The position numbers and the translations under genes were made by a program. The notes beneath the pieces are model-generated. The model searched no databases. It worked only from the letters and a program-made list of their open reading frames with translations, and was not told the origin of the DNA. 64,000 nucleotides of DNA from Lanius collurio (Eukaryota; Chordata; Aves; Passeriformes; Laniidae), in assembly GCA_020086605.1 (NCBI GenBank), contig JACBWW010000015.1, positions 25,672,483 to 25,736,482 of the forward strand. The letters run 5' to 3'. Position 1 is the first letter of the stretch. The number at the start of each line of letters is the position of its first letter. Shown piece after piece: positions 1 through 64,000 of the stretch.

Positions 1-2229
1 TACTGTAGCGGTTGGAGTTAGGAGTCACAGATCCAGGCTCCAGTTCCAGCTGGGGCACAGCAGTTTTACATTCACCATGCTGAGGCTGTGGGTATCTGAA
101 CAGAGCAGTGTGGCACTAAGCAACCACTACTGGAACACTCCTTTTTCTCCTCTGGGTCAGCATGAAGAAGGAGCTGGAGATGAGAATTAATTTGATGGCA
201 GAATGAAACCAGTGCAGTCAAGGCAGTGGCGTAGTGGAATGAAGCAAATGCTGAAATAGCCCTGCTTCTGGCTGTCCAGCATGAGCTAACATGGACACAT
301 CCAGCAGGGAAACTGCTACATTCCTTCTGGCACAGGCGGTAGGGAAATGGTTGCCTGTGTTGCTGCATGAGAGAAGGCTGATGTTGACACTGCCCAATTG
401 CCATTTTCTCCCATGCTTTTTCCTTAGACTTTTATGCCTTTGTCAAGGCTGTATTTCTGCTTTTGAATCCTTGGACCTGCCATCTCTTTCTCTCATCTTA
501 CATATTATTTAGCTCATGGACTTTATCACATCTTAATGGCAATTAGTGAAATCGGGCAAGGTCACACAGCTGCACTGCTCCACATGGAGCCTTAGATCAG
601 CCAGCTGAAACCCAGACTGAGGGCTGGAGAGGCTGCTTGTTTTACCCATGCAAACTCAGTCAACATCATCTGTGCTCTGGCAATAGCTGTGTTAGCTTCC
701 AGCTTCTGCTCCCTTCCCCACATCCATGGCTCCTGTGCTGCTTCAGCAGCAAGTTAGACATAACTCTCTCCCTCTCTGGTTAGGAACAGAGGTATTTTCA
801 GTTCAAACGACCTTTGTTTTATAACAAGGCAATACCAAGTAGCATTTGCTTGGGTGAAGGTATCTTAACTGCCTCTGACAGGCTGTGCTGAGCAGATCAT
901 AAATAGGCCTGCCACAGCCTGTAGGCAAAGACAGCATCTCTCTCCTACAAGGAGGCAGGGCACAAACCAAGCCAAGGCTGAAGCAGGCAAGGTATTACCC
1001 TGCTGTTGATGGAAGCAAAGCACAAGCAGGGCCTCAATGGGTGTACACAGCTTGCTACAGAGCTGTAGAGCATCCCTGCTCTGGTAGTGCACACTGCAGC
1101 TTCAGGGTCCTGCTCCCAGCCCCATAACAAGAGATTTTTTCCTTAATGTGTGTTTGACTTTCTGAGGAGCAAGTATGGCTTTTGAACAGCGGTCAACATG
1201 TCTGGGTAGCAGGGTGCCCTGACATAGCAACCTGCAACTTACTTAAACATCCTGCAGAGACATTCTACATTATTATTTAAAAAGATGGCATATTCAGGGT
1301 ATTTCTAGAATAATTTGGAGACATTAATTCCCTTGCAGAGCATCCATTAACTGCAGACTATTATAGTAAATAAGTGGCATAATTATCAGACTAATTGTCC
1401 AAAAAGCTAAAACAGTCATTTTAATGAATGTTTCTGCTGCTGTCTTAGACATCACACTCTGTCTGGAAGCCTGGCAGCACCACGGCTCCCTGGCAGGGGA
1501 GACCCCCACAGTTCCTTTTGCTTTGGGCCTTTTCCCCAGGCCCACCTTCTCAGCTCACCTTTCCCCATGTCTGTTCTACATGCTTCAACAGTGCTTGTCC
1601 ACCATCAATAACTCAGCAGCAGCAGCAGCTGCAGCAAGTGCATCTTTTTCCATGGCCTTCTGCTTCCCACATGCTGCAGTCTGTTCTCCCTGGCTCTGTC
1701 TTCCTCAGCAGAGGGAAGAGGCAGGCATTTCAAGCCAAGGAAAACTGATGGTATGGTTGTTGTGTAATCTGAGATGAGTAGAAGGAACAAGCAATATTTC
1801 TCACCCTATTTTTATGGCCATAGTCACCAAGCAATTCAGGTGCTATCTTGGTGTATGTTACTCAAAGAACATGTATTGAATGACTTAGGGGATAATGGTA
1901 GAGTGATTGAGTACTACAAGAAACAAAGCACTTCCATCTTCTGTGGTATTTGATTATTGGCTTCCTCCAACAGGGCCATATTAAGTTGTAAAGAAGACAA
2001 GAGATGGCAAGACTTTCAAATTTACAGGGAGTTGGACAACTCAGTGGGAGGAGAAAGGAATAGAGGGAAAACCAAAATGTAGAAGTGTCCTGCTGAAGGC
2101 TTGGCAACCTGCCATAGCCACAGAGGAGTAGAGGAGATGAGGAAGAGGAACAGGCTTTAAATTGGAAGGGTCACAAAGCTGCAGATATCCTGGATTTTTC
2201 ATAACATGCTGTCACTTGGTAAAGAAGAT
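1..2229. other. intergenic or intronic DNA, no gene seen
   Basis: No frame here has a recognisable domain, and the open frames of 60-120 codons overlap on both strands as expected by chance. The only local structure is a short (CAG)5 run at 1614-1629 followed by more CAG-like triplets, plus a mildly GC-rich patch at about 890-1120. No exon with convincing splice sites was found. Confidence 0.6.
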
Positions 2230-2342
2230 TGGTGCACCTAAGATTCTTAGACAAATGTTGTTTGAGGAGAAAGTTAGGGAGTGAGAGGTTAGACTGGATA
2301 ACATCAAGAGGTCCCTTCCACTCAGCACTTCTGTGGTTTAAA
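2230..2342 (+). mobile_element. CR1 LINE 3'-end fragment, degraded
   Basis: The segment 2288-2330 carries a recognisable version of the CR1 3' end: a 'gttagactggataacatc' motif followed by 'aagaggtcccttccactc', and then a degenerate 'cttctgtggttt' in place of the usual ATTCTGTG repeats. The upstream part to about 2230 is too diverged to be sure of. It is a 5'-truncated dead copy with no coding capacity. The call rests on similarity to remembered avian CR1 consensus sequence. Confidence 0.6.
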
Positions 2343-3784
2343 AAGCTGGATCACAAAGGACCAAAGACCTTTAGTCATACACAGGTATCTGAGTGAAGGA
2401 TGAGCACAGAAGTGGCACAGGATTGAGAACAAACAAGAAACCATTGGGTAGTTTTTCCAAGCAAAAAACTAAAAAGTAAAAACAGAGCAGCATGGGAAAC
2501 TTTTTGCAACTTTCCTCTTTCCTCCTGTTTTCAGAGGCAAGTCTAGAGGCAACCTTTTGTGTTATCTATTTAAAGACAGCAAAATACTCGAATTGTCAGC
2601 AGATGAGCAATTGGGGAGGTATTCAGCTTCCTGTCTGTTGTCAGGTGGCAAGAATTGCTCACCTTCCCCCTCCCTACTAAAATTAGTCATGAAGCTCCTG
2701 GTGACTTCGCTGAAAAGTAGTCTTAGCTTTCAAACACTTGAAAGTCTCCATCCCTCAATATGCTGGTAAACTTAAGAAGGTATAAGAAGGCAAAAAAATA
2801 TAGAAAGGAACTTTTTGAGTATAGAAAGTGTAAGGTGAGAAAATATAACCCAAATAAAGATTATTTCTTCCCTGTTGGGAAAAAAAAAATCTTAAAACTC
2901 CCTCTGTCCATTCACTGTTTTTCTTCCTGTCTTAGAAGCAGCATCCCCTACCATCCACACACACATAGAATGAGCACTTTATGTGAATGTTTTCTTAGGA
3001 TCCATTAGATAAATCCACATGAAAAGTCTTCTGTTGGATAGGTTCTGTAGGAAATTATGGTATTTTCCAAACCCTTTAATGAGGCAGGAAGAAAACACCA
3101 GAAGACTGCCCCAGCAGTCTTCGTCTCTGCCATCTAGTCCATCTATGCCAGCTACAGAGGTGACTCCACAGTTGATAGGTCAGGGACATTTTAGCTCATT
3201 GATGCTTCTGGTGGGGCAAAAGCAAATAGGATTTGAAAAGCAGATGAGATTATTGATCCTTCAAGTTCAATTTCCTGCAAATCCTAGGAGCTGAGCCTTG
3301 ATAGCTCCCAAGTATAACACCTTCTTCAAACCTGAAGTAGGCTAGACACAGCCTACACACACTGACTAACATGACAGCAAATAGAGATCATATTATGGCA
3401 GTGGTTTTGAAGGGAAGGAAAAATGCAGTGCTGATTTCCATTTCTCTTCATCTCTGATGTTCTAGAACATGCATACTCACATAGCCAAGTCCTCTAGTGT
3501 ATCACTGGGCAGAAAACTAAGACAGAGTTTTGCAAAGCCTGTTTTAACCATTATGTTCCTCCCTCAACACACACATGAAGATGGCCAAATTGAAACCAAA
3601 GACTTCAGAGGTATTCCCAGGTCTAAAGAGTCGAATATATGTATTAAAGCAAAGCCCCATAATGAGCATTATTCAGATGGGCCTTCTCAAAGAAAAAAAA
3701 AAACAACTTCAAATCATATTAACCTTTAAAATAATTTGTTTCTGTTACGCAGAGAGAAGAATTATATTTATACATTCTCTACTG

Positions 3785-3800
3785 AAAAAAAAAAAAAAAA
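3785..3800. repeat. poly-A run (16 bp)
   Basis: Sixteen uninterrupted A residues. No retrocopy body or target duplication was identified beside it. Confidence 0.9.
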
Positions 3801-5851
3801 GCTTGCTACAATGCAGTATAAAACTCTAGGTAACACTTTGTTGTCACTGGTAGTATCTAGAGCTTGGTATAGAAATCTTCACTCTGTGCCCTCTCAACTA
3901 AGATTTCTTAACATTTCCCAATATAATAACTGAATTTCCTTTAGAACTTGTTCTCCTGTATGGGATTGGGTTCTGTTTATATTTTTGAAAAAAATGTATT
4001 TTCAATGAGATAATGTGTTTCAGCCGTCTGTCAGCAGCAACAGAGGCACTGAACTAGCGGGCAAGATCACTGCCTGCCCTGCTTGTATTTTTAGCAGGTT
4101 AGATTTGGTCTGACAGCACATAATGTTGTTGTTCCCAGCTCCTTGGCTGATTGCTTGACCTGGTTTCTAACCCAACTAACTTTCCTGTGTCTCCCTCAAG
4201 CTGAACAGCAAGGGCAGTATGCTGTATGCCACCTATGCATGCTGTGTGATCCATTTTGTCAGGCTAATAAATAAATATTTAGTGCAGACATTTAACAAGG
4301 GACTGCTCGTATTTTTTCTGTATTGAGCAGTCTCAAGACTACTTACTTAGAGATGTTACGAATACCACATCCATAATTTTTGTGCCATTTGGGATAAGCT
4401 ATCTGCTGTCACTTTTGCTAGAGGCTTGTGATACTGGTGGATTACACTGGTGATTCATCAAGGGGTATTTAGCTGCATTTGCCAACCATTCTGCATTGAA
4501 TTTTTCATCAACTTTGTTCTTCAGAGGCAAACACTTAAATCAATGTTCTTCCTGGACTGAACACCTGAACATCTTTGCACAAGCACAGCTTATGATCCTA
4601 AGCAACCTCCTTTCTCTGCATGATGGGAGCACAAGGAATGCCAATATTTTCCCCAAACTTTGTGGTATTTTTAGGCTGGTTTGGGTATTTTTTTCTCCTT
4701 TTTTCCCTTACCCCATTTCACAGGAAGCCAGGAAAGGCCAGGGATGGAGACTGAAGCTGAGAGGACAAATAGCAGTGAGTTGGGGTAGATGGAGGAGCAA
4801 CTAGCAAGGCAGAGGATTGCTGTATCTTTCATAGATAAGGCAAACAGAAGCAGCATCAAAACTGTTAAGCTGTGCATTATTCATTTTTATATGCTGCTAG
4901 TAGTTACACCGAGCCCTTCTCATCATCTTCTGTACTTTTAATACCTTCTGGTAATAAAAATAACTCCTGATCACACCCTTAACCTTTGCAGACCAGAAAA
5001 AACAATATTCAGAATATGAAACCATTGCACAGTTTTCAATAGACATTGATAAAAATAAGGTGCTTACAAAAAAAAGAAAAAAGACATTATGATGTTCCTG
5101 ACAGTTCCTCCACAGCAAGTAGAATTCCTTTAACAGGAGGAAGAATTTCCATTTCACTCGCTCCCTGAGCCTGCAAGAACTTCACTGCAACATTAGATAT
5201 TGTAAGCTCAGGTCTCTCAGCCTAAACAAATAAATGGCAATATTGAATAGACCTGTCAAAGAAGCATAGTTCTCAGGGAAACATCCAGTGTCTCACATAA
5301 TAAATCACAAGAAAAAATATTAAAAATAAATAAGAACAATATTGCACCTTTACTCTTCCACTTCTTTGCTATCCCAAAAAAACAGGAGGAAGTTATCCCT
5401 CATACAGGTCTGAAAACTAATTTGAGGCAGCAATGGCACCCATAGTTTAATCAGCAATGTACTCCATGGAGCATTGCAGAAGTGGATGCCACAAACTCCA
5501 AGTTTTTGCCAAGATGATTCACTGCTGCATTACTGCATCTTTATCCTGCGTCTCCAACTGATTTCAGCATAAAACTGGAATACTTCAAGGATGACTCAGA
5601 TCCACTGCTTTAGTTTTAGGAGAGATGGCATGGAGACATCTAGGAACAACCAAAATCCACATTTTAAACTCCTCTTGTCCTTGGAGAAAAACTTGATTAA
5701 AAAACAAGGCTCCCTCTGAAGAGTTCTAGTCAGAGAGCAGAGTTTAATGGCTGAAAAAACATACCTTCAGAAAGCAAATTACATGCAGCCTTTGGAGGGA
5801 AGTATGCCATCTCCTCCAGACACTATGGCGGGGCACAAAAACACAGCAAGA

Positions 5852-5859
5852 TGACGTCA
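5852..5859. promoter_or_regulatory. perfect CRE-type palindrome TGACGTCA
   Basis: An intact cAMP-response-element octamer with its central CpG preserved, in otherwise CpG-poor DNA. CREB/ATF-family factors are known to bind this motif. Whether this one is used is unknown, because there is no recognisable promoter beside it, and a single 8-mer can occur by chance in 64 kb. Confidence 0.3.
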
Positions 5860-8341
5860 GGAACCTGACATTTTAAGTGCCAAAATAGGGGTGGTTTTGA
5901 AGCTGAAGTTGGCATTGAGAGGCTCTGGCGTTTCAGCATTGTATGATCTCCAAGAAGTTGCTGAAAGGGGATTTGAGATCATGTGTTTCACTTCACTTCA
6001 CTATTGCCCTTCATTACATTGCGTTAATTCATTCCACTAGTCATTTTCAGAAGTAACAAGAGAAAAATACTTTCTATTTTGTGCGCAGGAAATAATTCTT
6101 CCCTGAGAAGAGCTCAGAAAAGCCCATTTCTTACCCCTGCCCTTCTCTAGTGCTCTATGTACACAAGTTCACAGGGCAGCAGAGCACCATCTCTTAATTC
6201 CTGCCATCTCATGAACCCAAAGAACTAACAATCTCTCTCATCTTGTCTTGTAAGAATTGTTTTGAACAGAATTAAGCCAGAGTAACTAAAAATCTTACAT
6301 TTTTAGAGGGTTTTGCCCTCTAAAATGAGCTATTGCACTCTGCCTGAAACAAACATTAATGTATAAACCCTAAAAACACAGGCATCAAACTGCATGAAAG
6401 CATAGGCATCAAGAAACTGCTTTGAAGCTCCAGCAACTTGACAGCAGAAAAAAAAATGTTTTTGAAATGACATTCCTGTTCCCTGGTGTGGCTTGCAGAG
6501 GAGAGGCATTGAAGAATTCTTGGCATTAGCACCACCCCTGTGGTCTTACTGAGATGAGGAATTTTATCCTGATTTGGGGAAGGAAGAATTAGAATAGAGC
6601 TGCACTCCGCAGGAGTAGGTGCCTTCCAGTCTTAGTTGAAAAGTCAGCATAGATGTTCCAACAGAAGTGTGACCTGCCTGTTTCAATGAACACCATTTTG
6701 CCATGTTTGGCAAAAATATATCACCTTGTCAACAGGAGATAAAAAGGGGAAGAGGAGGAAGGAACTACAGCAGGAGTCATACCATGAGCTGACTCATGTT
6801 ATCTTCATAAAATGGATTATCTGGATCATGTGGCTGAACCCTGACGTAGCAAACACACAATGAGCTCTGCTGAGAAGCCACATGCCTCTGCGAGAACATG
6901 GTGAGATTAAGCAGGATGGTTATGCCCATAGAATCACTTGAGACTTGTTGCAAAACCAGTTCTCCTGGCTATTCCCAGCCAGTTTCTCCCTGAGGAAAAA
7001 GCACTTAAGGAACACATTTTATGCATCAGAGCCATTACAAAATCGCAAGGGACACAGGATACCCTCCAGAAAAATCCTGGACAGTTTGTCAAAAGCCTGA
7101 ATTGGGAACCAGGCTCTATTTCTTGAAGAAGGACAAAGCAGCCTTTTGTTCACACAGTTACCAAAGTAACACAATCAGAACCCTAGAGCTGAAATGAACC
7201 CTCATTTGTCAGTGACCTAAGAGACCAGATATTATAAACAACTCAAATCCCACATATAATTGTTTCTCTAACAGCAAGCAACAAGTGATGAGAAACTGAT
7301 AATAAATGCACACATTTTCACTTCTACTTGGAAAATAGCTCAGCAGAGAAAGATCAACACCAACTGCCTATGTGAAACGTGCTCTTGAGCATGGCAGAAA
7401 CCCATGAGAGTGAAGGATGGTTGGAAAAGGAATAAATGGCACAGAAAGTCCTCCCCATCCGTGTATCTCCTTATCAGACCTGCTGGGATAACTCAGGGGT
7501 CTGCCTGACTGGCTGTAGAGGCTTCATGGCAGACTTCTCTGAGCTGACACCTATGCATAGGCTGTGCTGAACGAAATCAATAACAGGGCTGATGGTTATT
7601 GGCAAGAACAAATATGAGGTAACATCTTATTTACATGGGCTGCTGATTCATTACTAGCTCCTACACCAAATATTTTGGCCCAAGGAAAAGATTGATAAAA
7701 ACACCTTAATAGAACTGAGTGGGGTTTTGGTGTATGCAGTGCCTTCCATGCTGGACATGGTCATTGGGAAAGGATATCGCATCCCATAATTAGGGTTTAA
7801 TATACGACATGTACTCAGCTCTAGGACGTTCAGATCAGGCTGAGCAAATACAGGACACTGCACATCTGCTCTTTAAAGTAATTCATGCCTTTATACTGTA
7901 ACTCGGTATATGTGGCTCTGTCCTCTTGTGATTGACCAGCTTGAGACTCTCCCTTCAGAGGTAAACAGCCTGAGGGCTTGGTAAAGGTCTTATGCTCCCC
8001 AGATATGGTCCAAAACAAGGAAAAAGATGTTTCAGCCAGATACCAACACAACCAACAAAAAATAGAGGTTGATTTAGGGTACCAAAAATCAAACCTTAGT
8101 CTTTAATTATCCATCAGCATCATTCCTTGCCCTCTTTTCCTGCAGCTCTGAAACAAATGGTCTTTAACTTCATTAATACTGGAAAGATGAACATTTACCG
8201 CATTTATACATACCTTCATTGCAAACAAAGGAAGACAGAGATTTAAGATCATTCTTGTCAGATCAGTTGCAGGGTCTGTTGTCCCTGTTGCAACTCATAA
8301 ATTTTAAAAGGGGCAGTTCTCATCTCAGAAAGTCCCACAGT

Positions 8342-8368
8342 AAAAAAAAAAAAAAAGAAAAAGAAAAA
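8342..8368. repeat. A-rich simple repeat
   Basis: Fifteen A residues followed by GAAAAAGAAAAAA. No associated insertion body was found. Confidence 0.85.
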
Positions 8369-11109
8369 ACTCCAGTACTCTGAAGATGCAATTAAGAATT
8401 CAGCAACACAATTGCATGTAGTTAATGCTCCAAAAGTGTACATTGCTTGGATTTTGACCTTTTAAAACTCCATTAAGCTATGTAAATACAGTATCAAGGA
8501 ATGTGCACAGCTCACAAGTAGTTTGTAGCACGGGCTGGATGCCATACTGCCAGTGGGCTGACACTGATGAAGCCTCTTTATTGATCGTCACAGAACAGAC
8601 CCACCGTGAAAATGGTATTATGGCCTCCCTCCCCCTTTATTGTAATATCACTTTGAATTCATCCTGTGGGTCAGCCACAAAACAGTGCAAAACCTCTTCC
8701 CAAATAGCTGACTTAGAAACCAAATTTACACATTTTTATCAAGGCTTGGCTTGTTCCCACAGCCAGAAGAAGGACAAAGGAACAAAGGGAAGCTTATGTA
8801 CATCTCCCACGACATTGCAGCTTTTCCATGTTTGAATTATCTGCCTTCTGCTCTACTGTAGCAGCTCTTTAGTTTGTTTCTTCACATAAGCATTTATCTG
8901 ATGCATTAGGAAGAATGAATAGTTTGGCAATCAAAGGACCAGATGCAGAAGTGGTTTTATGAAGCAGCTGAATTATTTCCTGCAGATAAATCACCTGGGC
9001 CATGACCTTTTCTACCCCTATTCACCCACCTAGCTTCTATTGAAAATGCTTGCTGTACCCAAATATTTACCAGATAATTGATGGCAAGGAAATAAACCAA
9101 CACTTCTCCCAGATTACTGTCCTACTCCTGATGCAACACAACAGTCTCAGAGTGATCAATTTATGTGTGCAGATTTTTAAAACGGGAACAAAATATTCTT
9201 TTCAAACTTAGCTATACAAAAACATTATCAGGAAGCCAAAGGTCACAGGCTACATAGATTGCTTCACTCATCATATGCTACAATTGGTTTCTTCCCAGGT
9301 CTTTTTGGTAGTTTCTTAAGTTTCAGCATCCTTCCTGGGGCAACGCAAGTGAGTAATCTAAGCATCAAATATAAAAAATTGGATTTCTGGGCCAATAGTT
9401 CTGTGGCAAAGTTGGACCCACAGGACTAAAAAGTGAATCTTTAATTAAGAAAAAAAAATAAACCAAAACCAACCGTCTCTTCAAATCTCCTCACAAACAC
9501 AGAGAGATCAACAAGTTTTTATAACAAAAAATTTTGAGCAAATTTTTTTGCTTTAGGCATCATGCTTTAATGAAGCCTGAGGGGATATGAATCATATTTA
9601 GGCTGTAGAAATAGACTTCGTGGGTAATGGATGCACAATTGGACAAACTAAAGCTTCAACAAGAATATGCTTGCATGCAGAGTGAACTGTTTTCTGTGGC
9701 CTTATATTCAGCTCAGATCTGGCAGCGTAGGTGAAGCACAAACAATGCTGAATAGACACTGAGATGTCATCAGACCCTGTCTAGCTTGGAGAGAATTGGT
9801 AAGGACATAAATATGTTCATCCAGGTCTATATATTAAGTGTGATTTTGTCTGATCTCTTCAGGGTAGCAAACACAGTTTACAGCCTTTGCACTCGTAACA
9901 GACACAAGAGTCTCCCAGCACAACACATCCCCATACCCTCTTTCTCTCTCTGACAGGTAGGAAAATATTGGCAGTATCATCCTGGCCGGGATCTCTGTTG
10001 GAGCAGTAAGGGAATGGAAGAAATAAGTACACACAGAAAAGCAGTGGTCAAAACAAGATGGCATCAAAACTTGAGCATGTCAGGAATAGCACAACCTGCC
10101 TGCAGTGAGCACAGCTGGCAGGACACGAGTGGAAGGAGAGGGAAGCATTTCCAGTTTGGATGTGCTCCCAGGATTTTGAGTCATGATACATGCAGCTTGC
10201 CAAAAGTGCTCCTGCAAAGGCTAAAGGTGGGGAAGGTGAATCATTTTAGACATTTTCTCACATTATTTAGGCTCACATCTGAATTTGGTTCAAGTTCTTG
10301 TGCCTGAAAGGTAGAATCCACGCTGCTGCTGCTATACCCATAAAAATCACAGAGCCCACCCAAGGTCCATCCAAACCCAGCTCAGTCATGTGGGGACATT
10401 TACACAAGGCTTTGCTTTCCGATGCTGCCAAAATACAGCCCAAGCTACACCAGAGAGGAAGAGAAATGCTTTATACAGCCATTTCTCACCTACACTACTC
10501 AACTCTATTAAAGCGTTTCCACCAGTATTACATTCCCCTGCTATGGGCTTTGCAGAGCTCTTTGCTGACCGCAAAAGCCAATGTAGTCTTAGGCACATCT
10601 TTAACACATTTCACAGATACCCTAAACCAAGAGAAGTGCTTCATCCAGCCCATAAAATGCTCCCATAGCAAAGAGCTACCAGCTCTTCCTCACCTTCCCA
10701 CTCAGACTGAGATGCAGCACATTCCTTTACTACTGCAGAGCAGATACCGCCTAAATTTTCTAGGCATCCTTCTTCCAGTTGCATAATCCTGTAGAGTCCA
10801 CACCAGAAGCTGTCCTTGATTTAAGGGCTATGTTTCTTCATCCTGCTAAAACCACTGCTTCACCTATGGTAATGCCCTGCTTCACCTCCCTAGTAATCTT
10901 TTTTGGGTAAGATTCTCCACTGATGCAAACCAGCGGAGTCACGTTGATTTCAACAGGACTCTGCTGGTTTTGTCAGCTGAAGACATATTTCCTCTGGCTA
11001 CACATTGCTCAGTAGCTTGCCTCTTTTATACTGGTGAGTTACAAAACACTGTTTGCAATTATGCATTTCTATCACAATGTGCAGATAGGAAATTAGTCTT
11101 CTGAGGCTT

Positions 11110-11510
11110 TCCCTTAGTCCCCCTGTGCTCTCCGCTCAGTCCTTGAAAAGGCCATTTGAGCATGCAATATTAATCATCTGCTTTGCAATAATCTTGGAAA
11201 ACTGTAATACATTCTGGCAAATCACAGGGCCTCCAGAGGAACTGCCTGTCTCTGAACAAGCAGCTCTCATTCGTTATCAGGCAGTGACGAATGCAGCGCC
11301 CCACTTATTTGCCCCATCAGCATGCAAACAGTGACTCAATTCAATTGTGAGAAATGGGAGGAAATGATCTGTATTAATAAATGGTGAGAGCATGAGATCG
11401 CCCGATTTCAGAAAACAAGATCAAAACCACTGAACTCCCTTTGTTGTCTCATTTGATACTTTCCCCTTGCTGTAAATGCAGCACTGGGAGTAATTAAGCT
11501 TCTGAAAGAA
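11110..11510. other. candidate conserved non-coding element (tentative)
   Basis: This 400-bp block has a moderate, even base composition, no repeats, and a dense set of motif-like words such as 'caatattaatcatctg', 'cattcgttatcaggcagtgac', 'gcatgcaaa' and 'gggagtaattaagctt'. The texture resembles vertebrate developmental enhancers. This is an inference from appearance only, because conservation cannot be assessed from one sequence. The 69-codon ORF inside it has no recognised domain. Confidence 0.2.
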
Positions 11511-11616
11511 GTTTCATAATGAAGTCACATCACTCAAAGCAATTAAGACAAGCATTTTGTTCACATTGTCATCTGCCTTCACTAGTGTTTAAAGGTCAAA
11601 GAAACATTTCATTGGG

Positions 11617-11630
11617 AAAAAAAAAAAAAA
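11617..11630. repeat. poly-A run (14 bp)
   Basis: Fourteen A residues. No target duplication or retrocopy was seen next to it. Confidence 0.85.
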
Positions 11631-12170
11631 GAGAAGGTAAAAAATAGGTAAACTGCCGTACATTCCCCAGGTATGTCTGAGAACAATGAGTGCAAAGATG
11701 GGAACATGCAGATTCCCATCTATCCGGGTGGCAAATGCTGTGGAAATGACTTACCATACTCAGATAGTGTCTGGAAACTTTAGTCAGAGAGTAGAGTCTC
11801 CATGTGCTATAGGACAGCAAGGAGAGGGGCTGCCCTGCTCCTAAACTGCTTAAGGTCTGATCACACCTGTGGACAATAAAAAGAGAGGTCAAAAAGACAT
11901 CAGGTGTAGTAACCAAATGAGGATTAGCAAGAAATGAACCCAGCTAGTCCCTAATGTAAGCCACTTTTACTAAAATGATACAGCTCTTCAACTAGGAATA
12001 AAGTCACCAAAATGTAAACTTCAATTGTACAAAAAATACTCTTAAAATTCTTCCCACTTCTCTGCTCCTCCCTCTCATCACATTTCCTGCTGGGAAAAGT
12101 GGCAAAAATGCTATCATGTGAAGCTTGTTCTCACTAGGTTTCGTTTATTTGGTGACTGGTTTTAGCATAG

Positions 12171-12225
12171 ATAAAAGAGCCGGTGGTGGAATAGAGTTTT
12201 AAAACAATTCCACCTATGCTTTTAT
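12171..12225. repeat. imperfect inverted repeat / hairpin
   Basis: Arm ATAAAAG (12171-12177) plus GGTGGAAT (12185-12192) pairs with ATTCCACC (12207-12210 and 12211-12214) plus CTTTTAT (12219-12225), leaving a 14-nt apex loop and a small unequal internal loop. Fifteen base pairs in two blocks is unusual enough to list, but no function is implied. Confidence 0.5.
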
Positions 12226-15200
12226 CAGCATACTTTAAAGAATGTAATTAGACTTCAGCAATAATACCCTCTTAATTATAGCTACAGGCCCCCTCAGATA
12301 GAGAGAAAGCATATTCGTCTTTCCCATTCCTGAAGTACACTAACCGATGGGAAATAAGTGAATTTATGGAGCTTTTACAAATAGTTATCAGATGCACTCC
12401 TACTTATTTTTATTCAGTTGACTTTTTTTCTCTGGATGAATCTGGGAGAAATTTACTCTCCGGAGGAGCAAAGTAACTTTTTCTTTCAGACAGTCAGCCT
12501 AGATGTTTGATCAGGTATATTACTTTATCACGTGGTGTTAATGAGCCGAGAGGAGGGGGAAACCAGGCTGGTAGGACATGGCTGGGAGAGACAAATTTCA
12601 AGGGTGCAGCAGCTGAACAAGCATCAGTAAAAACATACAGGTCTTTATCACTTTCTCTTAGGGTGCAAGGTGCTTTCAAGTCAGAAAACAGAAAATGTTT
12701 CCTTTCCAAAACTTGGAAGAAACATGTTTTGGAGTGGATGTGATTCTGCTCACTAGTGCCAGGTAGTTTCAGAGCAGTCAAAACACTATCACCTGCAGTC
12801 ATTTTAATTTACCATTGCATTATGCTCAGATACCTTCTTGTGCTATTTGCAAAGGGCCTGCTGGGTGCATAGCCTGACCAGTCCAGATGTACCATTTTAA
12901 GAGTCACCTCTCACAAGGACATTGCTATCATCTCAGCCTGCAGCTCCAAAGGGGAGGGGAGAGGCTGGGAACAAGTCCTAGTTGTCAGGACTGATCTCTA
13001 TTTTAGAAAACAGTACACTTTTTCCTCAGCAGAGAATACCAGTTTTTAAAATCAGAACATTTCATGGGAGTATGTCAATTTTAGGGATTTTTTTTTTTTA
13101 TAGGAAAATGTTTAAATAAACAATTTTATTTTATTGTTTGATTTTGAAAAGGCATGAATGTTTTATTTCAATAATGTGAGTGTGTTTTGTTTCTACTTTT
13201 CCAGTTCTGTTTGTTTGGCTTAATAAAATACGCATGATAATACTGAATTTACACACCTCCTTCGTTACATGTATCCAGCATATAATTTTGATAATAAATT
13301 TTATTGGTCAGCTATTATCAAATTGAAATATTTTTATATTACTGAATTAGATGTTTCCATACTACTTGGGGGAACAGAGTAGATCCCATCTAGATGAATA
13401 ATTTCTGAAAGTTCAGAATTCATTTTTATCAGCATTTTTGTTTTGTGCTTTCTTTCACTAGCAACCTGTGAAAGACACTTTTTCTGCCAGTGGAAGGTGG
13501 ACTGTCTCTCTCAGGCCAGTTTGAACCCAATAGAATGTACCATTGCCTGGGTTTTCCCCATCATGGATTGATTTCTAGGACTCCCTCACTAGAGATTGTG
13601 GCTTCTCCTCCTCAGTGGGGAAATATGATCTGTGAGATGCCAGCTGAAATTTAGCGTACATGAGCACAAACACAGAAAAGGGGTTGCACAGGGATCCATC
13701 CTGTATGTTGCTGCTCCTCCTGCTGTGTCTCTGCAAATCAGAGCTGCTCTGACTGAGGTACATATTAAGTGGATTTGTAACATGGGAAAACTTCCAGTTT
13801 GGGGGCATTAATTATTCAAAGTTAATAAAATGAAGACAAATACATTCATCAGATGATGGTTCAGTACAAAATGTGATGAAACACAATTTATCTCCTCCCC
13901 AATAAAATTAAATCAGAAAAATATTTAAGATAGCATATAATTTCACAGCTATATCACAGAAATGTATACAGAAAGGGAAGAGGCATACAGGTTTGAATAA
14001 ATTATCTTAAATTTGCTAACTTCAAATTAAGGGGAACCTGGTAGCCCATGCTTTGGAAAAGATGCTTACTTTTACTGTTTTCAGTCTCCTTCACTAACTA
14101 CTGCAAAAATAAAACACCATTTCTCAATAATGTCCTGACCTTTTTCTTTATGAGTGCATTTTGATTATGCACAATATTATCTTGTAAAATTACATTTCCC
14201 AATCAATAAGGACTACTAAAATAATTTCAAAGTATCGTTTAAATTCAGCCCTAATTTGATTTCACTCAGCATCTGCTTAAACATGCCACTTAGCATGCAA
14301 TTTCATTCCAAAAATTGGATCTGTCAAAATAGCATTCTGGAGCACTATGTTTATTGTATCTTAGTAATCCTCCATCACAAGTGCTCCCTTTACAAGTGAA
14401 AGGATTCCTTTCCCTCAGCTGCTTCCCTTGATAGCAGTCTGGTCCCAGTGAATAATTTGTTTGTTCCTTCTTACACATCAGCGTGAGTAATGAATTTCCA
14501 ACAAGTCTCACAGACTGCTTCTAATTGCCTTGTGAATGCAATCACTGGCACGTTCTAGGATGCTGGTTTCCTCCACATAAGGTCAGGAATACCCTGTGCT
14601 TTCCTCCACAGGCCTACTTTTAACTTACTTGATCTGACTTTCAGGGTTCGAAAGGGAGGCTATTGCCATCCATATCTCACTAGGGATGGGACCATCTGGT
14701 CCCATGGTTAATGTATGGCCTTCAGGAAGTTAATGTCATTGCTAGCAAATCTCCACTGAGGTACCAGCCACAAGTTTAACAAATCTGCTGGTGATGTGTG
14801 ATTCCTGGTGTCTCAGTTGACAGGACAGGATCAGGAGCCTCCGCAGTCAAAATCAGAAGTGCCTCAGCTGTTTTGTGGTGTGCTCAATCAGTAACACTAC
14901 ACCGGTGCCTCCACAGCACTCACCTGCTGCTTTGTTCATGCTCTGGAGCTAATGGAAGTAGCAAAACTTATGTTAAGGTTTGAAATAAACCTTTGGTTTT
15001 AAACGATTTTGCACCAAGGACAGATAACCTGAGCCAGCTTCTCTTTGCTTGGTGTTTCAGGGGAAGCTTATGATACTGAATGCCTCAATTTTTTGACATC
15101 AGACTTGATGCCATGCTCAAAGGGGGTGGAAAAGAGAAAGATCAGAGCACACATCTCCAAACATTAGACCTCTTTGAGGCATTTTGTTTTGTCTTTCAAC

Positions 15201-18200
15201 AACCACTTCTCACTTCCAAAAGACTCAGGTATGATTTTGACAAAGTCATTTTTCAGTGTAGAGCTACATTAAAAAAGAAAAGAAAAATATGAACATCTAG
15301 GATGTTCAGAAATCTTTTATCGTGTCTAATAATAAACCAAGGATTAGTTTTCTTGTCATTCAGCTAAATATTTTGAATTGCAAAAGTTTCTAGCTGAGTT
15401 TGTTTTCATGTAACTTTAAAAGCACAACCCTGACACTTTAGAATGCGCAGCAACTGACATTTTCTAACCTGACTGCAATAATTCTGGAAGACATTTTATA
15501 CTGTAATTAATTATAGCATGGGTCAAAACCAGAGAGACTCTAGAGAACCATCACTCCTCTAAATTCTCCGCTATGCACATGTAATTTTTTTACATTTTAC
15601 TTTTTTGTTGTTGTTTTGGTTGCTTGTTTGGTTTGGTTGCTTTTTTATTGCTTTAAGCAACTTGGGAAAAATGGCTGAATGCAAAAAAAGCTTTTAAAAG
15701 GTATCAATTCTTTTCAAATCTACAGAAAACCCTGTGCAGATGAGGTGCACAGTTGTGTATGTAACAGTAATCCCATCAAAGAGAATGAGGAGTTAAAAAG
15801 CCCTCTCTTACGCTCCCATGTAGGTGCAGCATCAGCGTGGGTGCTCATTTGTTTGTGTGCAAAGTAAAAAGGTTGGCTTTTTTTAGCTTTGCTGCTGTAA
15901 TACCTCTTCCTGAGGTGTCCCGCTTACAAAATGGATCCTTACATGACCTGGCTTTTAGTGTTGTCATTCTTGACCCCGCTTCCCATCACCTGCTACATCA
16001 GCTTGCTCTGGGCATTCAACAGCACTCCCATCCAAAAGCCACCTCCACAACTTTATGGATGTGTTATTGCTGCCAATCTTTGACAGAGAGGGTAAAAATC
16101 CACTAACTACAAACTCACACTCATCAGGAGTTCTGCACCGTCCCAGGGCTACATTCCTTGACTCGTGATGGCATAACCTTTCTTCTCTGGGCAATCTGGT
16201 TGAGTGCCTGTCCTCTGATTTGTACCTTTTTTTCTTAAAAAACCTGCAGAAGTTGAATACATTTTTTTCCTGATTTGGTCAGTCTTTTTTTGATCTGTTG
16301 GGTCTCCTGACCTGCTTCTTAAGCATTTGATTCATAATATTTCAGTGTCATGGTGAAAATACAATTAATTCTTTGTCCCTCAATGCTCTTCTGACCTGAC
16401 AAGATATCTTTTTTAAAGTCTACCTTTGCACAGCTGGAAAATATGAGCTTTGGGCAGAATTGGTTAGTCTGACCTACATGGAAAAAGGTGAGCCTAGAAG
16501 AGTAGCACCTTTCTTCATGGGAAAATTTACTATCAAAAAACCCCCAAATGCTCTGCAAAATCAGCTCATTTCACACATGTCCTCTGAGAGGGAAAAAACT
16601 CCTCGTAATTGTAAATTTTATATTTCTTTTTTTTCAAAGCCAAATGTCAGTTTTCATTCTGAAAAGCATGCCATTCTACATTCTATAATACTGTCTTTAT
16701 TTTTTAAATAATACTGGTGAAGCAGACAAAATTTCCACTATTTTCTTATTTTCTTTTTTGTCCATTTTACTGAACTCAGACAAGCCTTTTCAGAATTTTC
16801 TCTCATGGAGAATTTTCAAATAGTCAGTTTTAGGTCTTAACTAAAAGAGGTGAATGTCAAAACTCTCAGAAATCCTGTCCTCCTCAGAGCACTAGAGCAG
16901 TACATCACAGTAAATGATTATTTGGTCTCTCTTGCCTTTAAATATATTAGCCTATTAATTATAGGCCAGCTCATCATTTCTCCTTTAGACTTTAGCTTCA
17001 GTTTAATTTACTTTCCTTTTTTCTTGTTATTTAGGTCATCCCTCTAAAATGGACTAAAGATACTTTCTTCTTAATTGTTTCTGTGACAGCACTCCATCCA
17101 CTTTGAGTGTTAGTTGTTTTTCAGGAGAAATCGGGGGCTACCCCATATTTTTCTTGTTTGACATTTATTTCAGGCAGATTTCAGGCTAGCCATTCTTTGC
17201 ATTGTTGCCTGCACCTTGTAACATTATCGTCATCATCCTGGCAGACAGCTGTTTGTTGCCTTTACTGCATATCTAGGAGGTTAGGGTAGGTAGGATGGAG
17301 AGGTATCACAAGACAGCCATTTTAGGTGTCTCTCCCATAGCTGTCATCTGAATTTTATCAAAATATCTGTCAAAAGCGTATTCATATTTTCTTTTTCTCC
17401 TCTCCCCAGTGTCTTACATACATTTTAAGTCATGAACAGCCTCTGTTTGTACTCAAAAGAACCACATCTCAGTCCTGTACCAAAGCCAGCTGCAAGAGAG
17501 ATCATATCACACCCATAAGTATAGTGTTACTGTTGATAGCTCCTCACAATTTATAGAGCTCTCAATAAACTGTGGGCAAGAAAAAAATATCCTATCAAGA
17601 TCTGAAAATTTTCATTGCACTGGCTGGTTGCTTTGCAAGCCTGCAGCTCTCATCTGTCAGTTAAGGCAAGCTTGTCATACCACAGCAAAGTATTGGTCAC
17701 AAGCACTTTAAAACATTTGTGAAACCACCTGGCTTAGATATGAGAAGTTATGCTATTATTCAGCAACACTGCAATTTTACAGTGTTTGGGAGGCCAGCAG
17801 TGTGCTTAAACATTTCTGGTTACACTGGTAGAATTTCAGATCACTTAACTGTTGGTATAATCTTTACATAGCTTCACATAATCTGTTAGAACTAAATTAC
17901 ACCATGTCTTCCTGCTCATATTATTTTACTTCTAGCAATATGTCATTCCCATTCATTTAGAATCTCCAGAGTCTGCATCTGAGAGCTCTAATTAGGCATG
18001 TCTACAACTCTGGAAAATAGGTCTTCCATCTTATTTTCATGTTTGGATTCAATTTACTTTGTTGATACAATTGCTTTGTTCTGGGATCTATCAATGTTTT
18101 CTCTTTCAGGATAAGAGAGGAACTTGGATCAGTCACAAAAAGTAAATGACTGTGAGCATCTTGCATGAAATCTACAGTTTGCTTGGTGATTCTCATGTTT

Positions 18201-18678
18201 GTCCAATGCACATGAAATCACACAGAGCAATGCCATCATATATCTTTTATAGGCCTATTTTTAGACATGGTTTTGTTCAGGATTTGAAGTATTTTGCACA
18301 GGAATTTAAAAGCTCCTGCAGCACACACTCTGTAATTTCAAGGCCACCTAGGATTTCTTTTCTGTCGGTCTTTTTGGCACAATGCACACATATGCTGAGA
18401 TATCATCCTGCCTCTGATAGTATGAATATCTGGTAACATTAAGAATTCTACTGTTTGTTTTTTTTTCTGGAAAAACATTACAGTGCTTTTTACAGACACT
18501 AAGTAAATTTCCCTCTCCTTTCCCTGCACTGTCCTAATCACAGCTGGACAGGTGAAAGCAGAGGTGAGTCTGAGGCAGCTCAAGGCTTAGAGCTCAAAAA
18601 AACCGTCAGGGGTGCTGAGCATGGCAGGCTGATGCTTCCCTGCACCCCAAAGTAACTTCAAATGTGACAGCCAGTTTC

Positions 18679-18703
18679 TTTTTTTTTTTTTTTTTTTTTT
18701 TTT
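18679..18703. repeat. poly-T run (25 bp)
   Basis: Twenty-five uninterrupted T residues. It could be the tail of a minus-strand retrocopy, but the sequence to its right shows no recognised gene and no flanking duplication. Confidence 0.9.
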
Positions 18704-20269
18704 CTGTACTGTCTATGGTCAGTGTCAGGGAGAGCTGTTTGTTATGGATGTATCCAAATGAAGGATGACTCCTGCCAGGCCTTTGACTGAGGCAAAAAAA
18801 GCATTATTTCCTGGCTAACCAGGAAAGACAGAAATTCTGAATACATTTATTGTTAAAACATGCTGTTACTTGGGTTTTGAGCTCATTTCTGCATGAACTG
18901 TCATTTAGTTTTGTAACTGTTCAGTAACTACGGAACTGACCTAAGAATGGGTCTTCATTGAAGGTGATACAATATGAAAACAAATAGTAATAGCAGCCAC
19001 TAATGCTTTGGACTGCATCTTTAGTCTCTGAGTGCCCCAGAATTACACTCTTAGCCAAATGGAGATAATGCTTGCACATCTATGGAGAGTTCTTAGAAAC
19101 CTATGAAAGTCTGTTTCCATTGCATCTTGCTTGGTTAAGAAGTGTCTGAAAGCCTGGTGTAAGTTATGAAAATAACCTCCAAATATACTGATTCTCCATC
19201 CCTTTCTGGGTCCTAACACTGCCAGGTGTTGTCACATGCTGGAAAGCAGATGGGATCAGATCCTTTGTATTTCTGGCCTTCCCTGTTACGAGAAAAGCAC
19301 TGAAAATATAAGTATACTTAATCAGGGTTGTTGGGTGCCCAGAGCATCATTAGGAACAACAAAATCCCAACACCCTAAAGTGGTCACACACTGAGGATTC
19401 AGCACCTACAACAACCTCCTTCCCAGAGGACCTCCCATGGGAAGCATCCTTCCCTTCCTGTTTCCCCACACAGATGTCATCTGCAGCTTGGACACTGAGA
19501 ACCAATCAGCTGCAAAAAACTGCCTTGGACACTTCGAACTAGGCCCAAAAATGGAAGCATAACTTTTTTTGTTGCCTTCAGTTGATACAAAATAGGTGCA
19601 TGCATTGGGAAACTGATGTGAGAAGCTGTACCGAGCACCTGCTTTTCCTTAAGCAGTACATCTTGACAAATTACATAATCAAGAGCATAGTGATCCAGAA
19701 TGAATATTGCAAAGATTAAGTCATGTTCTAGTAGATCCAGCACAGAAGTGGGAAAAAAAAGAAATTCTTTTTAGCACAAAGACTACAGCAAGCTAAAATC
19801 CTGGATACTTGGCAATCTCAGTAATCCACAAGGAGAATTCAGATAATGACAGAGTACATGCTTGAATCCTGCAGTTTGTGGTCTTGAGGCCTCATGTTGG
19901 GCATTCCTGGTATTTTCTACTTTTCAAGAGGATGAGGATTCTCACCTCCTACTGCTCTAGTATGAGGTGACTGCAGGCCTGCACTTAGCAGATCCAGAGA
20001 GAAAACAGCAGGGCCTTCTGAGACTTACGGTCCTGTTGCAACCTCTAAAACATCACAGTGCTCCCCAAACTTGCTTAACCAAATTTTTCAATCATTGCAG
20101 GAGTCTAACTGGAGCACTTTATGTGCATTTTATTAAGCAGTGAATAAAAGAAGAATATGGCTCACTCAGCATATACCTCAGTAGGTGTGAACGCTCAGCC
20201 TGCCTGCCAGTTAGCTGCTAGTGCATGCAGGAGAGCAGCTTATATTCACTCTGAATGCTTTTGTTAGAT

Positions 20270-20282
20270 AAAAAAAAAAAAA
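20270..20282. repeat. poly-A run (13 bp)
   Basis: Thirteen A residues followed by C and AAAA. Simple repeat only. Confidence 0.8.
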
Positions 20283-21508
20283 CAAAACATTGCCACATGT
20301 ATGCAAAATGCTGCTCTCAAAGACTCCTCACTTGGCCAAAAATAAGGTCATTTTTACCAGGCCCCCCACAGGGCTTTCTCAGGGACTGCCTCCCTTGCCA
20401 AGCCGATTCTTCTGGCACCCTTCTCTTGCAAACTTTCTATATAACCTCTTACAAACTGAAGATTAGTCTAAACACTGGGAGAAGTGCATTCTTTCCTCCT
20501 CTAACACAGCATGTATTTATGTTTGCCATATGAATTATATTTGCTCTATGCTTGCTCTAGCTCTGAAGAAAAGTTCCAATTCAGGGGGAAATTACAAAAG
20601 TGCTGATAGGAAAAGTGTTGCGCAAACACACTGGTTGACTTCACTCCAGGTGCCAGTAGCATTTAAACTGTGATAAATACAATTGCACCTTTCTCTATCC
20701 ATTGGATACAACTGCTAAGGCAAGTGATTCAGTTGATTTGCAGTGATGAATACATCTTTCAAGCATGTTTCTCTGTCCTGAATCACAAGCATAGTACAAA
20801 ACCATACTGCTAGTGCTGCATACCTTTTAAAATAACAGCTTAATTCCTACTCTCCATGGGCCTGGGACACTGGAATGCAGATACTTGGGCCATGTGCCAC
20901 AGCTTGCCTTCAGCTGGGGACTGCAGTTCTTCTGCTGCAGGGAGCCAGCCAGATTCCGTGAGAGAGTACTTCACCTCACCAACTTAAAGATGACATATAG
21001 TCAGGTAAGCACTCACATGCTTTCTTTGTCCAGGTTTTAGATGAGCTGTTTCCATGGAAATAGGTTGTTTCTGTTTAGTGATGCCTGTATTCTGCTGGAA
21101 ACCCTTGTTTCAACATAATTTTTTTGCTGGGAATGGCTGCAGTATACATCTTGAGGGGTCTTTGTCCTTATCTTTTACTTTCCCCCCTAATTTTATATGC
21201 AAAAAGTTTTGGAAGATCAACCACTGATCATCAGAAATTATTTGCAATGCATGTATGGGTTTAATGAAAAATAGCACACAACATTACAGACACATACTGC
21301 TGATTTTAACAGTAGCACATAGGTACAGAGCAAAGCAGGTTAAAATTTTTTAATGTTTAAAATTCTTCAATTTATCTGTTTACTTTAGAGTTCTCTTCAG
21401 AGAAAATCCATTTTAAGAAAAAAATAGCAAGTTTATTGGAAAAAAACCCTTTCAGAAATAATTCAGGAATGTCTTAACATCCTTCCAAAAAGCTAACTAC
21501 TTCTCTTT

Positions 21509-21533
21509 AAAAAAAAAAAAAAGAAAAAAAAAA
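21509..21533. repeat. A-rich simple repeat
   Basis: Fourteen A residues, one G, then ten A residues. No insertion boundaries were recognised. Confidence 0.85.
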
Positions 21534-21846
21534 GGGAAGGATTTGCTTTTTCTTTCTTATTTCCCCCAATGGGAACAGCAGCATTCTTTAGCAAGTTGCT
21601 GTGAGAGAGGGGAAGAAATTCCATTGAAAAGTACGGCAATAAAAAGGTATTTTCAACCACATCTCTTCACTAGTAATGTAACGTCACAGGACTGTAGCAG
21701 CAGGCATGTTGCTACACTGAGATAGGACCAGTTATAGAATGTATATAAAAGAGAAGAAAACATACCAAAGAAAAGTATATTGCTTCTTCCTTACTTTTTT
21801 TTGCTATCTGTCTTTAACTTCATGCAACATCTTGATAGTGGTGAAG

Positions 21847-21923
21847 AATAATTAATAATAATAACAACAACAATAATAATAATAATAATTAAAATAATAA
21901 TAATAGTAATAACAGCAACAACA
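21847..21923. repeat. AAT/AAC trinucleotide microsatellite
   Basis: About 77 bp of mixed AAT, AAC and AAG-like triplets, with a clean (AAT)n core around 21873-21889 and interruptions on both sides. The interruptions suggest an old, degenerating microsatellite. Confidence 0.9.
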
Positions 21924-23171
21924 CATTTTTCTACTCTAATCTGGGTAATCTCTTACAGGAAACTAGTGAACTGGGTCAAATGATGCCTTTGGGAAGAAGA
22001 CTGTTATTGTTTTCATTTTACACACGATGAAAATGATAGATGAAGTGTTTAAATGATGGAAAGGGAAAAATCATTTTCCCTCTTCACTGAGGAGGTTTGG
22101 CATCAAGTATGTCAGCCAAGGTAGTTTTGTAACACATGAGGGGGCTGCATTTGGGGAAGAAATACGATGTTCTTGCAGGACAGCCCCCATTGTTCTCTCT
22201 GGACCAGTTAAGTTAACAAATTAAGTAAATTCATGATTTTGGCAGCATAGAGGCACAGATATGAAACAGATCTCAAGATAAATGCTGTGCTACAACCACA
22301 GGTATCCAAAACTGCAACACCTTGACAGGGGAGATGGCGTGCAGGTTTTGTCATGAAACAAAGGGATTTGGAGATCTAAGTGCTTCTATTCAAATAAATG
22401 TATTTGTTCCAGAGGAACAGAGGTGGTGTGATGATACAGTGCGGAAAAAAAAGTACATTGCAATTATGTTGTGATGCTTCTGTCATAGTCATTAGGTACT
22501 CAGATTAAATACACTGTCTCTCTCAATTGCATCACTTAGAGCTCTACATTCAATTTTCTGGGGTAATTTTGCTGGTATGGAATGAGGAAATGGTGCTTTT
22601 ACCTTCCATATGCTAATTTGCTTACTTGTATTTGTACTGCCCCCTTTTATTAGCTATAGTCACCCTCATTATTATTGTCCAGATCTTGTCCATGTTATAT
22701 TCATTTGCCTCCTTCTACTGTGCAATGAGCAAGCCCTTGATATTTGATGCAGCTGAAAAAATCAAGCACAATTCAGCTATGATTTCTCTTTAATCTGGAC
22801 TTCCTGGCCCCATCTCCTCTATCACTTTGTGGAGATTTCTTCAGCCACATCTGAGCATCACCCAAATAAAAGTGGAAATGTTTTGTTGAAAGCAGCTTTT
22901 GAATACATGCTGTGAATTTATCAGCTCATCTGTGCCAAACCTCTTGAGGTAAAACTGATCCTGCATGTGCAGGATAAACATTCCCTGTTGACGTGGTAAG
23001 TTAGCAAGTCTGCTGAGTTATCCTGGGTTATTCTCTTCCCTAGCACTGGAGGTGGAGATCTGAGGTAGACACATGGCACCACATCATTAGCCTTCACATA
23101 TTTGCCGTTGGTCTGTGAAATATTCTGTTACTAAAACACAAAGAGCAAAAGGAAAAATACCCCCCAAAAAA

Positions 23172-23837
23172 CTACCTAGATAACTGTGTTTGGAGAACTG
23201 AGGTTGTGAAGTTTTGCGTTTTTCCATGGCTAGCAGACAAGCAGTTTTCTACATTTATAAATCGAAATAGCAATATTTGTAGCATCTGCTTGACTGTTTT
23301 AGCCATCATTATAACAAATGACCATTTAATCAATACTAAAGAGCAAGAATTGTCAGCTTGGCTGCAGAGCCTCTTTCTATCCCTCATATTAAAATGACTC
23401 TCTTGTACTAAGGATTTGAGCTTTTCTAGGGAAGCTGTTGTGGGGTGTGGGGCTGCTGCAGAGCAGATGCTGGGAAGCTGAACCCCAGCTCTGCTTTTAA
23501 TTACATGGGGCCAAACTTTAGAGGTTACCCAGCTCCTCCTGTCTTGGGTTGCTGCAGCTTGGCAGCATCCAGCAGCTGCATACAGGACCTGTCCTTGCCA
23601 CTGCTGAAATGAAGCCACCCATCCGAAGACAATACACATCTCTTTATGGAAACTTGAGTCCAGTGCAGGTATGAAAATGGACCATAGAGACTCCCTGTGC
23701 TTAACCCATCTGGCTACTGGATCCAAAAGGAAAGGGGACACGTTCTGAGACATGCAGCCTTTTAAAATGCTGCCATTTGCAGAATTTTGTCTGTCCTTGC
23801 TGCATTTTCTGTTTGTGCTCTGATGAACTTCAAGCAT
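23172..23837 (-). other. 221-codon open frame, probably not a gene
   Basis: This is the longest open frame outside the provirus. The hypothetical product is Ser- and Gln-rich with scattered Cys, and I see no signal peptide, membrane segment, repeat or known motif. Codon third positions show no bias that would separate it from surrounding DNA. A frame this long is mildly unusual for AT-rich DNA but can occur once by chance in 64 kb. It could also be the relic of an unrecognised element. No function is assigned. Confidence 0.15.
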
Positions 23838-24273
23838 GTTGAAGGCAGAAAAGTATGTTGTAAACGAGCTTTGTTATAGGTGGCACCAACTTCCCTGTGG
23901 GAAGCCACCTGCAGATCATTACTTGAAGTTCATGTTATGTACCTGAACTGCAACTTGTATTTCCAACCCTTAGTGAAAACACACTGCCTTCTTTCTAAAG
24001 TGTGTTTCTAATTTATTCATTCATTAATATTCCCAACAACTTTTAAAGTTAGAATATAAATGGAAACAATGAAAAGATTCTTCAACACTTCTTTGTTTTT
24101 TTTCATTGTGATATTCAGATCTAGTCAACAATAGAAGATTAAAGGTGTGAATGCTGTGAAAGAACAACTTTGTGAAGTTACCTGACAGGATTTGGAAAAC
24201 AAGAGCCCTTTTTTACCTTTCTCTGCTCTCTGGTTTATCTTCAGCATTGATGTGTCAAAGTTGCCCAAGTCAA

Positions 24274-24297
24274 TTTTTTTTTTTTTTTTTTTTTTTT
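24274..24297. repeat. poly-T run (24 bp)
   Basis: Twenty-four uninterrupted T residues. No retrocopy body was recognised on either side. Confidence 0.9.
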
Positions 24298-25956
24298 AGT
24301 AGGGCAGACTGTGAGAAGGCTGTGTGCATTTTATTCTCTCCCTTAGGGCAAAACCAAAGGCCTACTGTAGTTAAGGACTATTTTGCACTTTGTTGCAGTG
24401 AATTAATGCTATCAGCATTAGGTAATCCTGCTCCTGCATGTCAGTGAAGAGAAGTAGGGGAGATCAGCCACTGGTCCATCCATGGGCCTGTCCAACTTGT
24501 GAAATAGAAATATAGGGATATCCTGAATTGGGAGACCTGATTAGCCTTTGCAGATGATGGGTCAGGCTCCTGCCAGCCTCTAATATCCCATTTGCCAGTA
24601 TTCTTTTTGCCAGCATTCCTACATTGTGGCCCAGGACAAAGTTTGAGTCTGATGCTTGAGATGACTTACTGTGGGCTTCTCAGCAATCTGAGCAAATCGA
24701 AAAAGGACCATTGAAAATGTTGCTTTTAGCAGATATTATTTACAGCCAGTCTGACAAGACAAATCTAAAGTATAAATCAAACTTTGGAGCACAAATCTCG
24801 TTAGTTGCCATGTTAGTAAATCAGCTCACCTAAATAATCTTGAGCTTTTGACAATGATGCAGCCTTCTGGATTGAAAATTCAGCTCCTGCTTGTGCAATG
24901 AACTAGATCTGCTGACATTTCAAAGGATTGAGATCCTATTTCTGATGGTTCAGTTTATTCTCAACTATAAACTATTTTGAGCAGCACAGGGCTGAATACA
25001 AACAGTTGATGTTCTGGTCTGTCTCCTCTGAGTAGGTTAGGGAAACTGCGTAATTTGTACATGTTTTCCAGAAAAAAAACAAGAAGTAAACACGTGAATG
25101 TGGGGAGACAAATAACACCGCACACATAAAGAATGTTCCAGGGAACTGCTTTTTGTTTGTTTTAACTTTTCCATTTGGAAGGGAAATATGATGTTTTCAA
25201 TCCATACCTCCAAGCTTATTCCCAGAATAAAAAGCCTGTGTTAGAGAGATGTGATTTCTGCTTTTCAGTGAAGGTTTGGTATTGTTTGACAATAAATTGT
25301 GTTCTATACAGCTTCAATTACTAACCCACTCAGATCTGACAGCCCTTAATTATCTGAGACATGATCTACTAAAATCTACATCTGGAAATCATGTCAATTT
25401 TTGCTTTTGGCATTGGAAAATCTGACAATGTTAAACACATACTCTAAAATGCAAAGCTTTGGGATAAATTAGTACAGCTGAATACCCTTCTGCAGATTAA
25501 ATGTTAAAATAAATTGCACAGGCCTTTTATTTAATAGTTACAATGTTTCACTACATTTCCACATGCTGTGTTCTCTCCATATATCTATTGGTTGATTTTG
25601 CATCTCCTGTAGATCTGATGCTTGTTCTTAGGGGATCCTGTCAGCACAGCTGTAATGGAGAAATACTATTCAGAACTCAGACCCAGGCTGTTTTGTCACT
25701 TCTGACTAGGCAGAACTGCAGTTTTTGATGGATTTGCATCCTTTCCAAAGCTTGTCAAGATGCTTACACTCCGAGTAGCTGTGGGGGGAGGAAAAAAAGG
25801 CTTTCTGTTATTGTACTTTATGCAAATAGCCAGGGATGTTGCAAAAGTAGTACCCATTTGGTTTAGTGAATAAAGATTTGACCTCAGCAAATCTAAGGTA
25901 CTAGCTGAGCCAACAATTAATAGATTTTTTTGTCAGTACATTTAAATATTTCAAAG

Positions 25957-26262
25957 GCAGGTGCGAAGAAGAGGGTGCCAGACTCTTTCCAATGGTGCCC
26001 AGTGGCAGAACAAGGAGTAATGGCCATTAACTAAAACACAAATTCCACCTCAACATGAGGAAGAATTGCTTTACATTGAGGGTGGCAGAGCCCTGGAACA
26101 GCTCCAGGGAGGTCGTGGAGTCTCCTCTCTGGAGACATTTAAAACCCACCTGGATGTACTCCTGTGTCACTTGCTCTAGGCTACGCACCTCTTGGCAAGG
26201 GGATTGGAGTAGATGTTGTCCAGAGGTCCCTTCCAAACCTAAAGATTCTGTGATTCTGTGAT
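25957..26262 (+). mobile_element. CR1 LINE, 5'-truncated 3' end with octamer tail
   Basis: This is the clearest LINE in the window. It begins near 'gcgaagaagagggtgccag' and carries the hallmark CR1 stretches in order: 'ggtgcccagtggcagaac' (about 25994), 'catgaggaagaa' (about 26055), 'gaggtcgtggagtctcctc' (about 26110) and 'gtccagaggtcccttccaa' (about 26218). It ends in ATTCTGTG repeats (26245-26252 and 26253-26260) rather than poly-A, which is the CR1 3' signature. CR1 is the dominant LINE of birds and other sauropsids. Only the end of ORF2 and the 3' UTR remain, so the copy cannot move by itself. The 68- and 69-codon frames within it are not genes. Confidence 0.93.
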
Positions 26263-26280
26263 TTGAGGTCTACTGGTAAG

Positions 26281-26302
26281 CAAATAAATAAATAATTAAT
26301 TA
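26281..26302. repeat. AAAT-type simple repeat
   Basis: A short run of AAAT units ('aaataaataaataatt') lies 18 bp beyond the CR1 tail. Confidence 0.75.
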
Positions 26303-26580
26303 AACTCTCAGAAAAGCAGATTGAGTAGTGTGCATAGCACATGGAATAAAGTTTTCCAATCCATGTGCATTCTGAGTAGTTTTTTCCATGACAAGATGCT
26401 AAAATACTTTCCTGGAATATTCACCAATATTATGGTTGGCAAAATTGGCAACTGCAGAATGTGCCTTCAGATTGAGGAGTTTTTACCCCATACTTAAACT
26501 GGTAAAGAATTCCAATAATTTCAGAAAATAGAATTTTCCTCACCTTAATTAGACTAACATTTTTAACATCCTCTCAGTTT

Positions 26581-26670
26581 ATATTGATAATTATAATAAT
26601 GATAACTATGATGATGATGGTAATAATGGTAATAATAATAATAACAACAGGAACAATAATGATAATAATT
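26581..26670. repeat. AAT/GAT trinucleotide microsatellite
   Basis: About 90 bp of mixed AAT, GAT and AAC triplets with several interruptions. The run of Ile and Val codons on the minus strand (end of an 82-codon frame) is a by-product of the repeat. Confidence 0.88.
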
Positions 26671-29600
26671 TGTTGCTTTGTTATGAAAACACAGCTACTT
26701 GCCATGCTGATTAGACCATTTACTGATAAGGAGAAGTTCAAACTCAAGTAGCCAATAGTATCTGGCAGTGCTGATACTACTGCAGTGTTGAGAATGGCCA
26801 CCATATAAATGAAAACCATCAAAGCCTAGTTTTTGTGCTCTGTCCAGCCTGTTGAAACCTAGTGAGCTTTACTGCTGAAGTCCTTGCACCTCTGTCTAGA
26901 AAACAATAGAGAAGAGGGAAAGGACGAGGATCTGTGTGTGTTGTACTTACAACAGACCACTTTTGTCTTGTTCACCACATTCTTACTGAAACTCCTAAAA
27001 GCCTTTAAATATTTAAACAGGAGCAGAAGTGTTTAGGACTATTCTTCTCAGGGACCTACTTATGGCATCAAGGTGTTTCTGAAGGTAAATCTATACAGTC
27101 TGTTCTATCATTATGAAGAGGTTGAATGATATGTTGGGAGTGATGGGAACATCAGTATTGAAAAAGTAAACATTCACAGTTTCTTTCTAGCCCCACAACA
27201 AATCTGCTATGAAACAATGATTTGTTTCACTCTAACATTCCTTAAAGTTTGAAGGGAAAGTTCCTCACCTTGCCCTAATTCCTGGGTAACAATGCTGTTG
27301 TGGTGGGATGTAGCTCTACACCACCCTGGTCAGAATGGTTTCTGACCATTCTGTAGTCCATCAGAGCAGACATTGCACTGCTTACTGCTCCATACATCTG
27401 CCAAAATGCTTTTTTCCTTCTTTTGGGTTTATACTTCTGGTTTTACACATCACGTGAACTGCCAAGGTTAGAGAATTCACACAGCACAACAGAACCAAGC
27501 CACAAGGTTTCGTGCAGCAATTAAAGCAACTCCTTTGAAAAGTGTCAGTTGCTATTTTGGTGGCTGATAAAAAAGCAGAGCATGTATGCTATTTGCAATG
27601 TTCAAATTCTATTTTGCATTAATTCATATGGGCAGTTTTGCTAGTAGCAAACAAAAAAGACCGAAGTCAGGCCTAGTGAAAATGTGATTTAACTAAAAGG
27701 CAAATGAATATTTTGAAAAAAAAATTTAAAGATTGTGTCTATTCTTATTTTCCCTCAGGGCATGCCGGGTACATATTTTCAAATGTGTCCTCAGAGATGT
27801 ATTTTAAGTGAAATATGTGATATTAATATAAATCCATGTGTTGCCAGGAACTAAATTTTAAGGTAAAATCTCACATATTGTAACGTAAGTGAATAAAAAT
27901 GCCATCAGTGTGTCAGAGAAAATATCTAACCTAAGATCCAATATGCAAAGCACATTTCTTTTGTAGCATTCTAGCACAAGTCTGATGGTATTCACATTCC
28001 CCCACAAAATGACAGACCAGGACTCTATCATATTTCATAGCAGTTAATGCATTTTAGTGAGGCCTCAAGATTAAAAATATTCAAGTGTCTCCAATTAACA
28101 GCATTATGTTCTATTGTTTCATATGCTTGTTTATGAAGGACATGATTTCAAGTAAGATTTGGCACTTCCACAGACTTTCTTGCCCTCTTCTGAATCTTGG
28201 AAAACTGCTGATATTGAATCTGTAGCATGGCTTTTATTTTCATAACAACAATTTGATATCATCATTGTGGATTTGCGACTTCTCTGCTGTCTCCAGCTGA
28301 AAGGAGGGTTGATTGTTAAAGGCCAGGTTTCTGAAGCAATATCACCCAAACCATAGAGGGAAAAAGAACTTCATTTGGACACAAAACCTCTCTTCTTTTG
28401 AAGCTTATTGTGATGAGATATAATTATTTAGTTATTAAAGAAACAAAATAGTTAATTTGTATCTCATTAATATAGAGATAGCAAAATCAGCTAATGATTT
28501 TACTGGAAAACACCTTTGAACCTTTTTGTAAAGGGTTATATTTTCATGGTTCCTCCCTTAACATCTTAAAACAGGGGAGGTCAGATTAATTTCTCTCTAG
28601 TCCCTAGGTAGCATCAATGAAAATATTGAAAATGTCCTATTTTGTCAAGTCCTGAATCTGGAGTTTTTTTGATTGATCTAATTCCTTTCTGACCTTCCTC
28701 ACTTGCTAGTTATTTTCTTCCTCCCCTGTTTACATGCAGCTAAATTATTCCTGCTTCATCCCATCTTCCTGGTGAGCATAGATGTAAGGAAGTTGTTGAG
28801 ATTCTGTATGCTTTCCCTGTCTTTCAAAGCCCACAGTGTTCGCTCAGAAAGATTACTGCTGTATATGACTGCAGAAGTTTTTATTTGTCTTCACAGCTTG
28901 TACAGTCCTGGTTTCATTTTCACTGGTGGTTTTCTAAGGCTGTACCTTTTATTCCCTGACTGACACGAGGTTAGTGTTTCATCTACAAGGTTATTGTCTT
29001 TATACTCACTTTTCTTCTCTATCCATCCCTGCATTTCCCTGATCACCTATGTCTGTTGTTTACTACTGATAGTAAAAGTTTTTCCTTAATGTTTTTTTGC
29101 TGTGCTGGACACTTGAAAAGCTGCTTCTGAGGGCTCAGCTCTCCTTTCCTGTGTCTTATTCCTCTTTTCTCAAGCAGCTGATTTTTACCAGTACAAAATT
29201 TTTTGCTTTTCTGACAGATTTTAATGGTTGAATTGGATACTGGCTTTCCATTTTGGAGATTCTCCTGCTCTTTGTTTCTGGCAAGCACAGACTGGCACAT
29301 GAAATCCTCTGGAGTTATATAAGTGTTCAGTTCCACTGGTGCCTGATCTGTAAAATATGATTCTGATTCCCTATTGCTCTTAGCTGTGTATCCATATTGA
29401 ATTAAGTGGTTTCTGCAGACAAAAATGAACAAAATATGGTGATGATTAAATAGAGAAGGCAGAGTGCTGTTTCCTGTCCTCCTGCCAGCTCTTTCCTCCC
29501 AGCCAATGGCACTTCATGCTCAAAAGTGCCAGAGGCATTGTGAAGTCCAGCAAACATCCTGGGGTTAATCACCACAGTGAGTGGACAGGATTTTCCCTGT

Positions 29601-31984
29601 GTGTTTTGATATAGTTCAGCTTGAACCATGTGAGATGATCTACAGGGTGCCCTGGCTCTTGCACACACACTCCGAGGAAAGCCATGGCTTGGCTGGGACT
29701 ATATACAGCATAGATAAGGAATGCTTATACCATGTAACACCAAATACTGTGGAGAGGGGATTGACAGGAAAGCACTTTTTTTATTAAGTGCATATGCAAA
29801 GGTAGAAAGGAAAGCTATCCCATGCTTAGGATAAGATACTGGGCTCAGCCTTTTCCTTCAAAAGATGGACATACAGTTCATCATTTCTGTAACAGTGTGG
29901 AGGTTGGGGCTGTCAATAAAGATATGCAGCAGAGAGTGGAGAGGGAAAGCTGTCCCTTTGGAAACTTCTCTAATCACTTGGCAAGAAGCTGTTTGAGTTG
30001 GAGTAACTGAGCTGCTGAAAATGTCTATCTAGCAGAAGGGAATTCAAGTCCCAGGGACTGGCAGCAGCAGGAGAGGAAGCAGCAGAGCACTAAGTTGGAA
30101 AAGGTGCAAGTATTGTCTTTCCTCATGAAACTAATTCTGAGCTTTATATGAAGGAGTTTCTGAAACAAACCCAGGACACTGTTTCCAAAAACTAATTCTT
30201 AACAGCAAAGTTGTAAAGGTTTTCTTCTGCTTTCAGTTGTGCACCTTTCTTCCTGCACTATTTAGGCAGGCTAAGTGTAGCTGCCTAGGAACCCAAATTC
30301 TTCCCAGAGTGGATGGCAAAAGCCATCAGAAAACATGACCCACCTTTGCATCCACTGGATTTCATTCTTCATGTTCACATATAAAGAAAGGAATGGTTTG
30401 TGATCAACTTAGAGGTCAAAGAACTCTTTTTTGCAGATTGCCCCTTTTTCCCTCCCCAGAAAGTAAGGCAATATTTCTAATGTCTTTGCCTGTAGAAACA
30501 AGAAAAAATCAGCGGTAATAACTTGTAACTTGGTAGTACAGCAAACGTCCACATCCAGCGCACTCCTTATGTGATGGCTCATTTCCACAGCTTTGCCAAG
30601 TACCCACTTTTCACTGGAAAGAGTGTCTAAAATGGTGACTCCAATCTGCAGCTGTAGGTACAAGCAGGCATATACTAACACTGTGTGAATAATCTGACCT
30701 AACAACTAGAATGCTTTTTAAATTAGATAGACACAATGTTCTGCTTCTAGGCAGTTCAGTTTTGATTTACTCTGAATCCACAAATTGATATGTGAACAGC
30801 CTTTGCTTTCACAGAGGGATTTGATTTGTGGAATTATGGGCTAGATTCATCATACTGATGACACATTGATTTTCATACTTTGGATTTTATTAGTGGCGTG
30901 TTCTTTGCTTGTTAACATTCAAAGGAGATCAATCACAAGGTATTCAGGTGCTATTGAGTTTCTATGGAAAAAGGACACCATATGTTGAGGCAGGAGTAGA
31001 GGTCAGTGTGTATCAGATGCAGAGAAATACAATACCTTCCTAACAGGAAATAATTGGAAATGAGTCCAAATTTCAGCCAATTCAAGAACATCACTGTTCT
31101 CTTGGAAAAATCTGTGTGGACTGAAATGCATTACTCTCAATACTTTTTTGTTCACAATGCCTTGATTATCTCCCACCCCCATCTAAGAGAAAAATGGTAA
31201 AATTTGTGCAAATATACCTTTACCAAGCACTCCTGATGACCAGTCCTGTGCTCAGGTTACTGACCCTATATGCTTTTGTCTGAGAGTTACTTACACAAGT
31301 GAACTCTCCTGTCTTATTCTCTGGAAAAATCAGCTGCCACTTCTTTGAGCATGCATCATTTAACTCACTGAACTTGTGCCACAGTAATCAGTACTATTTG
31401 GGGGAAATTGTATTACCTTTCAGTAAACTTTTTATACAGTCCATGATGTGCATTTTCTTTTCAGTATTTCTGGAATTCAATACTGTGGTTTAAAAAGTTA
31501 CATTCTTTATTAAAATAGGTGATTGAATGAACTATGGAGCTTTGTCCAGCTACATATGAGCACTAAACACTGAAGCTCTGCAGAACCGTTTAGTTAAGAA
31601 CCCTGAAATAACCACCTAGTATTTTTCAATACTGTTCCATTTGGGTGCACTCCCTATTTTACAAGAAGCCAAAGCTTTCTTTACTGTCCCAGCTAGCCCT
31701 TTTCTTGGGAGCTTGTGATGAGGTGAAACGTTTACTTTGCTGTTTGCAAACTCTTCAGAGCATGGAGCCAGTGTATTAACTTCAACCTCCAGCCAATTCA
31801 CAAGAGCACAGAAGACACAGGACACTGGGAGGTTGTCTAAACAAATGCAGGAGGCTGATTAATACATTGTCCTGGCTTGAATGTTAGCAATTTTCTTAGC
31901 AACAGAACTGCTTTAGATGATCACATCCCTCCTTTGGGAAGACTGGAGTATTTTGTTGTCCAAGGGCCACTTAAAATAGATTAT
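26671..31984. other. unique non-coding DNA, nothing recognised
   Basis: No gene, LTR or LINE boundary was recognised in this 5.3-kb stretch. The plus strand from about 28540 to 29300 is pyrimidine-rich and opens a 129-codon frame on the minus strand (29043-29432), which is Lys/Gln-rich with no domain. It could hide a very old LINE relic but I cannot support that. Confidence 0.5.
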
Positions 31985-32122
31985 GGTTTGGTGGGGTTTT
32001 TTTTGGTTTTTTGTTTTTTTTTTTTTTTTTTTTTTGTTGTTTTGTTTTGGTTTTGGTTTTTTGTTGTTGTTGTTGTTGTTTTTTTGTTTGGGTTTTTTTT
32101 TTGGTATGTTTTTGGGTTGGGG
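31985..32122. repeat. G/T-only low-complexity tract
   Basis: About 140 bp with almost no A or C on the plus strand. It includes a run of over 20 T (about 32014-32035), (TTG)n triplets at 32061-32080 and scattered GGG or GGGG blocks. Phe/Trp/Val-rich frames on the plus strand and Lys/Asn/Gln-rich frames on the minus strand are artefacts of this composition. Confidence 0.92.
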
Positions 32123-33380
32123 AAACAAGATGGTAAAAAATAAGTTGTCAAAGACTGATCTAGTTCCTCTGCACTGTGTTTTTTAACTGTGTCTTTGATT
32201 TTCCTTTTGGCCTTTTTGAGAAATAGAGCCATGATTTTTTTCCCATCAGACCTTTTGCTCCTATTGAGACTGATGTCTTTTCCTTGCTCATTGATTCCCA
32301 TTGAGCCAATTGTTTTTGTCACATTATTTGGGAAGTACATGCATAATTTTGAAGGGAAAGCTGGAAGCAAAGACTAGCCTGGCACACAGAGAAAGTGGAA
32401 ATGCCTATTAGGTATTTCATGCTTGATCAGAAGCAAAGGAACAGATTTTATTCCTCACAAGGTTTTCTGTACTTAAAAGTTTATACTGAAATAAATGTTG
32501 TTGGACATTATATTCATATACAGAGACTAGAATTACCTTAGCAAGTACTGTGAAAAAAATGGTGGAATCTTTGTTTTCAAAGACATTAGGCTGGCAATTT
32601 GAAAGCATTAGTTATGGAAAATAGAAGTGCATTGGGCCCTGTTCGAGAGTCACCTTTTCTGGAATCGGGAAAATGCCTTGAGCTCCTTGAAAAGCTGGCT
32701 TGACGGGATTTAGCTGTGCAGACACATGCGAATGAATGTTTGACTTTGTAAGCCTGACCATCTATCAGTTGAATACCCAGGCAAGTAGAAATTTAAAATA
32801 TTATCCAGTTTAGACATATTGTATTTTAGAAGGATTCTTTCCCATTTTGAAAAACACAAATTAGGCTTTTCTAATGGTTAATTCCTGATCATTTTACAAA
32901 GGCTGTGAAACAACATGTAGAACATAAAATACAGTTACAATTATTTTGTAAAGGCATGATTGCAAACAGCAGGACAGTGTTTTCTAAACTTGCCAGTTTA
33001 GCAGAGGCAGCTCTGCTCCTTTCCAAAAATCTGGTGTAAGAATTCTATTTGCCTCAGCAGGATAAGTCCAGACCCTTGCTGGCTGTTTTCAAAATCTTAG
33101 TCTGAGAATCTCTGTTTCCTTTTCTCTATGGGAAAGAACACATAAGGATACAACAAGAAGCCAGTCACGCTTTCCACAGAAAACACAATTTTTCATATAG
33201 TAACTGTAAAGAATGCACCTTCCAGGGGTCAGGGTTAAACTTAAAAGTGCTGCAACATTTCAGGCTCAGTGAACTTCCTTGAACTACCATTTATAAGGTG
33301 GCATCCATAATTTCTCCAACCTTTTTTTCTGCTAAACAATACCTTTAGTATTCATATTTCTCCTTAGAGATGTACACTTT
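32123..33380. other. unique non-coding DNA
   Basis: AT-rich sequence with no recognised gene or repeat, up to the boundary of the minus-strand solo LTR. Confidence 0.55.
33375..33380. repeat. target-site duplication, left copy (CACTTT)
   Basis: This pairs with CGCTTT at 33672-33677 on the other side of the solo LTR. The single difference is G to A at a CpG, the commonest decay change in vertebrate DNA. Confidence 0.7.
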
Positions 33381-33671
33381 TGTTGTAATGGGGAATCCTT
33401 ACAACAAGTATAAGACAGCGATGAACTTGGAAGGAAAGATGAAGCTATATGTTTTCAGATATTCAGAGATGATTTATTCCTCCAGCCCCATGGCTGGAGT
33501 TCCCAGGCAGACTCCAGTCACAGGACCCTGCTCTCTTCCCGGGCACGGGCACACAAACCAACAATCAGGAACAGGCATGGGGCACACGTGACATGGGAGC
33601 AGGGACAGGGACAGACCCGTACCCTGCAGGGTCTCTCCTCCCAGGACTTCAGGGGGAGAGGCACCTCCACA
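33381..33671 (-). mobile_element. solo LTR, same family as the 51-kb provirus
   Basis: Read on the minus strand this 291-bp element starts TGTGGAGGTGCC and ends CCCCATTACAACA. It aligns over its whole length with the two LTRs at 51,071 and 53,354. It carries the polyadenylation signal AATAAA (TTTATT at 33473-33478 on the plus strand). A 6-bp duplication with one CpG-type mismatch flanks it. A lone LTR with target duplication is the normal product of recombination between the two LTRs of a provirus. It differs from the provirus LTRs in several small indels and in the A-rich stretch after the poly-A signal, so it comes from a separate insertion. Confidence 0.92.
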
Positions 33672-33677
33672 CGCTTT
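33672..33677. repeat. target-site duplication, right copy (CGCTTT)
   Basis: Right-hand partner of CACTTT at 33375-33380. It probably keeps the original CpG. Confidence 0.7.
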
Positions 33678-36518
33678 TATTAAAGTATGAACATGATTTA
33701 ACATATGGTTTCAATAGAAGGTGCTATGTGTATTATTCTTATCTACTACTATGGACACAAAATAAATTTATACTAGCAAAGACTTGCTTTGATTGGAGCC
33801 ATGTGTCTGCAGCCTCAGGAGTACATCAGGTGGCAGTGAAAATGCAGATCATCATTATTCAATTTGAGGCCATCTCTCAAGCTTATATCAGCCTCTGCAG
33901 TCCATGGTTCTGTGGGTGTATTGCAGGATTTGGGATGTGCTGAACATGACACATATCTTATCCCATAAGTTCTCTCCTTTGGCTTTTGGCCAAATGATAC
34001 TGTAAGTGGAAAACACTCAATTAGATGAAGATACATCTTAATGAACTGCCTGCTGCACATCACCACTTGGAAAAATTGTATGCTAAACACTTGTTAAAAA
34101 ATGCAGCTTCACATATGACAACTTGAAAGACAGTTCTTTTGCTCTGTAGTGAGGAAGGGCTGGGTTCTTTACAGGAACTTGCTTTCTCAAGGATTAGCCA
34201 CACTGCAAAGGACACATCTAAACAGTCTAAGGATGGGATGAACCCTCTGCAGTTTCCCAGGTTAGCCCTGTTGATGCAGATCAGGAAAAGTGCACACCAG
34301 GATGTGGCAGACACATTCTTTGCTCTGAGATCCAAAAGGTGCAAAGGAGGGGGAGAGTCTCATGATGCTCCCAACCCCTTCAAAGGTCCTGAGTACTTGC
34401 TGGAATCTGCAGAGGTGGATTACATCACCCATCTCTGTAAATAGCAGTGCCTCTGTCAGTGTAGTCTGCAAGCACAGTGGGGTAAACAAATGTTTTATCT
34501 TTTTATCAAGTATCCTCTAAGTTCAAATTACGTCAGCTTGTGATTCATACAAAAGCAGACAGAAGAGAGAAATCCAGTAATAGAAATCCATCTCTCCTCC
34601 TCTTCTAAGGCACAGTGACCTTTATAAATATCATGCTTTACTGCCTTTATTATGTGGGAGAAAGCTGCAGTCTTCTTTCATATCTTATTTTGAAAATTCT
34701 TAAAGAAAGGGAAGATTAAGGATAAGCAGCAACCTCTAGAAGTTACAGATCACAGGTCAGCTGTCTTCTTCCTCCTCAACAAAGATCTTGAGGACTATTG
34801 TTTTCATTTCTTGAATAGATTTGCATTCTTATTTGCTCTCTTCATTTCAAGGGATTCATTCTCCCACTGCTATCTTGGACCTTCTGCACAAAGTTTCTTG
34901 TTACAGTTCAGGAGCTCCCTTGCCCCTTCCTGATATCAATGATCCCTACCTGAAGGGAAGGACAGGGCTGATTCTCCTACAAGTAAGAGGAGGAAGAAGA
35001 GTGAGGAAGAGAAATGACACTGAAGTTTTCAAGCAAGACTACCAATAGCTCTTTCAGTGTTTTTTGACACTGCTTATTGCTAGCAGTAGTTGAGTCACAG
35101 CAGAGCCTGTGCCAGGTCTGCCAGGGCAGCGTATTGCTGCTTTGTAATACCCAAAAATCTCTTTGTGCTTCATGTCCTTCATCTTTAAGTGCTATTCCCC
35201 TATCGATGTTTCCTCGAAAAAAAAAAAATAGACTTTGTGGGCATTTGAGTTGTTTCTTCCTTCAGCAGACTGAATGGTTCGTATGTTTGTTAGGGTAACT
35301 GGTAAAGGCCATCAGTTCTCCTCCCTAAAAGGAGGTATGAGAGCGGAGGCATTAAATAAGAGAGTTACAGTAGTGTTCTCACTGAGCTCCTTTAAATGCT
35401 TCCATACCTTTTCGAGCACATTTTAATTCCAGATTTTACCACTAGACCAAAAAAGTCTCACTTGAAACCTGAAGGAATCTTGGATTCATTCTTAGGACCT
35501 GCAACTAAGACACAGGCTCCTTTTATTTTCAATGTTTGTTGGGTTTGCTTGATAAGGTGTTTTGTAGTGGTGGGGCATGGCTACTGGGATAGATTCTCTG
35601 AGAAGCTGCCAGCAGCTTTCCCTCAAGTCCAAAAGATCTCCTTATCCTGACCCATGAGCCTTGTTTAAAATTTCTCTTCCCCCATCTACCTGAAGAGGGA
35701 AAGAGCAGCTTTGGTGGGCACTGGGCATCCAGCCAGGGTCACAACACTGCAGAGCTCTAAAAGTGTCAAGTCGAGAATAAATTTATTTGTTCAACTTCAC
35801 ATAGCCTCAGCATCTCAACTCTTGATTTTGTGCCTTGGTCTGACTGCCCAGATACACCTGAGTCTTCATGCCAACCCATTTCATCTGGGGAGAGAGGAAT
35901 CCACAGCAGCAATGGATTAACAATGCCCTTATCTTGTACTGTACAACAGACAGCAAAGCTTCCCTTTAGCGTTGCCAAACTTCTGCAGACTTGAGCAGAA
36001 AATGCAGGCACACTTGGGAATTCTTAGGTGTAATATTAAGTGTCTGAATTGTAGATTATTCAAATAATTCACTCAACCAGCTACTTGGTGATCTACTTGA
36101 ATGATTAAAACTCTGGAGATGCATGCAGACTCAGATTTAAAATGACAGGTATGCCTAATTACAATAATTGCCAGCAGAGCATTTTATTACAGACTTTTGT
36201 GGACTATTAAATGACTGGTTTAAGTGATAAACTAGTTAATCAGCAGAAGAAGCCTTTGGTGAAGTTGTGTAAATGACACTAGACTGGAAATATTTTATGG
36301 TTTGAAGCCTGTGGCTTTGCCATTGGGACTTTCTGAGGGTATTGAGGAAATTTACTCTATATACTGTCAAAATAAATTGAAAACAAGAAGGCAGAAAGGG
36401 GTTCTCTGTGTATTCATGGGCCATTGGTTGCAGTGATATTCAGAGTTTCTGAAACCTGTTTTCTCAGAACATCTGTACAAGTAAATTTTTGCTTATAAAG
36501 TTGTTTTCCAAACAGGAT

Positions 36519-36566
36519 ACATAAAAGAGCAAGCCTGCTGTGACATAAAAGAACAAGCCTGCTGTG
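36519..36566. repeat. 24-bp tandem duplication, two copies
   Basis: The units at 36519-36542 and 36543-36566 read 'acataaaagagcaagcctgc' and 'acataaaagaacaagcctgc', each followed by TGTG. They differ at one base, so this is a fairly recent local duplication. Confidence 0.9.
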
Positions 36567-39399
36567 GCTGTTGAGACTCAAGAGAGTTCTTGTGTGGTCA
36601 AGTAGAGAAGTTGTGGTCAATTTGGGGCTTCGGAATTTCCAGAATCACTTACAATTGTGGTAGAACCTCTGAGGACCTTTTGCAAAGTGCCTTGCTGAAC
36701 CTTCTTTTTAGGATCTAGGTCTCCAGCTCCAATAGATGCTCCTGGATATCTGAGTCATGTCAGACAATGAAAGCATTTAAATTACTGTGTGCCTGCAGAT
36801 AAGTAACACAACCTAAGTATCAATTCATTACAGAAAGAAACAGTATGCTAATGGGAGGAGAAAGAGATGCATTTGCATCAGGAACATAAATACTTTCCAT
36901 GGCACTGCTTCTTCTACACCATTTTGATTCTGCACAGATTTTCTCATTAAACCACAAATTAGGAGAGTTGTATGAAAGACCTGAAAGACCTGGGAAGAGA
37001 TACTAGGGTTTGTCTAGGACATCTCCTCTTTATCCATATGCATTTTATTTAGTAGGATTTAATAAACTCAGTACATTTTAGTTCTCAGATTTAAATAATA
37101 GAAATAGATATACCCTGGAATGAAACCGAGATTTTAAGGGACTGCACACTCTTAACCTTGTGATCCTTGATTACTATAGTGTGGATAATAAATTGGCTAA
37201 TTTTGTCCACAATATGGTTTGTCAACATTGCAAAAATAATACCTTTAAATTTAGAATATTCCAATGAATGTATTCTTCCTTGATTTTCATTTTCCTTTTT
37301 TTTTTTATAGAGTCTTAAAATGTATTTATTTCAGATTATTTTAATTATTTCATTAAGCTCTCAAAACATCCCCATCTGATTTTCTCCTGTTTGGAAGGAA
37401 AAAGAAAGGTGTTTCCTACATCAGAGCTACAATAATAGGTCAAAGAGAATTCTCCTACATAGCAAAATCAATGGCATGCAGAACGAGTTTGAAATGAGAT
37501 ATATAATCTATATTTTGAAGGTCAACAGCATGCCTGTGGGAAAGAAAAATGTGTGCAAGAAATACTATTTAAGGCATTTCCATGGATGTATGTTCTGGAA
37601 GGTCTGGTCATGGATGTTATTCTCCAGTGAATTCCCAGAACAGGGAGCAGTGATGAGTTGAGAGTGCCCAGATGACCCTAGTTAATAGCTCAGTTGTGGC
37701 TACAGATGCAGCTCCAATAGGTGGGCAGAGTGACAAACACAGCCGTACAAGAACACGGCCGCTGCAGCCAGGCATGAGCTGGGAGGTGAGCTGGGAGGAA
37801 GCCAGGGGAGGAAAGGGACAGAGAGGAAATAAGTGCAAGGAATGTCTCCAGCCTGCCTGTGTGAGAGAATATTCCTGAGTAAAATCCCCTAAAAAAACCG
37901 CTGGTAGTGAGTAAGCTTGGCTGTGGGGATTGATCAGCATTTTTCCCTCCGTTAAAGGAATTGCTGTGTTTTAATCCTGCCTGCAAACATCTTAAAATTA
38001 TTAACGTTAGCATTAGCATATTTGACTTTCATATGTGACTTGATAGGCTTTGAAACTCTGCTGTGTCCTGGTTGCAACATGATGACTGTGGAATGAATGA
38101 AGAAAGTGAACAGAGAGTGAAAAAATGTGGTGGTAGTGATGAAATCAAAAAGAAAGTGTTGGCTTGAGCAGATAGAAAACAAACTTTTATTAAACCAAAA
38201 ATCCAGCAGGAAAGAGAGGAGTGTATTCATAACATGTTGGCAAGTTTTAAAGTAAATAAGTTCTCCTAGGGCTTCAGATTGTTGATTTTTCCCCATTTTG
38301 AATTATGAACAACACTCCGAAGTAAAAACTGGAAAACTCTACTTTAGAAAACATTGAAGTACTTTGATGTTACAGCCTACAATTTTTTCCTCAAAACATT
38401 TTGTCAACTTCAGCCCAAAAATTCATGAAATCACATTTTTTAGCTAATTATCTTCTGAAAAGAATTTGCCCAGCTGTATTTTCAGATTTCGGTGATGAAG
38501 AATACATCTACATGCTTCAAGTCTCAATGCATGTTTGCTGAATTGATATCTAAAACATTATTAATGCACTGCAGTTGCAGCAAGTTTCAGGCATCCACCA
38601 CACTGTTATTTTCCAGAAAGCACTTCTGGTTATAACAGTTTCTAGGGATAGCAATTCTCAAAGAGGCCCATCCTGAATCGGTTTTCCTCTATCTCTGAGC
38701 TTCATTACCTCTAGATTTTCCAGTGGAGATGTGGGTCACTGTTACATGAATTTAGTTTACTGAAAACCAGCTTATTTTGTCTTCTGCAAGGGTGACAGAC
38801 AGACCATGGATTCCCCCATGGCTGAAGTACAGAGGACGACTGAGCTAAGCAGAACAAATCTGTGCTCCACTTTGAACAGCTGGGCTAAGTTGCAATTATA
38901 TTTAAGCACAACATATAGGAACTACTGGAATGGATATATCACCTCTAGCATAAGGAGAGAAGACCAATATTTGCATTTCCGGCTTTACTATGCCTGGTGA
39001 GTGTGACCATGCAATTGCAAGCTATACACACTGTTAAGGTAGTAGCAGACACACAGCCACTTTGATGGACAAGACTGTTGAAGCCTGACCCCTCTCCTGA
39101 AGCTGGCTGGAGCAAATTTAGATAGAAACACTGCAGAGAATCCCACCTACTGTGTTCCATCATTGAAACAAGAGCACGGTATCTCCATTTTGCACAACTT
39201 CTGAGGAATTTGAGAAATTAAGTGGATGCCAATGAGCTGTACTTCTGAACAGTTGCTTTGCTGTGATTTTTTAAAAAAACCCACCAAAGTGCTCTTTGCT
39301 TTGCCTCCACCTTAGTGCTCTAAGATAACGTCAGAGACTGCTAATTTCTTCAAAACCTGTTCATACCCTTTCATTACCCTCAAAAACATCTTTATTTGC

Positions 39400-39690
39400 A
39401 AAGTGTTAGAATGCATTAAATTATATACACTTGATTTCTACTAATACTCTATACCTGTATTTTATCTGCCAATTACAGCAAATAGAAAATCTAGACAAGC
39501 ATGAATGCAATAAGATTATGTCTTTTAGCAGTAATTAATTAAACCATAAAACAAAACATGTACTATTTAAAGGATAATATTCATGGCACTTGAACACATC
39601 AAGCAATAAACTGTGTTTGTAGTTGATTAAATGTCAGAGTGAATCTGAAATATCTGATAATTGTAAAAATAATTTCCTGCTATTATACTA
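39400..39690. other. candidate conserved AT-rich regulatory block (tentative)
   Basis: This AT-rich stretch contains several homeodomain-type TAATTA/ATTAATTA words (for example 'cagtaattaattaaacc' near 39530) and no repeat. It has the look of a developmental enhancer but equally fits plain AT-rich DNA. Inference only. Confidence 0.15.
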
Positions 39691-42600
39691 ATAAGATGAA
39701 AAGATACAGTTTCACATTTTGTGAGGTACAGATGAGAACACCCCAGACTTGCAAGAAGAAGGAAAGGTTTCTCCATAGGTCTGTTGGTGAGCTGTGCTGA
39801 TGACAAGCATCAGCTGAGCAAGGGGTATTATATACACCCATGAGAGCATTCTTCTGTTCCCATACTGTGCCAGTACTTTCACAGGGCAAAAGCCATACTG
39901 ATTTCAGCATGGATGGCTTTGGTTTTGAGAAATGAGAGATTATATTAAACACTCCTGTCAGTTACTGAAGCAAGGACATGAAGAATGTGGCAAGTGTATG
40001 TACAGGTCAAGCTAATAGCTCTCTGCATCTTAAATTTCTCCTCATGATCATAGTCTGATAAATTAAGCTTCGAGCCTTTGCCTGTCTCAGTTTCAAGTGC
40101 TGCTGAGAAGGTTCACCACAGAAAGCTGCATTTTAATCCCAGCATAAAAAGGAAAAGTCTTTATTGCATGGCATTAGTTTACAAAGGCTTGTAGGATGTG
40201 CATTCTTAAATGTAATTATTGTCAAAGATTGTGCGTGGAAAGGAGACATTTCATTTACTCTTCTTTTGCTGAACTATAAACAGTGCAGTGATTTATTATA
40301 AACTTGCTGACCTTACTTGAGTCACAGATCTCAAGTTTCTACATATAAATATTAATGGCAGCAATCTGTTAGGTGTAACATGTAAGCTGATGGATTACAC
40401 AGGCCCATATCTTCTGGACCCAACCTCATTTGCTCACGCTTGAGATTCCTCACCCTGTTGCATTGCTGATACATGTCAGACTCCTTTTAGAGGGAATCTT
40501 GTGCACTCTGGGGCTCACGATTGGCTCTCATCCTTCTCCTGTCATCACGAAACTATAAAGTGTCTTGAAATGGGAGAAATCTGGCTAACAACACCTCAAT
40601 GCCAGATAATTATCAGTCAGTAACTACCCATGCTGATTACCACTCAAATTAGAGAGGGAGTTTAAAGATGAATTTGTGTGTTTATGTGGGGATTGGGCTT
40701 GTGGCTCATCTCTGCCCAGATTCTTCAGCAGTAGGAAATGCAGGTATTATATTTCCTCTTACAGAAATGCTAACAGAATTCCTAGCTAGAGCAGGGAAAA
40801 ATAAAATGGGTCTCAGTCCAAACTGTTTTAAGAGAAAGGAAAAAAAAAACCCAATGTATTTCCTAACTTGGCTTTGGTTCATGTTTAACATCAAGGGTAG
40901 TTAATGCTGCTGGAAGCTCTGCACTGAAATTGCTCCATTCATGCAATTTGTACTGTCTCCCTTCTGTTGCCTCTTGGCCAAGTGCTGGTTTACTTCTAGG
41001 CTTGTAGCAGTTCAGTATACATTACTGGAGGGAAGGTCAGGTCACAGAACCCAGCCTGGTGCTTTTAGCTCACTTAACGGGTAAATGCTCTGACTACAGA
41101 CTGGAAGAAAGAAATGGGAGATACAGTCAGAGTCAGGTAGGAAAAAATACAGCCAAGTCACCATTTAGCACTTTAAGGATTTCCAGCTGCTCAGTGCTTT
41201 ACTTTATAAAAGAAACATCAAAGAGCATTGACTATCTTTGTAGTTGAACTCTTCACAGGTATGGATGACTATATTTTTAAGTTACCCTTCTGATATAGAG
41301 CACAAATTTTTAACTGAGACTTCTACTGATGTTTTACTGAGCTGTTGCATTTATCGAGGGAAATCAGAATATTACCGACAAAGGTCTTAATTCTACACCT
41401 AAGATTTTTAACTAGATGAACCTGCATTCAAGCTGGATTCTTCCAATCAAAACATCAAGGGGATCTGTGGATAGATGCAGAGGATAAGCTCCACCACTGT
41501 ACATTGGCCCTTTTACAAGGGAGTTATTTCAGTTTCTACTATTACAAGAACATCCAAGCCTCGTTCCAAAATATACCTGCAGTAGACATATCCATTTTCA
41601 GACCTCAGAGGTGTGGGTCCCAAGGTCACTGGAAACTTCACTGTTTTTATATTAGCAAACAAAGAAATTAATCCTCATTGTCTACACACTTCTTTTATTC
41701 TTTATTTAAATGATTCCCTCATTTGTAATGTCAATTAGTCCTGTGCTCATTCTTTCTTTTCCTTTGGGTTGGTGGGTTTCCTGTGTTGAGTCAACAAGTT
41801 GTGTTCTCCCCCTGCTGGAATTAGCTGATTTCAGCACAGTTGCTGATTTGTCTTTCCTTGAGGATTCTTTGTATACTTCTGCTGGCATAACTTAGTTAAC
41901 TTAATGGCCCTATTAGCTTGGGTTGCTAAAGTATTACACAAAATAAGAGTAGCATTCAGACAGATTTCTGAGGTACAGAGCCCTAAGTTTTGACAGCGTT
42001 TTAATTGATGAAAGTAAATAGTGTCATTTTCCACTTTATGAACTCCATTTGACGTACACTCTGATCTTTAAAAAATTATTGCATTTGAGAATGGAGAAGA
42101 TGGGCTGCTCAAATTCTCCATGACCAATAATTTATCAAATCTGTCTCCCATTTTTTCTACACATACAAAAGCTTGTTCTGCTAGTGTCCTCCAGTGTTTA
42201 AAGCTAATGGGCTATATTTGGGGTATTCTAATATCTAAGGTATGTGATAAATATTAAGCATTAAAGATATCTACTTAAAGAGCAACAGGATTTATTATTA
42301 ATCAAAAGAATAATTCAGCTTTCCCTCTGCTGTGTCAATCCTTGTCTATTTAAAATTGTTGCCAATGTTGCAGTTCTCTCATAACATTGTTAGTAGAGTT
42401 CCAGATGTTTCTGTTCCTGAGGGGTTGTAGAAAGTTTCAGCAGCTCTACATCTAGCTCCCTGACAAAGGGGCAGATGCTTCCTCTGGTTCAGGGCTCAAT
42501 GCTCCATGTTGATAACACAATAATGCCAACTGAGACACAGCCCCATCTGCAGTTCCCGCTGCCCCATCTGCTAATTTTCTCTTCTTGACATGATGATATT

Positions 42601-44484
42601 GTGTGGATTCCTCTGTACCCATCATAACCAGAGACAGCCCTAATTCCACTAATTCACTTCCCCTTGATGGGCAGAACATGAGGCTCATTAGTTACAAAGT
42701 GGGTCTTTCTTGCAAATGACACCAAAAAGCTTTCAGGAGTAAGAATGAGGTTGTCCATATAAATGTGACTGCTGGGAAGCACTACTGGAGGCAGTGAAAG
42801 ATTTCCAGCTGGAAAGACTTAGGGCTTGTTGTTTCTGGAAAGCAAGTTGAAAATAAAACTCTTCCACACAATGTGCTTCTCCCTAAGCATCCCAGTAGAG
42901 GATACAAGACCTGATGACTCTTTTATAGAGGCAACACCTTTGTGAAGAAACACTGCTTTGTGTTTATGATATTTTGAAAATAAACAGCAGTGTTAGCTGA
43001 GGAGAAGAGCTGTTAAAATCAGATTTCTAACTTCATTATTTTTTTCCAAAATATAACTATACTCTGTGCTCCCAGCTGGCTTTTCTCCCTCAGGGGAGAA
43101 CACCCTCACCCTGCAACATTCCCCTGCCCCTGCTGCCAGCCAGGGTTAGACTACAGTTCTCAAATTGGAGGAAAACAGATTTCTGTCTTTAACACTGGTC
43201 TGTTCACGGATCAGCATTCAAAGAGATATTGTCCCAGCATCCACCTTCAACACCCAACCCAGGGAGATGCCTACTTCTTTGACACCTGAAATTCTCACTG
43301 GAATTGGCTTAGATGTTCTGATCTAGCTGAAGCCACTCATGTTTTAGAGGGATTTTAGTCCTCATTGCCACCCATGGTTTGAAGTCTATTTCCATCTGTA
43401 TTGCTAAACTAAAATAGCATGAGTAAGGGTAGAAAATTAGAGGAAGAAAACAATGAGAGGATCTTAAATATAGCCTCAAGTCTGATTCAAAGACCTCATT
43501 GTGAAGATAAAACACTTGTTGTTTTGCTGTATATTTTAGGAGAGAATAATGTCTTAATTCTAGGCTTGTAAGCATTTGCCTTCGAGATGTTTGGAAGCCT
43601 TAGTCTCTGCCACAACACAATTATACTGCACAGAATAATTATTTTACAGTCAATTAAGTACACTAAATGTGCATATTTAGGAAACCTGATTTAAACGTCA
43701 TCTGTACCATGCTGCATTTCTACCATACCACAGTTCTTCCATCTGAACCAGAGACCAATTACTTTGCTAATTGAGCTTAGGGGTTCAGCCAACTTCTGAA
43801 GGAGTGCTTGAAACTTTTGTTTTGTCATGGAAATTATGCCAGCCACCATGACAGGAGTTGGCTCTTGGTTTCTGCTGATTCCATAAAGCCAAAGAGGAAA
43901 TTCTTCTGTAAAGTTCTCTTTTGTTAGCACTACAGCTCAAGCTGGATGCCTTCAAATAGAAACCCTGAACCCTAAAGTTTTCTTATGCAAAGAACGACAT
44001 TTTTCAATCATGCAATCTATCAGTCAATAAACCCCAACATTTTTGTAGCAGACCAAATTAATGGCAGGCACAGGTATTCAGTTTTTGATAATGACTGAAA
44101 AATAGTTTCTGAAAGTTCTTATTAAGAAAAATAACATATTCATTTAGAAGTCATCCAATGCTATGGGAAGTTCTCCAAATGTTATTATAATACTAGAAGT
44201 ATGATTAATATTATGGCACACATAAAGACCTTTCATCTTTTCTGGGACACAAGTTCCTTTCAGTCTATAACTGATGTGCCTGTGAAGAGGAGAAAGATGA
44301 CAGTGCAGGAAGGAAAGTGGGTTTTGCCGTTTTACCTCCAAGCATTTTGACTGCACTGCTTCCGTAAAGAATATCTGATTTGGTATTAGACTAAGAAAGG
44401 GATGCAACTGACTTCAAACCAAAGCAGAACAAGAACAAATCAAAAGAGTGAAATACTATTAGTACTATGATTACTACTACTAGC

Positions 44485-44504
44485 AAAAAAAAAAAATAAA
44501 AAAA
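44485..44504. repeat. A-rich simple repeat
   Basis: Twelve A residues, a T, then seven A residues. No retrocopy was recognised beside it. Confidence 0.8.
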
Positions 44505-47136
44505 TAGGCTAAATCCTTCAAATAGATGTCAGACATTACTTGAACCAAGTCACAAACCATCTTGTCACATGGAGATCTAGTTTTCCAGCACTTCCTCCAA
44601 AGATATTTAATAAAAAAAAAATAATCTAATGAAACACGTTCCTTCCCCCGCTTCAACTTATTTGCTTAATATTTACTAGGTTTTTTTACCCTTATCACTT
44701 ACAGTAGGCAAACACAGAAGTGAATACAATACAAAAGGCCATCAAGCACTCAGGGCTGTTACATTTAGCAAGGCAGATGTTCTCTTAGTAGCACTATTCT
44801 CCATTTAACATTGAAAATACAGCTGTATTATGGAGATGGAGTAGGAATAATTGTAATATTCCAAGTCTCGTACCCTGTTCTGCGATCTGTCCCAGTAAAT
44901 CTCTCTCTGAAAATCTCTGTCACCTTAGATGTTTTTGAAAATATAGGTATCGCTTTGTCAGGCATGTCAACCACAGATGACAAAGATGATCTTTTTTGTT
45001 TTATCTGGGATGCTCTCAGCTTGCATAACCAAAGACGAGTAACTTCTTTTAGAGTGTCTGGAATGTTCACTTGTTAGCTCCTCAAACAAAACATCCTTTT
45101 CTTCATTCAAGTAACAAATTTAAGACATTTTCTTGACGCAACCAGGGCTGTCCCTGTTTTTCATCAGGAGCTTAGCAGCCCAGTAGAATGAGTATTCAGT
45201 GTGATGAATTGGGTGTGGGGTGAAGGAAAAAGATGAATGAGCACAGACACTGTCAAGGCTTCTCTGGTAAAAAATGTTAACGATGTGCTTGGAGTTTCCT
45301 GATAAGTCTGTCAGATGGCCCATTACTGGAAAAAATCTTCCCTTCTGACACCATGGTGATGGTTTCGGAGGTAGAAATGGGAAGTAGTGGCACTTATGAA
45401 ATACAAATTGCAGGTGATTTTGCTGTCCGGGGTTCAGATAAAGCATTGAAACAAAAGTTTCTCTGCTTTCACTCTCAGAAATGCAGTCACTGTACCTAGG
45501 CATGAACAAGGTGGACGGGATTGTGCAGCAATTCAGATTGATTTGCAGGAGTACAAAGTCAATGAGTTGTGCTCCTGACTGAACAAATAGATTTTTGTTA
45601 AGCTATATTTATGAGGGAAATAAGATCAGGAGCCAGCTCATTGGACTTGCTGAAAACATCTCATAATTACTTGCAAATTTTTTAATATAAGTTAAATATG
45701 AAGAGAAACTTTGAATCCAGTTGCTCAAAGCAAATGTCTCCCAAAGCTGAGCAAAAAAAAAAAGGAAAAAGGGACCAACACCATTTGCTGATTTAAGTGT
45801 GAAATTATTTCTACATTCTTTTAATTTTAGGCAAAAGATTAGCAATATCTGTCACAGATTGCTGAGGACTCTCCATTAACTCCAGAGGCCAAAGCACTTT
45901 TGCTTTGAGTGGATATGCTATTTCTGCTCTGTAACATTAATTCTCCACTCAAAAGCAATAAAATTCCTCTAGTTAACCTTGAAATAAAACCAGATTGATT
46001 ATTTCTGACATGTGATATTGAAATCAACACCCTGCTATGGAAGAGGTGTTGAAGAAGGGCCTCCATCTTAAATGAAATATTGTTTCCCTTGTGTAAGGAA
46101 GAGATTAAAATCCGAGAAATGCAAATTCTGGCAATCTAATAATCAAGAAAAAGAGATAGTGGGGGCTTGACCTTTCATCCAAGCACAACATAGTTTCTAG
46201 CAGTTGTATTTGTTGAAATGCTTCCAATTACTAAAGAGTAGCCATTGCTTTCATCCAGCTGCATTCCTGCCATCACTCAGCAGAGGCAGTGTAAATACTG
46301 TCTGGAGAGGGAGGAACTGAAGTGAAGATGGATGATCGCTTTAACACCCAGTCCACACTAGAGAAGTCTTGTTCCTGGTGTGGAGGAACCCTTTTGCCTT
46401 TGCATGAACAAGCCCAGCTCCAGTTCTTAGGTGGACCCAGTTTTCAGGCAGGAGTCACTGACATTACAGCATGAAAACAGGCGTTGTCCATTCAGATGAA
46501 AGAACACAGCATTTCCACTCCAGCTCAAGAGCAAGTAATAGCAGAAGGAAACTCCAGACACCTGGCTGTGTAAGTGTAGGAGCAGCTCTGGAGGGCTTTC
46601 AGAGTGGTTCTGGGTGTATATGAGCATCTTTACAAATGTGACTAAATAATATTCCTTATAAAAGACTTTGTCCTGGGAAAGGAGATAAAATAATCTACAT
46701 GTGAGCTGTTCAAAAGACATTTTTAAAGTATAAGGCCTTGATGTCAGTGTACTTTTTGTAGAGTCGCTGCATCTTTTCCAACTGCTAGAGCACGATCCAA
46801 ACTGCAGTAAAATGATATTTTTTCTCACAGGGTTGTTAAAGAAACTCTGTCAAAGAAAGACTTTGAATGTAAATGTCCCAATTCCAAGTCTGAATGGTTG
46901 ATGTTCACCCAGAAACTCACTGGATAAAACTTTGCAAAGCAAGTGCACTACAGAAAATCAAAACTGAAATAAAAGTTGGAGAGGATTTGGCAATTACAGT
47001 TTCACACAGATAGAAAACATGCAAAAGATTGAGAAGTTGTCAGAATCAAGGGAGCTGATAAATACTAGAAACATAAGTATCTGTGGGATTTATTCTGCTC
47101 CCCAGTAAGTATGATTTTTAAAAAAACAGTTATACA

Positions 47137-47140
47137 CTGT
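47137..47140. repeat. target-site duplication, left copy (CTGT)
   Basis: Matches CTGT at 47949-47952 on the other side of the LTR. A 4-bp duplication is typical of class I (gammaretrovirus-like) ERVs. A longer reading, CACTGT on both sides, is possible if the final CA of the LTR is counted as part of the duplication. Confidence 0.6.
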
Positions 47141-47197
47141 TGTTATAGATAAGTCAAAATTCATAAGGAATTAAAATTGTATATCAGAATAAGTTAT

Positions 47198-47225
47198 GAA
47201 TGTGAAATATGGAATGTGAAATATA
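47198..47225 (+). repeat. 14-bp direct repeat inside the 808-bp LTR
   Basis: Two adjacent copies of GAATGTGAAATAT followed by G or A. Short direct repeats in this part of an LTR (U3) can act as enhancer units in retroviruses. Here that is only a possibility. Confidence 0.7.
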
Positions 47226-47714
47226 GCAGATTGTAATTTGTATATATGTTCAAATATGTTATGTTCAAAGTACACCTTGGCATGTTTCCTGGCACCTTGC
47301 TCAAAGAAGGTGTAAATTAGCATAAGAAGTGAAGGCAAACCCAGAGGAGAAGTGACCTCAGCCAGATATCCATCTGGCTCATCAACCTACTATGAGTTCA
47401 TTCTACCCAGCTAGAGAATCCTTTCCATCTGAAAGGAGTAATAGATATGATCTGTTACTCCCTGGACATTGCTGATGAGTGGACCTCTTGCTTAAGACTC
47501 TTCATTTTAATCATATAAGGATTTCTCGGAAAAATCATCATCTGAACAGATCCTTTACCAGAAACGCTACAATGGGTTACTGGAAAACATCAACCAGAAT
47601 ACAAAGAGAATCCTTGAACATATCAACATCTAAATGAACTCCTGATCACTGGACCAGAAGACCATCAGAAATGAAAAGGACAAAGGATTTCCTAGCCAGG
47701 AGCAAGAAAAACAG

Positions 47715-47722
47715 TATAAAAA
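47715..47722 (+). promoter_or_regulatory. TATA box of the 808-bp LTR
   Basis: TATAAAAA lies about 230 bp before the LTR end and about 150 bp before the AATAAA signal, as expected for a retroviral U3/R boundary. It predicts transcription to the right from about 47,745. Confidence 0.65.
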
Positions 47723-47866
47723 CCGGACTCAAAAACCTCGAAGGTGTGCGCTGCCACTCTGAACTGCTGGTGTTCAGAGCTGTGTATGTGTCACCCAGAG
47801 TCAAGAACCCAGGCTTGGCCCTGCTTTCCTTTATAGTGGCTTATTAAGATTGTCAATTTGATCAAA

Positions 47867-47872
47867 AATAAA
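47867..47872 (+). terminator. polyadenylation signal of the 808-bp LTR
   Basis: AATAAA followed within 10-20 bp by a T/G-rich stretch (TTCTGTTTGTTTTTA), the usual downstream element. Confidence 0.65.
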
Positions 47873-47888
47873 TTCTGTTTGTTTTTAT

Positions 47889-47919
47889 ATTAATAATTTG
47901 GCTCACGCAAATTATTAAT
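47889..47919 (+). repeat. perfect 12-bp hairpin after the LTR poly-A signal
   Basis: ATTAATAATTTG (47889-47900) pairs exactly with CAAATTATTAAT (47908-47919) across a 7-nt loop. It sits 17 bp after AATAAA, in the part that would be the R/U5 boundary. Confidence 0.85.
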
Positions 47920-47952
47920 TCGATTTAATTGGCATTTCATTTATAACACTGT

Positions 47953-50900
47953 GGTGTTTTTTTCCCTACAGGACACCAGACTCCTCCCCCAAAGCACAGG
48001 AGGGATAACGTCTGCGGATGGATCGGGCCTGTGGAGTGAAGGAGACTGTTGTTTGTAGGTTTGCCTTCTTTAATTTGATTAAAACCTCGCCAAAAAAATT
48101 CTGACATTTCTGTACTTTTTAAAAATTGCTCCACCAGATGGTTATTATTCAGCTTATGGGGGAGGCACTGGGGGAGTTGTTTAGGAATTCAGAACTTTTA
48201 TGTGCACATGTCACCAAATTAATAAGGACTGTTTCTCTCGAAGAAGAGATTGATTGGTACAATGTATGGGCTGGAAATAGCAGTGCAGCGCCTGTGTCTA
48301 CTGTAGTTACCTTGTTTTGGCCATGTTCCACACAGGCATCTGGTAAGAGGCGAGGATGTAGGACAGAGAAACTGCACTAAGGATGCAGCACATAAAAACT
48401 GCATCAGTGATTCAGCTAGCCCAGGACACCTGTAGGTGTTGACTAGGGACTCTTGCAGGGATCCCTGAGATTCCCATACTTCTTGACAATCCCCTGCCAC
48501 CATTCACCCTGCTATTGGATGAAAGTGAACATGAGATATTTCCAAACTCACTTTGACAAAAGGAGAGCTCAAACACATTTCTGGATTAAAATGTCCAACT
48601 CTTCCACTGAAGCCCAATGAGGAACATGAAAGTGCAAGTGTGTTATCCTGCAGATGGGGGAATATAGCTAGGAACTGGCTTCTCTAAGTTTAGATTTTCA
48701 TAACAAACCTTTCTTCTGAGAAATTCCCCAGTATCAGATTTTGCATTTTTTTTTCTTTTTCTTTTATACCACACTCAAACTTCCATTTTAGCATCTTTCT
48801 TACTCAGAATTTTTCTTTTTTAAATTGGAGGAGGAGAGGGAGAAGTTAAAAGTTAGAATTTTCATACTAAGGTTTGAAAAGAATGAACATCTCTGAGCAT
48901 AGGGGAGAATTTGCAGGTATTCTCTTGCTCTCAGGCTGTTGTTTAGGTGGAGTTTCTAATGAATGAGTTTCTAATGAGTCAGACTAATTTCATTTAGAGG
49001 TTCAAATATTGTATGTTCTGTATGTAGCCTCTAATGAAGAAAATTTGCTTAGCTAAAGTAGAAAGAAAAATTAATCAGGACATAAAAGCATTCTAATACA
49101 AGTGCTCAATGATATCTTGGGAATATGCAGAGTATAATTTTTAATGGCTGCAGAGTCATGATTGCAGAGTTGTTTCCTCATACTTCTGTGACAAAGACAT
49201 GCAATAATTCTGTACCTCTACACACAAAAACCGTGACCAAAGATTCATATCGATACACTGCTATGTGCTTACATCTTCATTCAGTTCCTCAGGTAGTTGC
49301 ACCAGAGCCCTGTTTAACTTGGCTCAGTGATCAGGAGCCAGCAGATGTTGAGTTTGACACATTTGTTTCCAGCCAGGCTTTGTCTAGGAGTCACACACTG
49401 TCTTTTTGCTGGGTCCAATTCTGAGCCACTGAAGCCAGGAGTTATACCTTAACTTTAATAGGGACTCAGGCACGATCTGTAGGATGTTGTGTCAGAAAGA
49501 GATCTGGGTACTCTAGTAGTACTAACAATTATTATTAAAGACAATTTATTTCTGTAGACAAGGACTATATTCTGTAAAGAAGCTGGTTCCAGTTGTGGGT
49601 GCTGAGTGCTTCTGCTTCGTGCAACTTCAGTTTAAGTTTGCATAATAAATTTGACTAAATGACTGTGTATGTGGGGTCTTTCAAAGTGCTCATCACTGTT
49701 ATGGGTCTGCTGGCACTGATGTCAGATACTGGAATTCAGATAGCTGATACAAGCCAATGCTAAATGCCTTTGAAAATCCCAGCCTTACAACCCATTTATT
49801 TGAATGAATCCATTTCCTTGGAAAATGGAAAACTAAACAGGAAATTTAAGGGCGTAATGCTACTGTCATCATAAATCTTGCACACTCACCCAACACCTTT
49901 CAACCTAAAGAGTATAAATATGCTCAGGCTATACATGGAGTTCTTGGATATCCTGACTAACAAGTGAAGGCATCAGTGACTTCTGCTTGGCAGAAATGTG
50001 TTGGTATCTCTGACATGTATCAGCTGCTGAGTTACTGGACAGTTTCTGCAGCTGAGCCTTTGAGCAAGAACATCAGGACAAATCCCCATTCTTAGCTAGG
50101 ATCTCATGAGAAGTTCAATATCCATGCAAAGAAGGTACAATGTCATTTTTTGAACTCTTTTTGATCTGGCAGATCCCAAATCACTGTTTGCCTATTTTTG
50201 CAGAATAAAGGCATAAACTGACTCTGCCAGGATAGGTAGGGCAGGTAGTTATGGATTTTAGGGACTGGCAAGCATTCATCCCTATACCTCATAGGGCACA
50301 TGTTTTCCTCTCTGAACAGTGGAAGAAAATTGAGATTTATATGCATGGAAGGATAGAGAACTGTTATCATTATGCCCTCATAAGCTTTTATTCTATACTA
50401 GAAGACAAATGACCAATGTAGACAGGAATGAAACCACACACTAAAGAGGAAGAACAACAATAGCACTGACTCTGTAAAAATATGTGATTCTTCCTATTAT
50501 ATGCCACAGACATTTCCCTATATCTGTTTTACAGTGCATTGCATAGGATCCTGAACTCAAGCAGTACCTGGAATAAAAGGGCTGCCAAAGCAAGAGTTAT
50601 CCACCAGAGGAAAGGGAGAGGAGGTTGTCAGTGGATAGCTGCAGCTGTTTGTCTAAAACTCAAGGTGGAGCAGGAGGAAAAAATCAGGAAAGGAAAGGAA
50701 AGAGATTCATAGACTGTGACCAACCAGAGTAGAGGGGCAAGCAAAAAGTTACCTAAAACATGGAAAAGAGAAATACAGTTGGTGAGTGGAAAATAGCTGC
50801 CAGCTGCAGACTATCAGAGTGAGCTTTAAATATTGCTGAGAGTACATTGCTCAGAAGTTAACTGAATCTTCTGGGCATAAAATTTTATTTAGTGTGTTGC

Positions 50901-51064
50901 ATTAAAGTGCTGCAGCTTTCTGCAAGAATGGCAAAGTTTCTTACACAGGCTTGTGTGTTACACACCTTGTGATATCTGGCAAGTTTGTGCATGAAGGAAT
51001 CTGACATGCATCTCCCAGGTTATTTCTCCTTCCAGTGAAGCAATCACATGTGGATAATCAATGC
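47953..51064. other. unique non-coding DNA between two ERV insertions
   Basis: No gene or repeat is recognised. Some short purine-rich stretches occur (about 48820-48850 and 50600-50700). Confidence 0.55.
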
Positions 51065-51070
51065 CTAAAC
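51065..51070. repeat. target-site duplication, left copy (CTAAAC)
   Basis: The six bases directly before the 5' LTR match the six directly after the 3' LTR (53639-53644). Six-bp duplications are characteristic of alpha- and betaretrovirus-like (class II) integrases. Confidence 0.92.
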
Positions 51071-51355
51071 TGTGGAGGTGCCTCTCCCCTGAAGTCCTGG
51101 GGGAAGGGACCCTGCAGTGTATGGGTCTGTTCCTGTCCCTGTCCTCATGTCACATGTGCCCCATACCTGTTCCTGATTGATTGGTTTGGATGCCCAGGGC
51201 CGGGGAAGAGAGCGGGGTCCCATGACTGGAGTCTGCCTGGGAACTCCAACCATGTGGGCTGGAGGAATAAATCATCTCTGAACATCTAAAAAAATATCAC
51301 TTCATCTTTCCTTCCAAGTTCATCGCTGTCTTATACATGTTGTAAGGATTCCCCA
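51071..51355 (+). mobile_element. 5' LTR of the cold-shock provirus
   Basis: It starts TGTGGAGGTGCC and can be aligned with the 3' LTR up to GGATTCCCCA. The final eight bases (TTACAACA) present in the 3' LTR and in the 33.4-kb solo LTR are missing and replaced by TGGTGGGAATTC. AATAAA is at 51266-51271. There is no clear TATA box upstream of it. From AATAAA to the end the two LTRs are almost identical, while the first half has many substitutions and small indels, including altered CpG sites. Confidence 0.9.
51266..51271 (+). terminator. poly-A signal in the 5' LTR
   Basis: AATAAA in the context GGAGGAATAAATCATC, identical in all three LTRs of this family in the window. Confidence 0.7.
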
Positions 51356-51362
51356 TGGTGGG

Positions 51363-51385
51363 AATTCTCCAAATGGTGGAGAATT
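51363..51385 (+). repeat. 9-bp perfect hairpin where the primer-binding site should be
   Basis: AATTCTCCA (51363-51371) pairs with TGGAGAATT (51377-51385) around the 5-nt loop AATGG. This lies directly after the 5' LTR, the position of the tRNA primer-binding site. The TGG at 51356-51358 could be the start of such a site, but the following bases match no tRNA 3' end that I recognise. Confidence 0.6.
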
Positions 51386-51440
51386 GTGGACATTCAATCC
51401 CTGAAAACGATTTCTAAAGGTCCGGAGTACACCAATGTGA

Positions 51441-51499
51441 ATTGTGAGTAATTGAACTTTCTTATTGTCTTGTTTTTGGCTGTACTTTCTTACCAGATG
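51441..51499 (+). promoter_or_regulatory. splice-like signals before the gag ATG
   Basis: A strong donor-type sequence, ATT/GTGAGT (intron-side start 51444), and a strong acceptor-type sequence (pyrimidine-rich TTTTTGGCTGTACTTTCTTACCAG, ending at 51496) flank only 53 bp and end exactly at the gag-like ATG (51497). Fifty-three bp is at or below the usual lower limit of vertebrate introns. The acceptor may therefore have served a different, upstream donor, or the pair may be fortuitous. Confidence 0.35.
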
Positions 51500-51949
51500 G
51501 AAAAATCAGAGGAGTTGTGGCTAACTGAGACACAGAAAAAAATGTACTTGGAAGTGGAAGAAATACTAGCGAAACAAAATGCAAAACTGGACCCAGGACA
51601 TTTAGAACACTTTTTTAACTGGCTTTTCAAAAATTTCTTTTATGTCACTTGAGACTTAATTTTTGATGTTGGTTATCCTGTGACTAGAGGGGACAATTTT
51701 TGGAAAGAAACCGATGAGTTGATAATGATCAAGTCAAGAAGTGAAATGGTAGTAGAATTGATATTAGCACCTTTTGCAATTGAAGATGCTCTCATGAAGC
51801 ACATACTCGGTCCCAGTAACACAGAGGTGCCTGTGGCTGAGGTGCCTGCCGTGGAGGCGCCCAGCACTCCTAAAAGCAAAAGCCGTAGAGCAGACCCCAT
51901 CCCTGTATCGGAGTGCACTCCCGAGGGACAGTGGGTGAGAGAGCGATGA
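51497..51949 (+). pseudogene. gag matrix-like fragment with in-frame stops
   Basis: A single reading frame starts at ATG 51497 and shows a helical, charged N-terminus. It then has an aromatic-rich helix (motif FFNWLFKNFFYVT, about residues 39-51) and later a Trp followed by an acidic helix (FWKETDELI). This arrangement is similar to the matrix domain at the start of Gag in class II retroviruses, although the identity level is low by eye. The frame is broken by TGA at 51650-51652 and ends at TGA 51947-51949. A GC-rich Pro/Val/Glu-coding linker precedes the second stop. Matrix domains normally direct Gag to the membrane, but this copy cannot make a complete one. Confidence 0.6.
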
Positions 51950-52078
51950 CAAAGACTCTGGATGCGAGAGTACATTCCTAGGGGTCTCTGAGGTATTCTT
52001 ACAGTGAATAAAGAAGGACAACTAGTAGAAATAGCTGCTGAAAAACATAAAAAGCAAGCCGCTAGAGCAGAGGTGTGA
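51950..52078 (+). pseudogene. continuation of the gag-like frame, decayed
   Basis: The same frame continues after 51949 with a further TGA at 51989-51991. It then has a stop-free 28-codon piece rich in Lys, Glu and Ala (motif EIAAEKHKKQAARAE), ending at TGA 52076-52078. The charged, Ala-rich texture fits a coiled-coil or spacer region of Gag. No capsid major-homology region or zinc knuckle was found, so the rest of gag has been lost or replaced. Confidence 0.45.
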
Positions 52079-52660
52079 GCAGCGAGGGCAGCGGCGAAGG
52101 GCGGTGGCGGCCTAGGCGTGACCTGGTGATGGCCGCCCTGCACCGCATGGAAAGCAACGGTCTGAGCCTGAGCCTCACACCAAGAAAGGCAGTGGTGATT
52201 GTGGCAGTTGCTATGGTGACCGCAGTGAGCCACACTGAGCCAAGCCGGAGCGGCATGGGGGCGAGAAGGCAACCGCGCTAGTGCCCAGCAGCGACACGTC
52301 TGTAGCCGACAGCAGCAGCAGCGGTGGCAGCGCCGGCGGTACAAAGCAGTGCACACAAACACCTCACAGGGCACGGCTGCATGAATGCCCGGAAAGCGTG
52401 GAGCAGCAGTCACACGGAGCTCCAGAGGAGAAGCAAGCACAATGCCCAGCAGCGGTGCAGAAGTGGCTGAAGGCGGAGCAGCCGGCAGTGGCGGACTGCA
52501 GCAGCACAGCCAGACCAGACCCACGTGGCCCCACACGCGATCCCAAGGAGTCAGAACCCCATGGCAGGAATGCACTGGTGGCCCTGGTCCTGACGGTCCT
52601 GGCTGCAGCAGCTTCAGTGCGAGAGCAAGAAAAACTGAAAGTGAAAGCAAGATCAAAGGA
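52075..52660 (+). other. GC-rich Ala/Gly/Ser-coding segment joining gag to the cold-shock domain
   Basis: About 600 bp that is markedly richer in G and C than anything around it, with many CpG and GCN/AGC codons. Open frames switch here: one runs 52075-52281, another 52281-52724, and the cold-shock frame opens at 52385. The gag frame has at least four more stops between 52127 and 52198. Vertebrate Y-box proteins begin with a low-complexity Ala/Pro/Gly/Ser-rich region, and this segment could be its decayed counterpart. The start GAGCAGCGAGG at 52077 also resembles the first codons of YBX1, but that match is short. Origin inferred, not proven. Confidence 0.5.
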
Positions 52661-53230
52661 ACTCAGAAAAATGAAAAAGTTTTTGCAGCTAAGGTTTTTG
52701 GAACTGTCAAATGGTATAATGTAAAGAAAAATTATGGCTTCTTATTGAAAAATGATATAGGAGAAAGTATTTTTGTCCATAAATCTGCTATTGTGAAAAA
52801 TAACCCAGAAAGTGATGTTCCAAGCTTAGAAGAAGGAGAAAGAGTAGATTTTAAAATTGTGCAAGGAAGAAGGGGCCCTCAGGCAGCATGTGTTACAGGC
52901 CCTGGGGGTGCTCCTGTGCAAGGTAGTAGATATGCTGGACAATATCCCCATAATCCCTATCCTTTCCCCTATGCCACCTACCCCTTTTATCCCATGCCCC
53001 TTTATCCCCCATATATGCCCAGCCCAAATTTCCCTTTTTGGTTTCCCTCACAAAACCAGGCTTTTCCATTTGCCATCAACCCCTTTGCAATGCCGATGGG
53101 AGGGGATGAAAAGGAGGGAGGGAAGAAATTAATTGTAATTTTCCAAGATTCCAACAGGTACAGAAAGGAAAAAACCCTCTCCTCACTCAGTTTCCATCTG
53201 AAGCATGCTCAAGTCCTGTCTCCCTTCTGA
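52385..53230 (+). CDS. ERV-carried Y-box-type cold-shock-domain protein, intact ORF
   Basis: The ORF has 281 codons from ATG 52385. ATG 52442 (residue 20) has a better Kozak context (A at -3) and may be the real start, giving 262 residues. Residues 20-98 are Gly/Ala/Ser/Thr-rich, probably disordered. Residues 100-182 form a full cold-shock domain: GTVKWYNV (106-113), RNP1-like KKNYGFLL (114-121), RNP2-like IFVHKSAI (129-136), and the Y-box family ending VTGPGGAPVQGSRYA (170-184). That ending and the KNNP motif (138-141) place it with the vertebrate YBX family rather than LIN28 or CSDE1. Cold-shock domains bind single-stranded RNA or DNA. The RNP1 Gly of YBX proteins is Asn here (116). After the domain, the basic/aromatic islands of Y-box proteins are absent and replaced by a Tyr/Pro/Phe-rich tail (187-236) and a Lys-rich end. 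Expression is unknown. Transcription could start in the 5' LTR. Confidence 0.75.
   Translation: MPGKRGAAVTRSSRGEASTMPSSGAEVAEGGAAGSGGLQQHSQTRPTWPHTRSQGVRTPWQECTGGPGPDGPGCSSFSARARKTESESKIKGTQKNEKVFAAKVFGTVKWYNVKKNYGFLLKNDIGESIFVHKSAIVKNNPESDVPSLEEGERVDFKIVQGRRGPQAACVTGPGGAPVQGSRYAGQYPHNPYPFPYATYPFYPMPLYPPYMPSPNFPFWFPSQNQAFPFAINPFAMPMGGDEKEGGKKLIVIFQDSNRYRKEKTLSSLSFHLKHAQVLSPF
52691..52930 (+). other. cold-shock domain coding segment, A-rich codon use
   Basis: Within the ORF above, the domain itself is written with A/T-ending codons (AAA, GAA, ATA, TTT), unlike the GC-rich segment just upstream and unlike typical vertebrate YBX coding sequence as I know it. A-rich coding is common in several retrovirus groups. 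The contrast suggests that the domain spent a long time in a viral genome or came from an already A-rich source. Confidence 0.5.
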
Positions 53231-53336
53231 TACTCCAAAGAAAATCTGTTTGGACATTCGGGTACTCAAGATAGTGGCTTCCTTTCCTTTGAAATTGTTT
53301 TGTTGTTCATCCAACTGTTTCCAATGTTCTTTGTTT

Positions 53337-53350
53337 AAAAAGAAAGAGTG
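53337..53350 (+). promoter_or_regulatory. polypurine tract before the 3' LTR
   Basis: AAAAAGAAAGAG (53337-53348), followed by TGAAT and then the LTR start TGTGG at 53354. A purine run just upstream of the 3' LTR is the plus-strand primer site in retroviral reverse transcription. It supports the 53354 LTR boundary. Confidence 0.65.
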
Positions 53351-53353
53351 AAT

Positions 53354-53638
53354 TGTGGAGGTGCGAGAGGCACCATGAAGTCCTGGGGGGAGGGACCCTG
53401 CAGTGTACGGATCTGTCCCTGCTCCCATGTCACGTGTGCCCCATGCCTGTTCCTGATTGTTGGTTTGTGTGCCCGGGCCTGGGGAAGAGAGCAGGGTCCG
53501 ATGACTGGGTCTGCCTGGGAACTCCAGCCCTGCAGGCTGGAGGAATAAATCATCTCTGAACATCTAAAAAAATATCACTTCATCTTTCCTTCCAAGTTCA
53601 TTGCTGTCTTATACTTGTAAGGATTCCCCATTACAACA
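53354..53638 (+). mobile_element. 3' LTR of the cold-shock provirus
   Basis: This 285-bp LTR runs from TGTGGAGGTGC to TTACAACA, with AATAAA at 53544-53549. The TG...CA ends, the following CTAAAC duplication and the match of its last eight bases to the 33.4-kb solo LTR fix the boundary. Against the 5' LTR I count roughly twenty substitutions plus several small indels, almost all in the first half. The insertion is therefore not recent unless recombination has mixed LTR copies. Confidence 0.93.
53544..53549 (+). terminator. poly-A signal in the 3' LTR
   Basis: AATAAA in the same context as in the other LTRs of the family. It would end the proviral transcript that carries the cold-shock ORF. 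Confidence 0.7.
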
Positions 53639-53644
53639 CTAAAC
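53639..53644. repeat. target-site duplication, right copy (CTAAAC)
   Basis: Identical to 51065-51070, which shows that the whole 51071-53638 unit entered as one integration. Confidence 0.92.
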
Positions 53645-55969
53645 TTTATATTTTCTTGGCTTTTGTTTCTTTTGTACTTTCCTTATTAGACTAGGAGCAA
53701 ATTTAGAAATAGCTAGGAAGTAATGTTTTCCCTCTTTGAAAAAGAAAAAGTGATACATTTTGTTTTCATAGCCAATTGCAACTGAAATAAATGAGGCTTT
53801 TGCTGTAAACCTGATGCACTTTGATTAAAAATGCAATTAGTGCAAGTTTTCATTAAAAAGATATTTTAAGCGGAAAAAAGTTTCCTCACACAATTTCCTA
53901 ACTAAATTTAATAAAAATTAGTTTCTTACTATAAAATGGATTTACCATAGCGCTTGTCACCCTGAAGGACTTCAGACTTAGAAGTCAGGCCTTACTAGGC
54001 CTGACTGGGAAACATCTAGCAGCATACCAAAGACAGTGGATGGGTTTAGGTCAGAAACATAATCTTTCAAGTGATATAAAACAGGATATTTAAATATAAG
54101 AATGTTATTTCAGTTGCAACCTCAACCTTGGCACAAGCTCATATCTTACCTGTAGGTGGATTTTAATTGTTTAACACGCCACAATTTTTTTTCTGAGCAG
54201 TCAGCAAGTAGATGTAAAGATGAGCATTATAAGCCTGTTTCCCTGTCATTCAGAACTGTGCCAAGTCTTGTTAACTTGTCCCTTGAAATGAATATCAGAA
54301 GGGTTAAATATGAATTAAATGCCTTTGAGAAAGTCAGAAGGGATAAAAAAACAAAACCTGTTTGGATCTGAATTTTAAATGCATGATAAAGCACTGATGG
54401 ATATTTTATTAGGGTTTTAGAGATTTTTTTTACCTTTTTCTTATTTTGTAACTGAGAAAATCTGACAAGAATTTTAGCTAGGATGTTTTCAGAGGCCTGT
54501 TAATTTACTGCTCTGTTTATCTGTGCCTCCTGTGTGCAGCTGCAGAGCATTATTGTGTCAAATGTATTAAAATGAGGCACTGATTTAGTTAGAGAAACTC
54601 TGCAGGAACTGATGAAAGCAGTCTCTTGAAAAACAGGGGAAATATGCTTCTCCAGAGCTCTTAAAAGGGACATTTTCACAATGCACCAAACAATTTGGAG
54701 ACACAAATGAAAACCCACAAACCTACTGGTTGGTACTACCTATGTAGTTATCCCCCTGTAATGTCATAACATCATAACTCCATTCTCTCATCTCATTCAG
54801 AATCCATTTGCATGTGTTTAACCTGAGGTCAGAGTTTAGGCCTTGCTGGTTTCACTGGGAGTTAAATCCACACCTAAGTTCACAGCAAATATGGGAAAAA
54901 CAAGTACCATTTTGAGATGCAGCAGATATGGAAGAGGGTGTATGCAGTGGGTATGCCTACTGGGCTTGACAATATTATCCTTGAACTACAGGAAACATGA
55001 ATCTTCATTGTAGGCACCTTTGATTTTAACAGTGTCACTGGGAATTAGACAATTAAATAACTCTTGAGAACCAAAACAACACAGTGCTAAGGTATTTAGG
55101 CAGCTAGTGGTGCAATCCACACTGCCTGGTAGGATTTCTAAGCCTGGTAATGTCCTTAGTTTCAACTGGTTTAAAAAAATGCCCAAACATTTCAATTCAG
55201 TAAGTCACGTGTCTTCAAGCAGCAATAATGTTGTTTCCCTATGAATGCTTCCTTATTAAAAGTGTCCCATTCAAATAAGTATAATATGATTTGTGTAATA
55301 ACATGTAACTTCATTTGGATTAAGGGAATGGGAGATACTGTGCAATACTTTCATTATCTTTTCTCATTGTTGTTATCTTAAAAGACTGCAAAACATTTGA
55401 AAAGAAAATAGTCTAGGTGTCCAGTCTTCATAGTGTGTACTAAAGCACTGTAGCAGTACTTTAGCTGAGCACACATGATCATTCCTTGAGGAAAGAGCAG
55501 GGAGGGACAGCACTGCAGTGAGCAGGTGTCCAGCTTTTGCAGGCAAGCAAAAGCCTGCAACCCTGTGTCCAATGAGTTTTGGTGTATTAAATAACACTGG
55601 AGTTTTGATGTTTTAGGAAGAACTCACATGGATTTTAGATGTTATCCTGACCACAATCAAAATCTGAGCAAATGCCAGAGTGCCCTCTTTCCTCTTCCTT
55701 CCTCACCAAATTCTATGAATGTGAAGGCTGGCCTAACAGGCACTCTGCTCTCTCTGAAATTCCTAGGATGGAGCATTCCTTTTGCCTTCATGCATCCCAA
55801 TGCCTCTTTGCAAGCCCCACCTACAACTTCCTACTGCCTGAAGGGTTAAAGCCCCTTACACTCTTGACTTAACTTCATGTAGGCATGAAAGTTTTACTTG
55901 TCAATATAAATAACTCAACCCTCTTAAAATCCTGTTAAATTCTTTTCCTCAACAATTTCCCATGACATT
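53645..55969. other. unique non-coding DNA
   Basis: AT-rich sequence with no recognised gene or repeat. Confidence 0.55.
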
Positions 55970-56664
55970 GAATTCCATAAACTGATAATGTGCTAGTTTA
56001 AAACACTTTCCCTTCTGTTCATTTCACGTTTTCTGCCTGTCAGTTTAATCAACTTGTCTCTTGTAATTGTGTTACGAGGCTGGGAATGGCTATGGTGGAA
56101 TACCAGATCTCTTTCCCCTAAACTATTCATTATTTTGGGTCATCGTTCTGAAACTCTTCCTTTCTAAACTAAATAGCCTTGGTTATTTTAATTGTTCTCA
56201 ATATTTGATCTCTCTTCCACTCCCTTATCCCCGTCCGTATAAAACTTTTCCATCTGTGGCACACAGGAGTTTGAACTTGAGAGAGACTACCTCTTGCACA
56301 GTAGTAAGGGAGAGGAAAAAGTATCACCAAATTATAAAATCCTAGTCTATTCTAGTATTTCTTTCAGCAATGCTTGCAGTTTTTATAATTTTGTGCAATC
56401 ACTTCCTTGTTTGGAAATCTCAGCAGCACGCCGGCCTGCTAACGATAAGTGCTAGATCTGTTCCTGAAATACTCTAGGTAATTTAGATCTCTAGGTAATT
56501 TAGATCCCAGCAGTGTGTGAAAAATAATTAGGCTTTTTCTTGCACTCCATATCACTTCACATTTATCTAATTTAAATTGTTGCTGCTACCCAACTGCATT
56601 GCTGATATGTTTATTCAGTCCTGTTGGAGGACTACCCTAGTAGCTCTTGTTTTGTTAACACTGA
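55970..56664. mobile_element. ancient CR1/L3-like LINE relic
   Basis: The stretch resembles, by memory of consensus, the old CR1-like repeats common in turtles, crocodilians and birds. It includes 'ctgcctgtcagtttaatcaa' (about 56033), 'tctctaggtaatttagatcc' (about 56488), 'cttcacatttatctaattta' (about 56556) and 'tgctgctacccaactgcatt' (about 56581). All are in the order expected of an antisense-oriented copy. Sequence match is loose throughout and the 92-codon frame in it is not a gene. Orientation and exact family are uncertain. Confidence 0.5.
56472..56505. repeat. 17-bp tandem duplication, two exact copies
   Basis: CTCTAGGTAATTTAGAT occurs at 56472-56488 and again at 56489-56505, within the LINE relic. 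The exact identity marks a recent local duplication in old DNA. Confidence 0.92.
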
Positions 56665-58070
56665 ATAAGAGCCTTTCTTTACTCCCCAGAGGCAGAGCTA
56701 AAGGAATGATGGGGTTAGTTTCAGGTACTAAAAGGTGAGGTGTTAGATAATTATTTAACTCATAGTTTGCCTTATACAGAACATCTGACATATGTGCAAT
56801 CCTTACATGTCACACAAGTGTTACTATCTGTGTACCTAGGGAAGAATGTGCGAAATTTTATTGTTTGTTTGGGCTTTTTTTTAAACTTTTACAATCTATA
56901 TATTATTTTTTGCTAGTGGAACAGTGGCAGGACAATTCTTAGGTCTTCATGACCTGTTTGACCCAATCTTGGAATCATGCCTTCTTTCACACTCACTTGT
57001 CAAAACTTCTAGTGAGGTTTCTTTAAACCTATGAAAAAAGCTATGTTTGGGTCTGAGGAAAAAGGGGGTGGTAATGACTAGGAGCTAATGCATAGACTAG
57101 CAGTGTATGCTTCATTTCTGTATCGACTGGGTGAAGCATGGATGTTTTAGCTAAAGTTTTTTTCAGATTTCGAGTTCATTGGAGCTTTAATCTGAAACAT
57201 CCGCTGGTAGGTGCATATGAGTTAAAAGTAAATGTAATGGTCAAATGAAGTGAAGTATTGTAAAACTTAACTCAGTGTTTTTTGCATTGTCTGTTACCAC
57301 AGCACCTAAACAATCATGGCATAGCAGCACTGGCAGCTGGTGCTAGCTTTGAGACTACTTCTAAATTCTTTAGTAAGAAACTTCTGGATTTTATATTAAC
57401 AGACTTTTGAGCCTTTCTTATTAGCACCCAGCTACCTTTTTTTGCTTGTGTTCAGCAGATTTTTGCACAGACCTGACAGTATTTTGTAGTCAACAAAAAG
57501 AGAAGGACCAAAGATGTAGCCAGTTTTCAATCTGGGGCCATTGCACTGCTGCATTGACTGCATGAAATACATGTTCACCAGACTGTTCAAAGTGCAGCAA
57601 GTACCCTAATACAATGCAGTGCTTGGATTAATTCCCTGAGGTACTTATTAGTATCATATTCACTGTTAATGAACTAAAATACCTTGCTATGTTAGCAGTT
57701 TGATCATTGATAGTGAGATTAATTGGCAAAATTTCTTTGTGGTTAGCCATATTTAGGAAGCATTTGGTGCAGATTAAGTTGAATGAGGTTACTTTGACAT
57801 TGCTACCATCAGAGCATCTCAGGTTTTTAAAGAAATGGTCACTGGAAAAAGATTATGATCTGCTGAGATGGGTTGAGATAAACTGTAGGTCCTTCAGAAG
57901 CCTTGCAGTTCCTAAGGTTACATGTCTTTCTTCAACTCACCCTCTCTTGAAAGCAAAACAGTCAGGTTTTTTCTTATTTTATCAGGAAAATCTGAAACAT
58001 GCAGTTTAGGTATATGAGATACTGTCTGAACCTGCAGAAAGCCTGAAATGGCTGAAAAGGACTGCTGGGC
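56665..58070. other. unique non-coding DNA
   Basis: No gene or element is recognised. A 9-bp inverted repeat (57161-57169 and 57189-57197) is within chance expectation. Confidence 0.5.
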
Positions 58071-58386
58071 TGTTGCGGTGGATCCCCCTGGGCCTCCCCC
58101 CCTCGGCCGGGTCCCTGCCATGTGACTGAGTCAGGTCTACCTTAGGTTGAAGCCGCCCGGGCTCTGATCTGGTTGGTTGTTTGTCCCATCTCCGCCCCTG
58201 GTATCCCCTTTCCCCCTGTCTGTGATAAAACCAGCAGGATGGAAAGCCCCACTCTCTTACCTCACTGACTCTGCCCAGGTCGGGTGCTCTTTCCCCCCCA
58301 GGACAGAGGGAATAAATGACTTAACATCAAGAGGTTTGAGCTATATTTCTCTTCTCAACTTCTGCTTCTGGTGGTAGCTGTCAACA
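58071..58386 (+). mobile_element. probable solo LTR, third type, 316 bp
   Basis: The block is clearly more GC-rich than its surroundings, begins TGTTGCGG, and ends GCTGTCAACA, giving TGTTG/CAACA terminal inverted repeats. A TATA-like GATAAAACC (about 58222) precedes AATAAA (58311-58316) by about 90 bp. This is the compact layout of an avian LTR. No matching duplication is visible at the two edges ('ctgggc' against 'aacact'), so either the ends are slightly misplaced or the copy arose by recombination. It has no similarity by eye to the other two LTR types in the window. Confidence 0.6.
58311..58316 (+). terminator. poly-A signal in the 58-kb LTR
   Basis: AATAAA in GGGAATAAATGAC, followed by a T-rich stretch about 25 bp downstream. 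Confidence 0.5.
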
Positions 58387-59246
58387 AACACTGGCTTAAG
58401 TGGAGCTGCACAGTCGAGGGATATCTAGGCTGTTTGTGAATGGTCTAAGGATATTCCAAGACATAAAGAGGCAAGCTCGCCACAAATTAGGCAGTGGACA
58501 GCTAATAACTCCAAGACTGGGCAATGCTTCAATCAGTCAGATTGTACAGACAGGACAACAGAGCAGAGCTAGACAGTGCGTGGTGCCAGTACTTTGTAGG
58601 AGTAAGACTGCCATAATCTGTCATGGATAACAGTGTTGTGGTTGAGCTGCTGGTGCTTAGATGCCCACTCCTTTTGTTCCATCCCAAGAGACCATCAGAA
58701 GAGGAAGCTCTTGGCTAGGAAGCTGCTGAAACAGGAATAATGAAGCCAAGGCTGCAAGAACAGGAATAGATAGCCTGGATGTAAAAATGAGCAGGAAACA
58801 TATATTGTCCTATTTTGATTCTAGCTGCTGTAAACTAAGAGAAATTCAACAGTCCTGGTCCAGTGATTAAAGCAAGACCATCTGGATAGAGACTGACTCC
58901 CAAACACCAGTGCCAGCTCACACATCTTTAGTAAATATTTGTGGATGGCTTGGCCAGCTCATCCAAGATTGCTGTTGGAAACATTCACTCTTCTGGAACA
59001 ATAAAAACTGCTGAGCTCCAGGAGTTTACTCCTGCATTTTTTGAGTCAGTTTCTTCCTCAGTTCCCCTTCTGGTGAATTTTTGAGAGTTGAGAGCTTTTT
59101 TTTTTAATCAGAAATTATTGAACAAATGCCTCTTCTTGTGAAATACCCTACATGTGTAGCTTCTAGGAATAGCCGTTAAGCATTTTCATGCCAATAGGCT
59201 GGAAAAAGAAACCTGTCAATCTCACCCTGTAAAGGAACAACTGTTC

Positions 59247-59268
59247 TTTTTTTTTTTTTTTTTTTTTT
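59247..59268. repeat. poly-T run (22 bp)
   Basis: Twenty-two T residues. It could be the tail of a minus-strand retrocopy lying to the right, but this is not supported by any recognised gene. Confidence 0.9.
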
Positions 59269-60878
59269 GTGAAGAAGCTGACTAGAAAGAGAATGTTTGA
59301 TAAGAAAACTGAGTCCTTGTATTAACTACAGGCAGCTAAGGGGGTACCATGGGTATCTTCAGATGGTACTTCCCACCTGCCTTACACAAAATGGCATGGT
59401 CTGCCTCTGCAGGGAAATATCTCCACCATCTAAAGAAGGAGTCTGGTTGACAAGCTTAGCCAAAATCCCACCTAGGGCAGCTAGAATAACTACTTTAGGA
59501 TAAGAATGACTATTTAAATATTCAGCAGAAAAATGTGACATCACAGCCTCTTTCTGCAAACCACCCTTAGCAGTGCTTAAAACACAGTCCTTACATGGTG
59601 AGTAAGCCCACAGACAAAGATCTATAATGTCTTGATTCACAAAGACTACATTGAACAAGGTGATGGAACTTGAAGGAGATGCTGCATCTCCTGGCTGTGG
59701 GATAGAGAAGACTTCCTTCATAAACCACACAACTTAAGCCCAACTTCACGAGCACCAGCCTAGTTTTGACAGATGTTACCTGTTCACATACCAACACCAC
59801 ACATTATGGAAGCCTCCAAGACTACCCTGAGTATGTACAACATGGAGAGTAATCCTCAGAAATCAAAATCAGTCAACTTCTTTTCATTTTCACACATAAC
59901 TTCACTTTCCCTATCTGACAGTGAGGGCACAGCTGCCTCATGCAGAGGATTTTTCAATATGTTAATTTCACAATGAGCCACCTTGAAAAAGATATTTTAA
60001 ATGTCTATTCCATCATGCTCCTGCTTATACTTATGCTGTACCTCAGATTATATAAATGACACCTTTATCATCTGGAGTCTTTCCCTTAAGTCTGCCACAA
60101 ATGCATTAAGTGTTCCCCTGCCAAGAGGCAGTTCCTTCAACAGCCCTCCAGCTCTCAGTGTGGATCTTTATTAAACACTATAGCAGCACTTTGATGGACA
60201 AACACATATAAACAGATCCATAACACATGAACACCACATGTAAGGACTGCCCACACATCTCCACTCTTACAATACCTTGTTCTCCATTGGATCATTACAA
60301 GACTTGGAGCTTACACTTCCCATGTGTAATATACTTTAGCAAGCACATTGAACATCCACAAGGAAATTGCATGTGTGAAACCAACCAATCAATAGACATC
60401 AGAATGAGTGAAAAATTGATGGAAAATAGACATGCTCAAAGATCTGAGAAAGAATATTTCTTACAAACCCTTCATTTAATTTTTGCCTTTTCAGTTCTTA
60501 TCTTCAAGGGAAACCTGAGAAATGCTTCAGAATAAGTACCTGGGAACTAAAACTCATAATACTATTGGAAAAAAAAAAGTTGATTAGAGAAATACTAGTA
60601 TTATAGCACTTCTCATTTCCATGACCCCTAATTCTTGCAAGTACAATTGATGATCAATCACCTCCCTCATTTTCTAGCAGGAGATACATATAATCTGTTT
60701 TATTGCAGGTGTTTCTGAGATACCTGCTGCGTTTTCTCTCAAATGATCTAACTGATTAACAAATTCAAAGTAGTTATTCTCAGCCTCCATGTAACTACAA
60801 AGACATCTGGTTTTCTTTCAAGCTTGAAGAAGAGTCTGTATACCTGAAAGATTGTCTGTTTTGACTATACCAGTAATT

Positions 60879-60893
60879 AAAAAAAAAAAAAAA
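60879..60893. repeat. poly-A run (15 bp)
   Basis: Fifteen A residues. Simple repeat only. Confidence 0.85.
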
Positions 60894-60991
60894 TACACCA
60901 GGAAACAAACCTCTCTCCAGTTCAAATCTTGTCTGGCTTAGGAACACTCTTTTAGAGTCAATTATATAAGATGAAATTTAACATATGCAGG

Positions 60992-61055
60992 TCACAGGAT
61001 CACAGAATAGTTAGGGTTAGAAGGGACCTCTGGAGATAATCTAATCCAAATCCCA
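60992..61055 (-). mobile_element. CR1 LINE 3'-end fragment, minus orientation
   Basis: Reads 'tcacaggatcacagaatag', then 'ttagggttagaagggacctc' and 'tggagataatctaatccaaa', which is the reverse complement of the CR1 3' end including its octamer tail (here at the left). It is a very short 5'-truncated copy with few changes from the remembered avian consensus. Confidence 0.9.
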
Positions 61056-62263
61056 ATCTTTTAAATGCTCAAACATATGCAAAAAGTATTGTGTATATGT
61101 TGCACAGTATTTATCAGTCCCACCATTAAAACAGACTTTAACCATCAGAAATTAAATTTATTTCTTTTGCAAATATTTCTGAACATGAAAACAATTCATT
61201 AAATTGGAAAAAGCTCTCTGTGGCCTATGCTTTTAAATAGAGTGAAAACACACATTGTTTTTCCAGTGATTGCACTTATTTGTTCGATTCTGATCCATCT
61301 TACTCCTTCTTCTCTCTGGTTTGTTTAGTGACTGAGAAAAAGCCCAATATTGCCAGCTTGATGTTGCTGTAATGAGTTGAGTAAACTGTATTTTGATTTT
61401 TTGTTTATTTTGTGGCTGGCAGATGTGCACAACATTTATCTGGAGCAGCTGTGGATACAAAGATAGGTCTATCTGTTAGTTGCTGCTAACATGGGGATAT
61501 TGGTGATGGCCTTCGTGATAGCATTGGTTCTGGGCTTTGAGATTTGAGACTTGCCAGACAAGTGTCTTCTTGTCTCTGGGGAATAGAGAAAGTGTGGGAA
61601 TAGGCTCCATAGTGGGAATGCCCTGTCTCGTGCCTTTATAAAAATGCTTTTCCTGCCTGCGTTTCCCTCTGTAGAGCTATTTGTTTGAACGATTTTTTGG
61701 TACTTAAAAAGCAGGCCAGTGTATAATGCTGTCTAATGTCATCAATTTTCTACATTTCAAACACATTTGGATAAACCTTTCAGGGAATAAATATAACACC
61801 AAAGCCCAGCAGTTGCAGCTTAAATCACTTGTACACAATGTGGTCTATTTTTTCTTAATGTATCTGAACGTGCTGTGAGGGAATTGGGCTAAATTTGCAA
61901 CAGAGAAAGTACACTGCATTATATTTACAGGTTTCACAGCCTTGGGCATAGGAGAATTGGAATTAAAATACTTTTTCCCCTTCCCACTTCCTGCCTTGCC
62001 TAGTTGTCTGAAAGAAAAAAAGGATATCATTAATTCAGACAGTGATGAGTGTTGTTAGTTGGCACATCCAAGTCCAGAATATCAAAAAGATGAGCAATAT
62101 ATAAATTGTCCTGCCCTTAAATATGGTAAAACTTTAAACATCCCTGAACTGTACCAGCTGATAGCTGGGATGAATCAGAGCAACCATATGGCAGGGAGGC
62201 AGTTGAATGATGAAGCAGGAGGCTTAATTTTCTAAGCTTAAGAGGGAATGTCAAATAGTCACT

Positions 62264-62284
62264 AAAATAAATAAATAAATAAAT
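62264..62284. repeat. (AAAT)5 microsatellite
   Basis: About 21 bp of perfect TAAA units. Confidence 0.9.
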
Positions 62285-63314
62285 GGATAAATTGATATTG
62301 GAAACTGTCTGAGTTCAAGAGAACAGTGTTTTGAGTTGGCTACATACACAGGCATATCGCACAAACATACCCAGTGTTTTTTGAATGCTGTGCTCATCTG
62401 CTCTTTTGAGCATCCTGTCAAGCACATTGGGTATATAAATATCCTGCTCTGTGAAACAGTCTGTCTGCTGTTTATGAATCCAACAATGATAAGTTGTGCT
62501 GATTTGTTGTGGCAGGGTCACCTCAGGTGCAATGGTAAAGCAAGGGGATTTTGTTGCCCATTTGGGATTTCTGTGCATAGAGGGGAATTGCTGATGTTAT
62601 TTCATTGAGACACTAGAGTAGAATATTACTGTGCCCCTTAATTTGGGTACAGCCATTGTTGGTTTAAGATGACAGTGTCCCTTTCAGAGTACTTTACTGA
62701 TGCAGCAGTTTCTGGGCTGCGCTGTGGTCAGCTATCTATTACAAATGTTAGGTAAAGCCTTTGGCATTTTGTTGGCAAATAAGAGACAGATATTTCCAGC
62801 ATGTGAGGGTTAGCAGGAAGAAGAGATTAGTCTTTTGATGGTTTAAAGCTACTTGATTTGAACTTTAAGAGTCCTGTCTATTCAACATCTGTATAAAGAA
62901 ATAGCACTGGAGTTATCTATGATTTCATGAGGATCTGTAGTCCTTCCTGTTAACTATTTCGCTTTATGGAAAAAGCCTAGATGTACCTCTTCGCAATTTC
63001 ACTTGTATATACCTTGTACAACACTGAATCACACTGATGTTTCTGAAAGGGAGTGGGTGGCTTATTTTGCTTATTTCCAGGTAACATTCTTCCTGAGCCT
63101 GCAATGTATCTCCAAAAGTACTCTTCTTCCTGCTGGTCTCGAAAGTCATGATGAGGAACAGCACACTTTCCACTTTCTCCCTGAAATTAAGAAGAGCATG
63201 TTGTGTGATGTAAAAAGACTTCCAGACATCCATAACTTTGTAATCTCAGATCATTACTTCTTTTCTCAAACCAAAAGCAAGATTCTAAGGTTTTGTTGGG
63301 GTTTTTTTTGCGTG

Positions 63315-63337
63315 TGTTTGTTTGTTTGTTTGTTTTT
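63315..63337. repeat. (GTTT)n microsatellite
   Basis: Five to six GTTT units preceded by GTGT and a run of eight T. Confidence 0.9.
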
Positions 63338-64000
63338 GCCCAAGGCTATTGTATGTGCCAAAAATTCTGTGTTGGATGAAGTACACTCAAAGAAAACTCT
63401 AGATCTACAATATGCTTTAATTGTCAAAATGCCCCCTGGTAATGTAGGCTCATTTATACTATGGACCTCTTCAGCTGCAGGAAACAATGTATTGGAATTA
63501 ATTTGGGGTCTTTGTGGGGATTTTGAAGAACTCCTGTGATCCAATGCCTTGTCTTTTAATTTCTGCACAGCATGTGCATGGCTTTTACTGCCATAAAGAG
63601 GTCAAATTAAGTCAGTAACTGTATGGGGAAGACTTGCTGACAGCAGCAGTCACGAAACAACTTCCCCTGTTCTTGGTGCCTTGCCCTCGCAGAACAAACC
63701 CGTACAAAGAAGAGGCAGACTGGTTTGTTCTTCTCTCAGAGAGCCATTGAACATGAAGCGAACTCCTAGTGCAATGCAAAAGTCACAGACAGCACAACTG
63801 TTATTAGGGGATAATGGTCTTTTTGTAGTCAGCAATGGGCTCAGTGCTGTTTCTGCTGACTGTGAGCCCGGCAGTGTAAGGCATGGTAAGCCTATAGCAC
63901 TATCCATAGCCTGCAAACAGAGGAATGAACCTATGACCCTCCCTCCCTTCACTGCCGCAGAAAAGCCACCTTTCTCATGTAAATGTGCCTCTTTTGTTTC

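What the first reader, a model, noticed from the sequence alone, without database searches (positions are those of the whole stretch)
51071..53638. Provirus that carries a Y-box-type cold-shock domain instead of pol and env
Seen: two LTRs, perfect 6-bp target duplications, a gag matrix-like start and, in the remaining internal space, a complete cold-shock domain with the YBX-family ending VTGPGGAPVQGSRYA. Known: cold-shock-domain proteins bind RNA and package mRNA, and YBX1 has been linked to retroviral RNA handling. Inference: a class II ERV lineage captured a host Y-box gene and kept it, perhaps to bind its own RNA or in place of nucleocapsid, since no zinc knuckle is visible. I know of no described bird ERV family with this cargo, but I could not search.
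Basis: partly seen in the sequence, partly recalled or inferred. Interest (0 to 1): 0.88.

Follow-up and report, generated by a model that had tools for sequence, protein, structure and literature searches.

The report
Bird retrovirus family with Y-box gene
A bird genome holds at least 150 copies of a cold-shock (Y-box) RNA-binding domain inside short, defective retroviruses, joined in intact copies to a front end that resembles the viral matrix protein, and the same gene order occurs in a crow and a jay, so this is an old lineage of captured-gene viruses and not a one-off accident.

Summary
Window 51071-53638 has two LTRs, a 6-bp duplication, a matrix-like N-terminal frame and a Y-box cold-shock domain (CSD); no pol, env or zinc knuckle was recognised in the pieces scanned. 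It belongs to a large family: in its own genome 150 of 150 scored matches carry CSD plus tail, and 45 of 50 fetched copies (window included) have paired LTRs around a compact element of about 2.2-2.6 kb. Seven copies keep one open frame, matrix-like + linker + CSD + Pro/aromatic tail. Aphelocoma coerulescens and Corvus moneduloides proteins have the same order. The family CSDs lie outside host YBX1/2/3, against a recent nested retrocopy. Pairwise dN/dS is below 1 in matrix-like domain and CSD. Modules were swapped between lineages. Most likely a non-autonomous class II-type ERV family in which a captured Y-box domain took nucleocapsid's place and binds element RNA for helper-driven replication. 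The lineage is well supported; the RNA-adaptor function is inferred and no helper was identified. Host-gene capture by ERVs is known, so this is a new variant.

The parts
51065..51070 (+). 5' copy of the 6-bp target-site duplication CTAAAC
51071..51371 (+). 5' LTR (end approximate: the last bases differ from the 3' LTR); CTGATTGATTGG Y-box-like site; AATAAA followed by an R-U5 stretch with four CATC
51374..51391 (+). primer-binding-site-like TGGTGGAG..., two bases after the LTR; the priming tRNA was not identified
   Evidence: the LTR-end/PBS 19-mer of low-divergence copies occurs 180 times in the genome, reversed control 0
51497..51652 (+). matrix-like (MA type A) coding piece, ATG 51497, closed by TGA 51650-51652 in this copy
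   Evidence: fold of a relative
51653..51949 (+). second part of the matrix-like domain and start of the linker, next open piece, closed by TGA 51947-51949
51950..52672 (+). GC-rich linker, frame broken in this copy, continuous in intact relatives
52385..53230 (+). open reading frame of 281 aa that holds the linker end, CSD and tail
52673..52936 (+). Y-box cold-shock domain
52937..53104 (+). Pro/aromatic-rich tail (FPFYP ... MPMGG), shared with copies in the same genome and with the jay protein, not seen in the YBX proteins read here
53105..53353 (+). 3' region ending in a purine-rich run before the 3' LTR (polypurine-tract-like)
   Evidence: family-wide
53354..53638 (+). 3' LTR, TGTGGAGG...TTACAACA
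53639..53644 (+). 3' copy of the target-site duplication CTAAAC

Best explanation
The window holds one dead copy of an old, abundant, non-autonomous class II-type endogenous retrovirus family, probably of songbirds. A Y-box mRNA was captured behind a Gag matrix-like domain, and capsid, nucleocapsid, protease, pol and env were lost. The single product is a fusion: matrix-like helical domain, disordered linker, Y-box CSD, Pro/aromatic tail. It probably works as an RNA adaptor that stands in for nucleocapsid: the CSD coats or selects the element's own transcript while the matrix-like domain brings it to membranes or assembly sites where a helper class II ERV supplies capsid, reverse transcriptase and integrase. 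Shown: architecture, many copies, LTRs, the same order in corvids, dN/dS below 1 in MA and CSD, RNA-stacking residues present, module exchange. Inferred: helper dependence, RNA binding, particle entry, role in packaging.
For: LTR/TSD anatomy. 150 of 150 scored matches in the own genome (1825 first-look candidates), 82% or more identity over about 144 aa. 45 of 50 fetched copies have paired LTRs. 30 of 30 fetched copies picked by their noncoding 3' region (of 40 scored; the window copy is one) carry the CSD. Seven copies keep a 502-522 aa frame from an ATG. Jay protein of 437 aa and crow proteins of 421 and 440 aa (the latter a cluster of 24) have the same order. MA dN/dS 0.32 (30 loci) and 0.34 (14 loci) in copies picked by CSD score; CSD 0.39 in 29 copies picked by noncoding DNA, falling as dS rises. 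W65, F74, F85, H87 kept in 26, 26, 29 and 28 of 29 DNA-picked copies, the four residues that stack on RNA bases in YB-1 (PMC7226217, passages). MA model: top two PDB matches are Rous sarcoma virus matrix, prob 0.82 and 0.80. MA and CSD trees conflict, as expected if RNAs are co-packaged and recombine. CATC, the preferred YB-1 CSD motif, is clustered in R-U5.
Against: No helper sharing the LTR was found: 0 of 100 listed LTR/PBS junctions (of 180) has one of 43 RVT_thumb hits on the same contigs 1.5-8 kb downstream; one junction on C6 has one 10.0 kb downstream and was not followed. Two gag-pol upstream stretches gave no LTR or MA match beyond about 20 bases or 15 residues. MA homology is not seen by sequence and the fold match has E 1.2. 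The CATC cluster is weak (4 against 1.40 in shuffles, P 0.03; 3' LTR 3 against 1.07, P 0.07), was chosen after seeing the sequence, and the copies are related. YB-1 prefers CAUC only 2-3 fold (PMC7226217). W65 and F74 are not conserved above the CSD average among DNA-picked copies. Closest pairs approach dN/dS 0.8-1 or more, as dead copies do. No expression or binding data.
Confidence: 0.5

Rival explanations
1. Passive cargo: the element spreads by cis signals (LTR, PBS, packaging site) in a helper's particles, and the fusion frame is only a leftover of a transduction event with no role.
For: In DNA-picked copies 20 of 29 have a stop or frameshift in CSD+tail; 17 of 44 loci have an in-frame stop in the MA frame (11 of 30 and 6 of 14). 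Closest pairs show dN/dS near 1. No function is shown.
Against: Pairwise dN/dS is below 1 overall in MA and CSD and falls with distance; net MA divergence between two sub-families is dN 0.0034 against dS 0.0744. The order MA-CSD-tail is kept in corvids and in more than one deep lineage of this genome.
Confidence: 0.25
2. Self-activating transcription factor: the fusion acts on its own LTR through the Y-box (inverted CCAAT) site in U3, raising germline transcription.
For: CTGATTGG is present in 67 of 94 LTRs. That chicken Y-box proteins act on the Rous sarcoma virus LTR is recalled, not looked up.
Against: CCAAT boxes are ordinary promoter elements bound by NF-Y (recalled). A matrix-like front end is unexpected for a nuclear factor. 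Neither LTR of the window copy has an exact CTGATTGG (5' CTGATTGATTGG, 3' CTGATTGTTGG).
Confidence: 0.12
3. Interference or host co-option: the MA-CSD protein is dominant-negative against other ERVs and was kept because hosts benefit.
For: Intact frames persist in seven copies; dN/dS below 1; the genome still has pol genes with long open frames.
Against: The signal comes from a mobile, multi-copy family; no orthologous locus in another species was looked at.
Confidence: 0.08
4. A recent YBX retrocopy that landed in an ordinary provirus.
For: The CSD is intronless.
Against: Copies in at least 150 places carry it, at the same place between LTRs in the fetched ones; CSD outside the YBX1/2/3 rows; same fusion in corvids.
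Confidence: 0.02

Closest known systems
Crocodilian ERVs with captured host mRNAs: KIT-ligand, and nectin3 in CrocERV31 (PMC4299795; search listing and passages seen)
   Same: Host mRNA captured by an ERV, intact ORFs with purifying selection, several related copies, nectin3 capture older than a species split (as stated in the passages).
   Different: There KIT-ligand was added without loss of an ERV domain and nectin3 came at the expense of env. Here the cargo is an RNA-binding domain fused in frame to a matrix-like domain, the only gene of a roughly 2.5-kb element with very many copies.
Acute transforming avian retroviruses with Gag-onc fusions (recalled)
   Same: Defective genome, Gag N-terminus fused in frame to a captured host coding sequence, presumed helper dependence.
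   Different: Those are single isolates; this is an endogenous, diversified lineage found in several birds, with a nucleic-acid-binding cargo.
Host Y-box proteins YBX1, YBX2, YBX3
   Same: CSD with the four RNA-stacking residues and the VTGPGG.PV.GS.YA ending.
   Different: No Ala/Pro N-terminal domain or alternating basic/acidic C-terminal domain; matrix-like front and Pro/aromatic tail instead; CSD 51-59% identical to the YBX and invertebrate Y-box rows.
Non-autonomous ERVs such as mouse ETn (recalled)
   Same: High copy number, LTRs and cis signals, no pol.
   Different: ETn has no comparable coding frame (recalled); this family keeps a long one in some copies.

Membership tests
Endogenous retrovirus, class II type | paired LTRs with TG...CA ends | tested here: met
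   window; 45 of 50 copies with an LTR pair
Endogenous retrovirus, class II type | 6-bp target-site duplication | tested here: met
   window CTAAAC; 14 of 45 paired copies gave an exact 6-bp match in a local scan, 2 of them with odd ends; many loci were cut at the 5' side and could not be tested
Endogenous retrovirus, class II type | primer-binding site matching a tRNA 3' end | tested here: inconclusive
   TGG two bases after the LTR; tRNA not identified
Endogenous retrovirus, class II type | Gag matrix domain | tested here: inconclusive
   predicted five-helix fold; top two of 350,542 PDB chains are RSV matrix, prob 0.82/0.80 but E 1.2/1.9; no viral-library match; no Pfam, PDB-sequence or hhalign support
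Endogenous retrovirus, class II type | capsid, zinc-knuckle nucleocapsid, pol, env | tested here: not met
   not found in Pfam scans of three window pieces, P0001, P0117 and the 26 rows of A5; LTRs lie within about 1.5 kb of the CSD. Filed as a non-autonomous derivative, not as a complete ERV
Y-box protein family | cold-shock domain | tested here: met
   Pfam 3.3e-19; PDB YBX1 3e-30
Y-box protein family | Ala/Pro-rich N-terminus and alternating basic/acidic C-terminal repeats | tested here: not met
   sequences and alignments: linker and Pro/aromatic tail instead
Y-box protein family | groups with one host YBX paralogue in a tree | tested here: not met
   family CSDs lie outside YBX1/2/3; source paralogue unresolved
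ERV with captured host gene | intronless host-derived domain between LTRs, shared by several copies | tested here: met
ERV with captured host gene | mobilisation in trans by a helper | not testable with these tools
   pol genes with long open frames exist in the genome; no LTR-sharing helper found

The most novel reading that the evidence does not exclude
A retroviral lineage whose sole gene is a Gag-type protein in which nucleocapsid (and capsid) gave way to a host Y-box RNA-packaging domain: a satellite retrovirus that makes its own RNA adaptor, rides in helper particles, and has persisted, recombined and diversified since before this bird and the corvids parted.
Probability: 0.35. Interest if true: 0.9.

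Novelty: new variant of a known kind. Interest (0 to 1): 0.78.

Why it matters
Retroviral nucleocapsid is normally a basic zinc-knuckle domain. A lineage that kept a host RNA-binding domain next to a matrix-like domain, and apparently nothing else, is a natural test of what is minimally needed to get an RNA into retroviral particles, and of whether a cellular mRNA-packaging domain can do nucleocapsid's job. It is also an abundant and long-kept host-gene capture, and proteins of this family sit in crow and jay protein sets as 'uncharacterized protein', where they could mislead Y-box gene annotation. The nine literature searches made here (the last two on YB-1 itself) listed no title or abstract start that describes a bird ERV with a cold-shock domain; the library is open-access PMC only.

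Tried and rejected
Recent nested retrocopy: rejected. Fuller relative with pol: a CSD hit on contig C8 lies 4.5 kb upstream of an RVT_thumb hit on the same strand, but in L091 its own tail, 3' region and LTR follow within about 700 bases, so the pol belongs to a neighbour. Two further near pairs were not followed: a junction on C6 with a thumb hit 10.0 kb downstream, and a thumb hit on C5 about 7 kb from a CSD on the other strand. Shared LTR or MA with gag-pol ERVs: nothing convincing in two readable upstream stretches, L089 and L090 (best LTR hit 19 bases, E 0.02; best MA hit 15 residues, E 0.07); a third, L088, reads largely N. MA profile against those two gag starts: not above 60 shuffled decoys; the two gag starts themselves match each other at only 14.6% probability, so the test is weak. 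Viral contig scan: four loci with a CSD-like match, none followed up. BFVD fold search of the MA model: nothing. The first dN/dS run on DNA-picked copies was spoiled by frame jumps and was replaced by the codon projection. The protein-picked copies are biased to low dN because they were ranked by protein score; the DNA-picked set and the MA set are given for that reason. Source paralogue: goose YBX2 (P0133) shares I, Q and P in DIVQGVKGPEAA with several family CSDs, a hint at YBX2, but the tree that held it does not support it.
Full report
WHAT IS THERE. The window element runs 51071-53638 between two copies of CTAAAC (51065-51070 and 53639-53644). The LTRs (about 301 and 285 bp) align with K2P 0.066 over 271 bases (the six last bases of the 3' LTR were left out). 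After the 5' LTR come TGGTGGAG..., ATG 51497 and a matrix-like frame closed by TGA at 51650-51652, a second open piece to 51949, a GC-rich linker, and ORF 52385-53230 with the cold-shock domain (Pfam 3.3e-19; YBX1 CSD 3e-30) and a Pro/aromatic tail. No other retroviral domain was recognised by Pfam in three window pieces (the stretch 51950-52384 was not scanned itself), in the jay and crow proteins or in the 26 rows of the matrix alignment.

IT IS A FAMILY. The window lies in a 1.097-Gb genome. A search with CSD plus tail gave 150 matches, all that were scored, from 1825 first-look candidates, at 82-100% identity over about 144 aa, the window's own included. A search with the noncoding 3' region gave 40 of 40 scored from 1075 candidates, all at 93% or more. 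The exact 19-base LTR-end/PBS junction of low-divergence copies occurs 180 times, its reversed control 0 times; 25 of the 100 junctions listed have a CSD or 3'-region hit from the capped lists behind them, the other 75 cannot be judged from those lists. True copy number is at least 150 and probably of the order of a thousand (inference). Of 50 copies chosen by protein score (window included), 45 have LTRs on both sides of the CSD within about 1.5 kb; spans in the paired copies were 2157-2606 bases, some cut short by the fetched stretch. Of 30 fetched copies chosen by the 3' region (window included), 30 carry the CSD. LTR-LTR K2P ranged 0.020-0.154, so integrations spread over a long time; no rate was calibrated here.

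THE GENE. Seven copies (L010, L031-L036) keep one frame of 502-522 aa from an ATG. In one search, 10 of 150 rows have an open frame of 450 aa or more; three of those (L037-L039) start inside the matrix-like part. The order is: matrix-like domain, linker, CSD, tail ending near MPMGG. Of the 50 copies, 14 gave a type A and 30 a type B matrix-like match, none both. The jay protein P0001 (Aphelocoma coerulescens, 437 aa) and crow proteins P0117 (421 aa) and P0119 (440 aa, a cluster of 24; all Corvus moneduloides) start matrix-like and carry the CSD; P0001 and P0119 have the tail, P0117 ends in a diverged one. P0001 matches the window CSD and tail at 50% over 153 aa, beyond the CSD itself.

ORIGIN OF THE CSD. 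In two trees the family CSDs lie outside vertebrate and invertebrate Y-box proteins, which form one group (95/97, 100/98). In one search (before L085-L087 were added) the 18 family rows are one group at 97/87; they fall in two groups, with P0128 and P0132 (Lamprotornis superbus) nearer to YBX and modest support, so a single capture is likely but not proven. The roots are midpoint roots, 92-93 columns are few, and no YBX gene of this species was included. Several deep CSD lineages coexist in this genome: L086 pairs MA type A with a CSD and tail resembling the jay's, L085 pairs MA type B with an intermediate CSD. Goose YBX2 shares part of a family stretch, DIVQG.KGP, a hint only.

MODULE EXCHANGE. 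MA types A and B each unite corvid and own sequences (100/100 each), yet crow P0118 (MA type B) has a CSD that groups with those of MA type A proteins (99/96, 100/99), and in this genome both MA types carry the same CSD group. Such swaps are expected when two RNAs are co-packaged and reverse transcription switches templates (inference). Horizontal spread between species is not excluded.

CONSTRAINT. In copies picked by CSD score, the MA region, not itself selected, has pairwise dN/dS 0.32 (type B, 30 loci, 386 pairs) and 0.34 (type A, 14 loci, 89 pairs), falling with dS; the closest pairs reach 0.65 and 1.06. Net divergence between two type-B sub-families is dN 0.0034 against dS 0.0744. In 29 copies picked by noncoding DNA (one of 30 dropped for too few aligned codons), dN/dS is 0.39 in the CSD and 0.63 in the tail, from 0.82 and 1.01 in the bin of near pairs to 0.33 and 0.27 in the most distant bin; 20 of 29 have a stop or frameshift, as expected of dead insertions. 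For protein-picked copies the figures are 0.29 and 0.53 and are biased downward. Pairs are not independent, and no likelihood test was run. W65, F74, F85 and H87, which stack on RNA bases in YB-1 (PMC7226217, passages), are kept in 26, 26, 29 and 28 of 29 DNA-picked copies; W65 and F74 are at the CSD average, F85 and H87 above it.

IS THE FRONT END MATRIX? The AlphaFold2 model of a matrix-only relative (P0131, 26-row alignment) is a five-helix bundle with block pLDDT 64-87 over residues 1-110. Foldseek's two best PDB chains are Rous sarcoma virus matrix (prob 0.82 and 0.80, target TM 0.67 and 0.66), a third ranks 22; E-values are 1.2, 1.9 and 9.2, none significant, and the viral library gave nothing. 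The whole-frame model is poor (mean pLDDT 51) and its 13 matches with E up to 0.001 are Y-box CSDs. Sequence methods give nothing, and a profile comparison with two gag starts of the same genome is not above decoys. I call it matrix-like, probable by position and fold.

HOW IT MAY WORK. The element lacks the enzymes to copy itself, so its copies were presumably made by another ERV; the genome has pol genes with the RVT_thumb domain (a class II marker, recalled), some in frames over 1000 aa. What is kept is a membrane/assembly-type domain and an RNA-binding domain, joined. The simplest role is an RNA adaptor for the element's own transcript. YB-1 binds a stem-loop in the HIV-1 packaging signal and stabilises viral RNA (PMC11768693, passage of a review), so a Y-box domain can act on retroviral RNA. 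The R-U5 region carries on average 3.1 CATC in about 99 bases in 88 of 94 LTRs that could be measured; the window's 5' LTR has 4 against 1.40 in shuffles (P 0.03), its 3' LTR 3 against 1.07 (P 0.07), and the seven other element regions together have 4. This is suggestive only: the motif was picked after looking, the copies are related, and YB-1's preference is 2-3 fold. The LTR also holds CTGATTGG in 67 of 94 cases, the basis of the self-activation rival.

HELPER. Of 100 listed junctions (of 180), none has any of 43 RVT_thumb hits on the same contigs 1.5-8 kb downstream; one has a hit 10.0 kb downstream, not followed (thumb hits are 150 scored of 253 candidates). Two gag-pol upstream stretches have no convincing LTR or MA similarity. 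A suggestive CSD-pol neighbourhood on C8 turned out to be two adjacent elements. The own-genome MA search did not complete. So the helper is unidentified.

KNOWN OR NEW. Captured host mRNAs in ERVs are known: crocodilian KIT-ligand and nectin3 (PMC4299795, listing and passages); Gag-onc fusions are recalled. Nine literature searches listed no bird ERV with a cold-shock domain. I rate it a new variant of a known kind: new in cargo (an RNA-packaging type domain), in being the sole gene fused to a matrix-like domain, and in abundance and persistence.

Noticed in passing
window 33387-33671 (-): Solo LTR of the same family, about 90% identical to the element's LTRs.
   Followed up: partly
L010: An intact-frame copy is inserted inside the CSD of another copy of the family: CSD and tail fragments flank it.
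   Followed up: partly
G000 C900:1975-2406 (-) and 16750-17181 (+); C7:126338 and C298:11582: Pairs of CSD copies with identical scores, in the first case in opposite orientation on one contig: duplication or assembly artefact.
   Followed up: no
P0128 and P0132 (Lamprotornis superbus): Proteins with a CSD nearer to YBX and no matrix-like start recognisable; possible early or separate captures. P0128 finds 117 scored matches in the window genome.
   Followed up: partly
window 31996-32114: T/G-rich tandem repeat array (TTTTTG, TTTTGG units).
   Followed up: no
L051-L054 (IMG/VR contigs): Viral contigs that encode cold-shock-like domains, 29-53% identical in the best segment, matching mainly the CSD part of the query.
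   Followed up: no
G000 C1290, C15:25862575, C1862 and others: Several pol genes with RVT_thumb in open frames over 1000 aa, probably young ERVs; one upstream stretch reads largely N (L088).
   Followed up: no
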